Shown: positions 1 to 64,000 of the stretch, in pieces
Position numbering within the stretch: the stretch's first letter is position 1
Layout: each line of letters opens with the position of its first letter
DNA from: Crambe crambe
Taxonomy: Eukaryota; Porifera; Demospongiae; Poecilosclerida; Crambeidae
Direction: 5' to 3'
Length of the DNA stretch: 64,000 bases
NCBI GenBank assembly: GCA_963924555.1
Contig: OZ004592.1
Coordinates: 186,001-250,000, forward strand
Program-made: the position numbers and the translations under genes
Notes under the pieces: model-generated
What the model was told of the DNA's origin: nothing
The model's input: the letters and a program-made list of their open reading frames with translations, nothing else
Database searches by the model: none

Positions 1-3000
1 TTCCTGTCCAATGCACTTAGTGGCAACACATCGGTTCCACCAGGCCTATGGACGCTCTGGAGATGTGGAAAGCACCATTCTCTTCATGGTAAATAAGTAT
101 GACATCACATGACATCATCACTCAGGTCAAAGATTAACGTTCCATGATGTGGTTTTTCAGTGACCCCTGAGAGGTTTTACTCTTGACTGGCTCTTTGTCT
201 ACAAGCTAATAGTCTGCCTCCTTTGCACCTTGAAATGTATTTAGCTATACCATTGAGATTACACAAATTAAATTATGCCACCAGAAGCCTAGGGCCTTGT
301 AAACAGGGTGTTGTGCAACATGGTCATTACGTGTTCTCATGCTTCACGTCACAGGCACAAATCTTGGATGATGTCGACCACCACATATTCAGAACAGTTA
401 TGTGGGATCAAGACATTGTGAAGTTTGGACTTGCGATCAAAAATGTGAGTGACTTGACTTACTGCTGTCATCCCCTTGGTAACCCCTTAATTAAGCGTCT
501 CTCGTCTGATTGGTTCCAGATTACTGTGTATGAGAGCATGAGAGAGGGTCCACGGTACAACATGATGGGAACAGGTGGAACTGCAGGCCAAATGCTCCGC
601 TTATTCTCGCACCACGACTGGAGTGACTTCTGCCTTGCCCACCTTTTTGCCTTCCAGCAGTTTGTAGATGGGAGGGTTGGTGTAGCCTATCCAGCCAGCT
701 CCGAGGATCATCCTGGTGGCATCTGCTCTAGAGGTATGTACCTAGCACGTGCTACTAATCATTGGAACATACACATATTGCAGCCAGGAATAACTTCAAT
801 GGAGGGAGTATCGCCACTCCCAATGTCGGCCTGTCATCCTTATATGGGGAGGGGGGACGCGACCTCCTCTTTGCTGAAGCACGTCTCATTGTGGCACATG
901 AAATTGGTACAGTACTAGATCTCTAGACTCCACCTCCACCCCCTCTTAACACTACCCCTGTAATCATTAGGTCACAATTGGGGGAGTGGACATGATCCCA
1001 CTCGATCCACAGGTCCATGTAACCCTGTCCTGTCTGACCAGGCAGGCAAGTTCCTCATGTTCCCCTCTAAGACTGATGGGACACAGTTCAACAATGACAA
1101 GTTCTCAAATTGTTCCCGTGAGATGATCTCCATGGTCCTCCGTAGGAAGAGTCCCTCTTGCTTCATCAGTGAGTGCATCGCTAGCCACACCCACTGTCAC
1201 GCCCACTACTTGTAATGATTATAGAGAGAGGAGAGAATACTTGTGGAAACTATGAAATAGAGGCAGACGAGGAATGTGATGCTGGTCTCCAGGGGATGCT
1301 GGGCAAAGACCCTTGCTGTGATTCAGACTGTCACTTAAAACCCGGAAAAAACTGCAGGTAAAAGTGGGATGGAGCCTCAGGCCGTTAAGATGAAGGCTTT
1401 AATTAAGGGGCAATACTCATAGGAGAGTGTGTATCTTATCTGTCTGCCTCTGCCCATCTTGTAGTGATATCAACCATATTTGCTGCACAAACTGTTTCCT
1501 ATCTTCCACAACAAAGATCTGTCGCTCCTTTCCCCCCAACAACTCCCAGTGCTACGACAACGTTCGGTGTGATGGGATGAGAAAGACGTGTCCCAAGAAT
1601 CCCCCCACACTGGAGGTCAACTCCTCCTGTCATGCTCTGGGAAAGTGTCTGCCAAATGGCACCATTTGCCAATCAGAGTGAGTCACTCAACATCGTAAAC
1701 AACTTTGTAATAAAAATGAGTTGACATCTTGTTTTGATATTTGAATGTGTTGCCAAGGCTGCTCCTGCATCCACACAAAGTTAACTCACTTAGCTAATTG
1801 AAGTGAATTAGTTGGAATGGAGTGTGGCATGTGGCCTGCCCCCTCCCTAGAAAGCTTTTTTCCCTCTGACTGTAGCCATACTGACTGCCTCTCCATGCCA
1901 CACACAAGGAGTGTGCTTCTGACAGCTTTACCCTTCCCTTACTACCACTCTAATTGTACTTGGTCACTAGATCACTGTCACTTCTGGAATGTGTCGGTCA
2001 AATTGGATTTAATTACCACCAGCAAATTCTTTCTCAGGAAATTCTGATAGCCACGGAAGTTCTTGTAGATTTATTTCTCAGAAAATTAGAATAGCTTCAG
2101 GGGAATATTGGTTTATAATACACAAACTTAATGACTATTTCACTCTGTGTGTGTGTGTGTGTGTTTGTATATAGCGGTTCATGTTCTTTTCCGCCTCCCA
2201 CTGACTACCGCTCAACCGTCCAGTGTTACGACTTCTGTCGTCTACGGAACTTGGAGCGATGCTTTTGCAGTGGGTCCCAAAATGAGTGCAAATTCTGCTG
2301 CCGAGACCCATCACCTAACATGACCACACCTCCTTGTCAACTTGCACGTCCTGAGACTCTGTTGCCCGATGGGATGACATGTCTTGGAGGACTGTGCCAG
2401 GGAGGGACGTGCATGCCTCGCACACAAGACCTGATCAGTAGGCTTTACACCCTCTTCAACAATATCAACATCGATAAATTATGTGAGTGAGATGGGGTGA
2501 CCCTGGTCATTAGTGGTGATACTTGTTTTATCAATGTTTGCTGCAGTTATGTTTGCTGCAGAGAATATAGTTGGGAGTGTGCTCTTCTTCACCACATTCT
2601 TCTATGTCATTATTGGAGTGGCCATCCATTGCTATGTAAGTCAATGCTCAGACATGCATCCCATAAGATTTGAACTTCTCCACAAACAAGCCATGAAATT
2701 ATGGCTATGAATATATTTAGAGATGTCTCAATTAGGGGGGGGCCTCATGGGATCATTATAGTGATTGTAAAAACGTTCATGTACTTAACGCTAATATACT
2801 TGCAGGATCGCTGGCATTTTAGACGTGTAAGGAAGACAGTGACTAAGATAGATGAAGAGAGATTTGTGAACTATGATGAAGACAACCAGGACAGTGCTCT
2901 GCTGTCTCTGGACCTTGCCAAGCCGGAGGTAGACTCCAGCAAGGCCAGGCGAGGTCTTGTCCGCATGGGGTCGCGAATTGCAGCACAGCAGTACTCTAGA

Positions 3001-3144
3001 AAGTCTGTCAGCTATTCCAAAGACATGGAGGTGCATGGACGCAAGCTCTCTCAAGTGCTGGAACAGTCACGCAACATGGACCCACAATCAGACAACATCA
3101 TGCACATGATCTTTCCAAGTAAACACAAACAATCAGAATCATAG
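1..3144 (+). CDS. ADAM17: ADAM17 (TACE)-type metalloprotease, 3' part
   Basis: Membrane sheddase that cleaves ectodomains of signalling proteins at the cell surface. The 5' exons lie before the window. Visible coding exons are about 1-88, 355-444, 520-733, 784-906, 971-1168, ~1230-1357, 1465-1677, 2175-2482, 2547-2635 and 2806-3144. The zinc site HEIGHNWGSGHD is assembled across the intron at 907-970, matching the HExxHxxGxxHD consensus of the family. A disintegrin-like cysteine-rich block follows (ECDAG, DPCCDSDC), then a membrane-proximal block (CKFCCRD), one transmembrane helix around 2562-2635 that begins AENIVGSVLFF as in ADAM17, and a cytosolic tail of about 110 residues ending at the stop 3142-3144. 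The membrane-proximal and transmembrane similarity separates it from ADAM10. Family assignment is sure; exact edges of the exon near 1230 are not. Confidence 0.93.
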
Positions 3145-5815
3145 AGGTCAAAGGTCAGGCGATCTATTTTTATTTTATTTTAAAAAAAATAGTGTGTCAA
3201 TTTTATCATCCAGTTTGTTAGGTCATGCCAGCGTCACATGCGTCTTAATTTCATGCTCCTACAAGCACCCCATGCATCCTAATCTCACCAGCACTGCATA
3301 CATCCTAGTCTCACCAGCACCACATGGATCCTTATTGTCTGCCCTGTTAAGTCCTTGACAATTTGTCGATTATTGGAGGTGTTAGTATATGGTGTAATGG
3401 TCCACATAACTCGTGATCAATATTGCAAGGTGGGCAATTACCAGCATTATGGTATGATGTAAAAATCCATGTAATTTGAGACAGAAGAGAGACACTGTCA
3501 ACTCAGAACTACATGCACATCATCCAATTAAATGTCACTGTGACATGTTATGTGTCTTGGACTTGGCAAGTACATCACTAAGAATTTCATGCTGATCAAC
3601 CCATGGTTAGGAATGTTAAGGTTGTTGCTTGGTTCCTCAGGAATTATCCCCTCATTTGCTTGATAATGGACAACAACCCTCTTGGAGTATCACAGAAGTG
3701 GATGTGCCATATTTCAGTAGTAAACAACCTGTACACACTGCAGATGAGATAGAGCTGTGTAGATTACATCATCTATCGTCACTGAAGCACATGTGCTGCA
3801 GAGTTGATGTAATTATGTGAGGATTTCATCAGATTTTCACACATTCAGAGACTAATAATGTGATATGTTGTTTATTGTCTGGTGGCGTTGATATTATAAT
3901 TCGAGTGCGCCAGTAGGACTGGGACTGGTGTGTACACTGGCATTTCATGATAATGGACAAGTGTCCTATTGAATGTTGTTGACCTATTCGAATGCTTTGC
4001 TCAATGTACTGTTACTTGTTTTGTGAATTTGTGTGTTCCAAATAACATGACTCTTAATTTTCACAATCCAATAACAGGACTCCTAATTTTTCACAATAAC
4101 AGGACTCTAATTTTTCACAATATCTTAGCTCCTATTTCCTTTGAGTGATATTTGTGGTTGTGTAGTGCAGGGGATATAGTGGTTGCCCTATGCACCCACT
4201 CAGTGTAATGGGGTGTGCAGGGCAGACAGTGTGCAGGGGTTAAGTGGGTTATGGTCAATTGCAAGCATCTTCTCTGGCTTCCTGGGGATGGAATTTGCAT
4301 AAATGTACTTGTCAGCATTTATTTGTTTATCTGTTTGTTTACATAGTAAGGATTGAACACGAAATAGAACTAAAAACAATTCCGTCTCTCTCTCTCTATG
4401 TCCTCAGTCTGTCTACAGACTGCATAATGTTTCTATATGATCATTAGAAACCCTTGGCAATGGGGAAGCAAGTAAATGATCTTAGACCTCCTTTAACAAG
4501 ACTCGACTTTCTGTCTGATCTGATCGAGTGATCTGGATGTAATGGTAGTTTGTTATATCTTGCACACAATTTATCAATAATGCATGTATACCCTTGAAGT
4601 CACAAGCACATGCCACACCAGGATTTGCATGATTTGCATGGCTCATACGTCAGACTGCAGGCATGAAATAATCAATTAGTCAAAGCATGTCATGAATTGA
4701 TAGTAGTAGCATGGGCCCTTGTAAGCATGTACATAATGACCAAAAGCTTCCACTCATGTTAGTTATGTAATCATCAAGTCATTAACCTGCACACTGACGA
4801 CGACTGCCTTTAATTACTTTTTCAGGTCATAATGATCCATGCATGTATGCAATTTTAGGAAGTCACTAGGGAATTGGGAATCTAGCTCCATGCATGTTGT
4901 TAGATCTCAGTTAGTCGTTAGAGACACGTGTCATTTTGACATTCTAGGAAGCTGAATTGATGTGAGGGTAGCTATAGGTATATGATTTTCCTGGAGGAAT
5001 TACAGCAATGGTGCAGCAGCAATGGTGCAGCAGCAATGGTGCAGCAGGCCTCATTACCCTTTTAAGCACTCATGGTAGCCTATCTTTTTTTTTTCTAGTT
5101 GATAAATTAAATCAATTAACTTTGTTGAGAGATGTCAATAGGGCATGATATGGCAGTTGGTGGTATGGTGGAATGGTATGGCAGTTGGTGGTGTGTATGG
5201 CAGTTGGAACTGGTTGGAAAATAATATAGTGCACTGTGTGGTTGTTAGAGAGGAAGGACGAAAACATAGCAGGCCTCTCAACGTATATTCTGTATGACAA
5301 CTGGTGTGATAATGAATCTGTTAACAAGATTAGACAGGATGACATAGGGTATTACCCAAGCCACTTAATTCACAAATAGGCATTTATTACCAGTGGAAAT
5401 AGCATTTTTAGCATGCAGTTTGGAGGATGTTGACACATGCTGGATGTCGGGCGCATCCAACTGGGCACACGGGCAGGCAGGCATGACGTAATGGTAGACA
5501 TGAATGCAGTTAACTTTCTCAAATGCCTTCAAGTATTGCATGATGTAATTTTCTACAAGATAAAAATTCTTAGACAGAAGATTACTGACCTCCCACCTTG
5601 GCAGACAGATTCGAATCATCAAGCAGGAGGTAGTTCATGTGACTTCCGGCATCAATCTAATATCTAGTGTGTTCCAGCATGCTCTCTCTATGAATACGTC
5701 ATTCACTCATCCACCCACTTCCAGGATAAAATTCCAGATAATTCTTTCCCATTATGAATACTGTCTTCAGGTCAAGTCAACAAACAAGTCTGAGTGAATA
5801 ATGATTATTCCATCT
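3145..5815. other. Non-coding stretch with short degenerate tandem repeats
   Basis: I see no convincing exon on either strand. Small repeats stand out: three imperfect copies of a unit around AACAGGACTCCTAATTTTTC at 4042-4122, three 15-bp copies of GCAATGGTGCAGCAG near 5008-5047, and degenerate units with CTCACCAGCAC near 3240-3330. A GGTATGGCAGTTGG-type motif recurs at 5150-5215. Open frames here are short and lack splice context or family similarity. Confidence 0.6.
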
Positions 5816-5979
5816 GCAGTTCAGAGTGGAGATGTGGAGGCAGTCAAAAAGATCCTCTCGGATGGAGGTGGGTACAGAGGGGTGAGGTGGACCAGAGGAA
5901 CGAGCAGTCACACACACCACTTCACCTAGCATGCACATCTTACCAGTCAGTCTCCTTCACGATGCGTCACTTCATGTGA
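5816..5979 (+). pseudogene. Ankyrin-repeat fragment with a frame break
   Basis: One frame (from 5816) encodes AVQSGDVEAVKKILSDGG, the helix pair of an ankyrin repeat. A second frame a few bases on encodes VDQRNEQSHTPLHLACTS, the turn and TPLHLA core expected next. The two frames differ by one base, and the candidate intron between them (GT at 5868 to AG about 19 nt later) is far too short. The repeat then decays and stops. This looks like a relic or a single exon hit by an indel. No adjoining ankyrin exons were found on this strand. The intact ankyrin gene at 7767-8870 is on the opposite strand and differs in sequence. Confidence 0.4.
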
Positions 5980-7766
5980 CATGGAGAGCAATTAGCTATA
6001 CCAGAATCAATATAGCTAATATGTACCTCACAAACAACCACATGGTGTTTTCACAGGAATCCTGCTGTAATATGGCTGTTTCCTGAGCATGGATAATTTC
6101 TTTAGATCGTTTCCAAGTAGCTTGATTAAGTAAACATTGTGTATGGGAAAGAATGAATCAACACTTAAAAGTTGGAAGACCCTACACTTTGAGACGAGGT
6201 GATGCAATGTGACGTGATGAGATTTTTGCATGAGATAGCTAGAATGCTTAAAAGACCTAAAAATTGGTGTTTGAAGAGCTAAACTTTACACCAACATGTT
6301 TTCACTTTACACTCTGACATGATGGCACTGTACATCCTAACAGCTTCAGGGTTTCAGATGGCCAAGTCCTGACATCATTGGAGAATTTAACCTGTGTACT
6401 AACAACTGTGTACCAACTATAGCATGGACTTGACTGATCATTATCACTTGCTATGTTGGCATTGCCAGATTAGGAGACTGAATCATGTTATTGTTAGTCT
6501 CACAACAACAAGTGTGCACTTTGAACTCCTTCAATAAACTTGTGATGGCTCTGACACTTAAACAAACCGTGATTGTATTGCTGAAATGAAAGTGGCAAAG
6601 TATTCATGAATTCATGACAAACTATTGTTTCTCTCTGTGTCCCCCGACGAGTTCCAATAATGAATATAACAAGTAATGGAAGAAATTAAGATTAATTTGT
6701 TTTAAATTATAAATTTCTAATTGGTCATTTGTTTTGTATATGGATTTCTCTGAAGTATTGTTATATTGGTCCCGCATTAACAGTCCATATTTTAATGGAA
6801 GGCCATCACTTGCTAGTGGAGGTGTGACATAATTGAGTCAGCTAGTCCTTAATTTAAGTAATAATCCTCAGCCACCCAGACTTCTAGGAATCTTCATGTT
6901 TTGATAATCTTTATTACAACTTGTGCTGCTAGCTAGATTGATTCACATCCGATGATTTGAATGGAACTTTCACAATTTTGCTCAGTATTATCTCACTCTA
7001 GTGTTTTATCTCTTGGCACTTAATAGCGTTGTTGCCGTGTCAGTTTTGTATCCTGTAGCTAGATTCTTCCTTGTTGATGTACATAACTTTATACCCTAAT
7101 CAACTTCAAAAGTTTGCACTCAGAATCTCACGTCACCTATGTATTTCCTGTGATATGAATCTGAAGTTATTCTTGACTTTTTCAGATGTTGACCTTTTGA
7201 TCTGATCTTATATAATTGATAACAAGAGGTTATGCTACTTTCAAGCAACCCATTAAAGTTCATAGTTGACTTGGGAGGATGTCTCCTTTCAAGCGGACCT
7301 CAACAAAGTCAGTCACTTGCTCATCGAGTCTTTTGTGTTAAATGATACAACTGAATATATCAAGCTGTTGGGTAAACTTCTTTTGTCCTGCACAACTTTG
7401 CACTTTATGTTTTTCTCACACTGCCTTGTCTTCCTGGCAAATGGATTAGTTTTTGAAGTAATGTTGATTTGACCTTTTAAAGATCATCTCAAAAAGTCTG
7501 TGGTCAAGTATAACCCAAAGAAAAGCCATGCAAGTGATAAAAATACTTTTAAAATTAAAATTGGGAAGCATGAAATTGGACCCTTGTATAGAATGTGTCC
7601 TTTATACTATGTCACTCAATTTAATATTTCTTAATTGATTTTTGGAATAAAATATGCAAAACGATTGATACAATAATATTATACATGATGCAGAAGTATA
7701 GTGATGATTAAAAAAATAAAGAACAAAACGAAACAAAACAAAACATGCGAGTATGAGAGGAATAGT
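5980..7766. other. AT-rich intergenic sequence
   Basis: No supported gene. A weak exon-like piece at about 7290-7372 (acceptor TCTCCTTTCAAG, donor GTAAAC) and an open frame at 7483-7635 are noted but have no recognised homology. The stretch directly below 7767 probably holds the 3' UTR of the minus-strand ankyrin gene. Confidence 0.5.
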
Positions 7767-8870
7767 CTAAATGGTCTGTATGGTAGAAAAGTTTTCTTCC
7801 AATAATGTTTGAATGAGCTGGTGGTCTGTGAGGTCTGATGGTTTTTCATACGAGTGTGTTAGAGCGTGTCTGTTAGCTCCTTGTTCTACCAGCAGTATCG
7901 CCACATCCAGGTTGTTGTAATAGGCAGCAGTGTGCAATGCAGTCCAGCCTTGCTTGTCTCTGGCCTCTAGCGAAGTCAGCCTGTATTCACAGACGTAGTC
8001 GGCCAGGCGGCCATAGTTCTTAGCTGCTGCCAAGTGCAAGAGACTAGTGTAGCAGGTATTGATCTTCAGTACTTCATCCAGAGCTGTACAGTTCTGGTGT
8101 TTCTCACAATGATCCTGTACTAGTCGGAGAACAGCTTCTTCGCTGGATGCGTCTGAACAAGTTGATGTTTCAACTGGTGCTTGCTTCCTGAACTTGGCCA
8201 GATCCGCATGGAGGAGAAACCTTGCCATCTCCAGACTGTCTGTGAGGTCTATTGGTCTCTCTCCATCCATATTGCGTGATTCTGTCAGACATTGTGGCTC
8301 ACTGGATGCGTTGAGGATGATCTCTGCAGCCTCTAGATCGTCCATGGCTGCTGCGACGTGCAGAGCATTCCAGTTCTCAGGGTCCCGAGCTGTCACGTCG
8401 GCCCCAGCTTCTACAAGTACCTTCAGGCAATCCAATTGATCCTCGAAGATCGCCCTCATTGCTGGAGGGAGACCATTAGGCTCTCGCTCTTCCACAGCTT
8501 TCTTCCCATGCTTTGAAACAAGCTGTTTCAGCTCTTGCATGTCGCCATCCGCCACTGCTTGTTGCATTACCACTCCAAGAGGAAAACTCACTCCTTTCCT
8601 CCGCTTTTTTTGCACTTTTTCTTCCACTGGCTTTGGATCTGAAGCTGAAGTTAAAGTGAGGTAAGAAGGTAAGATTGGTAGGCTCTGTCTTCTCCTTCCA
8701 ACCTTGGTGTTCAGTCTTTCCAAACTGATTTTCCGTTGTCTCTTGTCATGACTTGCTCCATTTCTAGTGAGATTGTCCACCAGGCAGCTTGCTGGATAAG
8801 ATAACAACATGCTTGTTGGTGCAGGCAGGCTGATAGATCTATTAGGCATTGGCGCCGAGCTTTCAGGCAT
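7767..8870 (-). CDS. Ankyrin-repeat protein resembling PP1 regulatory subunits (PPP1R12/16/27-like)
   Basis: Single-exon gene of 367 codons. The first in-frame ATG is at 8868-8870; the open frame extends upstream without another ATG. Residues 1-90 are basic and low in complexity. RKGVSF at about 91-96 fits the RVxF-type PP1 docking motif and is followed at once by an ankyrin helix, the same order as in MYPT/PPP1R proteins. Ankyrin repeats follow: LKVLVEAGADVTARD, NALHVAAAMDDLEAAE, then a divergent middle, and WTALHTAAYYNNLDVAILLV near the C-terminus. By family analogy it may target protein phosphatase 1; that is inference, since ankyrin folds are common and no myosin-phosphatase tail or CaaX box is seen. 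The upstream region carries NRF-1-like and CRE motifs. Confidence 0.75.
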   Translation of the reverse strand: MPESSAPMPNRSISLPAPTSMLLSYPASCLVDNLTRNGASHDKRQRKISLERLNTKVGRRRQSLPILPSYLTLTSASDPKPVEEKVQKKRRKGVSFPLGVVMQQAVADGDMQELKQLVSKHGKKAVEEREPNGLPPAMRAIFEDQLDCLKVLVEAGADVTARDPENWNALHVAAAMDDLEAAEIILNASSEPQCLTESRNMDGERPIDLTDSLEMARFLLHADLAKFRKQAPVETSTCSDASSEEAVLRLVQDHCEKHQNCTALDEVLKINTCYTSLLHLAAAKNYGRLADYVCEYRLTSLEARDKQGWTALHTAAYYNNLDVAILLVEQGANRHALTHSYEKPSDLTDHQLIQTLLEENFSTIQTI

Positions 8871-8950
8871 TGACTTTTCCGTATTTAATATTGCTTGCTT
8901 TCCAAAAAGAAAAAGCGAGACCCTTTTATACAACACAGCCTTGCATTTTA

Positions 8951-8994
8951 CGCATGCGCAGAAAGGGTATGAATAACGTTATGATATGACGTCA
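8951..8994. promoter_or_regulatory. NRF-1-like palindrome and CRE upstream of the ankyrin gene
   Basis: CGCATGCGCA at 8951-8960 matches the core of the NRF-1 site, about 80 bp upstream of the start codon at 8870. A perfect cAMP response element TGACGTCA sits at 8987-8994. The same pair occurs at 57274-57309. Function is inferred from motif identity and position only. Confidence 0.45.
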
Positions 8995-9010
8995 TGAAGA
9001 GACATTTGAT

Positions 9011-9872
9011 CCATGATGCCATAATGAGTCTGTATCCTTTCTTTTATGTCAAACTTTAGCCTTTCTCCTCACCCTTATTATATCTGTCCCCATAATTAAC
9101 AAATGAGTGGATAGGTCTAGGCTGTACAATGTTGTTGTTTTTTCAGTTGCATTTACTTCTTCACAATGCACCATTGGTTCTTGGAAGTAGCCATTGAGCT
9201 GTGTTAATCATGGACTGATAGATTAATTAATGGGAGTGTACATTGTCCATTATGTCAATAGTTGTCTGGGTGCTTATGGGAGGATTTCACTGGTCAACAG
9301 CAATTGCCTATTGGCAGTGAAAGGACTTGCCATAATCAGTTTCTTGGCTTACCTAGCTTAGTGAGCTCCATCACTCATCATCACTTGGCTCAGGACGTGC
9401 ATTGCAACCCTGCTGTGTGTGCTGCATGCATGGTTACCATCCTGTATACGTAGATGTGATGCTGTCCTCATCACTTAAAGATGCTATGAGCTATACAGGT
9501 TTCTGTTTGACATTCATAGCCAAGAGCCATGAATCTCCACAGGATGAGAGCGTGCAAGAGTCCTTTGAGCACTAATTCATTGCCATGGAGAGAATTATTT
9601 GATTCATGTACGATTGTTTGGATAGAGAATGGATAGAATTACTGATTATGTGTCATAAGATCTAGATAAGGCAGACATATCAAGATTCTTTCTTCCATAA
9701 TTTGCATGCCTCACAGAAAATATTATTGATAAAAATAATTATGAAGATGTCATTGAAAGAGGTGAAGACACTCGGTGACATATTGACACATACACAAGCA
9801 TGAAGTCTATATTACTAGGACACCACAAGCCATCACATACATTGTCACTGTAAAAATTTAATTCTATATTAA
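9011..9872. other. Intergenic, nothing recognised
   Basis: AT-rich sequence between the ankyrin gene promoter and the 3' end of NPC1. No exon, RNA gene or notable repeat was seen on either strand. The part nearest 9872 should contain the NPC1 3' UTR. Confidence 0.55.
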
Positions 9873-11794
9873 TCATGGCTTGATTAACTGTGAATGTTCA
9901 TTGGGTGATTGGTAGACATCCCCTCTCTGCTGGTACTGGTTTTGCCCAGGGTATGTTGCTTGCGGATATCCCTGTGTATCACTGTGATCTGGACTTGGTG
10001 GATGATAACTATCGACGTTAGGCAAGGAGGGATACTGGACATTGTGGTCCACATTCTCATTTTTACTTCTCACAGGGATTGGAGAAGGGTGCAGAGTGTC
10101 GTGCACATATTTCTCATCGGGCAAGGAAGCAGGTTTAGGCATGAACTCTTCATATGGTGGAACGACTTCGATAGGGACATATGCTGGACCTGTAGTAAAG
10201 AATAATACGATTATGATGCTATAATTCCAAATGGAGCACACTTACCAATATAGCTGAGTAGCACGGGCAGGAAGACCAGCCCATGTAGAGCTCCCCATAG
10301 CAACATGAACATGTACATACGAAAATAGTACACCTCAAAAAGCTGTGACTTTGCAAAGAAGAGGACAAAGACTCCAATGAGTTTTGTGAAGGTGATGCCT
10401 TGGACCACAGATGCTCCCATGTTGGCAAGTGCTGAGTGGGCGCGCTCTCGACGTGTCTTCAGAGGACAGGAACAGAACCAGCGGACAGTGTGAGAACAAA
10501 ACTCCACAGCTATACCAACAGTCTGCACAACAGCAAGAAACACTATAAAAGGCTACGTAATTCAAAAAAAGAACACTGCTACTCTGCTCCCTCTACTTAC
10601 CATGACCAAGTTAACAAGAGAGACAGCATTAGCATTGATGTTTGAGATGGCCATACAGCCAATCATGTGCACAATGATCATGCATACCACCAAGATGATG
10701 ACCAGAGCAGCCCACAGGTTCAATCCCATCATCAGAAAAGTCACAACAAACACAGCACCTAATGGGACAGAATATTATCACATGTGAAGGCCAAGAAAGG
10801 GTGTAACACTGCTTTGAAAAAAATATTATTTGCCTCTCATTCAATTGTGTGTCTCCATGTTGTATACCAAAAAGTATACACTTCAGGCCACTACTTTGAG
10901 TAATCACCGAGACTTGGTCAGATGACGACCCTTTACCAAACTAAGTGATGTGTTTACCCTTTACCAACTCACTTACCAACCGAAACTCCTATGTTGAGAG
11001 CAAAGTCATGTATGGTGGTCAAGTACTGCTCATAATAGACATAGAAGACACTGTAGGGGAAGATTGTGACTCCAGTGGAATTGGTGAGTTCATCTCCAAG
11101 CTTGCGTGCCCACTTGAGACCATTGATGAATGCAGACGATTCACTCATGATGGAGTGGTAAGTCATGACATATGAAGCTATGGGAGGAGATGGAGGAATA
11201 GCTAAGTAATCAAATACTGTAGTACCGTGTCTTACTCATGACTGATTTTTTGTCAGAGCTAAGTTTAACTCCAGGATTAAAAGCAGCATGACCAGCCGAG
11301 GGGCAATCCATGCCCGGATTATCATTCAGGAAATTGGGCAGGTATGTCATGAAATCATCTGGCTTTGGCCAGCCTTTATCAGTGAGTTCTGATACGCAGG
11401 CAGTGCAGTTCTTGTTACCACCAGGACGACAGAAGTTTCCATCACTATCAAAACCACAACACTGACTTGCTGGATTTATCCACTCAAAGTAGGTGTCAAG
11501 CCACAGCATAGCTGGTTCGGCAATCCCAGTCCTGTATAAGACAATAATGCTATCGGGTCAATGTGCAACAGAAAGAGAGGGTGGGGTTAGAACTGACAGT
11601 TTAGAATTCCTCGAGTAGCCAAATATGGAGGTGCCAATGGAGTCCTTATTGCAACCTGCAGCAGAGCAGAACTTGGCCTGCATGGTGGGATCAGAGTAGT
11701 CAAAACCTTCCTTGATCACAAAGTACACAGGAGAGCCAGTGTGAAGGTACTTATACAGATTATTGAAGTATGGTTCAAGGTATGAATCCTGCAT

Positions 11795-11844
<50 letters not shown>

Positions 11845-14800
11845 TTTCATTCTGATTTTTAGCTAGCCCTTTGCCTATAGACCCATCCACTTACCTTAGG
11901 GAGAGCCAATCTCTGGTCCAGTCCTATTTGGAGCTTGAACATGAGGGTTAGAGAGGCGGTGGTGGTGATACCAAATAAGAGGAGAACGAAAGGTCGTACA
12001 ACAGGGTACAGCAAGAATGTAGCAAAGCCATTCATGATTGTTTTCATAATGGTAAGTCCCTTCCGTGGATCAAAAAAACCCTTCAGCTTGAAACAACACA
12101 GGATATCCAAACGATTGTTCTGGAAATATATATATATACATATTAATAAATATCAAACACATTATCTCCATCTTACCAACTGCCTCCTGACATCCAATGA
12201 CAGTGCAGCAAGAAACACTGATACCTACACAATAATGAAATCATTACGCACATGCAGAATATAATTCTAATTGATGCCATCCCACCTGCAATAGGAAATT
12301 GAAGAAAACGGCTACTCCTGCATAGAAGGAAAAAGTTCTGACAGCTGGCATGGTGGATATTCCTCCCAGAAGAAAGGCTGCAGTTTCAGATAAAGAAGTC
12401 AGGAGCAAACTGGGTGCAACTTCAGCAATTGCACGTCCAATCAAAATAGAAGGAGACACACTGGTCACATCACCACCCTTAGCATCAGCCAATTTACGCA
12501 CTTGACGCTATAGTGGGAACAACACAGATAAGATTTTGCTCCCTATAAACAATGGCGCACTCACCTCATAGGAGTGGACGATGATAAATAAGTTATCGAC
12601 ACCCACAGCCAAGACTAAGAAGGGTACCACCTCTATGATAATGAGTGTTGCACTGATTCTAGCAAGGTTCAACAAGCAGATAGAGCCAGCTACTGCAAGT
12701 AAGACCATCAAGACACCCACCAAACCAATCGTGATCTTCATGTCAATCTAAAGCAAAGAACATATTTGCCTAGTTTTGTATTTGTAGGGGATTGAGCATC
12801 ATACCACTATAGTGAAGAGTGTCCTGAGATGACCAAGGAACAAGGTGATGTAGACGAACATAAGAACATAACTCAGGGCAACTGTAAAAATGTCTGCCTT
12901 GCTCTCCCGGCTTAACTCATCTTCGATTGACCGCTACAAGTGAAAGAGAGCAGTTAACTCATTGGAGAGGGGTTGGGTGGGATGATGTGGGAAACTAGAA
13001 GAATCACTATTCAAAAGGTCAGGGCTCAACTGCCTATAAATGGTCATTACCAAGGTGGTCTATTGCACACTTTATAAGAGATCATAACAAGCATGAGGAA
13101 ATTATATAATTCACACAAAGAGTACACCACAAAGCTACTCTTGATCTATTGATCTTATCATGGAGTGAAGGCAAGACCTTATCAGCCTGATTATATATGG
13201 TAGTCAATATTATAATCACCACAAAGTCATCACACGTACACACTCACACACATTTGTACTCAACTGCTAAGTAAACAAAATAACTCACCTCTGCCGAGTA
13301 GCTGATCTCAATAAATTCACCCTTGTAATTCTTGAGGTATTCCAGAAAACCTTTCTCCCAGATTTTGGCCTTCAGGTTATCCTTATCATCCTTGTGGTTG
13401 AGGACAGGGATGGATACGATGAGTGCCGTGGCATTGTTGTAGTTCGGAGTCCCATTGGGCAGCTCTAACGATGGAATAGAACAAGGATATTTAAATTCTT
13501 CAGTTCTTGCACATTTTTGAGACTCACTGTTGAATCCTCCCAAAATAACATTGGGATCCACAGGTCCACCGAAAGCTCCTAAACATGGCATCTGTTTATT
13601 TTTGAAGTAGAAGCTATTGGGTGAGGTTGGGTCCCTATAACACAGAGAAAGTGGATTAAAGGTGTGAGTTAGAAAGAGAAGGCTCACCGAGTGCAGTAAT
13701 AGATGTGGTAGGAGTTATTGATCTGACCGAATTGCTCTGTGTGCTTCAGGTTTGAAAAATCATTCTGAAAATAATTGAGTACACTCATGATAGTACAATT
13801 GGTGTTGTCAGGGGCAAGAGGCTTAAAGCAAATATCGCTGAGAGTGACATTGATTTCACTGCCATGATCAAGAGTGCCATTAAATACCGCGTTATTCAAA
13901 TAGTCTTGTACCGTGAACAGCTACAGTGAAGAGAGTATCAATTGTAATATGAAAATTATCACTCACAATTTGGAATACTAACTCACCTCTTCAAGTACCC
14001 TCTCGTCAAACACAGGCCCAAATGTCCAATCATCAGCGCCATACACTCCATACGGCTGGAAAGTAGTGTAATCTGTCAGGTTGGTGGTTACTATCATCAT
14101 CTCCGTCCGGTAAAATGGATTAAAATGATCATCAAAGTAATTTTTTTCCAAGCGTGCACGAGAGTCTGGAGCAGACCAGAGCTTGACGGGATCGGTGGTG
14201 ATCAGGAAAGGCAGGACAGAGGTGATGTGCAGGACTCCAGTGATTACAATCAGCAGGAGCACTATTCCAACTCCAAAGATGATCACAATATACCAATACT
14301 TTGCAACAAAGCAACCCCAATGATAGAACACAATTTTGATCCAGTTTTCCAGATGGGCCCCAGAGATGTAGCAAGGCATACAGAAGGTAGAAGAAGGCGG
14401 TTTAGAAGCTAAGTCTTGGATATGCACATCTTCATTATTGATACTACCTACACTGGAAGTAGGGGAGTCGTCATTGTCCAGTGCACCATACTTGCCATGT
14501 CCACCTGAGGAATCTTTTCCAATGGGAACATAGCCCCTATTCTTCACAAAGATGATGGCTGCAATTGCCAAGCCGATAGCCACAATGAATGTCACTATTG
14601 AGAGGAAGAGGCCAGCTCCCATGACAGAGTACATGACGGTTTTCTGGGGGAAGGTGACGTTGGGTGCTTGAGGAGGAGTTGGACAGGTATCAGGTGTGTT
14701 ACAATCAGCACAGCTGCACCGATTCTTAGGATCACTGGTGTTGCACGGGGTAAAACTACGATCCTTGGCTTTTATGCCATCCGGTAAAGACTCGTTACCA

Positions 14801-15910
14801 TAGTGGTAGTGCATGGGAAGAGGAGAGTTATGATTCTGGTTGGGATCTCCGAGAAAGTTCAACCAAAGGGTGGAGTTACAGTTGTCGGTTCCCCCACACA
14901 TGATGTCTACTACCCTGTTGCTGGCCTGAGGGTATTGGACGTTGGAACAGGACTGATACAGTTCATCCGTATATCGATCAGATATATAGATTCTCACATC
15001 ACTAATGGCTACTTGATTCGGGTGTTTTGAGTCTGCATCAATGCAAGTTAAAGGGGTAGAGTGAATGGACTGATCGGGATTACAGGTGGTAAAACAAAAA
15101 TGCTCCACAAAATTCTTGATGCAAGCTGGACAACGGCTAAAGAGTTGTCGAGGGTACTTCAACTGTTCAGTAAGAAGAACCAGCTGAGAGTGATCGCAGC
15201 AAACTAATTCATCTTCGATTAATTCTGGGCAGGTTTCCTTCAGTAGCTTGTTGAAATCAGATCCCAGTGAAGAGATGTTTCTGGCAAGGTTATTGTCGTA
15301 ACATGGGTACCTCCCATCTTCGACCAGTGGACTATCGGCACATGTGCCATACCATACACAACGACCAGGTTCCCTTTTAATGGTTTTACAATTATCAGAT
15401 CGTACCACAAGGGCAATACTTAAAACCTGCAGAAGAACAAGGGGGACAACATGACCTGATACAGTGCTTTGCAAGTTGGTTCTAACAATATAGTTACAAT
15501 TATAGCAGGCAGCCCATTAAAGTGTAAGTGGCAGGAAGTTTGTGGTTTACTGTCATTTTTTTTGCAACACTGCAAGAACTTTACCACAACTGCCACAACT
15601 GAACAAGTCCACTAACTCAGCACACAGGTATTGTTCCACCACAACTGCACAAGGCCTAGCTGAATGGAAATTCCATTGCTATCCATAGTACACTCAGCAA
15701 GTCATAACACTATTTCAAGGCGTGTCAGCCTTTTGATCTAATCACTTTGCCACGTCTCAAAGGGACAGCTACACACAGTGTCTAGCTAAAAATGGTGACA
15801 TAGTCCTGTCATAAGCCTCTAGCAGACGAGAAACTAACAGCGAAAAAAACAAAAAAAAACTAGTGACTTACCAACAGCAGAGTGAAGCTAAGTGAAGAGC
15901 AGAAAGCCAT
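9873..15910 (-). CDS. NPC1: NPC intracellular cholesterol transporter 1 (NPC1)
   Basis: Lysosomal membrane protein that takes cholesterol from NPC2 and exports it. Fifteen exons join to 1434 residues: 15872-15910, 13987-15426, 13688-13920, 13289-13634, 12805-12933, 12565-12747, 12286-12507, 12177-12224, 11895-12119, 11598-11788, 11236-11531, 10977-11177, 10601-10758, 10246-10522, 9873-10189. Exon 1 supplies [13 protein letters not shown] and exon 2 continues the signal peptide. The cysteine-rich N-terminal sterol-binding domain follows (CVWYGTC, ELVCCD), then a transmembrane segment, the NPWSAPxS-like motif [20 protein letters not shown], the middle lumenal domain ([15 protein letters not shown]), the sterol-sensing domain ([31 protein letters not shown]), the cysteine-rich third lumenal domain, and the last helices ([26 protein letters not shown]). 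The tail is longer than human and ends SQLIKP rather than the human LLNF signal, but has YVPI and YEEF, which fit YxxΦ sorting motifs. Confidence 0.96.
11801..11838. repeat. (AG)n microsatellite in an NPC1 intron
   Basis: Nineteen uninterrupted AG dinucleotides lie between NPC1 exons 11598-11788 and 11895-12119, close to the acceptor side on the coding strand, where it reads as a CT-rich tract. Confidence 0.95.
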
Positions 15911-16170
15911 CCTTGTTGACCTGGAATTCGTGAACGTCTCTGGGCGTGAAGCTACTTCAGAGACCTTTTTATGTCACGGAGAGGTGAGGAAGAAACCTAC
16001 AAAGACGGCAGGAGATGAGTCATGGGATGATTATGACCTGACTCTCACTGCACATTGGATTCTTGCGGTCACGCGGGTGGAGTTAGCTAAAATCAGGCGA
16101 TGTTTTCTGGACATCTTAAATATACGGATATGAATATTTTGACCTTTGACCTTCACAGCTGGGGGAAAAA
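15911..16170. promoter_or_regulatory. Divergent promoter region of NPC1 and LCMT1
   Basis: Only 260 bp separate the NPC1 start codon (15910, minus) from the LCMT1 start codon (16171, plus), so both promoters and 5' UTRs must lie here. No TATA box is obvious at a proper distance. An open frame on the plus strand through this interval has no ATG and no recognised similarity. Confidence 0.6.
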
Positions 16171-17563
16171 ATGTCCGACAGAGTGGTCAGTGATGACCAA
16201 GCAGTACAAGCTACCAATGATGACGCTGCCTCTTGTAAAAGGTACTATCCTATTGTGATAAGAGAATTAATTAATTTTACAAATTCTGATAGGTATGCAG
16301 TCCAGAAGGGGTATTGGAAAGATCCTTATGTTGGTCTGTTCTCAAAGTCATCTGAACGCAAGTCTCCTGAAATAAGTCGAGGTATGCTCTAAATAATTCC
16401 TACTGGGTGTTATGATACAGAGGTCTCTTTTTTGTTCTAAAGGATACTATGCAAGAGTAATGGCTTACCGCATCCTAGTGGAAAAATTTATTCAAAAAAC
16501 AAACAGGAAGTGTCAAGTAATTAATTTGGGGGCTGGGTTTGATACGCTCTACTGGCATTTACACTCCAAGGCAATGCTTCCTAAAGTCTACCTTGAAATT
16601 GATTTTGGTTCTGTTGTGGCAAGGAAGTCACACACCATCAGGTAGCAATAATTACGTTATTGGCCATGGGCTATAATGTGTACTGTATGCATTGCAGCCT
16701 CAAGCCTACACTAAAAGATGCTCTAAAAGAAGCTGTATTCTCTAAAGATGGCATCCACTCATGCACTTATCACCTCCTTGCAGGTGACCTGCGAGATATG
16801 CCCACACTGGGTGAAAAGGTCTTATCCAGAAACATAGATATGGGGTATACAATGCTGTTAAGGAATTTTAATCCCTTTTATGGTTCTATTCAACATCAGC
16901 CTCCCCACTATCATCTTAACGGAATGTGTCTTGGTTTACATGGAACCAGAGAAATCCACAGAAGTGATTAAGTGGTTTGGAACAAGGTTTCCAACAGCTC
17001 TCTTCCTGAACTATGAACCTGTATGTGTACATGTCCATGCTGTTTCATAGTGTTTATGGCAGCTGACATTCTACAGATCAGACCAGGAGATAGGTTTGGA
17101 AAAGCAATGCAGACTAATCTCACAGTATGAAGTAGTCTTGTAAATATTGATACATTCTCTCATCAGTACTTACATGTACAGCATAGATGCTGTTCGCTAC
17201 TTGGTATTGATGCCTGTCCAGACTTGCAGTCTCAGTGTGAACGATTTCTAAAGAATGGTTGGTCAGAGTCATGGGCATTGGATATGGCTCAAGTGTATGA
17301 TCTACTCTCCAAAGATGAACGTCTCAGGTATATCTGCTGTATTTGGGCATGCATTATGTGTGATCATGCTTTATTCTCTTAGAATTGAAAGTATCGAGTT
17401 TCTAGATGAGCAGGAATTGCTGATCCAATTGTTGCAACATTACTGTTTGAGCTGTGGCTACAATGATTCTACAGAGCAGGGTAAAACAGGTACATTACAT
17501 TGTTTGAATTGCACTTATTCTGTATTATTAGGTATGGACTTGGTGAAACTGGATGCTACATGA
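16171..17563 (+). CDS. LCMT1: Leucine carboxyl methyltransferase 1 (PP2A C-subunit)
   Basis: SAM-dependent enzyme that methylates the C-terminal leucine of the PP2A catalytic subunit and so steers holoenzyme assembly. Nine exons join in phase to 319 residues (human about 334): 16171-16241, 16293-16381, 16443-16641, 16698-16844, 16900-17020, 17077-17124, 17182-17327, 17383-17489, 17532-17563. Diagnostic blocks in order: TNDDAASCKRYAVQKGYW, ERKSPEISRGYYARV, the SAM-binding VINLGAGFDTLYW, LAGDLRD, LTECVLVYMEPEKS, LNYEPIRPGDRFGKAM and IESIEFLDEQELL with HYCLSC. The extreme C-terminus diverges from human. The first ATG of the open frame is used. It shares its upstream region with NPC1. Confidence 0.95.
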
Positions 17564-17677
17564 ATAATGTTACATCATCATTTTTATTATTCTCTAATTA
17601 TACGTCCACCACATTCCTGATAAATTGAAATATTCCCATGGCAACAAGCTAGCGATTTAGTAACATTGTTTTCGCAG

Positions 17678-18747
17678 AAAGACCGCGAGGAAATGGCAGC
17701 GACTGCCACCAGCACCTACACTTCTGGCACGGGTTTGTACCGAATGCTGGTTAGATCAGTAAGAATTATCTGTTATCTATAATATAGGTCTGTCTTCCAG
17801 GTTCAACTGCCAACGATTGGCCACACCAAAATCTCTACCAGCTACTTTTCTAGAGGACAGGTTCGTAGCTAGCTTGCTACTATTAATATGTATTACAGTT
17901 ACTCAGTCCAAGGGATGCCCTTTTTTGCAGGCGTTCTGTTTATGATAACGATATTCCTCGTAAAGACTTCTCTAAGACCACAACTTTTGGTTAGTTTTAT
18001 ATACCTACCTAGCTTTTTGGCTCAGTCCTTTATATCTTCACATATACATTCCACATGTACATGGACATAAATACAGCTTTGAGTGGACGATTAAGCCAAC
18101 TGTCTTGCAGTAAGAAACCTCACCCAAGCTATCAACCTGATCGGCCTTCTCCTATCAGACCTGTTTCTCTTGCTGCTCAGTATGCCATATCGAGTGAACG
18201 AGTACTAGCATTGGCTCGTCCCAAGTCATGTCATCCAGACTATAAGTACCCTAGAGCGGTCAGTTCCTATACATTGTATATCCACCAATATCTCTTCCTG
18301 TTAGCTCAATTATTCTTATAGGTGATACAATCTGTTGCTAAAGTTAGTCCAGCAAGTAAAAGAATATCCGATCTGGCCAGACATAAAGTATATCAACCTC
18401 TTCCAATCAGACACAATACAGAATGGGAGTGGGGCGAGTGGGACCAGACACCCCCCAATATAATTGCTGCATCACCACGAGTGTGCACTTTAGCAGAACC
18501 TAAGGAGTTCAGCAAGTACTACACATATCCATCTCAACTCCCACAGCTTGTTAACAGGGCAAGTCTCCAGCACATTGCCACTGAAAGGACTGTCAAGTTA
18601 GCCAGACCAAAGAGCAAGCACTTGGAAACAGAGGATTACAACCCTCATGCATGGGCTGTTTCAAGATATGCACTCCTCGCACAGCCCTCACCCAGAATTA
18701 ATGAACTAGCCACACCCCTCCCCAGAAAGGTTCGAGTGAAGAAATGA
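17678..18747 (+). CDS. THEG-repeat protein (sperm microtubule-associated SPMAP2/THEG-like), 5' end unresolved
   Basis: Exons 17678-17758, 17801-17860, 17931-17989, 18077-18258 and 18322-18747 join in consistent phase and stop at 18745-18747. They encode at least seven copies of the short THEG repeat, whose signature is a serine/arginine-led L-A-x-P-K: RLATPKSLP, RLSQLSCSKKP, RVLALARPKSCHPDY, RISDLARHKVYQP, RVCTLAEPKEFSKYY, TVKLARPKSKH and RINELATPLPRK. In vertebrates such proteins are found in spermatids and flagellar microtubules; a ciliary or sperm role here is inference. The first exon shown begins at an acceptor (TTTTCGCAG) with no in-frame ATG, so the start codon lies in an unidentified upstream exon close to the LCMT1 3' end. 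An ATG at 17693 exists but leads into the wrong phase. Confidence 0.82.
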
Positions 18748-18987
18748 TGGACAAGCAGTATTTGAACATGTGTATTATTACATTATAGTTATATTTATTA
18801 ATAATTATTATCTACCTGGTAAGGGGTCTTGATGAATGGCACTGATATAACTACCTTGTGAATGCAGTGGGTGGTCACCTCTAACTAGTGATATCTAAAT
18901 GATGGCAATCAGCCAAGACTAAGGATCTCCAAAAATTTCTTGGTGGAGAAAGATAATATACGTACTTTATATTGATATGAAATTGAA

Positions 18988-21560
18988 GGAGGATTGGCAT
19001 TAGAGCTAGACCCACCAACTTCCACACTCTGTGATACAGATTGGATCCGTAGAGGTGGTGTTGATGATGTCGCCATGACAGTATTAGGGGTTAAGTGTCT
19101 GAATGAGGGGCTACACGAACAAGCTGAGTTCTTCTTTAATTCTGCTCTCATGGCCAACCCAGACTGCTTGCTGGCCAAAGAGAATCTGTGTAGCCTGTTT
19201 GACCGGATGGTGGACAGGTGGCATTTTTACATGCTAAATGATATTCAGCGGAACAGTGCTTACTCTAAAGCCATCCACTCAGCAATAATGGCCTATCCAC
19301 ACTCCACTGTGTTGGACATTGGATCAGGAACAGCTATTCTCAGGTAGTTCTCCAGGATCTAGTTAGCCTCGTTCCCAAGAAAAGGACAAAAATAATGTGA
19401 ATTGAATTTTTTTTTCTCCGAATGCTAGATTATAGCTAGCTGTTAACGTTTTAGCATGATAGCTGTGAATTCCGGGGCAAGCAAAGTTTATGCAGTGGAG
19501 ACCAATGAAACTATGGTGACCATGTCACAAGGAATACTGTTGTCCAGTAACATGAAGGATAAAGTTTATGTGCTGCACACTCACTCAAATACTCTTTCCA
19601 TCCCAAGAGATATTCCACAAAGGTGATTAGTCAGATGTTTTTTTTTCCTGAATGCTGACTTATCTTCTTAATGTACAGGGTGAATTTAGTAGTGACGGAG
19701 ATAGTGGATGCTGGTTTATTGGGCGAACACATTATCCCCACACTCAGACACACTTGGAAAGAATTATTGTTTCCTCCAGAACAGTCTCCCAACTTAGCAT
19801 CCACTAAGCCTGTAGGTCACATGATCCCTTCAGGGGCAACTGTGTATGCTACAGCCATCCAATGTCCAGAAGTCAGAAAGAAGACTCAGTGAGTCTGGAT
19901 AGATAATTATTATGGTTTACTTTGCTCCTAGACTCTTCATACAAGAAGTGGTTGGGGTTAACTTTAATTGTGTGAGGTTAGAAGGAACTTCCAAGGCCAG
20001 CGAAGAGGAAGGAACAGATTCTCATACTGGTCTACAGAAAGAGATCTACTTCTGTGAGAGACTCAATCGTATTAGAGGAGGGACCATGTTGCTTACATCA
20101 CCTCTGCCTGTACTTATCTCAGCTTGAGGTAAGAGCATGGGGCAAGCTTGTTAATGTCATATTACACAAAGTTGAATCTCATCCAGATTCCCTTGCCTGA
20201 TAATCGGTGCTCTCTTGCAGTCATTGAAAGAGGAGAATTAGATGCAGTAGCTGTGTGGTTTGACCTCCATTTGTTTGCTGATGTCTCTTTATCCACTTCT
20301 CCTGGTTGAGATATCTCATGGGAACAGGCCGTCTTCCCCCTTACAAAGACAGAGAGAGTGGAACCTGGGGACACACTCTTCCTCCATGCAACATGCTCGG
20401 ATACATCTCTAGCCATGGAGATTGAGGAAATCAAGAAGAAAAAACCTACAGCTCAAGTGAAGAATGGAAGAGAGAGAGTTTTTACATGGAAAAAAGTGAC
20501 TTGCTATGTCTCAATGACTTATTTTATATGTCCAGCTACCAACAAGCTCTGGCTAGGGCATTTGAGTTAGCAAAGCAGCTGGAAGAGGAGAGAAGTATAG
20601 ACTCTGAGGATGGAGTCTCATCAGATGATCCAAATGTCCTCCTGCTGGATATGGGCCATGGTTTATCCTGGTAGCTGCTAAGTTGTGTAGGAATGTAGGA
20701 ATTCACAGGGGGGAAAATGCTAAATATTTAACTCTTTTTTGTGAATCTGTAGGTATTGATTTTATTTTGGTGGCTCAGTCTAAACCTGACTACAAACCTC
20801 TGATGGAATTGTTGGCTGCTGCAAATGAAGTAGCCGACAATATCTCGTTCCGGTACCAGGACGTGAGGCTTTGTCCCACTCAAGTGATTTGGGATATAGT
20901 GGTGTCAGATGTTGTGACCCCTCAGGGCATGCTGCAAGAGGGTACCGGGTATATTTGAGAAACTAGCTCACTTAAGGTTGTTGTTTGTTTGTTTGTTTGT
21001 TTGTTTGTTTGTTGTTATTGTTGTTGTTGTTTTTACTATATCTCTTGCAGGTCCACTCAACTTGATTCCACTAGTTTGATAATCCCCCACAAGATATCCA
21101 TCGAAGCAGTTCTCATCTCTTCGCCTTCTCTCCGAGCTCAGTCCTCCGTTCTTGGAACTGTCCCCACCCTTGGCTTTGAGATTGCCCCTTTCATTAACCG
21201 TTATCAAGTCACCCACTTCATAGATGCGGATCTTGGTGCATGCCCCATCCAGCTCCTTCAAATCACATTCAACTCATGCAAGTAGACCTCAACAAGAAGT
21301 AATATCAATCATAATCCCCTTCTTATGTGATGAGATCACCTGTGAAAGTGACATCCAATGGTAGCATCAGTGGAGTAGCCTATTGGTTCACTTTCCACTT
21401 ACTGGATGACATCACATTTACCACAGCTCCCAGAGGCTATGAGGAGGTGCTAAATCTTACCATGTCACATGACTATGATCATTACTATTATCTTATTTAG
21501 TCCCACTGGCATCAAATGTGTGTTCATGCTACCTGAAGATAGGTGGTGAATGGATTACTT
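18988..21560 (+). pseudogene. PRMT9-like arginine methyltransferase with several frame breaks
   Basis: Family similarity to PRMT9 is strong over both methyltransferase halves: RWHFYMLNDIQRNSAY, the SAM motif TVLDIGSGTAILR, VVTEIVDAGLLGEHI, VWFDLHL and SLSTSPG, DISWEQAVFPL, then LLLDMGHGLS, WDIVVSDVVTPQGML, FEIAPFINRYQV and YWFTFHLLDD. N-terminal exons 18988-19343, 19455-19622, 19679-19888 and 19932-20128 are clean until a TGA at 20125-20127 just before the donor. The next exon (from 20172 or 20221) has a TGA at 20307-20309 inside a conserved block. Frame shifts are then needed near 20457-20495 and near 20672, and the end after SHWHQ at about 21500 also breaks. Either the locus is decaying or this assembly carries errors; intact neighbours make decay plausible. 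The start codon was not found. Confidence 0.75.
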
Positions 21561-21683
21561 GTGGACAGTTGTATCGATATCACAGTTATTCTTCCCACTT
21601 AATCCACTTTCAATGACAACATATAACAACAAACAGTACACATAATGCAGATGATTTCTTAATGGTTGGAAATTCCAGTTTCA

Positions 21684-23115
21684 CTAATGATCCTGTATTA
21701 GTGTGAATTTGGAAATTGTAGATTTGCTGGATAAGATATGTGTTGTGTGACTTCCTCTACTTCCATCGTTCAGCTCCTGCTCACCGCCACAACTGAACAG
21801 AGAACTTGTCCCTTCCTCTCCTTCACTCCCGCTGTCATCCTCGCACATAAACTGACTCCAGCGCGACGAAACTTGTGGGATTGTTCTCTCATTTCTCCTG
21901 GACTGTTCACTTTCATTGGAAAATTGCTGGAGATCCTGTTTGATCTGTACCATTCTCTCTTTGTGGTTTACAGAGCTGCCGGGAGATGTTGACGAGAGAT
22001 CACTCAGAGAGAGGGAGTGAGCACTCCCCTGCTCGCTATTGTACAGGAAACAAGGGCCATCTAATTTGGTATAGCGGTCAGGTGGCCGTGGAGAGTAGAG
22101 AGACTTGGAATCTAAATTGTCATCCAAACGAGTTTCCATCTGTTGGTTGACACTGGAGTAGGGGCATATGTTTTCAGACTGATCACAGGTTTGCACTTGT
22201 GGTCTTCTAATATCTGAGAGACTCCTTGATTAATTAATTTATTATGATACTCATTAAGAGCATATGATACTTCAGTTTTACCTTCTGACTTGCTTTCTTG
22301 GTTTGTCAGCTTGAGAAAATCTTTCTTTCTCAGTTGTGCACTCAATTTCTTCATTGTCCTGCAGAATATTTGAAGTCAAATGTCAAACACACGACCAGCA
22401 ACTCAGTTCCCTGAAGAATACCTCGTCTTCAATTCTGGGTTCAGTGAAGGCAGTCCACTTGCTCTTCCTAGTATTGGCAAGCACTACAGGGTGCTCCACC
22501 TACGAGATAATAAAAAGAGGGAAATGTGAGTAAATATTGAAGAATGAACTGGGTATTTACAGGATTTAGCAATTCAGGTTGACTGCTGCTGTCCCGTGAG
22601 GTGAAGGTGTCTGCATAGTCTTGAGGAGGATGCTGCTTTCCTGTACTTTCTTCTCTCTCCTTCTCTCCTCTCAGCATGTTCAACTTTTGGACATGCTTCC
22701 TGCAGTCCTTGGCTGCCCCCTTCCCATACACCTGTACAGTAACACGAACCATCAACACTCACTAGAGCATAGCTAGGACACTAACCTTCATAACTGACTG
22801 CTTTTCATTGCATATCTTGCACAACCATTTATTGGTCTTTTTCACCTGTTGAATTGGGTTGAATTGGGAGTTGGGAGAAGAATATTTCATTTACTCACCT
22901 GGTGCACTTGGAATGTCTTGCAAGAGTAGCATCGCACTACCATAAACACCTGCACCATGCCTTCTAATTCACCATTTATAGTTTGCTGGGCGTCATCTAG
23001 AAATGTTTCCCGCGTTTCTTTCAAATCAGTACGATCTACGAAAAATTAATCTACAACGCTACTACTCACTTGCTATTGTTTCTATAAATTCTCTCTGGAG
23101 TTTTGCAAGAGCCAT
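21684..23115 (-). CDS. MRNIP: MRN complex-interacting protein (MRNIP)
   Basis: Nuclear factor that binds MRE11-RAD50-NBS1 and supports double-strand break signalling. Seven exons join to 363 residues: 23070-23115, 22899-23035, 22786-22845, 22561-22731, 22422-22499, 22282-22358, 21684-22206. The family signature is the small zinc-ribbon-like head VVRCYSCKTFQVHQVKK with KWLCKICNEKQS, then YGKGAAKDCRKHVQKLN. The C-terminal SSRWSQF matches the conserved SSKWxQF motif of MRNIP. The middle is serine-rich and probably disordered. Unlike human MRNIP, the open frame continues upstream through two more exons, adding about 41 residues before the usual start (an internal ATG of MVQVFMVV). Either start is possible. 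It faces TTC39 head-to-head 254 bp away. Confidence 0.9.
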
Positions 23116-23263
23116 GCCATGGAATCCAGCTAGATTGTACCGCCTGCATGCATAAGTAGTTTATGTATAGCTACTAATATTCAATGATGGAACCCCCAGC
23201 AAGCTGGAGACTGGGGGGAGTGGCTGCGTGGCTAGTGGCAGCGTAATTACGTAACGAATTAAT

Positions 23264-23275
23264 TGCGCATGCGTA
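23264..23275. promoter_or_regulatory. NRF-1-like palindrome between MRNIP and TTC39
   Basis: TGCGCATGCGTA differs by one base from the palindromic NRF-1 consensus and lies in the 254-bp interval between the two divergent start codons, about 95 bp before TTC39. It is inferred to serve one or both genes. Confidence 0.45.
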
Positions 23276-23369
23276 AAATAGTGATTGCTCAGCAAAAAAT
23301 AAGTGGCAGCAGGTGCAGGAAGAAATAGGTGCTGAAGACAAGCAGTGGGAGTGCTAGACCACCGGAGAG

Positions 23370-26300
23370 ATGAATGAACTACAGCGTGTGCAGTTAGCTC
23401 ACGAAGGAATGCGTCTGCTTCTGTGTAGTGAAATGAAGCAAGCAGGAGAGCTCTTCAAATCTAGCAGGTATTAAAATTCGCTCTATCGAAGGGGCTGACC
23501 TGTTTCTCAGGCGCCGTAAGTGTTCAATCTTCTTCATGCTGCTAAAAATAACATCTCTCGTTTGGTGGTTGCATGCAGGGGATCCGGGGAGGGGGGGGGG
23601 GGGGGATTAACTACATGTTGTCACATGATTATGATTGTTGATCCCTATTTGTATGTTGTATGTGTGGCAGCCAACAGATTGAATGCTTTGTGTGTGAGGG
23701 AAAAGAGTCCAGCAATACAATGTAACTGTTTGCCAAAACACCCTGTGACGTGTATAAATATTTCCTTTAATAGCCAATAGTGCTGTACCGTATGTCTTTT
23801 ATTAACACCTTTTATTTTCTTTTTCATTTTTAGAAACTTGGGACCTGAACTGAATGCAGGTTACAGTTTTGTTCAGCTGGTCGTAAGTTACAAATTTCTT
23901 TCTGTTTGGGACTGATAATCGCTATAGTGTTGTAGTAGAGTATGGGCAGTCCATTGTCAGTTCATTTGACATGGAGTGAACAGACTTATTTTTATATACC
24001 TCCAACTGCTAAGTAGGAGTTATACCTTCAGGTACATGGTGTGCATATGGTTAACTTTGTAGATCCATCTGCTGCTTCTTTATATTCAACTTGTATTCTC
24101 TCTCTTATGCAGAGGAGCATTATGTCCTTTGACGAGGAAGCCATGGAGCTTGCTTACAAGTCCCTTGAGAGCACTGAAAGCTTCTGTGAATATGGAAATT
24201 CGAAAAAATTCTCTCTCTTTGGTAACTCTTCATTGAAAGTGGAGCACTTATCCCCTCACCAAAGACTTCATCGCAGAGCTATTGTTGCAGACTGTATTCT
24301 CTTTGAGTCTGTTTTGGTGTTTCTTAAACAGGGACTAACCAGCTATGTCAAAGGTGGCTACCTGCTCCGTAAAGCATACAAAATGTATGAGAAGATTTTC
24401 CATGAGACGGAGAATCTGTGCAGAACGAGTTCACCAATTTCCAGGGCTGGTATGTCATCTCGAGTGGACGCTCATGTTGGTTCCTCCATCTACGACGATA
24501 AGGACTCAAGTAAAGGTGTGGATGAGGAGGTGTCTGTTCCTGACGATGCCACTTTGGAGGAAGCTGGAGAAGATTTATCCTCTTTGCATATTGGATTTGT
24601 AGGGTTGAGTGTGGATAACAGTACCTGTGACATCAAAGATGAAAGAGAGACTTGTGCAATGGGAGGTGGTAAGTGGGTTCATTGTATCAGTATTGTGTGA
24701 AGAGACTTAATTGATCTTCACTAGATGGAGCAGCTAAAGAAGACCACGGTGGAAATGCAGCTCAGGTGCTTCAATAATATTATTCTCTTTCAAGTTTGAA
24801 CAAGGAATTTTAATTTTCATTCTAATGACCTCTTCCATGTTCAGGCTGAGGAGACAGATTTCTACTTCAATGGCTCCAAACATGCTAGCAAGAAGAAAGG
24901 ATCCAAGAGCAAAGCCCAGAGACCACTCTCAGGCTACCTAGCTCCTGAATTGGTTCCCTCCACTACCATAGAGAATCTGGACCATGAAGATGCTCGGTTA
25001 CGTGGTGCCGTCTACTTTGGCTATGGTCTCATGAACATCATCATGTCCCTCATACCACCAAAACTGATGAAACTTGCCAACTTGTTTGGCTTCCATGGTG
25101 ACCGCAGGTTGGGGCTGGAGGCTCTCGAGTTTTCCTGTAATTCTCAAGACATGAAGGCACCTCTAGCCAGGTACTAGGTCACCCCTAGCCAGGTACTAGG
25201 TCACCCCTAGCCAGGTACTAGGTCACCCCTAGCCAGGTACTAGGTCATCCCTAGCCAGGTACTAGGTCATCCCTAGCCAGGTACTAGGTCACCCATAGCC
25301 AGGTACTAGGTCACCCCTAGCCAGGTACTAGGTCATCCCTAGCCAGGTACTAGGTCATCCCTAGCCAGGTACTAGGTCATCCCTAGCCAGGTACTAGGTC
25401 ATCCCTAGCCAGGTACTAAGTCACCCCTAGCCAGGTACTAGGTCATCCCTAGCCAGGTACTAGGTCACCCATAGCCAGGTACTTGGTCAGCCACATGTGT
25501 CCAAATGAGCTGTAAAATGGAAAATTCTCCATTCTTTATTCTTTCTGTTCTTTCTTTCAGAATTGGATTGCTGTGGTACCACACGATCATCAGACCTTTC
25601 TTTGCCCTGGATGGAGAAGATGAAGATGCAGGCACAGAAGAAGCCATCAAACTCCTGGACTCTGCTGAAGAGAAGTATCCACACTCTGCACTGTTCCTTT
25701 ACTTTAGGTAACAATAATGATTGTCAGGGGCCACCACCTGATTGGGTGTTGATTGCAGGGGCAAGGTCAGTTACCTGCGCTGTCAGCTGGTGGAGGCAAT
25801 GGGGGTGTATACAGAGGCCGCTAAACTAGCAGAGAATCAACGAGAGATTGAGCACATCATTCTTTATGAAAAAGGTAATTTTGGGTGATTGCTTGTGTAC
25901 TTTATGCAACCAAAATAATGTATTGATAGGCTGGGTCCACTTTCTTCAATTGGACTATGAGAAAGCATTGGGTTGCTACACCAGACTCAAGAATGAGACC
26001 AGATGGTCAGCCTGCTACTATGCCTACTTATCAGCAAGTGAGTTAGTATGGTAATAATCACAGGGTCTATGATTACCATCGGTTTGCTTCTTGTTTCAGT
26101 TCTGTGTGGTATTATGGGTGACTTGAAGCAATCTAGAGAATTGTTCCTTCAAGCCACTAAACTGGTCAAGAGGAAGAACAATAATCTGGAAAAATTTTGT
26201 GCTCGCAGAGTAAGAGAAAGTTTTTTTGATCGAGTATTTTCATTGGTAATTGTTTTGTCTTGGTTCAGGGCAGCCACTACAGACAAGGGGAGAGTCCACT

Positions 26301-26892
26301 CATGGCATTAGAGGTCCTTATGTTTGCTGTTGAAGTTATCTACTTGTGGAGGGCCTTTCCATTTTGCAGTGCTGAGGCCAAGCAGACTTTGCTTGACAGA
26401 CTCAGCATGCCTTTACCCGCTGGAGCCCAGCCAGTCCACCAAGCCATGAGGGCATGGCTCAGAGGGGGTATTCTCAATTCCTTAAACAACTCTATAGAGG
26501 CTGAGAAGGTATTTCAAGGTTATCACTCTTTGCATTGGTCTATTTCAATGGTCTTCCTTCAGAGTCTCAATGAAGCCCTACGTTTTGATGGCGTCATTAA
26601 GAACGATAAGCACATCTTGTCCTTTTCCCTCTATGAATTGGCAACAATCCAGATCAGTCGAAATGAGGTATAATTTTTGCATTCAAAACAATAAACAGTG
26701 TGGAATTCCCATCCTATTCTTACAGTTTGCTAGGGCTAGGAGGACATTGAATGTAGCAAAGGTTTGTCAGTTGTGTATTTGTGGAGTGAGTGACTATATA
26801 ATGCATTGCTGATGCAGGAGGGATACAGTGGTTATGAATTTGAAGCCAGGCTACACTTCAAGGTGCACTCTGCGATGGGCTTGTGCCAATAA
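23370..26892 (+). CDS. TTC39: Tetratricopeptide repeat protein 39 (TTC39 family)
   Basis: Thirteen exons join in phase to 668 residues: 23370-23467, 23834-23882, 24113-24668, 24725-24765, 24845-25170, 25561-25707, 25759-25874, 25930-26037, 26100-26209, 26269-26508, 26563-26667, 26726-26761, 26818-26892. The order of family blocks is clear: EGMRLLLCSEMKQAGELF, SIMSFDEEAMELAYKSLE, HRRAIVADCILFESVLVFL with SYVKGGYLLRKAYKMYE, then GAVYFGYGLMNIIMSLIPPK, LGLEALEF and WYHTIIRPFFAL, followed by TPR-like helices. An acidic serine-rich insert at about 24440-24930 interrupts the N-terminal domain, as in other TTC39 proteins. TTC39B in mammals affects lipid metabolism; the function here is unknown. The intron after 25170 begins inside a minisatellite. 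Confidence 0.9.
25161..25490 (+). repeat. 22-bp minisatellite, 15 copies, carrying a splice donor in every unit
   Basis: The unit is CTAGCCAGGTACTAGGTCACCC with T/C and a few other changes between copies. The first unit spans the end of TTC39 exon 24845-25170 and its donor (GCCAG|GTACTA). Each later unit repeats the same exon end and donor. The unit is 22 nt, not a multiple of three, and contains TAG, so it is not expected to be coded through. Confidence 0.95.
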
Positions 26893-27219
26893 TTGACTCA
26901 GTTATTCGGTGTGGATGTGTTTTTATTCACATAGTATTTATTTGAATTGCACAAATTAATCATGTACATGATCTGAGCAATCACTGACAATTCCAAATAA
27001 CGCCCATCTTTTTAATCGTTTTTTGGCGGTCGTCTGCTGTGGTAAAGAATTGCACCACAGGCGTGAAAGTCTAAACAAACTGATTGCGCCACGATATTAT
27101 ATTAGAAGTCATATATTTACTAAGCGGCTGTAGTTAGCAGCTTAAATTCCAGCTTTAATAGACTTGGATAGGTGCGTATTAATTTACAGCTAGCCAGTAG
27201 TTCTACCGGTTCAGTAGCT
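26893..27219. other. Intergenic between TTC39 and RIOK3
   Basis: A 327-bp gap holding the TTC39 3' UTR and the RIOK3 promoter and 5' UTR. No clear motif or RNA gene is seen. Confidence 0.5.
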
Positions 27220-29803
27220 ATGGAGTCTGGCCTTGAAGCACTTCTTCCCTCAAGTTCCTCTAAACTTGTCAAGTCAAAGAACCCTTGGGGTACCCCTGCA
27301 GTACATCCTCAAGGCACCTGTTCTCTAGCAGCTGTCATGGACGAGGAGTTGGCCAAGACATTGCAGAGTGAAGAGGAGACAGCTTATAACAGGTTGTTAG
27401 CTGTAGAGGTGAACTGAGCACATGGGTTTGATCTTAATAATGGTCTTCTTCTAGAGACGTGATTAGTTCAGAGAGACCAGCTGTTAAGTCACTGTTGGAA
27501 GTAGCTCGTCCTGTTGAGGATACACAGGACGACTATCTCCTGGCTCAAATGCTGCAGCTGGAATTTGACAAGGAACATGACCTTAAACTTCGAGCAGAAG
27601 AAAAACACTTCAACAAACACAGTAAAGGTACAAAGTAACTGCATGCAACCAATAGTGATCATGATGGTGCCCTTTTATAGTGCATGTTTCATTTGAAAAC
27701 TTTCGTTCCCTGCACCCTTCATACTTGGAGGAAGACCAATGGAGCAGTGATGATGAAGACTCATATGACGAGGATGATGACTCAACACCCGATCTTAAAC
27801 TTCCAAAGAACCAACGAAGGTCAAAGGGCGTCTCAGTTGGCATGGTAACCAAGCACAATGCAGAACTGTGTGGACGGAGGAATGTGAAGAACATGGAAAA
27901 GTTCCCTCCGGACTTCCCAGCTGGGGATCTGAATGAACGAGGTCAGGACTATCGGCTGTCCAACTCGGTGTTCAACACCCTCAGGCAACACTCACAGAAG
28001 GAGGAGAAATATGTAAGAGTCACACACAGGACAAAATTCTCCAGGCAAAACTATGGTTTGACCGGCTGTTTTCCTGTTGGTCTGACACTATTACAATAGA
28101 AAAAAGTACAGCAAGTTTTCATATTTGGGCATTGTGGGGCGAGCATGCACGTGCTCAGTTTACCAATGAAAAGTAGCTCCATAAGGTGAAAGGTCAGCAT
28201 CCCAATCAAATATTATACAATGGGTAATTGGCAAGTAGTTAATGGAATGTTACTAAACCAATCAAACTGGTATGCTTTGATCTCCAAGGCTACCACTTGC
28301 ACTCTCTTCTTTGCTGGAGGAAAGGTTAAATGAGTGCACAATTTCTCTATGTAGGCACAAAGGTTACACGAGAAGAAGGAGCATTCCACACATGAGCAAG
28401 TATTGGATGAGAAAACACGTTTGATGTTGTTCAAGATGGTCGATGGTGGACTACTAGCTGAAGTGAATGGCTGCATCAGTGCTGGGAAAGAGGCTCGTAT
28501 TTACCACGCTCAAGGGGGAAAGTAAGTAAGACCACACCTTAAGTTATATACTGCTCTTACAGTTCTTGTTTGACTGTGCAGATGTGATGAGCAAGTGGTG
28601 CCAGATGAATGCGCCATCAAGATCTACAAAACCACTCTCAATGAGTTCAAAAACAGATCTTGCTACATCAAGGACGACTATCGCTTCAAGGACAGATTTG
28701 GGAAGCAGAACCCTCGCAAGCTGGTCAAGTTATGGGCAGAGAAAGAGATGCACAACTTAAAGAGGTAAGGGCTCACACTTGTGTGTAAAAAAAAACCTTG
28801 TGATTCCTGATTTCTGTAGGCTTAGTGCTGCAGGTGTGAAATGTCCAGAAGTAGTCGTGCTGAAAAAGCATGTATTGGTAATGAGTTTTATCGGAGAAGA
28901 CATGAAGCCAGCTCCCAAGCTCAAGGAAGTCCAACTCACACGCTCCCAGTTACAGAGTGCCTATCAACAGTGCATCAAGGTACGTTCCTTTAAGATGAAG
29001 TGATGCCTACAGTACAGACTGTGAGTTGTGTGGGTGTTAGTCGCATGAACTATAATGAAGTTATGAAACAATGGTCTTTACATGGTGACATGCCCATAGC
29101 AGCTAATCTTGATTAGGTCTTCATTTCAGTCTATCCCTTTAGGGCATGAAGAAAATGTACACTGAATGTCATTTGGTGCACGCTGACCTCAGTGAATACA
29201 ACATGCTGTGGTTCAATGGTACTATCTACTTCATTGATGTTGGTCAGTCAGTGGAACCCTCTCACCCTAATGGCCTTGAGTTCCTCTTCAGAGACTGTGG
29301 CAATATCTCCGCCTTCTTCTCACGGGCAGGGCTTGGGGACGAGGTCATGAAACCCCAGCAGCTCTTTAGCTATGTAACAGACCTTCAAATATCTGCCGAC
29401 ACTGACCAAGAGTTCATTATTCTGGTGGGTGATCTCCTTTAATTAGACAAGGAAGTCCCCATATCTGTTTTCACTGCAATGCTGCATGTACTATGAGAAA
29501 GCATTCTACAGATAATTGTGCATTCCTAGGGGAATATACTAGTTGGTCCTCTCATCTCTCACGTCATGCTTGTCATGCTTTCCTTTATTCGTGTAGTTGA
29601 GGAACCATCGGCAAAAAGAGAGATTAGAAAAGGCTGTTCTCTCAAAATCTGACTATCCCTTTGACTATTTCTTTGAGAAGACATCAGGTAGTCCACTGGA
29701 TCCAGAGGGAACTTCAACAAACTCTCACTCTTCAGAACACTCGACATCAACCAGTGAGACCACACCTCTCACAGAGATGATCCCCCCTAGTTCTAGAGTC
29801 TAG
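27220..29803 (+). CDS. RIOK3: Atypical serine/threonine kinase RIOK3
   Basis: RIO-family kinase linked in mammals to 40S subunit maturation and innate signalling. Eight exons join to 558 residues (human about 519): 27220-27392, 27455-27627, 27681-28012, 28355-28521, 28582-28764, 28820-28979, 29143-29424, 29597-29803. N-terminal RIOK3-specific blocks are present: SLAAVMDEELAKTLQSEEE, LLAQMLQLEFDKEHD and KHNAELCGRRN. The kinase starts with RLHEKKEHST, has the glycine-loop region GCISAGKEARIYHA, the lysine in ECAIKIYKTTLNEFKNR, the hinge LVMSFIGEDMKPAP, the catalytic loop LVHADLSEYNMLW and the metal-binding FIDVGQSVEPSHP (human has IDVSQ). The last 55 residues are a serine/threonine-rich tail unlike human. 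Confidence 0.96.
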
Positions 29804-29937
29804 TCATTTTTCACAAGCTTGTTGGTACATTAATACATAATCATGATTGGGGGATGTGGTTTTCATGAGTGGGTGTTGTGGTTGTTCATTAGCATTGGAA
29901 AGTGATGAGATCAAGTTTAGTTTTGGTTAGGGTGTGT

Positions 29938-30946
29938 TTAGCATGTACTCTGACTCGTGGTCATCCCAGGTGAGAGTGTGATGGTTGGTCCAATCACTTC
30001 ACCACCATCTCTAGTAGCCACTTCATCATTGACTAGAATCACTGGACATGAGCCTAATTATTATAATCATAGTAAAGCCACAGTCAATTAGTGCAAGAAA
30101 AATACCTTTAGATCTGGATTTTTCTCCTGGAAATTCAGATGGTGGGTCCTCAGTGGGTGAGGTGCTTGAAGCATCAACTAGATTCACTTCCTCTTCCTCA
30201 GTGGACTTCCTACTAAACATGCTAGTGATACTGGCAATGCTGAAACGAGAAGTTCTTCTTCCAGGTGAAGAAATCCTTCGAAATGGAGAACTCATTTTCT
30301 TCACTGAATCTTTTTTTCAGTGGTTCCTCTGCTATCTCAGTGGACTCTCTGATCTCTGGATCCACCGATGAATCATGAATCTCCACACCAGAGCCCTGAG
30401 GAGGAGTACCCTCCACTTCCCTCACCCCTTCGTTAGTAGCAATGTGCCAGCCTGGAGGACTCGTTTGTCCATAGCGACGACGAACATTATCATTAGCCCT
30501 ACAGGACTCTACAGGCAATCAAGCATTTTTTGCACAACTTTCAAATAGATGCTAAATAGTCGTGTGCATACCTCACAAGCAATCAATGGCCACACACACT
30601 CGACTCCATGCATAGCCCAACTCACCTGTGAAATTATCAGAGCAATGCTCTCTCTGTTGATCTTGTTTCTTTATCTTCATCTTTTTGTGATGGCGACATG
30701 CTAATATGACCAGCATGATGAGGATGATGGTGTATATGAAGTGGACCACTGCCACAACACTGAGAATCCCAGTTGCAAGCTGTGGAGTACAGATGACTTG
30801 AGTACTAATAGCTATTAATAATGGATCTTTTTAAATGATCATTAATACTAAAGCATTAGGTTTTCTAGCGGTTAGATAAGGCCCTATCTAGTCTAGGTCC
30901 TAACCACATCGCACAAAGACAATCGACTTACAGAACAAGTGGACAT
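29938..30946 (-). CDS. Uncharacterised single-pass membrane protein with serine-rich tail
   Basis: Not recognised. Exon 30932-30946 gives MSTCS; exon 30626-30779 gives a hydrophobic helix (HFIYTIILIMLVILACRHHKK) with a strongly basic stop-transfer segment, suggesting a very short outer end and a cytosolic C-terminus. Exon up to 30508 continues in phase with CRANDNVRRRYGQTSPP and a Ser/Pro/Glu-rich stretch. The last exon 29938-30032 joins in phase after SRSK and ends SQSTC. In the middle, the frame must move by one base next to a run of seven A's near 30303-30312 to continue into FRRISSPGRRTSRFSIAS. That may be a homopolymer error or an intron I could not place. It lies head-to-head, 66 bp from the first subtilisin start codon. 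Confidence 0.6.
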
Positions 30947-30984
30947 CTTCAGAATCAAGACTGGAGGCAGTCTAATAATACGCG

Positions 30985-31012
30985 CGAAAATTTTGAAACT
31001 GAAAAGAAATGC
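30985..31012. promoter_or_regulatory. E2F-like element conserved upstream of both subtilisin copies
   Basis: ACGCGCGAAAATTTTGAAAC lies about 20-30 bp before the first subtilisin ATG. Nearly the same sequence, ACGCGCGAAATATTTTGAAA, sits at about 35381-35400 before the second copy. On the reverse strand it reads TTTCGCGC, the classical E2F half site. It was duplicated together with the gene. Confidence 0.4.
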
Positions 31013-34000
31013 ATGAAAATGGTGTTGCCTGCACAAAAATTTACTTTGCTAGCTCTGAGCTTAGGTTTGTGGTTGCTTGGTAGTGTGAAATGCGAATCAA
31101 GAAGGCCTGTGCTCAGAAAACCTCTGGAAGATCGATGGACGGGTTGCTACTTCATTGTCTTGAAGGACAAAGCCACTGAAGATGAGATGCAAGATTTAAT
31201 GAACACAGTATCCAAACTTGCCACAGGGGGCAGGATATACAACATGGTTCACAAGATATCCAAAGCATTCACAGTAAAGCTTTCACCCTACTCATTAGAA
31301 CTGGTGAGTCTTAGCTGGTTAAGATTGTAAAACATAGTTCTTGCTGATAGGTGAGGAGGCTGCCTGCTGTGGACTATATCGAGGAAGAAGGCTATGCAGT
31401 TGGAGAGCAGATTGATTTAGAATGGCACTTGGATCGACTAGATCAAGTTGGATCTCATTTGGACTCTGCATACAGGCCAATTGGGGATGGTGAAGGAGTG
31501 GATGTCTATATTCTTGATTCGGGCATTAACTATGACCATGAGGAATTTGAATATCGTGCAAAATACACAGGAATAGATCCAACAGATGAATACAATGTCC
31601 TCCTCGCAAACAATGCAACTCCTCTGTTAGGTCGTGATTGTCACGGCCATGGGACTCATGTGGCCAGTCTCTGTGGGGGGAAGACGTATGGCTCTGCTAA
31701 GAAAGTGACTTTATACAGTGTGAGAGTACTGGGTTGTGACAATTCTGGTCCATGGAGCGTCATACTTCGAGGATTAGAACATGCAGTGGAAATGGCAGAG
31801 AGGACTCACCGACCATCCATCCTCTCCATGTCTTGGAGTGGTGGACATTATCAGCTGGTTGAGCAGGCCTTGACCAATGTCATCAATCGTGGTCTCCACG
31901 CAGTGGCAGCAGCTGGTAATGGACAGCGAGATGCTTGTACTCGCACTCCAGCCAGAAACATGAAAGTCATCACAGTAGGTGGAACTAGACGTGGTGACGG
32001 TCTTTACTTATTGGGTTCTGGGACTAATTTTGGAGGGTGTGTGGATATATTTGCTCCTGGAGAGAGGATCTTGGCTGCAGACTGGAGGTGTGAGAACTGC
32101 TCTAAAGTGTTGAGTGGGACGAGCATGTCTGCACCACTGGTGAGTGGTCTTGCTGCTATCAAACTCAGTCGGGAACCACTTATGAAACCAGATAGACTGA
32201 AAAGGGAATTGATAGAGGAAGCAACTCTCAACATCATCAATTTCCAAGGAATCAATGAAGATTTCAGAGAAGCCACTCCTAACAGATTGGTCACCATAAA
32301 AGGTAGGAAAATGGTTTTGCAGGTTTTTTCCCTATAATTATGGAGCTTGTGTTTGTGTAGGGATGTGTGGAGAGAAGGGCTCCTCACTTGGTAGAGCGAA
32401 TATCTCCTCACCCAACTTTCCCGGGTCATACCCGCCCCACTTGGACTGTCGGTGGGAAATAGGTGGAGAAGAAGGGATCAGAGTCAGACTCAATCTCTTC
32501 TTTATCAACTTGGAACAAAACTATGATGTCTTGAGAGTGTATGATGGTTGCTGTGGCAACCAATCTGGTCTAGTCAGAGAGTTCACAGGTAATGAGGTCA
32601 GAGTTTTGGGAGGCTAACTGAATAGGTTTTCTTTCAGGGAACATTGGCCATACCAACTTTAGTTTCTCTTCTACTAGCACTCAAGTGTGTGTTGAGATGA
32701 TTACAGATGGTTTCACTGCTGGAACGGGGTTCAATGGCTCTTACATCAAGTTCTATGCTGGAACGGATCTGGTTGGTAAGTAGGTGGGTGGAGTGAGTGG
32801 CTAATTTGGTTTGTGGTTACCCACAATGTCAAGCATGTATGGAAAACCATATGTGCTTAATAAAATCGATGCACTGAACCACGCGATGGAATTAACCATG
32901 AGTCAGATCATGACAATGTTGTCATCCACTTTTTGGTTTCAATTTGTAATTATGTCATGCTTTCACGTGTCATCTGCTTTCACGTGTCGTGCATTCGATT
33001 GGCCATCACCATGTGCCCATGGAAAGCACAAAAGAGTCTGAGGGTCCATCAGCTCAAGGAGTACACAGGCTACTCCACATACGACAGGCTCACCTGCCCT
33101 AGCTGGTAGAGGCCTAGAGTGATACTCTCCTCGATCGGAGCAGGATGGTGAAGATGATGTACAACAGAAGTGGAACCATCCTGGAAGCAGATATGATAGT
33201 GATAAAATTCCTCTAAGTCCAAGTCACTGAAGGTGATTGAGCAGTTAATTGGAGTGTATAGGTTTTTGGTTATATTTATATTATAGGTTGATTGCAGCAA
33301 GTTAAAGGAAAAGTATCCCACAAGGTAGATTACAGTCTTTGTATACATTATGGCTATTTTGTTCAGGCTCAGAGTGATAAGCATTCAAACTCCCATCTAC
33401 AGCCAGCTCCAGAAATCACTGGGAAGGGTTGTCCTTCTAATTAAATTACTGTATTCATTTGCTAGGTTGACACTCTGATTCAAAGACTCTCCTTATCTGA
33501 GGTAGGCATTTTATTGCCAATCCAAAAGACCCCTTATCTGATAGCCAAGTATTGCAGTTTGGATGTCTATGTTTAAGTCAAAGCAATGGACCTGAAGTCA
33601 GGAGAAGTTGAAACTGCCAGCAACACACTGCCTTCATCAGCCATACCTATGTCAAATTTAACCTCTTTGGAATTTTGAAACCAGAATCATGACTTTATGA
33701 CATTCTGCCTCGACGAGCTCAAGATGACATTAGACTGATGTGACATGACGACATTAAATATGCTTTTTCGTGACAACTTCTATATTCTCATGACAAATAC
33801 GACTTTAAAATACACTATGACACCTGTAATTGACGACTTTAAGACAATTTGAAAAGTACGCAGTTATGACTTCTATGTTTGTGATGCTTTGAAAAATACT
33901 GGCAGTTGACCCAAGTTTTACAGCTTTAGAAAAGTGTGGTTTAGTGCATCGAAATGGCTTTCCATACACCCATTGAAAGCTGTGATCGCTAATTTAGAGC

Positions 34001-34955
34001 TTATTAAGGAAGTGATAACACACACGACTACATAACTATTATCATCTTCCTGTGATCCATTTCTACCATTGTATTGTATCCAGTTCCAGATCTTCCAGGG
34101 CCTCCTCTCCCCCCTCTCCCTCGAAGCAGTGTCGACATGGACGTGACCATCCTCATGTCTCCTCGTCAGGCAAGAGACAGAATCAAAAGTCTGTTGAGAA
34201 ATGGCTACAAACTCACTTGGATCTCGTCCTATCGGCTGGGTCCTGATCTCAAGCCTTATTTTGACTTCATAGCCACCAACAGTAGCAGAGTAGACACAAA
34301 ATCTGTTGTGGAAATAGGTTTCAGTGAACTCAATAGAACCATTTACGATATGAAAGACCAAGGTTACTACATCAAGTTACTCATAGATCGCATCCGAGGG
34401 AAGAATCCAACAGAACCATCCTATTCGGTCATATTTGAGCCAAGAGCTCCCATCTTTGAAACAGAACACTTCTTAAGAGATAGTTTTGAGACCTACAAGA
34501 CACGGTTGGCGACGATGACAAGAAGTGGATACCGACTCATCTCTCACTCATTCTGTTCAATCAGAGGTCAAGTGGAGGTCACTTCAGTCTACATACGTGA
34601 TAGAAGGATAGCATTCAATATTCCCACACCTGAATATCCAGACCTCGTCATCAAAAGCAACCTCACTTTCTTTGAGTTCACAGACAGTACCATTAAGCAA
34701 GCCACTCGAGGTTTTTACCCAGCCTCTGTGGAAGTTTTTAAGGCAGATAGCTCTCATTATTCCTACTTCTCTGTTATTTATGAGGAGCGAGATGTAAACA
34801 CGCAGGGCAACTGGTTTAGATGGTCACTGAACACCACAGCTGCCCGTGACCTCATTCTGACTCAGACCCAGCACTCCTGGGATGTATTGCTGACTACTGG
34901 TTACACTTATCTACAAAATATAGAACACTTTGTCGAATTCAGACGTAAAGGCTGA
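31013..34955 (+). CDS. Secreted subtilisin-like protease with I9 propeptide, CUB domain and C-terminal tandem repeats (copy A)
   Basis: Five exons join to 826 residues: 31013-31303, 31351-32302, 32361-32588, 32638-32775, 34084-34955. Residues 1-27 are a signal peptide. An I9-type inhibitor propeptide follows (CYFIVLKDKATEDEMQDLM). The S8 domain of the proteinase K/PCSK9 type has the complete triad: Asp in VYILDSGI, His in GHGTHVASLCGG, oxyanion Asn in AAGNG and Ser in LSGTSMSAPLVSG. A CUB domain follows (SSPNFPGSYPPHLDCRWEI, YDVLRVYDG). Exon 5 starts with a Pro-rich linker and encodes about five degenerate repeats of roughly 45 residues with a GY-x-L core (RNGYKLTWIS, DQGYYIKLLI, RSGYRLISHS), resembling the bacterial tandem repeat found in polyglycine hydrolases. 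Predicted extracellular; substrate unknown. Confidence 0.88.
32776..34083 (+). other. Large intron of subtilisin copy A
   Basis: This 1308-nt intron is far longer than the 45-60 nt introns of the same gene and separates the CUB-encoding exon from the single exon holding the C-terminal repeats. Copy B stops just where this intron begins in copy A. A minus-strand exon-like piece at about 33096-33226 lies inside it. Confidence 0.7.
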
Positions 34956-35414
34956 CTAGGGCTGACTAGGGCTGACTGTTACTATAATGCACACACACAC
35001 CAAAATTATTTTTCACAATTCTACAATTAACTATTTTTGAGACGGGATGATTGATTGGCCAATGAAAAAGCAAGCATATAAAATGAGTAGGTTTGGGGAG
35101 TACTAAAGTCTATTTGCATTCACCTTGCCCCTTGATCATTCACTGTATTAAACTGCTAGTATATAACTTTCTCGATTCTGAACCAAATTTCGAATTTCAA
35201 ATACCAGCAGAGAGTGGACAAGCTGATGCATTAAACTAGCAGTTATAGTAAGGAATGTAATTTTTATTTTATTTGACATAAAAAAAAACACTTCACGTGA
35301 CATTGGAAACAGCTGATCTGACAGGGTGGAAGTGGCGCATGCGTATAAGCACTCGCCGGAGGCTCTAGGCAGTAATAAATACGCGCGAAATATTTTGAAA
35401 TTGTATGGATAAAA
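34956..35414. other. Spacer between subtilisin copies
   Basis: Begins with three direct copies of the 10-mer GCTGACTAGG overlapping the stop codon of copy A (34951-34977). An NRF-1-like GGCGCATGCGTA lies at 35334-35345, about 70 bp before the copy B start codon, followed by the E2F-like element. No gene is seen in the spacer. Confidence 0.6.
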
Positions 35415-37161
35415 ATGAAATGGTATTGTGCAAAACTCACCTTGCTAGCTCTGAGCTTAAGTTTATGGTTGCTTGGTAGTGTGAAATGCGAATTAAGAAG
35501 GCCTGTGCTCAGAAAACCGCTGGGAAGTCGATGGACAGGTTGCTACTTCATTGTCTTGAAGGACAAAACTACTGAAGATGAGATGCAAGATTTAATGAAC
35601 ACAGTATCCAAACTTGCCACAGGGGGAATGATATACAACATGGTTCACAAGATATCCAAAGCATTCACAGTAAAACTTTCACCCTACTCATTAGAACTGG
35701 TGAGTCTTAGCTGGTGCTGAAATTGTAAGATTGTAAAACATAGTTCTTGCTGATAGGTGAGGAGGCTGCCTGCTGTGGACTATATTGAGGAAGAAGGCTA
35801 TGCAGTTGGGGAGCAGATTAATCCAGAATGGCACTTGGATCGATTAGATCAAGTTGGATCTCATTTGGACTCTACATATAGGCCAATTGGGGATGGCAAA
35901 GGAGTGGATGTCTATATTCTTGATTCGGGCATTAACTACGACCATGAAGAGTTTGAATATCGTGCAAAATATGCAGGAAGAGATCCAACAGATGAATACA
36001 ATGTCCTCCTTGCTAACAATGCAGCTCCTCTGTTAGGTCGTGATTGTCACGGCCATGGGACTCATGTGGCCAGTCTCTGTGGGGGGAAGACGTATGGCTC
36101 TGCTAAGAAAGTGACTTTATACAGTGTGAGAGTACTGGGTTGTGACAATACTGGTCCATGGGGCATCATACTTCGAGGATTGGAACATGCAGTGGAAATG
36201 GCAGGGAGGACTCACCGACCATCCATCCTCTCCATGTCTTTGGGTGGCCCACACAATCAGGCGGTGGACGAGGCCTTGACCAATGCCATCAATGGTGGTA
36301 TCCATGCAGTGGTTGCAGCTGGCAATGGACGAGTAGATTCTTGTACTTACACCCCATCCAGAAACAATAAGACCATCACAGTAGGTGGAACTAGACTTGG
36401 TGATGGACTCTATTTATTGAGTCCTGGGACAAATTTTGGAAGGTGTGTGGATATATTTGCACCTGGAGAGAGGATCTTGGCTGCAAACTTTAGATGTAAT
36501 ATGTGCTCTAAAGTGTTGAGTGGGACGAGCATGGCTACACCACTGGTGAGTGGTCTTGCTGCTATCAAACTCAGTCGGGAACCACTTATGAAACCAGATA
36601 GACTGAAAAGGGAATTGCTTGAGGAAGCAACTCTCAACATCATCAATTTCCAAGGAATTGATGAAGATTTAAGAGCAGCCACTCCTAACAGATTGGTTAC
36701 CATAGAAGGTAGGAAAATGGTTTAGCAGTTTTTCTTATGTGAAGCTTGTTTGCATAGGGATGTGTGGAGAGAAGGGCTCCTCACTCAATAGGGCCGATAT
36801 CTCCTCACCCAACTTTCCCGGGTCATACCCGCCCCACTTGGACTGTCGGTGGGAAATAGGTGGAGAAGAAGGGATCAGAGTCAGACTCAATCTCCTCTTT
36901 ATCAACTTGGAACAAAACTATGATGTCTTGAGAGTGTACGACGGTTACTGTGGCAACCAATCTGGTCTAGTCAGAGAGTTCACAGGTAATGAGGTCAGAG
37001 TTTTGGGAGGCTAACTGAACATTTTTCTTCCAGGGAACATTGGCCATACCAACTTTAGTTTCTCTTCTACTAACACTCAAGTGTGTGTTGAGATGACTAC
37101 AGATGGTCTCACTGCTGGAACGGGGTTCAACGGCTCTTACATCAAGCTTATGCCAAACTAA
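35415..37161 (+). CDS. Secreted subtilisin-like protease with I9 propeptide and CUB domain (copy B)
   Basis: Four exons join to 530 residues: 35415-35699, 35757-36708, 36758-36985, 37034-37161. It is nearly identical to copy A from signal peptide to CUB domain. The triad is complete (ILDSGI, GHGTHVAS, GTSMATP), and here the residues after the catalytic serine are the more usual ATP, and SMSLGGP replaces SMSWSGG of copy A. The gene ends with YIKLMPN right after the CUB domain, so it lacks the C-terminal repeats. Changes cluster around the substrate-facing loops. Intron positions and phases are the same in both copies, which shows duplication of the whole gene rather than retroposition. Confidence 0.9.
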
Positions 37162-37429
37162 CCACCTGTTATCGATATTCTCCCATTGTTAATTAACTTT
37201 CCATCATTGTTTTGAATAATATTATTTTTATTATTGTTTTGAGACAGGATGATTGAATCAATAGAGGTAGCCATACTCATAAATACATTGAACAACGTCC
37301 ATAAACCACCAATGACTTGAGTGCATATTAGTTATCCTGGACAATAGCCAGACCATACTTAGAGCAAAAGTTGAAGACAACAGTATGTATTAATCCATGC
37401 TGTACTTGTGCTATGCGGATGCAAAGGAG

Positions 37430-40012
37430 CTACACGAACCCAAAGGTTTTTGTCTTGATGGCAGTGAGGAGACGAGCTCTAAGAATAGTCTTGGAACTAT
37501 AAAGGGGGAGGTAGAGACGAGAGATGCAGGTATTGGCCGTGGGGAACTGTTGGTCATCTGGAGGTCTGATGGTCACACTTGGTCTTGGTTGATAGGAATC
37601 AACGCTGGCTGGGAGGACAGGACTACTACTCCAGAAGTAAAGCAAGTCCTGTCTCTCTCGCTGAGACATTCGTTCAAGCACAGCCCAAAACCAGCCCTTG
37701 AATCGAGACAATGCATCCATCTCCTTGTCTGCACAAGGAGAGAGTTGAAAGGACCATGAACAGAGCAACAAAATTAATAATAGTGTTAGAGATGTACTTA
37801 CGGCTCTCGTCATCAAAAACTGTTATCCCTCGAAGAATATCTATATCGATGTGAGGACAACCACAGAGTATCAGTCGCAGGTCCTCTGCTGTCAGAGGAC
37901 CACTAAATGCAGAGAGTGGTAACACCTCCTGCAGACCCCTTGACATCTCCTGCAAACAGTGACAGTGCATTATTATTAAATCTTCCTTCTCTCACTCATA
38001 CCCACCTGGAGAGGCTCCTGACACACTTTCACCATCCTGAGCTCAGCATACTTCTTTACGTAGTCATAAACATTGCTGGGAGTGACAGGGACATTGGAAC
38101 CGCCTTCCTCCAGTTCGCACACCTTCCCTCCTTCTTCAAGACTCAAGGTCACCACAAAGGTCAGGCCGAGGGAGGCCAACAACTCCTCTCCATTGTCTTC
38201 TCGGGAATCCAAGATCATCTTTCGGAGACTCTCGTACACAGGGGGGTCAAAGAAGGCCAAGTCATGCCAGCTCACCTGATATTACCCATATAAAATCATT
38301 TTCTAAGGCATATATTCCATTCTTGATTGTTAAATTTGGCCCAAGAGTTCCATTGTATGAGTGGCACAGTGGTTCTGAAAGGGAATGTCTGACCTGGCGA
38401 TAGATGAGGTACTTGAAGACATGGCGACACAGTGTGAGGGGCATGATCTCAGTGTGGAGGAGACACAGTCCAATCAGCCGACCAATGTTGCGATAAGAGT
38501 TGAGTCTCAGGGGAGAACTGGGCCCAGCCCTGGGGGCATAGTAACCTGCTCGTCCTGGCTGGTAAAACAAGGGTGGATCTGATGTAAATCTGGAAAAAGA
38601 AAAAAACCTACAGCTCACTCCATAGCATTTTCACAAACTAACTCTTTATCAAAAGATTTCTTTGAAGTGGAGGAGCCTCCTTTATTAGAGCTGCCATGTT
38701 TGTCCTTTGTCTTTCCCACTTTGCCACCCCCTCCCTCGCTCCCCTTGGAACTCCCTCCTGTCTCCATGACAGCAGCGTTGGGTGAAAGGTCATAATGAGG
38801 GACTGGCTCATCAGCCAACACAGCCTGCAATTATCATAATCAGCAGTAGTGGAAGCGTAATATTATTATCGAGCCTACAGTACCTCAGCCATAGCTGTGA
38901 ACAAGCTTCGTAGGACTCCAGAACCCTCACCAGGCTCACCAGCAAAGGTCACCTTTACTCTGTGGACACAGAGTGGTGGGCTCCCGTACAGACCTGTCAC
39001 TGCTTGACGCTCACTGTACTGATTCAACATCGTAAAGAATCCTGGAAGAAGCTTCTCTCTAGATCTCTCCACCTATGGAATAGTGATTCATCATCCTGCA
39101 CATTATGCCTGCTGAACTAACTGACCTCAGCTACAATCTCCTTATGAGAGTTGGCTCTGAGGCAATCCATTTCCTTACGGAACTCTTTCTCTCTATGCTT
39201 AAAGTGCTGTTCCAATGACAACACAGAGTTCTTTTGCCGACCTGGTACGTAGAGAGAGAGAGAGATATTTGGTGGGAGATAAAGGGAGGGGCAATTGGTG
39301 AACAGTATTGCACTTACCCACAGTGTCCATGAAAGCTTGAGCAAATACCTCCAAACAGCCACCCCAACGACCCACCAAAATAGAGGCTGTCAACCGATGA
39401 CTGTCCCACCCACATATCTCATCATGTGACAGGACAATGGAGAGGGCAGGGTCCATGGGAGAAGTACTAGTAGGGGTCTGTTTGGGCCACACCTTCCCAG
39501 GGCCCCCAGGGTGCATGGCAAGGAGAGACTTGAGGGGGGAACTGGGGAGGGGACATTGAGGCCAATCCTGAAGTAGAGTGGACATCTGGTACCCAAAAAG
39601 CATCTCTTTATCTTGCGTGCCGTCCAAGAGGTGTGGCTTCTCTGCCAGGGGGAGTGCCTCAGCTAGCGGATCAAAGGGAGAAAGGGGAACTGTCCCGAGG
39701 CACACAACTGAATGAGATCTACGGAAAAATCGCAAGTGGGTGGGGTTAGAGGTAAAGGTGGTGGGCGTGGTCTGGGGAGATTCGATGGGAAATGGATGGG
39801 AGTATTGGAGGAGGTAGAACAGAGCATCGAAGCACCATGCCAAGTGTTCCATGCTGCCCATGTCCACAGCTGGGAGTATCCCACCATGCTCCTGGAACTG
39901 GCCCCTCAGCAGCGTCAGTGTGTAAGCAAAGAGGTCCTTACGAGACTGCACTACCTCAGAGGACGAGTCTGCCTTCTGAGGAGGATTGCGCACAAGCTGT
40001 GGAAGGATAATG

Positions 40013-40067
<55 letters not shown>

Positions 40068-43000
40068 TTCTGCATGTTGCAGTACCAAAACGAAGCTGGC
40101 TCTCTAAGATGTCCATTGATTTAAAGAGCCATGCCCACACCTCATGGAGCTCCTCCCACACGTAGTTATACATATTGGTCTGCAGAGACTCCTCGACAGG
40201 AAGAGTTAGGGGAGGCGTGGATGATGGGTTGCTCAGACGATTGTGGATGGTTTCCAAGGTGTCAGCCAGCTGGCGGATGAGTAAGGAGAAGGTCTTGGCT
40301 AAGAGTGAGGTGCTAGCACCTGTGCTAAGCATATTTCTGCTAAACAGAGACAACGTCAATGAAAGATGTCTTTTTTAAAATTTGCCTTACCTATGAATGG
40401 TAGAGGTGCGAGAGAGCCTGGCAGTATGGTGGTGATGGTGACTGTGGTGGGAGGGGCGGACGGCAGGAAGTGCCCAATGAGAGTCCTGCGCAGTTCTGTG
40501 AGAAGGAGGGGCCTCCAATAACCCATCATCGTCTGCCCTATAATCCAACACTGATACATCATCACCCACTGAATCAAGGTCTTCAGCATCGCTGGAGTCC
40601 TATCAATACAGTTGATAGTTTATGACCAATATTCTACTAGGACTTACTTGGTCAGAGAGATAGAGTAGGTTTGATTCAGGGGCTATGGCAGATCCACCAG
40701 TGTCCATAGGTGGCAAGACACCAGAGGATTCATCTTCCCCATCTCCCATCTCACTCTCGGTGTCCTGGTCACCAGTTCCTCCCTCACTACTCCCCTCGTC
40801 TTCGCAGGGAGGCATGCGGAGAAGAGACACAGGAGGCAGGCGGAACATCTCATCACTCACCTCACGCCGATCACTCATGCACAGTGGGTCTACAGGTCTG
40901 AAAAAAGTTTTTAAATTAACATTCAAATGTGAATCTAACCATTCAGCATTGTCTAGATTCACTTTTGACCAAAAATCAGTCACAAAAATTTCCCCCCAAT
41001 TTTCTATGAATCACTTTCGACTGTTATACCAGTCATGCAAAAAACATGCAAAACAGACTTGGGAAATTTCCAGCATTCAGCATCAAGCCATCACAGAGAA
41101 ACAGTTGGAAATTATAATTGATTGGGTCTTACCTAGCTATCCCCATGGTGACAGGAAGTATGAGTGCTCGTGCCATGGGCACAAGTTGATAGAGAGAGAG
41201 ATGAGCCAGGGATGAGAAAACATGGCGTGCTCGGTCAACTAAGGAAGAGCTAGAAGATGACCTATCAGGGAGAAGGGTGGTAAAGAGAGTCAGTAGAGCA
41301 TATTACTTACTGCTTCTTCCTGGAGGAAGAGGAGGAGAGGACAGGGGAAGATGAAGGGATGCTGGACGCCTCCATCTGACACACTGTGAACACTCTCACC
41401 ACTGACCGTAGAAATCTATTGGTCACTTCTTTACCCTCAGCCTGACTCTGTGCAGAACCAGTGTAGGTGTGGCTGATCAGTAAGGTCAACAGGCTTTCCA
41501 GGACCTATCGTAGGAAAATGGTCACATGACAGAAAAGGATAGTCACATGACAGTGATCACATGACAAGAAAACGATGGTAACATTACATAATACTTACTG
41601 ACCTTTGAGTTGAGTTTTGTTAAGAGGAGGTAAGTGAATGCATCTAGGGAGGTGGTACAGATTTGATTCTTGGCAGATGCCATCCCTCCTTCTTCAGACA
41701 TGCTCTCTGACATAAGGACAGCTTTGACACAAGGCCAGTTCTCCATCACAATACTAAGCCCCTTCTGGGCAAACTTGGGTGGAGGCAAGTCATACACTGA
41801 AATGTCTTCGGTGTGTGAGCGAGAAGAGCGATAGCTGGAGCCTGGTCGCAGTCCTGTGTAATGAGACTGCTCCTTCTGCTGGCGGACAAGGGTGGCTGCC
41901 AACATTCCCACCAAGTGCTCCTTCCTCCCATTCATACGTGTCCCCAAATTAGTGCAATTCAAGAGCTTATTTAGGAGGGACTTCCTCTCGTAGTTGCCCC
42001 CCGAGGCCAGAGAGCGACACTTGTCTCCCTCCCAACAGTCACAGTAAGCAGTGGGAGAGGCCCTCTTGAAGCTGCAGTCGTGACCACGATGACATGTGTA
42101 AGCACACTCGGTGCAGCAGCACAGTGAACCTGTCAACCCACATGTCCGACACTCGAAAATGTCCTGAATAAATACAACACACCAAAAGGTGAGAAAAATA
42201 TTAAAAAGTTCATTCTTCTATATGGGACAACTACATCAGAAAGAAACTTACCTGTTGTATGTGTTCCTCTCCTGTCCATGTGAAGGAACATGGGTCGTTG
42301 TGGCAGAGGATGAAGATAGGGTTGTCATCAGGGTGAGAGTCGGAGGGGTACAGCATGGAGAGGAGGAGGTCTTCCTGTCCCCTGGAGAGAGGATCTGCCA
42401 GATCCAACAACATCCGAGCTGTGCAGTAAGCCTGGAATCAGATGGGGGAAAATAAACAACTCAATCAAGCAGGGGCAGAGGAACAGATACCATTGACTCA
42501 CCTTTGATGCCACAGCAGACATGAATGGAGTATACCCATCCAAGTTCTTTTCCTGGAGAAGTTGAGTCAGCACTTCATGGTAGTCGTAGAGTGATGAGAT
42601 AAGATCCACAATATCATTAGCCGTGTCAGCAGCTGTCATGCCATCTCCAAAATCCTCTCCTTCCTCACTCATCCAATCTGAATAAAGCACACATCAGCTT
42701 AACCCATACCACTGACATCCCTTACCCATCCCATGAGACATACCACTCCCACTTGCCAACACCATCGCTTGCTTCATAATCTCCCGAAGCATCTTCCCCT
42801 TGGGCGTGGTCCGTGCAGCGACACCCCTTTTCTCTCCCTGGTTGGAAGGGGTAGGGTCAGGGGGTTTTCCTAGATGAGCCAAGACGTGGAATATGTTGCA
42901 GCCTCCAGAGCAGTGCTCCTTCAGAGCAGCAGTTAGGGCAATGGGATCTCCTGCAGAGAGAAAAAAAATAAATATGGGGACAGAAATCAAGAGAATATAG

Positions 43001-46000
43001 AAGATGTGGCTTCTACACAAGATGTGTACCTTTTCTTTTTTCGATGATGGTCTGGACAGCATGGAGGTCACAGCGGAGAATGGCAGGCATAAGCACTTGC
43101 TTCTGTGCCACCACACACACCAGACTACTACGTCCACTACACACACCCGCACTGACACACCAGACAGGAGGAAGGTTCTAATATTTACAAACAGGAAGAC
43201 CATGCATAGTGAGTGAATCACAACACTATTTATCAGCCTCACCAACAACTGAAGGTCACGGATATTTCCAATATTATTCTTGGAGATGGGAAAGAGACCT
43301 CCATGTTTGTCTATCAAAATCCCCAGGTAATTCCCAAGGCTGAAGCTGATGGGCATTAATTGGAGAGGTATTCCTTGCTTCACAAGGTACTTTGAACTGA
43401 GCTCGCTGAACTGGGATGTCTGGTAGAACTTGCCTGAGTCAAGGTTGAACAGGACAAAACGGAGCTGGCTTTGAGTCATGTACAGAGCATGGACGCCACG
43501 AGTGTCGCATGCCACAGACACAAGACTGTGGGACGGAGGAGGGCGGAGTCTACGAGGACAGTCTTGAATAAAGTAAGGAGTTTGGTATGAAGATGCTTCA
43601 GATGCAAGCTGGAAAAAAGAATGACCACATTCTCTAGATAGGGCAGACACTGTATTAGTGAAAGTTAACAACTGACCACTAGTTCTTCCTTGCGAAGGAG
43701 ACGACATTTGCTGATGTCTATTTGGGAGAGATCCTCATCCTGTAAAGCAGGATAGTGCACTGCCACGTAGTTCCCATCCAACTTGACCACTGTCCCCAAT
43801 TGAAGGTTGGTCACATGATCCACAAATATGACGTCACGCAAGGACCAATCCTCCAACTGTTGCTTCCTCCCTTCATTATCAACAAGCTCCTCAGAAAACC
43901 TGCGCTTAGTGCCTGAAATAAAGGTCATGAAAACTCGTATCACTCGAAGATCAGAACAATTAACAACAAATGAACCTATATGGGTGTTGTCCAAGTCAGG
44001 TGGCTGCTGGTAGTCCATTTCTTCTTCGTCAGTGGCCTCTTCTCCTTCTAGTCCACTGATGACTTTAAAAGTGCACCTCTCTGAGAGGGTGGGGCTAATG
44101 ACATTGCCCTGCAGCACACCACACTGGAGCTGACTGCCCTTAATGTGTAGGGCCTTCCCCCCTGCACTGTAGACTGGAGAGCTGCGGAGGCATACCTTGC
44201 TACCCTGTATCACACCTGATGACGACAAGCTGGAACTCGTCTGGTGGTATTTGAACTGCCGGATCTTGTCATGACTCTGAATAATGGATTGCTTGCGTTC
44301 AGCAAAGGGAAGCACTCCCCTTAGAAAAACAAGTACGACAATTAGGGCATAGCAAACCACTGATCTATACTCCACCTACCACCAAAATATCTTGCTGGAC
44401 TCGGTGATGACTGCGCTAACCAGCTCACTGACATGAAGCTGAGTAATGGCTTCTGTTCCAAGTTCTGGATAAAACTGTGCCTTCAGTTCCAGTTTCTGGG
44501 CCACACCTCTCACTTTTTCATCAGTCCAAGTAGCCAACTATTGAAGAGAATCATCGAGAGGGGCAGTCTTTAAAAAAAATCTTTTTTTGTCCTTACTTTT
44601 CCAGATTGTGTGACTACACTAGCTCGCAGGAATTTGCCTGATATTAACTTTATTTTCTCGTTCTGGAGGTGGAGACGTGCCTCAAGGGGGTGTGGTTGGG
44701 GTAGAGGGGTACCACTAGACCATACCCAACCATGCAACTTCCCCTCAGAATCGACAGCATAGAGTTCAGAGTGCAAACCAGCTATATGTTTGAATATCAC
44801 CCCATCCTGTATCACCATAGGAGACAACACTTATGACTAATCAGACAACCACACCCATTCCTACCTTGACCCCACCCCAATACTCAGGGCTTCCATCAAA
44901 GAGTAGTGGACCAGTGGGATCCTCCTTTTTCTTCTTGCTGCTGCTGCCACTCCCACTGCTGTTACCACCACTGGTGCTTGCTCCAGTCACCTTTGACCTT
45001 GTCCTCTTGCTCCTCTCCCGATCCCCTGTCCTAGAGCTGCCAGTGGTTGTCACATAGGGAGGAGGAGGAGGTGGCTGCACTGTTCCCCCCTCCCCTGACA
45101 AGGGGGCTCCAACTGAACTTCCTCCTCCAGCAGCTCCATCCCCAATACTAACCAGAGACCGCAGCTCATTCTGTTCCAACGAGACTACTGGATTTGATAC
45201 AGAAAGAGACAAATAGACAGACCTGTACCAATGGGTCACTGAACTCGTACAAGGCTACTCGGGACTCCCTCCCACCTGCCGAGTCTGCCCCTTCCTCTCG
45301 AGATCGACTAAGAGCTTCTTCCAATTCTTCCTCCCCTACTCCAACAAGACCAGACCCCAGTAGATTGAGCAACTCTTCTACACGCAAACATGCAAAGGCA
45401 CAGCACGCACTAACTCCACCCCCATCCCTACCCACACCCCAAATGCCACACCCACCTCCAGAAGGGATGCCAAGTCCAACGATTCCCTCGTCATGTTCCT
45501 CTCCGTCATCATCCTCACGTCCAAGCAAGTTGTTTAGTGCTTGATTCACATCCAAATTCTACCACAAATCAGTGTGATCATAATTATTATTACAGGGTTC
45601 TCCTCACGAGTTAACTCAACTGTTCTTTGGAGTTCTCTTATAACCGTTTCCCTTGACTTGTCCTGTAGGACAGACATGGCCTGGTCCACCAAGTCATCTG
45701 GGACTTCTGATGCTGGGATAACTGGCCAGCGAGCAATCAAGCCCCTTGTACCACCACGCCTCCTAAGCCATATCCTCCCACGATTGCTGAGACGGAGGTT
45801 ACTTCCTGCTCCACCAGAGTGATTTGACCTCAGTGAACCCCAGGTGTAGCTGATATACCATTAAATAGAGCACACCATCAAAAAAAAATCGCAACTTACA
45901 GAGTTCCACCAGAGGCAGAAGTCCTTTCTTCATTCTCAGGACGTGGCGAGGCACTCCTTGACCCTTCCAACCATAACGGATAACAGACACTTAATATACC

Positions 46001-46630
46001 TTGTAACTGAATTGTTGACTAAACTAATTTTTTTTCTTGCTTTGGTACATAAAAAGTGGGAAGGTTTAGCATGTAAAATGAAACACTAGGATATACCTAA
46101 TGATCTGGCACTTGATGTAGATGCTCCATCATCATCACTACAAGACACATGACAACATTAAGACTTGCCACCAGCTCAAATAAGTAACATACACACCTCT
46201 TTTCTTTGCTTGAGGTAGATGGGGCAGGAATGGAGGCAAGGGAAGGTAAGGCAGGGGGTTTTTCAGTGTAGCCTATCCGGCAAATCCTACCATCATCTAA
46301 CAGCACTACCACATGGTTCTCTCCCACCACACACTCTGACACTGAACACCCAGCAGGCAGGCTTGAAAATCTACAAAACAAGAGCGGTGGGGATTATTTG
46401 GGATTTACCTGCCATTGGGTTTATACCTTCCCTTGAGACCACATGGAGGGTCATTGGTGATGCCTTGAGACATGTCCTTTAGTCTGTGTAAATATAAGAA
46501 GAGAACTCATGCAATTAGCTAGCTGGTTTTTTTTAACGCCTCACTTCTCAACAATGGGGGCGCTTGTTCCAATGTTGCTGTTTATGAAGCAATATAAATA
46601 ACTGCTCCTCGCGGAAGCTGAGCTTGCCAT
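37430..46630 (-). CDS. UBR5: E3 ubiquitin ligase UBR5 (EDD/HYD), HECT type
   Basis: Large nuclear/cytosolic ubiquitin ligase recognising N-degrons. Start codon 46628-46630, stop 37430-37432, many short introns. In order: the N-terminal propeller piece [20 protein letters not shown] (about 46300), the UBA domain ([20 protein letters not shown], split between exons near 45600 and 45550), RCC1-like propeller blades (44300-44830), the UBR zinc box with [16 protein letters not shown] and [11 protein letters not shown] (42000-42130), acidic and serine-rich linkers (40600-41000), and the HECT domain. The latter shows [65 protein letters not shown], and the catalytic cysteine in [17 protein letters not shown], ending in TFGFV. 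The MLLE/PABC domain of vertebrate UBR5 is not found where expected. Exons were not all placed exactly. Confidence 0.95.
40016..40066. repeat. (CA)n microsatellite in UBR5
   Basis: About 25 CA dinucleotides lie in a UBR5 intron between exons that encode the region before the HECT domain. On the coding strand it reads GT repeats. Confidence 0.95.
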
Positions 46631-46774
46631 TGACCTTCTTTATAAAATACGACCTCAGAAATTAAAAATGATACAGCTTCATCTCTAGCTCGCAGAACTA
46701 GAAGCGTGGCTAATATTTCAATTAATGCCCACCTTCATGGCGACACCTTACCTATTGTGATCGGAACTTGTGAC

Positions 46775-47112
46775 ATGTCTGAAGCAGATGTGAGTACTTG
46801 TAATAACCAAGACTCTCAGTGTTTATTACTTTGTTTTGTTTGATGTAGAGTGAAACAGAGACTTCAGGTCAGATTGGAGGGGTGTCCAGAGAAGAGTACC
46901 CATGTGGTGGGTGTGGTCGGGATGTACAGGACAACCATGAAGCTATATACTGTGAGAGTGGGTGTGAGCGTTGGTACCATCGGGAGTGTACAGGGATGAG
47001 TCGAGTGGCATACAACCTACTAACAGGAGAGGACTCGGCAGAATGGGTGTGTGACAAATGTATCTCAAACAAAGCCATACCTACCATTAAGGTCGTCTCC
47101 AAATCCTCATGA
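46775..47112 (+). CDS. Small Pygopus-like PHD finger protein
   Basis: Two exons, 46775-46789 and 46849-47112, encode only 92 residues. After a short acidic N-terminus (MSEADSETETSGQ) the protein is one PHD finger of Pygopus type: YPCGGCGRDV, HEAIYCESGCERWYHREC, TGMSRVAYNLLT, and AEWVCDKC. The Cys4-His-Cys3 set is complete, and the TGM-x(4)-Y-x-LLT segment is specific to Pygopus, where the PHD reads H3K4 methylation and binds BCL9 in Wnt signalling. The N-terminal homology domain of Pygopus is absent, and the upstream 145 bp to the UBR5 start codon leaves no room for it except as an unseen distant exon. An upstream ATG near 46735 stops at once. Confidence 0.85.
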
Positions 47113-47260
47113 TATGATACACTCTAATTCATTCCTCATCCTCACATAAATAACACAGCCTCCCATTTTTATATGGTAAATTAAATTTTTGTTCTTTCGT
47201 TGTTAAAATACAAGTCCAAAAATAGAAAATGGTACTGTCAGATCAATAAAGGCATAAGGA

Positions 47261-50200
47261 TCAGAAATGGGAGTCGAGAGCTGGGTTGTTCCTATTATCA
47301 TAATGCATAATTAAACATCAAGTCACTATTGACATACATGACCACTCACTTGAGATCAGAACCAGATGGCATGCGTCCCTGATACATTAACTCTGCTGCT
47401 TTGGAAACTGCTGGATCAGCATTCAGACTAGAAACTGCCAGGACTTTGTCATCCCTATGAATCCACCCTCAGTAACCAAATTGATCTACACTAATAACCT
47501 ACTTGATGTAGTAAGCAGTAAACTTCCTCTCTTCTGGACTACCGTCATAAATGATCTCGTCCCAGGAAAGGGCGTGGCCACAGTAACGCAGGCTCTTTCC
47601 AAACTGGACAGTCCAGAAGTATGGGATACTTCTAAACTCTTCTTCCTTTCCAAGCATGTTCCGAGCAGCTACTCGTCCTAAAATCATTGTTTTTAATATG
47701 ATATCCCCATCCGTAGGTCAAAGAAATTGATTAACTTGCCATGGTTATGTGCTATCTGCCAGTGGCCAATGTTAGTGTCACCTCGAATGAGAGGAAGTGG
47801 AAACCGCACTATGTCACCAGCTCCAAATACATCCTCACATGCTTGCATGTGCTAAAAACACAAATATGTGATGATAATTATACACAAAATAGATTTCTAC
47901 ATACCTCATCCACCTTCAATTCCCCTCTGCCAGTTAAAGGAAGGTCAGAGCCCTTGAGGAAGTCAGTAGCTGGTACCACTCCTACAGACATCAACAGTTC
48001 TTTGATATGCAACACATTCAATCGACACTTACCTACGCCAGCCACTACCATCTCAGCCTCTAGAGTCTCTCCAGATGGCAAGGTGACTCCTGTCACCTTT
48101 CCTTCATCTCCCACAATCTCTTTCACTCCAGCACTCAAATAGAATTTCACACCATTCTCTTCATGCATCTAGTAGAAGAGGGGGAAAAAATAACACATTG
48201 GAAGAGAGACAGAAGAAGAGCTTACATTTTGAAGCATCTTGCCCACACGTTCTCCAAGCACCCTCTCAAAGGGAACCGCTGTAATGTCGATGCAAGAGAC
48301 ACTGGCAGCCTTGTCACTCAAGTAAGCACCCACCTCCATCCCTTAAATCAATACAATCATATTCAGTTAGTAACAAGGCAGTATTCTGATAACATTTAAT
48401 AACTCACCTATGAATGATGTTCCGATGATCACCACTTTCTTCCCAGCAGCTAACTCAGCAATCTGATTAGCCTCCGAGGGTTCCCGCAGGAGGAAAACAT
48501 TCTGTAGCTGAAAGCCAGGGATGGGTAAGGTCCGTGGCCTGTAATAAAGGACCGTAGGGATGGAATATGGCGTCAGAGGGACGAAGTATGGTGTGCTCAG
48601 CTAAGAGTAGCCTATAGAAGCCAAGACTGCCAGTGTCTCATCCATCCGCACTGCAGTCAGCTCCATTTGAGAAGGTGCCACAATAAGTGCACCATAGATA
48701 AGCAAGGAAGATGGGAGGGGAAGGGAGTCTAGTTAGAGGGATAGTGACTCACTTAGAACCAGTTGCAAGGAGAAGTTTGTCATATGTAAAACTTTCATCT
48801 TTAGTGAGAACCTTCTTCCCAGCTATATCTACACCAGTCACCTGACAGGGTGGTAAGGTAAGAAACTATCATACAAGTCTAGAATTGGACTCACATCTTT
48901 GCCAAGTTTGAGTTCAATGTCATTCTGCTGGTAGAAGTTTTGGGATCTCAAGGAAATATCTGCTGCAGATAGATGCATGGCCTGTGTATTTAGTCTGTGG
49001 TAAAAAATCTGTTTCAAAATGGTAGCTCCAATGCACCTTGCTCAATTTGGGACGGTCATAGGGCAAATCCGATTCCCGGCTGAGGATGGTAATTTTCCCC
49101 TTGAAGCCTTCCTGTCTGAGAGTCTCCGCACAAGAAACAGACGCTGGGCCTTTTAATCAAAATTAATGTCAAAGATTCAAAAACAAATAGGAGATTTACC
49201 TCCTCCTACAATAATAAAGGAACGGGAATCCTTATCAAGTTGGGAACCACAAGCTATGGGGGAACGACGAAAGTTTGCAAGGGACTTCTTACTGGCCCTC
49301 AGGAGAACACTATCTCCCTCTAATTTGACCTGTGAGTGAGAGAGAGAGAGAGAGAGAGATGTTATGACCAGCTGCTGTCAACAGTCACACCTCAAAGTCA
49401 GGTTGTGTATGGTTGTTGGTAGGGAAGCCCAATAGGGAATGTCATCAAGGAAGCAGAGAGGTTACAGTTACCCTTGAAAGAATCAATTATACAGTCACCC
49501 TTTAAAGTATTATGATTTTGATTGGTATATTTATTTTCCCCTGATAAATGATTTTCTATTTACATTTTATGCAAGAATGAACATTAGCACAAGTTGTGGG
49601 TATATTTCTGCAAGGCTCATTAATTAATCTTGCCTGATGATTTATGAAATAAGGCCTACCTGGAAGCAGGGAACCCCATCGAGCCCAGGAAACTCTTCAA
49701 TGTCTCCATTCTTGATGTTGAAACAAGCTCCATGCCAGGGACACCTGACACGGCCATTTCCAAGGTAACCCTTTGCCAGAGGAGCTCCATAGTGAGTGCA
49801 TTTGTGTCCAATTGCAGAGAATTGTCCATCCTGGCGTATAAGGAGAGCTTTAGACTCCCCAATATTAACTTCACGCATTCTGAGGAGGTAAACGAAGGAG
49901 TGGTTAGTATGCTTCCATGAGAAACTATGCATCTAGCTAATGTCTAGCTAGCTATTTTAATAGCAGGGGCAGCTGCTAACCAACTACTTTAGCATCCTGC
50001 CACCTGCACTAGCTACACTGAACTCACTCATTATCTCCAAATTCCGATGCTTTTCCCACTACAGCTTCCACAAACTCTTCCATGGCCATTGTTGTTGCTG
50101 ATTCCAGCTCCAGCTCCGGGGTTTTGTGTGTGGTTGTATTTATATCCGCTGTTGAACTTCCTCCTTCCTCCGTTTTCGAAGTCAGGTTTCCCTCCGTAGT

Positions 50201-50488
50201 CTCCACCGTTGCAGAGCCTTTCTTCTTTGCTTTTCCCTCAGACCTTCCTTTGCTCTTGGAACCTCCAGTCCCCATTTCTACTCTACTGGAACCAGTCACC
50301 AGACACCTGAAGCAATACTTTATTGGCTCTTTAGAAGACAGGAACGAGCTATTCACGAGTGAGGGGAGTGCAGAGAACTGATATGTACTTCCAAAACTGC
50401 ACTTTTTGTTGGCTGTAGACAGCTGCTTCCCTTGCAGCAGCGCACATCTGACGACTCGAAATACTCGACTATAGCTAGCCACGCCCAT
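47261..50488 (-). CDS. AIFM3: Apoptosis-inducing factor-like Rieske oxidoreductase (AIFM3)
   Basis: Mitochondria-associated flavoprotein. Start codon 50486-50488, stop 47261-47263. Exon 1 (50030-50488) encodes a basic presequence-like N-terminus and a low-complexity Lys/Ser/Thr linker. Exon 49660-49879 encodes the Rieske domain, with both iron ligand pairs: [18 protein letters not shown] and [10 protein letters not shown]. Then come the FAD-binding Rossmann motif ([19 protein letters not shown]), [12 protein letters not shown], the NAD-binding half ([19 protein letters not shown]), [13 protein letters not shown], and the FAD-contact segment [12 protein letters not shown] with [19 protein letters not shown]. 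It ends NNPALDSHF. Domain order and length agree with AIFM3 rather than AIFM1. Minor exon edges between 48160 and 49240 were read by eye. Confidence 0.93.
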
Positions 50489-50521
50489 TATTATAGGGGA
50501 TCCCCCTGATTAAAATGTTGA

Positions 50522-51621
50522 TTAAAAAAATAATTCTCTAATCTCATCTGCTAGTGATTTCTCATCAAGTGAAGGTTGCTCCAATGCTGCAATGATTGTA
50601 GCCCAAGTATACTGGGCTGGATTTCTGTTTTTCCAAGTTGATAGTGTCCTTCTGAGTTTTCCTTTTAGATCACCTCTTTCAGCATTGATTTCTTCTATCT
50701 TCTCATTACTGATTTCTAGATTAACTGCAATAATATCCCACTTGTGAGAAATGCGGCACAGGTGATTGAAGAGTGAAGAAAACCTGGGGCGTTGATTCAG
50801 GACATCTATATTTAAAAATTTTATAATAATGATGACCATTAGACATACTTTTACCAGCTACAAAAATTGTTCACTTGACATACTTTCCTGGGGGTGAGAG
50901 TCCTGGAATGAGTATCCTGAGGCTTGAGGTGATGTACTTTCCTGGGGCTGAGAGTCCTGAGATGAGTATCCTGAGGCTTGAGGTGACATACTTTCCTGGG
51001 GCTGAGAGTCCTGGGACGAGTACCCCAAGGCTTGAGGCGACATACTTTCCTGGGGCTGAGAGTCCTGAGATGAGTATCCTGAGGTTTGAGACAAATATGA
51101 AGAGGCTCTGCCAATACTGTTTGAAGGAGATTCCGAGCTGGACCCAGTAGATGATGATGATGAATTTGATTCCTGAGAACTCCGTCTTGCAATGAAAGGA
51201 TGGAGCATTATATTGTAGGTTTTGTCTTCTTTGATTCCTTCAAGTTTTAATGGGAACTTAAGGATTCTGCCAGTTTCATCTCCTTGAGTTATTCTCAATA
51301 TAATTCGTGGAGGATAAAGAGCTATATCTCTGATTGCTCTTTTCTTGTGCTGCTTTGGGTAGTCAACTTCTTCTTTGCGGATCTTAAATTATCATTATTA
51401 TAATTTAGTAAATCATTGTTTAGACACTGCAGACGATAAGACTTACTCTACAAGGGGACACAATTGATGATATTTTATATCCCTGTCTGCTCACAACTCC
51501 TTCTGGTAAAACTAAACTGACACTATTCTCGGCAGAAAAATTAAAAAGTGTTGACTGTATCTCAAAGTTTTCACTTTTATAACGGTTTTCAATGAAACGC
51601 TTTAAATTCTGAAAGATAACA

Positions 51622-51681
<60 letters not shown>

Positions 51682-53375
51682 TATTTATTCATTCACCTTA
51701 CTGTACACCTCATGGTGGATCATTGCACTCACAATCACATGTGACTCCGGAGGGCAAAATGATGACGGATAATACAAGGAAATGCAATACTTCAGTTTTT
51801 TTTGAACTTTTGTATTATAGAATAATAAGTAATTAACGGCATGGTAGCTATTATTAGTCAATCACATACCTTTTGAAGCAAATGCAGCAAAGCAAAAATG
51901 CCTCAAGTCTATTTCTCCACTTGATCGGTTTGCCTCAAATTTAAGTCTTGGAGAGCCATAGATTTTAAAATTCCAAAGGTTGTCATCACTCTCACTGAGT
52001 TCAGGCTTTGTAGGACTGGTAATGAATCTCAATTCACTACAATCATCAAATTCAGCAAAGAGATTGATAGTGAGAGTGACATTCTTATGAAAAGCAAAAG
52101 GAGGTTCAATAAGGTACACAGGACTGGCAAATACAAGATCTCCAGGGAGATAAAAAGGACCTCCAAGACAGGCTTGCAGAGATACATCCACCTCGTCATC
52201 ATCCTTTATAGCTCCAGGTGGGATATGAAGCTTTATTCCTTCACCTTCAACCGTGCCACCATCACTGGTCATCTTCATCTTCGCAGCATTTTTTGAAAAT
52301 GCAACTCCGGGATAGTCAGCCTTGTAGTCACAAGATGCTGCCATAAGTGATTCTAGCCACATAAATAGGAGTACATGAAACAGCTATGCTCTCCCTCCTT
52401 TGATATATATTGTGGATACTTACTCATTGACACAGTGCCAGAGTTGCTTCCTGTTCCAGCATTACTCCACGTACTGATGCCAGAATCATCAGAGATCTTA
52501 TTGGATGACTCAGATGTCTTGTCCACTTCATCAGTAGAGTCAGAGTCAGAAGAATCTGAGGCTCTAGTTCGTCTTCGAGTTTCTTCATCATGACCTGATT
52601 CTGACTCTAAATCAACACTTTCGAGTTCAGATTCAAGTGATGAGTGGTCACCCACTTCTCCAGTTGTGGAATCATCATCATCATCATCATCATCTTTATC
52701 ATCATCAACATGACTCACTCCTATGAAGCCAGGTCGAGGTGTTGTTCTTGAAACTTCATCACCTTCATCAGATTTGTACTGGTCTTTTGATGCCAATCTA
52801 TGTCCAATCTCTACTTCAACAGGAATGTCAGGCCCCATATCTTGAGTCACAAAACTGGAACAAGTTGATCCTGTTGATTCATGAGGTGTGCTTGCATTGA
52901 TGACTTTAAGAATGGAGGGTGCATCTTCATCACTTCGATATTTTCTTACCCTATATGGTTCGGAGTGTGGTTTGAAGCGTGGATTGATATAAGGTGGTCC
53001 AGTAAGCTTGTGACATTCAAAGCAAATTTGCTTTTCAGTTGCTTCACATCTTGCATAAAATGTGTGATCACAAGGAATGCAGATGTATCTACCAATTCCA
53101 AACTCTTTAACTCGATCAAGAGCGTCATATCGTACTTTGCAATTGTTACAACGTGAAACAGGCTTAGTAATAGGAACATAAGTCCACCATGGATGGTTAC
53201 ATGGACCACAAGCAAACTGACGCAGCTCAATGGCACCAGTCAATATATTGAATTTACGCAAAGACTCTTTAGTTAGAAGGTAAGGATTTTTTTCTTCTTT
53301 TAGGAGCCGTTTATGGGAGTCATCATCAAGATAGGTAGCTTTCCATTTTGGCTTCTTCTGATGTAGAGATGCCAT
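50522..53375 (-). CDS. Shiftless-like zinc domain fused to ZU5 and Death domains
   Basis: Six exons join in phase to 829 residues: 52424-53375, 51870-52352, 51697-51806, 51447-51608, 50884-51382, 50522-50805. Residues 50-130 resemble the Shiftless (SHFL/C19orf66, UPF0515) family: four CxxC pairs at about 56-59, 76-79, 99-102 and 118-121, with CNHPWWTYVP, KPVSRCNNCKVRYD and GRYICIPCDHTF. A long acidic Asp/Ser linker follows (about 200-317). Exon 2 is a ZU5 domain (GGTVEGEGIKLHIPPGAI, FASPVYLIEPPFAF). The next two exons look like a UPA-type module. Four 18-residue repeats (GYSSQDSQPQESMSPQA) precede a C-terminal Death domain (WDIIAVNLEISNEKIEEI, LSTWKNRNPAQYTWATII). ZU5-UPA-Death is the layout of UNC5 and PIDD1; the N-terminal zinc domain is new to it. 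Role in immune or stress signalling is inference. Confidence 0.87.
50876..51091 (-). repeat. Coding tandem repeat, 4 x 54 bp
   Basis: Four near-identical 54-bp units encode 18-residue repeats of the pattern GYSSQDSQPQES-MSPQA in the Shiftless-ZU5-Death gene. On the coding strand each unit contains CAGGAAAGTATGTCA or a close variant, that is, a splice donor in the same phase. The donor used in the model (exon end 50884) is the one in the last unit. Confidence 0.9.
51625..51674. repeat. (TTA)n microsatellite in an intron
   Basis: About sixteen TTA/ATT units in the intron 51609-51696 of the Shiftless-ZU5-Death gene. Confidence 0.95.
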
Positions 53376-53446
53376 TTCTGACTATAAGGATTTAAAAAAG
53401 CCTATTCACAAAGCTACCCTAGCCTCGAATCCAGCCTCTCTTTTCC

Positions 53447-53454
53447 TTTTTTTT

Positions 53455-53485
<31 letters not shown>

Positions 53486-53487
53486 GG
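53447..53487. repeat. Poly(T)18-poly(G)23 tract
   Basis: Eighteen T's are followed directly by twenty-three G's in the 199 bp between the Shiftless-ZU5-Death start codon and the next minus-strand stop codon. It may be a real homopolymer junction or an assembly join; a similar but shorter G run (about 19) occurs at 23587-23605 in TTC39 intron 1. Confidence 0.8.
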
Positions 53488-53574
53488 CTGGGTTCAAGGT
53501 TAAAAGCTACCCTTGATCTACTAGATCCTCATGTTAAATTCTCAAGTTCTCAATCTATTGTTAGTTATAGCTAA

Positions 53575-53915
53575 TTACCACATCAAATTCCTCCTTGATA
53601 GATTGCAGTGCTTTCCCCACTCCACTCCACCACTTCTTCCAGTGATAACGAATTGAACTGTCTTGTTTCCCTTCATTTCTGCACTGATTTTGGTCTGAGT
53701 GTCAGCAGCAATAGCTTTTGTATACCCCTTAATCCAATCAATACGACTCTTGTACTTTTCCTTAAGCTTTTCTTGTGGAATATAATGGTGCTGTATAAGA
53801 ATAGTCACACAGGTTTCATGAAAATGAACTCTCTAATACAGCTAGAAGAAAGCTAGTACTGCCCATAGCCTAGGTGGTATTTCTAGCTCGCATATACCTT
53901 TTCAGTCGTGGCCAT
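53575..53915 (-). CDS. Small uncharacterised protein, 77 residues
   Basis: Two exons, 53898-53915 (MATTEK, donor GTATAT) and 53575-53790 (acceptor TTCTTATACAG), join in phase. The product is basic, with KLKEKYKSRIDWIKGYTKA and TKISAEMKGNKTVQFVITG. No signal peptide, membrane segment or known motif is seen. After VEWGK the adjacent frame reads ALQSIKEEFDVV, which looks equally protein-like, so the 3' end may continue through an unseen splice. It lies head-to-head with REC114, 122 bp apart. Not recognised. Confidence 0.45.
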
Positions 53916-54037
53916 CTCTCCAGTTAACAAAAACTTATTAAGAAAGGGGTGGTGGGTTCATCTATGGTTCATCAATTCCCGGGTGAAAATTACGGGATGA
54001 GATTCGGCGGGTAATGCGCGGGTACTACAAAATTAGG

Positions 54038-55088
54038 ATGGCATATTCTTCCTCGTCTCTTACCCAACTGAAAATAAGCAAGGTGTGGCCCTTGGAGAGA
54101 TACGCACGCCTTCTCCAGGAAAAGGAGCACCTCTTCCCCCAGCCACAGGCAACAAAAATCCAAAGTACAGGAGGCAGCTGGAAGGTATGTGCTTACAGGC
54201 CCTAGGCTAGCATGCTCTCTAGTTTAGTTTAATAGCCATGATAGCTACCTACAGTAATGTTATTATATGCAGCACTATTCTTCTTCTTCGGATTGGATTA
54301 TTCGAATGGCATTGGTTGATGATAACCACTTGACAATATCTGGTGGTAACCAGCAGATATATGTATGTATGCTTAGCATAATTATGGTTTAGTTCAAATG
54401 AGTAACATAAACATTCAGGAAAGCATTTCCTTGTGGGAAGCTAAGAAATGGATGCATGGTGTCACTAAAGGGGACAGTGCTCTTTTTATATACAAACTGA
54501 AGGTAATGGAGAGCCCACATGAACAGCTACAAGTGTTAGCTAACTGTTGCACTCTTGCAGGATGAAAATAGACGATTTAGAGTGAAGTTCTCCCCCATGA
54601 CTTCTGGAGGGTCCTCCTTTGATGCATGCAAGCAGTGTAGCACTGTCCTTTCTTCCTTCATTACAATGAGTGAGATGCCCACTCCAGCTGTTACTCACCA
54701 GGTTGCAGACAAGGAGAGAACCTCCCAGCACCTTCCTTCATCACAAGTCCATAAGCAACTTGATGCAAGTACCACCAAGGCACCTGAACCAGCTGCAGTG
54801 ACAGAGTCTGGAGCTCCTTCAAAAGGAAGTAAGCTGATGCCAATATCAGAAATAGCTCAGGTAGGTCATAGGGATTAAATAAATGGCCACCTCTGTAATC
54901 TTATTGCATCATGATTATAATAGACAGTTCAATGTGGAGGGAAGAGTCTTGGAAGAGCGTATGCATCCACCAATTTTCCAACAGAGCAACTTGGATCATT
55001 CATCAGACTCTGCCTCACAGATGCCAACTTCCCTGCCTTTGTAGAAACTGTCGAAGAAGAACTCAACAATATCACTAATCGTTCATAG
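54038..55088 (+). CDS. REC114: Meiotic recombination protein REC114
   Basis: Partner of MEI4 and IHO1/Mer2 on meiotic chromosome axes, needed for SPO11 double-strand breaks. Five exons join to 261 residues (human about 266): 54038-54184, 54273-54362, 54419-54502, 54561-54860, 54924-55088. The N-terminal PH-like fold shows VWPLERYARLL, GGSWKHYSSSSDWIIRMAL, ESISLWEAKKWMHGV, then RRFRVKFS. A disordered Ser/Thr/Pro stretch follows, and the conserved C-terminal helix pair reads QLGSFIRLCLTDANFPAFVE with TVEEELNNI. The last acceptor is the ATAATAG ending at 54923, which keeps the frame; using the next AG would truncate the protein and lose the C-terminal motif that binds TOPOVIBL in mammals. Confidence 0.93.
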
Positions 55089-55179
55089 TAGTAGCTAAAA
55101 TTAACATCATGATTCATTCAAGATTAGCTAAAATATTACTAGTATAATTTTATGGAGTCTCTTGAATGTCTATCCCAGC

Positions 55180-57211
55180 CTATTTTGGTGGTAGTGGAGG
55201 GGGTGTATAGACTGGGTAGAGTGGTGCTATATATGGATAGGTGTCATAACCTGCAGTCTCTTCTTGTTTGCTGCAATGGTTCTCATAAATACCACCATCA
55301 AATGATGCACTTTTCGAATTCAACTCCCTTGAATTGAAAGTGATCTGTTCTTTGTTATCACTTTCCGTGCTCCTATTCTTGTATTCCATCACACCAACAG
55401 ACAATGTAGTGACACTGCCTGGAGAAAGAGAAGTATCATAAAAATTGCCACCAAGATCCTTTTTCTCATTCCATCCTCGAAGATTGAGTACAGGACCCCT
55501 TGAGGGATGAATGGTATCATAAAAATTCCTCATCTCTGACTCAGTCCCATTTTTTGGTTTCTTGTGGAGAGATCCAAGGGTGTTAGAGGGATGTAAATGA
55601 GCTACATCATGTTCAGCCTGGGAGCAGCAGCGGCCTTGCGAATTTAACAAGGGATAGTGAGAGTAATTATTGGTTTCAACATCAATGATGAGGTTTGGCG
55701 TTGATACTGATTCACTTGGATTGGTTAGATTGGCTACTGGGACTGCAGAAGCAGTCTGATCATAAGAAGTGAGTGAATTTGAAGAGCCAACTCTCTTTAA
55801 CACATTTCCAAGTTTTCGGAAGAGAGTCTGGAACTTAAAGGGTTTCTCTCCATCAGAGAGGTCGATACCCCTGCTCATTCTCTGTCCCACTTTAGTGAGA
55901 TATTCATCTTTAACTGTACAGTTCTCCAGAAAAGCTGATGTTCGTTTGGGGACTACAGGTAAGCCAGAAGAGGTTTGAATGTGGTTGGATATTTCCTCAA
56001 TATCTAGCATTTCTATAGACTTAGAGGATTTAAGAGCTGAGGCATGGAAGTTATTCTCCTTTGGGGCATCTGGCTCTTCACTATTCACACTGTCATAAGA
56101 CTGTCCTAAGCCATTATGAGACAGTTCTTTCTCCTTGAATCTTATAAAAGACTTGGGGATGTTACCAAGAGATATGCTCCTTTTTCGTCCCATGTGCGCT
56201 GGTAAAAAGATCGGCGGTGAATACATGGAGTCATCTTCAGCATGTCCATCATAAATGCACTTCTCGCCAGACCCAGAATGTGATGGCTTATTCAGTTGTT
56301 TTTGTGGTTCAAACAAGCAATTATCGGACTTCCATGACTTCAGTGCTAGATTTGGCATTTGCTTCATCTTCCTTGCCCTGATCTTGCCACTGGGACTAAA
56401 TTGAACATCTACTGGTAGATGGAACTGTTTGCTTGAATGTTTATCAGAGAAGGCATCCTTTCGTTGCAGACATCTTTGTTTGGAATGGTTTGGAGTGCTT
56501 GCCAAACCACTTGTGGGTTCTCTTTCTTGGATATTTTCATTCTGGATTAGAAATAATTAAAATTGAACACCTTAGATGAAGTTGTTAATAGCTGTCAATT
56601 GGTCATACTCATCACCTCTAAGTGCGGGGCAGAAGAGGAGTGACTGCTCTTGCTCGCTACCCCTGACTCTTTTCCAACTGCACATAAACTGACAAGAGAG
56701 ATCCTATCCACATTATCACTGCCAATATTTACATCTGAGATCAAGTCTGAATCCATAGCAAAACGACACTCTGTATTGCAAGTCACTTCATAATTAGCTA
56801 GCTACACAAATTATTTTCATACTTGTGGATTTATATTTGATTTTCAGCCTGTAATTTTCCTTATTTTGTATTCCCATTTTCTCTAGGACCTTGCACAGTA
56901 GCTCTCCATATGTAGTAGATGGTGAATAGCTTGCAGTTTGATAAGACCCATTTCTATTATAAATTGAACCATATCCACACTCTGAATTATCATTTGCTAT
57001 TGTACTTACCCCAAGAATATTCTAATTGTTGAGGTACTGAAACTGGTGCTCAGTAGTGCATCTGTATGATTATAATTATGATTATGCAGGACAGCTGAAA
57101 AAAATAATAAATACCTGTAGTCCCTGGAGAGTTTTTTCTCCTGGAAAAATTGATATCATCCAATGAAATTATTTTCTTTAATTTTTTCATTCTGGCCTTA
57201 CTCTGAAGCAT
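55180..57211 (-). CDS. Uncharacterised adaptor-like scaffold protein
   Basis: Not recognised. Four exons join in phase to 595 residues: 57115-57211, 56823-56996, 56616-56770, 55180-56541. The N-terminus is basic (MKKLKKIISLDDINFSRRK). A segment TTYGELLCKVLEKMGIQNKE with YRLKIKYK resembles a small alpha/beta domain of the Ras-association or ubiquitin-like kind, but this is weak. The remainder is low in complexity and looks disordered. It holds repeated tyrosine motifs (NFYDTIHP, NFYDTSLS), a GRB2-type YxN site (IYENHCS), and ends in a proline-rich SH3-type tail (YTPPPLPPK). Such a mix suggests a phosphotyrosine docking protein; that is inference. It converges on REC114 with 91 bp between the stop codons and diverges from the AIG1-like gene. 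Confidence 0.75.
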
Positions 57212-57273
57212 CTTATAAATAAATTATGGCACAAGCTGAATACATAGTGCAAGTGCAAGTGTGAAAGGCCCAT

Positions 57274-57309
57274 GTGACGTCATAATACGATATTGCGAGT
57301 GCGCATGCT
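57274..57309. promoter_or_regulatory. CRE and NRF-1-like motifs in a divergent promoter
   Basis: The 188-bp gap between divergent start codons (57211 minus, 57400 plus) holds a perfect TGACGTCA at 57274-57281 and GTGCGCATGCT at 57299-57309. The same two motifs, in similar spacing, precede the ankyrin gene at 8951-8994. Confidence 0.45.
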
Positions 57310-57399
57310 TCATGACCTTCGCACTTGGTACGAACATGCTTGCCCTTATAAAAATTTCTTTACCGTCACACTACTGAAGTTAGATAGCTGCAGCAAGAG

Positions 57400-58696
57400 A
57401 TGAGTAGCAAGACACGAAAAAGAATACCTCAAAAGTCTGAAGACTCAGCCAAGCCAATAGCTGAGGATGAAGCAGTAGGCTCTGCAGCTGTGAAAGACCC
57501 ATTAGTTAGAAGCCCCCCCAAACCCGTAGATCAGTCCAAAGTGGACGAATACTGGGACCTGGAGGATGATGAAAACTGGGTGGATGGACAGAGCCCTGGA
57601 GCGGAGAAAGAGAGAGATGAGGAAGATATTGAAATGGCTCGGAGAAGGAGGGTACTGAAGCGAGATTCGGTGGAGGTTGGGGTGGCGTTTGCATTTCACT
57701 TAGTGGTGATGTGTGTATACATCTACATCCATGTCTACGATGCTACTATTATCAAGAGAAACAAAGGGAAAGGCTTTGAGGGAATACTGACATATGGTGG
57801 GAGGTGGAAGTACCTCACCTACTGGAATTTGGTGAGATGTTATATTTCTTTGTGGGAGGGGGAATTTCTATTTCAATGTGGTATCTCTCTCCTTTGCAGT
57901 GGATCCAGTTTGTGTATTTTTTCCTTTGTTTTTTTACGGACATCATGCCCTGGAGTAGCACTAAGTACTGGTTCATGAAGGCGTGTGACATCTTCTTCAC
58001 TACTGTTGCTATCCCCATTGGCATGGTAAGTTGAAGTTCATTCACAGCATAATCGTGTAGGTCACCTTCTTTCCAGTTTGTAGTGGTCCTGTTTTGGGGG
58101 ATATACTTAGTGGATCGAGAGATGGTGTACCCAAAGGAACTTGATGAACATATTCCACTCATTCTGAACCATTTTTGGCACACTGCTCCCCTTATCTTCA
58201 TCCTTCTGGAAATACTGATTGTCTTTCATCGATACCCTAGCAACATGACGGCAACGTTCTATAATTTTATTGTGTCCACCATATACATTGTATGGATAGT
58301 GTGGGTTTTCACTCAGGCCAATATCTGGCCCTATCCTTTCTTCAAACTGATACCATTTCCTGCACTGCCAGTATTTTTCACTGTGAATTTCCTTATCTCT
58401 GTTATTTTTGCATTTGTTGGAAAGTTCTTTTGCTACTTGAGATGGAAAGGTGAGAGTTTGGATTATCATATCTCTTTGGGGTGTGATGAGTAGCGTGTCA
58501 TGTGACCCATTCCGCTCATTGGCAAAACTGTTGTTTTTTTCAGTTGCTTATGTAGTGGTTGGAATGATCACTGATTCTAATCTTCTCTCTGACCCCGATA
58601 ATAATTATTAAGGTCCTCTTTTAGTATAATAGTAAAAAAATTTCTCTTCTTTTGCTTGCAGAACGTCATGATTTGATGGATGAAATGGGACTATAG
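57400..58696 (+). CDS. AIG1/ADTRP family membrane hydrolase
   Basis: Multipass membrane enzyme; mammalian AIG1 and ADTRP hydrolyse fatty-acid esters of hydroxy fatty acids using a threonine and a histidine. Four exons join to 321 residues: 57400-57831, 57900-58026, 58078-58449, 58662-58696. The presumed catalytic threonine lies in GGRWKYLTYWNL and the histidine in LILNHFWHTAPL. Other family blocks are VDREMVYPKELDEHIP and IVWIVWVFTQANIWPYPFF. Six membrane segments can be counted. An N-terminal cytosolic extension of about 90 charged residues, with acidic DLEDDENWVDG, is not part of mammalian AIG1. The C-terminus ends DLMDEMGL. The next gene starts 162 bp downstream on the same strand. Confidence 0.88.
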
Positions 58697-58858
58697 CAAC
58701 ATTATTACTTTTTATTATTAATTTTATTACTTCTTTTTTTTTTATGGAATCACGTGATGTCGCAAAAAAAAATTGTATCTGTACTGTGTGAGCAATGGTT
58801 AGTTAAATGGTATTAGTTTAACAGTAGGTCTGGCTAAGTAGAAGTGGTGTTTGAAGGT

Positions 58859-60998
58859 ATGTCTACGGTGGACTTTAGTCAAGAAGCCAGACACCAAGGC
58901 TGCATGCACATAGCCCTCAATGCTATCGGAGAGACCAGTAACACCCTCTTTGCTACCATAGAAGAACTTCTGCAAGGTATGCCGCCGCTCCAGTTGTCAG
59001 AACCCAAGGGGACCGTACTGTTTCTACGTTTCCTGAACGGAACCGAGCTGCCTTGCTGGGCTGGCAGTGGGGCACGGAAATGGGACCAGTTCTCTGCTCA
59101 TAAGAGTGTCCTGGGGTTATTGTGTGTGGCGCAGTGTTACGATGCTGATGAACTGGATAACATCAGGTCTGGTTTCAAGGAGCGCATAAAAAGCCACAAG
59201 CCTGGTCTTTGTGCTTCTAAATGTATCATTTATGGCTCCAAAAAGAATTTGGAATCATATATTGATCCAAAGGAGGACTTGATATTGATAGACTGTGCAG
59301 CTGATAGCGCTGATGTGGCAGCTGAGGATGTACAAGCATCTGTAGTGGAGGAGATTGTATCCGAGTTATCCATCTCCATATTTACGAGTCTTCGCTCAAG
59401 AATAGCGTCCAACCAGAAGCTCATAGACGACCCCAGCCGAACCGACCCCTTGCCGCATTTCCAGGCTCCTGTGGAGACCAAGGAGGCATCAGAAGAGTCT
59501 GACCAGAGGTAGGTGTGTCCAACCATAAAATGGTGGACATGAGATAAGAGCAGTGACCTATTATGCAAGATCAATTTTCAGGTTTTGTTTGCCCAACTTG
59601 ACCAAGTAGTTCTAGATTTTGGGACTTGTAATTCTGTGGGTCATAAGGGAATAGTCACCCGAGCAGCTGATTCAGTGTACAATACACTGTTGCATAATTT
59701 ACTTATCTCTCCAAACTTCTGTACCAGCTGTATTCAGAAATTCAAGAGGTTCAGTTTAGGTTCAGCACATTTTATAATCGATATAATTTTCTCCTCTCCA
59801 GACAGTTCAGTCGAAGCCATCTGCTGGCACGTCTCAACAAGAATTTAGCAGATCTTTATTTGCTGACTGGGCAACTCCAGATGGCTGGTAAGCTATACCG
59901 CTATGCCTCCGAGCAGCTCAAGTCTCAGAAGGACTGGCTATGGGTTGGTGGGGCTTATGAGGGACTGAGCATTACGGCAATGATGACCAAGGAGTGTGAA
60001 CAAGTGCTCGGACAGAAGGCTCAAGGAGTGGAGACGTCTAGCACCAATCCACTGGCAGCAAGATTCAGAGGAAAATATGCCAATCCCAAGTCCAGTCCAC
60101 GAGGGGCTGGGGGAGGTGGAGGGATGCCTTCCAGTGGGAGTGTCTTTTCCAATCCAGCAAATCGGTCCACACTGACAAATGACTCTCGGAGGAACAAGGG
60201 AGGTGACTCCAACCACTCCTCTGGGACTCGTCATGGGACACTACCCAGATCAGGAGCCAAGAGTCCCTCCCCTTCGGACATGGATCACTTGGAGGAGGGC
60301 CAGGTGGGAGGCAGTGGGCTAGTCATCTCTAACAAACAAGATCCCCTCTCTAACTTTCTGGATGAGGACGAAGACGAACCAGATGCAGTGATGGAGGACA
60401 TGAAGAAGGAAGAAGAGGAGGCGCTGTCTCTTCTGATTGACAGCAGGCTCCTCCAAAAAGACTTCAGTGTTAACAAATTCCATAATGCCCTAGTCTGCTT
60501 TCGCAAGGTGAGTCTGGTTCCATGTGTACCTCTAGTGATTTGAGGTTTGCTTTACTAGGCAGGAAAGATGGGCTCCATTTCTTATATGGAGTCTCTACTC
60601 AAGTTCTCAAAGTACCTTGTTAAGCAGAAGGTGAGTGTTGTGCGTATTAAATCTCCCTCCATCTCCTTCTCTTCCCTCTCTGTGCAGCATTATGTGAAGG
60701 CAGCAGAGAACCTCCAGAAAATGCTGACTATACACAGCCTCTCTGAATTGGACCAGGTAATGGGCTACTTGTATTGAAACATTTTAATTTCATTGATAAT
60801 GTTGTATGTGGCCATTATGTGTAGTTATCTCTGTATCGTACCCTTGCTTCCATCTACAATTCCATGGGCTTTCACCGCAAGGCAGCCATGTTCACTCTCT
60901 ACGCTGCTCGCTGTGCAATCAATATTGTTAAACCCAACCAGAGACAGCTCATTTATGATGTGAGTTGCTAGTGTACTACATCTCTCTCTGTACCATCA

Positions 60999-61088
<90 letters not shown>

Positions 61089-64000
61089 GGCACATACACT
61101 CTTGATCAACTGTCTGAAAGGCTACAAACTCTCCCATGACCTGGAATCCTTGCCTTCCATTGCAGGTACGACTATGATAATGGGCTCTATATAATATGCC
61201 TCTATTTTATCTCTCCCTTGAAGCTTCTCACATCGGCTGGCCCGATCTGCAAGCTAATGTTCTCAAGGACTATGTGTTCCTATCCAGACAGCTGGGAGAG
61301 GACCTCCTAGTCATCAGGTACTTCCAGTGGATAGTCTTGAATACTGACTAGTAATAGAGGGAGTCCTACTTATTAAGTGCATATTACAGGAGTTTTTTTG
61401 GGAATGATGAAAGTTATGATAAGAGGGCATAAGTGCCTCAGTATTAGGCCATCAATCAAAGTCCACTTTTATTGGCCACTGGAGCAAATCTTAATTCATT
61501 AGCTAATGACCATCACTTCAGAAATAATTATTCAACCTTTCTGTATTGATGGAGTACAGTGTTTTAGCTGGCTGACCTAAACAATCTTGTGCCTGGTACC
61601 ACTTTAATATCTGCCTATAATATGTCCGGTCTCTGTACATAGGAATGCTATTATGACTATTCAGTGATATGGTATACTGTTTATGATACTGTCAGTAAAT
61701 GTTATTCTATTAAACTGACACCACTTAGGGACCTACGATTGTTGTTTTTAATCACTCTCTTGATCACTATTACAGACATGCTTGCTTTCTATTGGAAGTC
61801 CTGCATCGGCATATGATGCCCTTTGACCTCAAGGAAGTAACTTTAATTCTGGAGGATGTCGTAAAGCAAGCGCATAATCAGTGTGAAGTCACGCCTAACT
61901 TTGCTCCGTCCGTGGCTGGGAAGTTGGTCTCCCCTGTCCCCCTCACTTGTTTTCCTTCCATCCGCTCCTTTTACCCACGCCCCCTCATCAAAATCATGGC
62001 CCCTCATCGTAAGGAGGGATTCAAACCCAACCTCCCGCAAACAAAAGACGCAAAAGAAGAGAAAGCTGGCACCAGCCCCTTCATTTATACTCCGTTTACT
62101 CCTGGGAAGAGGAAAGGTGCTAAGAGAGAGGAAGTGTTGTGGGTGGAGAAAGACCCCGCAGAAATTGCCCTCAATATTGCCAACCCCTTACCATTTGAAC
62201 TAAGAGTTGAAAATATGGTCAGCCGATTTGATTCTTGTGTTCCATTTCCTAACTCCCATGTGTTACCTGTAGGCCCTGATGATGGAGGGTTCTAAAGTGG
62301 AGATCTATCCTTCCTCCCTGACACTTCCTAGCGAGTCGGAACAGTCTCAATTTGCTCTTGTCAGTATTCCCCATGAACCAGGCCAAGTCATTGTCCAAGG
62401 TAATAACACCCCTGTCCCTTAATCCTTGGGGAGTGGCACTATCATGTGACCTCTTGCTATGTAGGTTATGAAGCTACTGTCTTTGGCGTGCACTACACGT
62501 GTCATGTGAAGATTGCGGGGGACCCCATAATTAGAGTGATTCCTCAACTCCCCCTGCTGAAGGTCAGGGGTTACCCCTGCATGGCGATACCCGAGAGGAC
62601 AGAGGACACAGGAGGCGCCAGTGAGAGGAAGATCAGCAAAGCTGGTGTGGAGGAGCTCAGCCTCTTGGATGGAGAGAGGTAGACAATGATTCCCAAGTAC
62701 CTGTGTGTCAAGTTGCAAATTGTTTTTGGTTTGTTTTGTCATTAAACAGCTGCCAGTTTCAGTTTGAACTGGAGAGTGTGAACGAGACTGATATCACCTC
62801 CATATCACTTGCCACCAAGGAATACAATAGTGAGTTTCAGTCATCTCATCTCCATTGGTGAACCTGTACCTCCATCCTCTCACTATAACCCCCCTTCCCC
62901 ACTGACACACAGAGGACTACTGTAGCTTCACATGGGACGATGGGTCCCTGGAGTGCTTGCTCCCTCTCCATCGGAGGAAACCCTCTTCACTTATCGTCTC
63001 CATCAAGGCTCATATCCCATCCTGTTTTCGCCTCATCAGCGACTTCACTGCAGACATTTCAAATCCTGCTCTGTTCTCAAAGGTGGGAAAGGCACAGCAA
63101 GGTGGTTCCACTCAAGTCCCTGAGATCTCACAACCTCGAGACACACCTCCCAGTGGTACCACACCCACTCATACAGCCACAACCAGTTCCTCTCCAAATT
63201 TCAAAAGAGTTCCACGAGCAGCATTACAGAGTATACTATTGGGCCACAGACGCAAGGCAAGCAATGAGGGCTTGGAGAAACCCGAGGAAACCAATTCCTC
63301 ACTGATGGACTCACTCAACTTGGATCACCCTCTCCTCAACTCCAGAACTAACAGCGGCACACTACCCAATATGAGAGCCTCCACCTCCTCAAACAAACAG
63401 AATAGTTTTGTTCGTTCCAAGAAGACTGGATCCTCTCGTAGTGGCTATTCAAAGAAATTGGGGGTGGAGTCAGGTTGGGACTATGAAGGAGTTATCATTG
63501 GCCTTGACAAACGAGCATCCATCAGATCGGACCCAGGGGACAGAGATCAAGGAAAAGTGATGAAGGCTCATGTGGGATCAGGATCCGTTCATACTAGCCC
63601 CACCTCCTCCATGATGGCGATCCAATCCGACACCTCCTACCCCATCAACATACCTCATTCCACCAATACAAGTCACTCCGATCTCCACAGTAGTCCCATT
63701 CTCAAACCTGGTTCTGAACCGATCACCAAAACCCAGAGTTTGATAAGAAACACTAGTTTACAGAGCAAAGGGGGTGGATCAGTACGAGGGGGACGTCCAA
63801 GCATTAACAAGGGGAACATCTCCTTGCCCACTGGACCTCTGTACAAGGAGGTACCAACGCCCCCCAAGAAGATGAAAGTAACGGGGGACTTTCTCTTCAA
63901 GTATTCTGGAGGGCAGAGCTTGGCTGAAGGATACTACAGGGAAGCAGAAGCCAACATGTCAGTTGTGGTACAACCATGTCTCCTTTTTGAGCAGCTTGAT
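58859..64000 (+). CDS. TRAPPC9: Trafficking protein particle complex subunit 9 (TRAPPC9/NIBP), 3' end outside window
   Basis: Subunit of the TRAPPII tethering complex at the Golgi. Exons 58859-59508, 59802-60507, 60559-60630, 60688-60756, 60825-60959, 61090-61165, 61224-61317, 61776-62217, 62273-62399, 62465-62678, 62750-62829 and 62913 onward to the window edge. Family blocks include KWDQFSAHKSVLGLL, ADLYLLTGQLQMAGKLYRYA with DWLWVGGAYEGL, the TPR-like AMFTLYAARCAIN, SPFIYTPFTPGKRK, and NPLPFELRVENM in the ASPM-SPD-2-Hydin-like half, then FLFKYSGGQSLAEGYYREAE near 63890. A Ser/Thr-rich insert of more than 200 residues (about 63110-63850) lies just before that last block. The open frame continues past 64000. 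The first ATG of the open frame is used. Confidence 0.92.
61000..61088. repeat. (TC)n microsatellite ending at a splice acceptor
   Basis: About 45 TC dinucleotides fill most of the TRAPPC9 intron 60960-61089 and run directly into the acceptor TCTCTCTAG. The repeat therefore doubles as the polypyrimidine tract. Confidence 0.95.

Follow-up and report, generated by a model that had tools for sequence, protein, structure and literature searches.

A sponge gene joining a Shiftless homologue to ZU5 and Death domains, with features of a possible cleavage-and-release receptor

PIDD1 contains two ZU5 domains, and the cleavage motif of PIDD is HF/S. As described in PMC3210808, CARD8 and NLRP1 self-cleave at SF/S, HF/S is the motif of Nup98, self-cleavage of this kind can use Ser, Thr or Cys as its nucleophile, and UNC5b, which has the order ZU5-UPA-Death, carries Leu677 where CARD8 has Phe296. 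For NLRP1, a route from ribotoxic stress to signalling has been reported in which ZAKalpha and p38 phosphorylate the linker, ubiquitination leads to loss of the N terminus by degradation, and the UPA-CARD part nucleates a complex (PMC9623368). Vertebrate Shiftless (SHFL) is described as an effector (PMC10750386), and one proposal has SHFL patrolling frameshifted ribosomes (PMC10747187). In human SHFL a set of basic ribbon residues is needed for the suppression of Gag-Pol -1 frameshifting and not for ribosome or RNA binding (PMC11055011), and T250 and T253 lie in a CK1-site region (PMC12724340). A survey of Death and TRADD-N fusions in marine animals reports many antiviral fusions and links to ZU5/FIIND, and its main text makes no mention of Shiftless, UPF0515 or C19orf66 (PMC8195603). 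Our searches of open-licence PMC text returned no paper in which "Shiftless" and "ZU5" occur together, and none describing such a protein among further papers listed and judged by title and opening of the abstract; this fits the statement of an earlier, sequence-only reading of the locus that no described protein joining a Shiftless-like domain to a ZU5-UPA-Death module is known.

The gene analyzed here lies on the minus strand at 53375-50522 of a window of 64,000 nucleotides of Crambe crambe DNA (contig OZ004592.1, positions 186,001 to 250,000). The lengths and phases of the six exons first proposed for it were confirmed: all joins are in phase, all five junctions are GT-AG, and the spliced ORF of 2490 nt, stop included, encodes 829 amino acids without an internal stop. 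Judged from sequence, the gene very probably encodes an SHFL core, an acidic linker, a ZU5 domain and a Death domain in one product. Exon 1 (53375-52424, 952 nt, with a GTAAGT donor in phase 1) encodes the SHFL core and the linker; exon 2 (52352-51870, 483 nt, phase-1 acceptor) encodes ZU5; exons 3 (51806-51697, 110 nt) and 4 (51608-51447, 162 nt), both joined in phase, encode the first two parts of a UPA-like region, of which exon 5 (51382-50884, 499 nt) encodes the third, followed by a Ser/Gln-rich spacer; and exon 6 (50805-50522, 284 nt, in-phase join) encodes the Death domain and the stop. A tandem repeat of 4.0 copies of a 54-bp unit (50876-51090, minus strand), which is in frame and encodes GYSSQDSQPQESMSPQA-like units, sits in the spacer ahead of the Death domain. 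The adjoining downstream frames (49932-48838, minus strand) presumably belong to an AIFM3-type Rieske oxidoreductase, as which they read. Our preferred reading, to which we give an even chance, is that the product is a receptor, presumably cytosolic and PIDD1/FIIND-like (NLRP1, CARD8), with an N-terminal Shiftless sensor and a cleavage-and-release mode of action.

The SHFL part is an SHFL homologue by descent and fold. The four CxxC pairs (residues 56, 76, 99 and 118) that had been placed in a Shiftless/UPF0515-like context fall within a UPF0515/SHFL Pfam match at residues 29-136 (52968..53291, minus strand) which, at 65.3 bits, lies above the cut-off of 29.8, and a sequence comparison of this part with the PDB recovered human SHFL (9kbo, 1e-11). 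The predicted fold is that of SHFL, and the sole confident structure model covers this part of the protein. Its first ribbon carries the pair W63, W64. Further along, residues 153-178 (52842..52919, minus strand) correspond to the SHFL C-terminal motif, being colinear with human residues 232-257 although scoring just 1.4 bits when taken alone; T171 here equals human T250 and S174 human T253. In an alignment of 49 rows, residue 171 is Thr in 47 and residue 174 is Ser or Thr in 48.

In order to establish whether one gene or two is present, relatives were informative. A whole-protein search returned three (P0001, P0002 and P0003), all with SHFL and ZU5 above cut-off, 49-55% identical over the SHFL-ZU5 part and with the same order and motifs. 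In P0003, SHFL, acidic linker and ZU5 follow one another in one open frame with no intron at the border, where the count of residues nearly equals that in the spliced product; in P0001 and P0002 there are extra border residues that resemble an intron read in frame. It is exceedingly improbable, in our judgement, that neighbouring SHFL-like and ZU5-Death genes were joined on paper. The exon-1 frame does read through its donor for 23 further codons of the intron, and P0004 (340 aa, from an 858,636-base contig) is the same gene with that frame read on, but the intronless border of P0003 largely refutes two genes, P0001 and P0002 likewise carry both parts, the exon phases and the phase-1 ZU5 border match those of paralogues, and the end of the linker just before the exon 1/2 border is conserved in relatives. 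The view of the locus as a single gene was upheld by P0003. On this open-frame evidence, and with the SHFL match above threshold, the two outcomes that would have refuted the sequence-only reading were both answered in favour of that reading.

Forty-six proteins, P0004 among them, were found with the SHFL part alone as query. In a tree of 48 rows the SHFL-ZU5-Death protein falls in a 28-member clade (100/98) together with all three ZU5-confirmed relatives; P0003 sits in one sub-branch, of 4 rows (96/77), and the SHFL-ZU5-Death protein shares the other (97/70) with P0001 and P0002. The fusion is probably as old as this clade, its age being short of certain because both sub-branches are below the starred level of the tree. 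The other 24 members have the SHFL profile alone among their precomputed domains and, since their open frames mostly stop before the start of ZU5, we infer the fusion in them from kinship and the shared linker end. On a very long branch of the same tree stands P0048, named at its source as a shiftless homolog of the crinoid Anneissia japonica, which has Arg at 121 and 131 like the standalone class.

Loss of ribbon charge in the 28-member clade is partial. The SHFL-ZU5-Death protein keeps two of the seven human basic positions of the first ribbon, and R131 is kept; inhibition of frameshifting by the SHFL part is for that reason not to be assumed. In the clade Lys is found at position 121 in 10 of the 28 members and some members keep five or six ribbon Arg/Lys. 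The Arg/Lys totals (0-6 in the clade versus 4-7 in those standalone proteins whose ribbon is complete) overlap. These numbers bear on the direction of signal flow, which we judge slightly more probably to run from SHFL in to Death out. The reverse, in which the Death domain takes the signal and SHFL, as the effector, stops translation or frameshifting where infection takes place, seems to us rather unlikely. Vertebrate SHFL acts as an effector (PMC10750386), Death-like/TRADD-N fusions to antiviral effectors are reported to be widespread in marine invertebrates (PMC8195603), and the Lys121 carriers and the members with five or six basic residues are in its favour; however, the full basic set is needed for frameshift suppression in the human protein (PMC11055011) and only two of the seven positions are kept here, and a standalone SHFL paralogue of the sponge, L047 (G000 C19, 3.9-5.0 kb), has nine ribbon Arg/Lys and could serve as the effector. 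L047 also has a second zinc module, ending in CPNL, which is not seen in the fused protein; a like module is present in all 14 standalone relatives, shortened in some.

Three further SHFL copies (L048-L050; G000 C17, 2.31-2.35 Mb) are near-identical to one another, have TGA at the second Cys of the first CxxC pair and share a downstream frame change; by their sequence they are probable pseudogenes. SHFL-like sequence also precedes the fused gene itself. A candidate first coding exon (53898..53915, minus strand), with an ATG and a GT donor, would encode MATTEK, and the next exon, the candidate second (53579..53790, minus strand), resembles the N-terminal region of L047: its first part matches L047 at 34.5% identity across 55 columns (E 4e-6 in a comparison of limited size), and its end, read in the -1 frame, has a weak likeness to L049 (KALQSIKEEF/KAIQSIQGEL, E 0.04-0.08). 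This exon opens in frame 0 and closes in the -1 frame, with a switch near 53617-53611 that may reflect an indel, an assembly error, -1 frameshifting (in a gene akin to an inhibitor of frameshifting) or chance. At the switch there are a direct repeat of GGAGT and, in phase, the heptamer GGGAAAG. Because of this internal switch, the ATG at 53375 is best taken as the most conservative start. The proposed gene bounds accordingly stood as regards the six exons and were loosened at two points, the 5' side, where the two candidate coding exons lie, and the exon-2 acceptor, for which there are two in-frame options, 52352 or 52337, 15 nt apart. The frame switch, together with the in-frame stop in the three C17 copies, could be taken as signs of a real gene that has lost its function, but the frame of 829 codons that begins at ATG 53375 is uninterrupted, and relatives that are 49-55% identical across the SHFL-ZU5 part keep the order and motifs; we consider decay very improbable.

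The linker (residues 179-318; 52424..52841, minus strand) is acidic and rich in Ser and Thr, with 40 D/E and 37 S/T among its 140 residues. Its sequence is variable among relatives apart from one motif, SEPDSGIGTxSN in many and DSGIST here (residues 297-302; 52470..52487, minus strand), a candidate phosphodegron of the beta-TrCP type that fits the pattern DSG[ILVMF]x[ST]. This pattern was present in 20 of 49 proteins examined, several of the negatives being open frames that end upstream of the motif position, and in none of 14 standalone SHFL proteins; at the same position P0002 has DFGIDA and P0012 DSARGT. When the linkers of motif carriers in which a script had placed the linker were shuffled, the motif arose in 4-23 of 1000 shuffles. 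The final residue is Thr in 19 of the 20 occurrences, DSGIST included; the beta-TrCP destruction motif is given as DSGxxS (PMC5954166). The distribution of the motif needs two changes on the tree because P0030 and P0033 carry it outside the 28-member clade, with the intervening P0028 and P0034 lacking it.

Both ZU5 and Death were found in the order claimed for them. ZU5 (PF00791) matches residues 345-420 (52045..52272, minus strand) at 22.2 bits, barely over the cut-off of 21, and Death (PF00531) matches residues 743-816 (50564..50785, minus strand) at 28.8 bits (cut-off 22.6, E 1.3e-6), a position also recovered by the genome-wide Death search; in a sequence comparison with the PDB the best Death match was the Death domain of PIDD (0.002). 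The evidence for a UPA domain between them is mixed. No Pfam match for it was obtained in the 829-aa protein, the genome-wide search yielded just one sub-threshold match (E 0.197) and a ZU5-UPA profile found no match in the PDB, but three exons with counterparts in paralogues lie between ZU5 and Death, the usual place of UPA. The "probable UPA" of the sequence-only reading is supported by its position and by the three-exon pattern shared with paralogues only.

The C-terminal end of ZU5 reads GEIDLRHFCFAAF and includes HFC at residues 469-471 (51892..51900, minus strand), a candidate self-cleavage site between F470 and C471 that is suggested by conservation among paralogues and by site equivalence (PMC3210808). 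HFC is also present in P0001 and P0002, the frame of P0003 departing from the ZU5 sequence upstream of this position. Of the 24 distinct ZU5 stretches from paralogues that are aligned over the site, 21 have HFC; some of these 21 closely duplicate one another, and the sample leans towards the ZU5 studied here because its members were found by likeness to it. The three exceptions, L006-L008, come from an array on contig C3 and have LKSL instead of the HFC context. This array of ZU5 copies is located at G000 C3:7485116-7825440. HFC may be structural rather than a cleavage site, and we weighed an uncut scaffold of the UNC5/ankyrin type, in which ZU5-UPA-Death stays closed until binding, HFC represents core residues and SHFL positions the scaffold at ribosomes. 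The Cys in place of Ser at the candidate site would suit such a scaffold, as would the same domain order in UNC5b, with Leu677 at the place of CARD8 Phe296 (PMC3210808). On the other hand, HFC is invariant in a 6-sequence alignment (A3) in which the other five are just 23-29% identical to the SHFL-ZU5-Death protein, the Phe absent from UNC5b is retained, and Cys is an accepted nucleophile for this chemistry (PMC3210808), and we regard the uncut scaffold as unlikely.

The genome contains at least 64 ZU5 and at least 150 Death matches, and a scan of open frames that contain the ZU5 exon or lie 5' of it covered seven separate places under eight references, since L030 and L057 refer to a single place. 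Ankyrin repeats were found 5' of or with ZU5 at five of these (L054, L055, L056, L036 and L044), at L056 within a single open frame. At L057/L030 (G000 C17, about 1.82 Mb) there is a tandem ubiquitin frame, with 9 matched stretches in L057. That frame lies 5' of a Death-like stretch (recognized by eye) and an HFC-bearing ZU5 exon, as a fusion or a neighbour. At L058 (G000 C21:1580001-1590000, 9998-4565, minus strand), Ig, NACHT and LRR were assigned by Pfam and a Death-like start by eye; a clean phase-1 junction with GT-AG borders can join the NACHT-LRR frame to an HFC-bearing ZU5 exon, after which UPA-like exons and then a Death-like frame (by eye) follow, which is the layout of NLRP1 with Death instead of CARD. 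A lenient scan, which for some paralogues also listed other phases, places a phase-1 acceptor candidate where ZU5 begins in 23 of 24, as in the SHFL-ZU5-Death gene. No ZU5 was found near SHFL-like sequence at the 7 SHFL-like loci examined. Given the varied front ends of the paralogous ZU5 loci, the SHFL fusion looks like one case of a front end shuffled onto a back end that the family shares.

Cleavage and release, our preferred reading, retains the proposal of the sequence-only reading that sensing of RNA or translation may be coupled to Death-domain signalling, makes that proposal more specific, and could operate as follows. With its zinc ribbons and T250-type site the SHFL core would dock on ribosomes or viral RNA, and ZU5 would cut itself between F470 and C471, the halves remaining associated. 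When ribosomes come under stress, or the SHFL part is attacked, the linker would be phosphorylated at DSGIST; the half made up of SHFL, linker and ZU5 would then be ubiquitinated and removed by the proteasome. The freed UPA-Death half would then oligomerize and recruit Death-domain partners, with cell death or NF-kB-type signalling as the outcome. Release by degradation fits because a presumed ribosome sensor, a conserved degron-like motif, a cleavage-type site and a death-fold C terminus occur in this order. By analogy with known systems, we place this scheme as a whole a little short of an even chance. In an improbable elaboration, SHFL would be an integrated decoy, a bait that has largely lost its frameshift-blocking charge and has kept its ribosome/RNA-contact features; a viral protein or a ribosome stall that acts on Shiftless would cause removal of the bait half up to the HF/C break and so free UPA-Death.

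Compared with human SHFL, the SHFL of this gene is the N-terminal part of a larger protein, continues after its core into a long DSGIST linker and then ZU5, the UPA-like region and Death, and has two of the seven basic ribbon residues. PIDD1 is similar in the order ZU5, (UPA), Death, in the His-Phe of the cleavage-type site and as the best solved-structure Death match, and differs in having leucine-rich repeats where SHFL is found here, in Ser instead of Cys and in that one ZU5 was found here. NLRP1 and CARD8 share a sensor or disordered N terminus, ZU5, a Phe-nucleophile site, a UPA-like region and a death-fold C terminus, whereas here Death replaces CARD, the sensor is SHFL and HFC stands in place of SFS. 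The order ZU5-UPA-Death is common to UNC5, but UNC5b has Leu for the Phe of Phe-Cys, and no Pfam match to an extracellular receptor domain was obtained in the SHFL-ZU5-Death protein. As far as these searches go, the ZU5-UPA death-fold kind of receptor is known and the SHFL sensor is new.

We know of no other receptor that guards the frameshifting machinery. If the decoy reading were true, the protein would be such a guard, and functional degradation of the FIIND type, with a Cys-based cut, would be present in an early-branching animal. NLRP1 reports ribosome stress indirectly, via ZAKalpha/p38, whereas here sensing and signalling may share one polypeptide. The coupling of ribosome surveillance to death-fold signalling would then be old, FIIND-like release would be no late invention of vertebrate NLRs, and the sponge would provide a natural receptor with an input domain that lends itself to direct assay on ribosomes.
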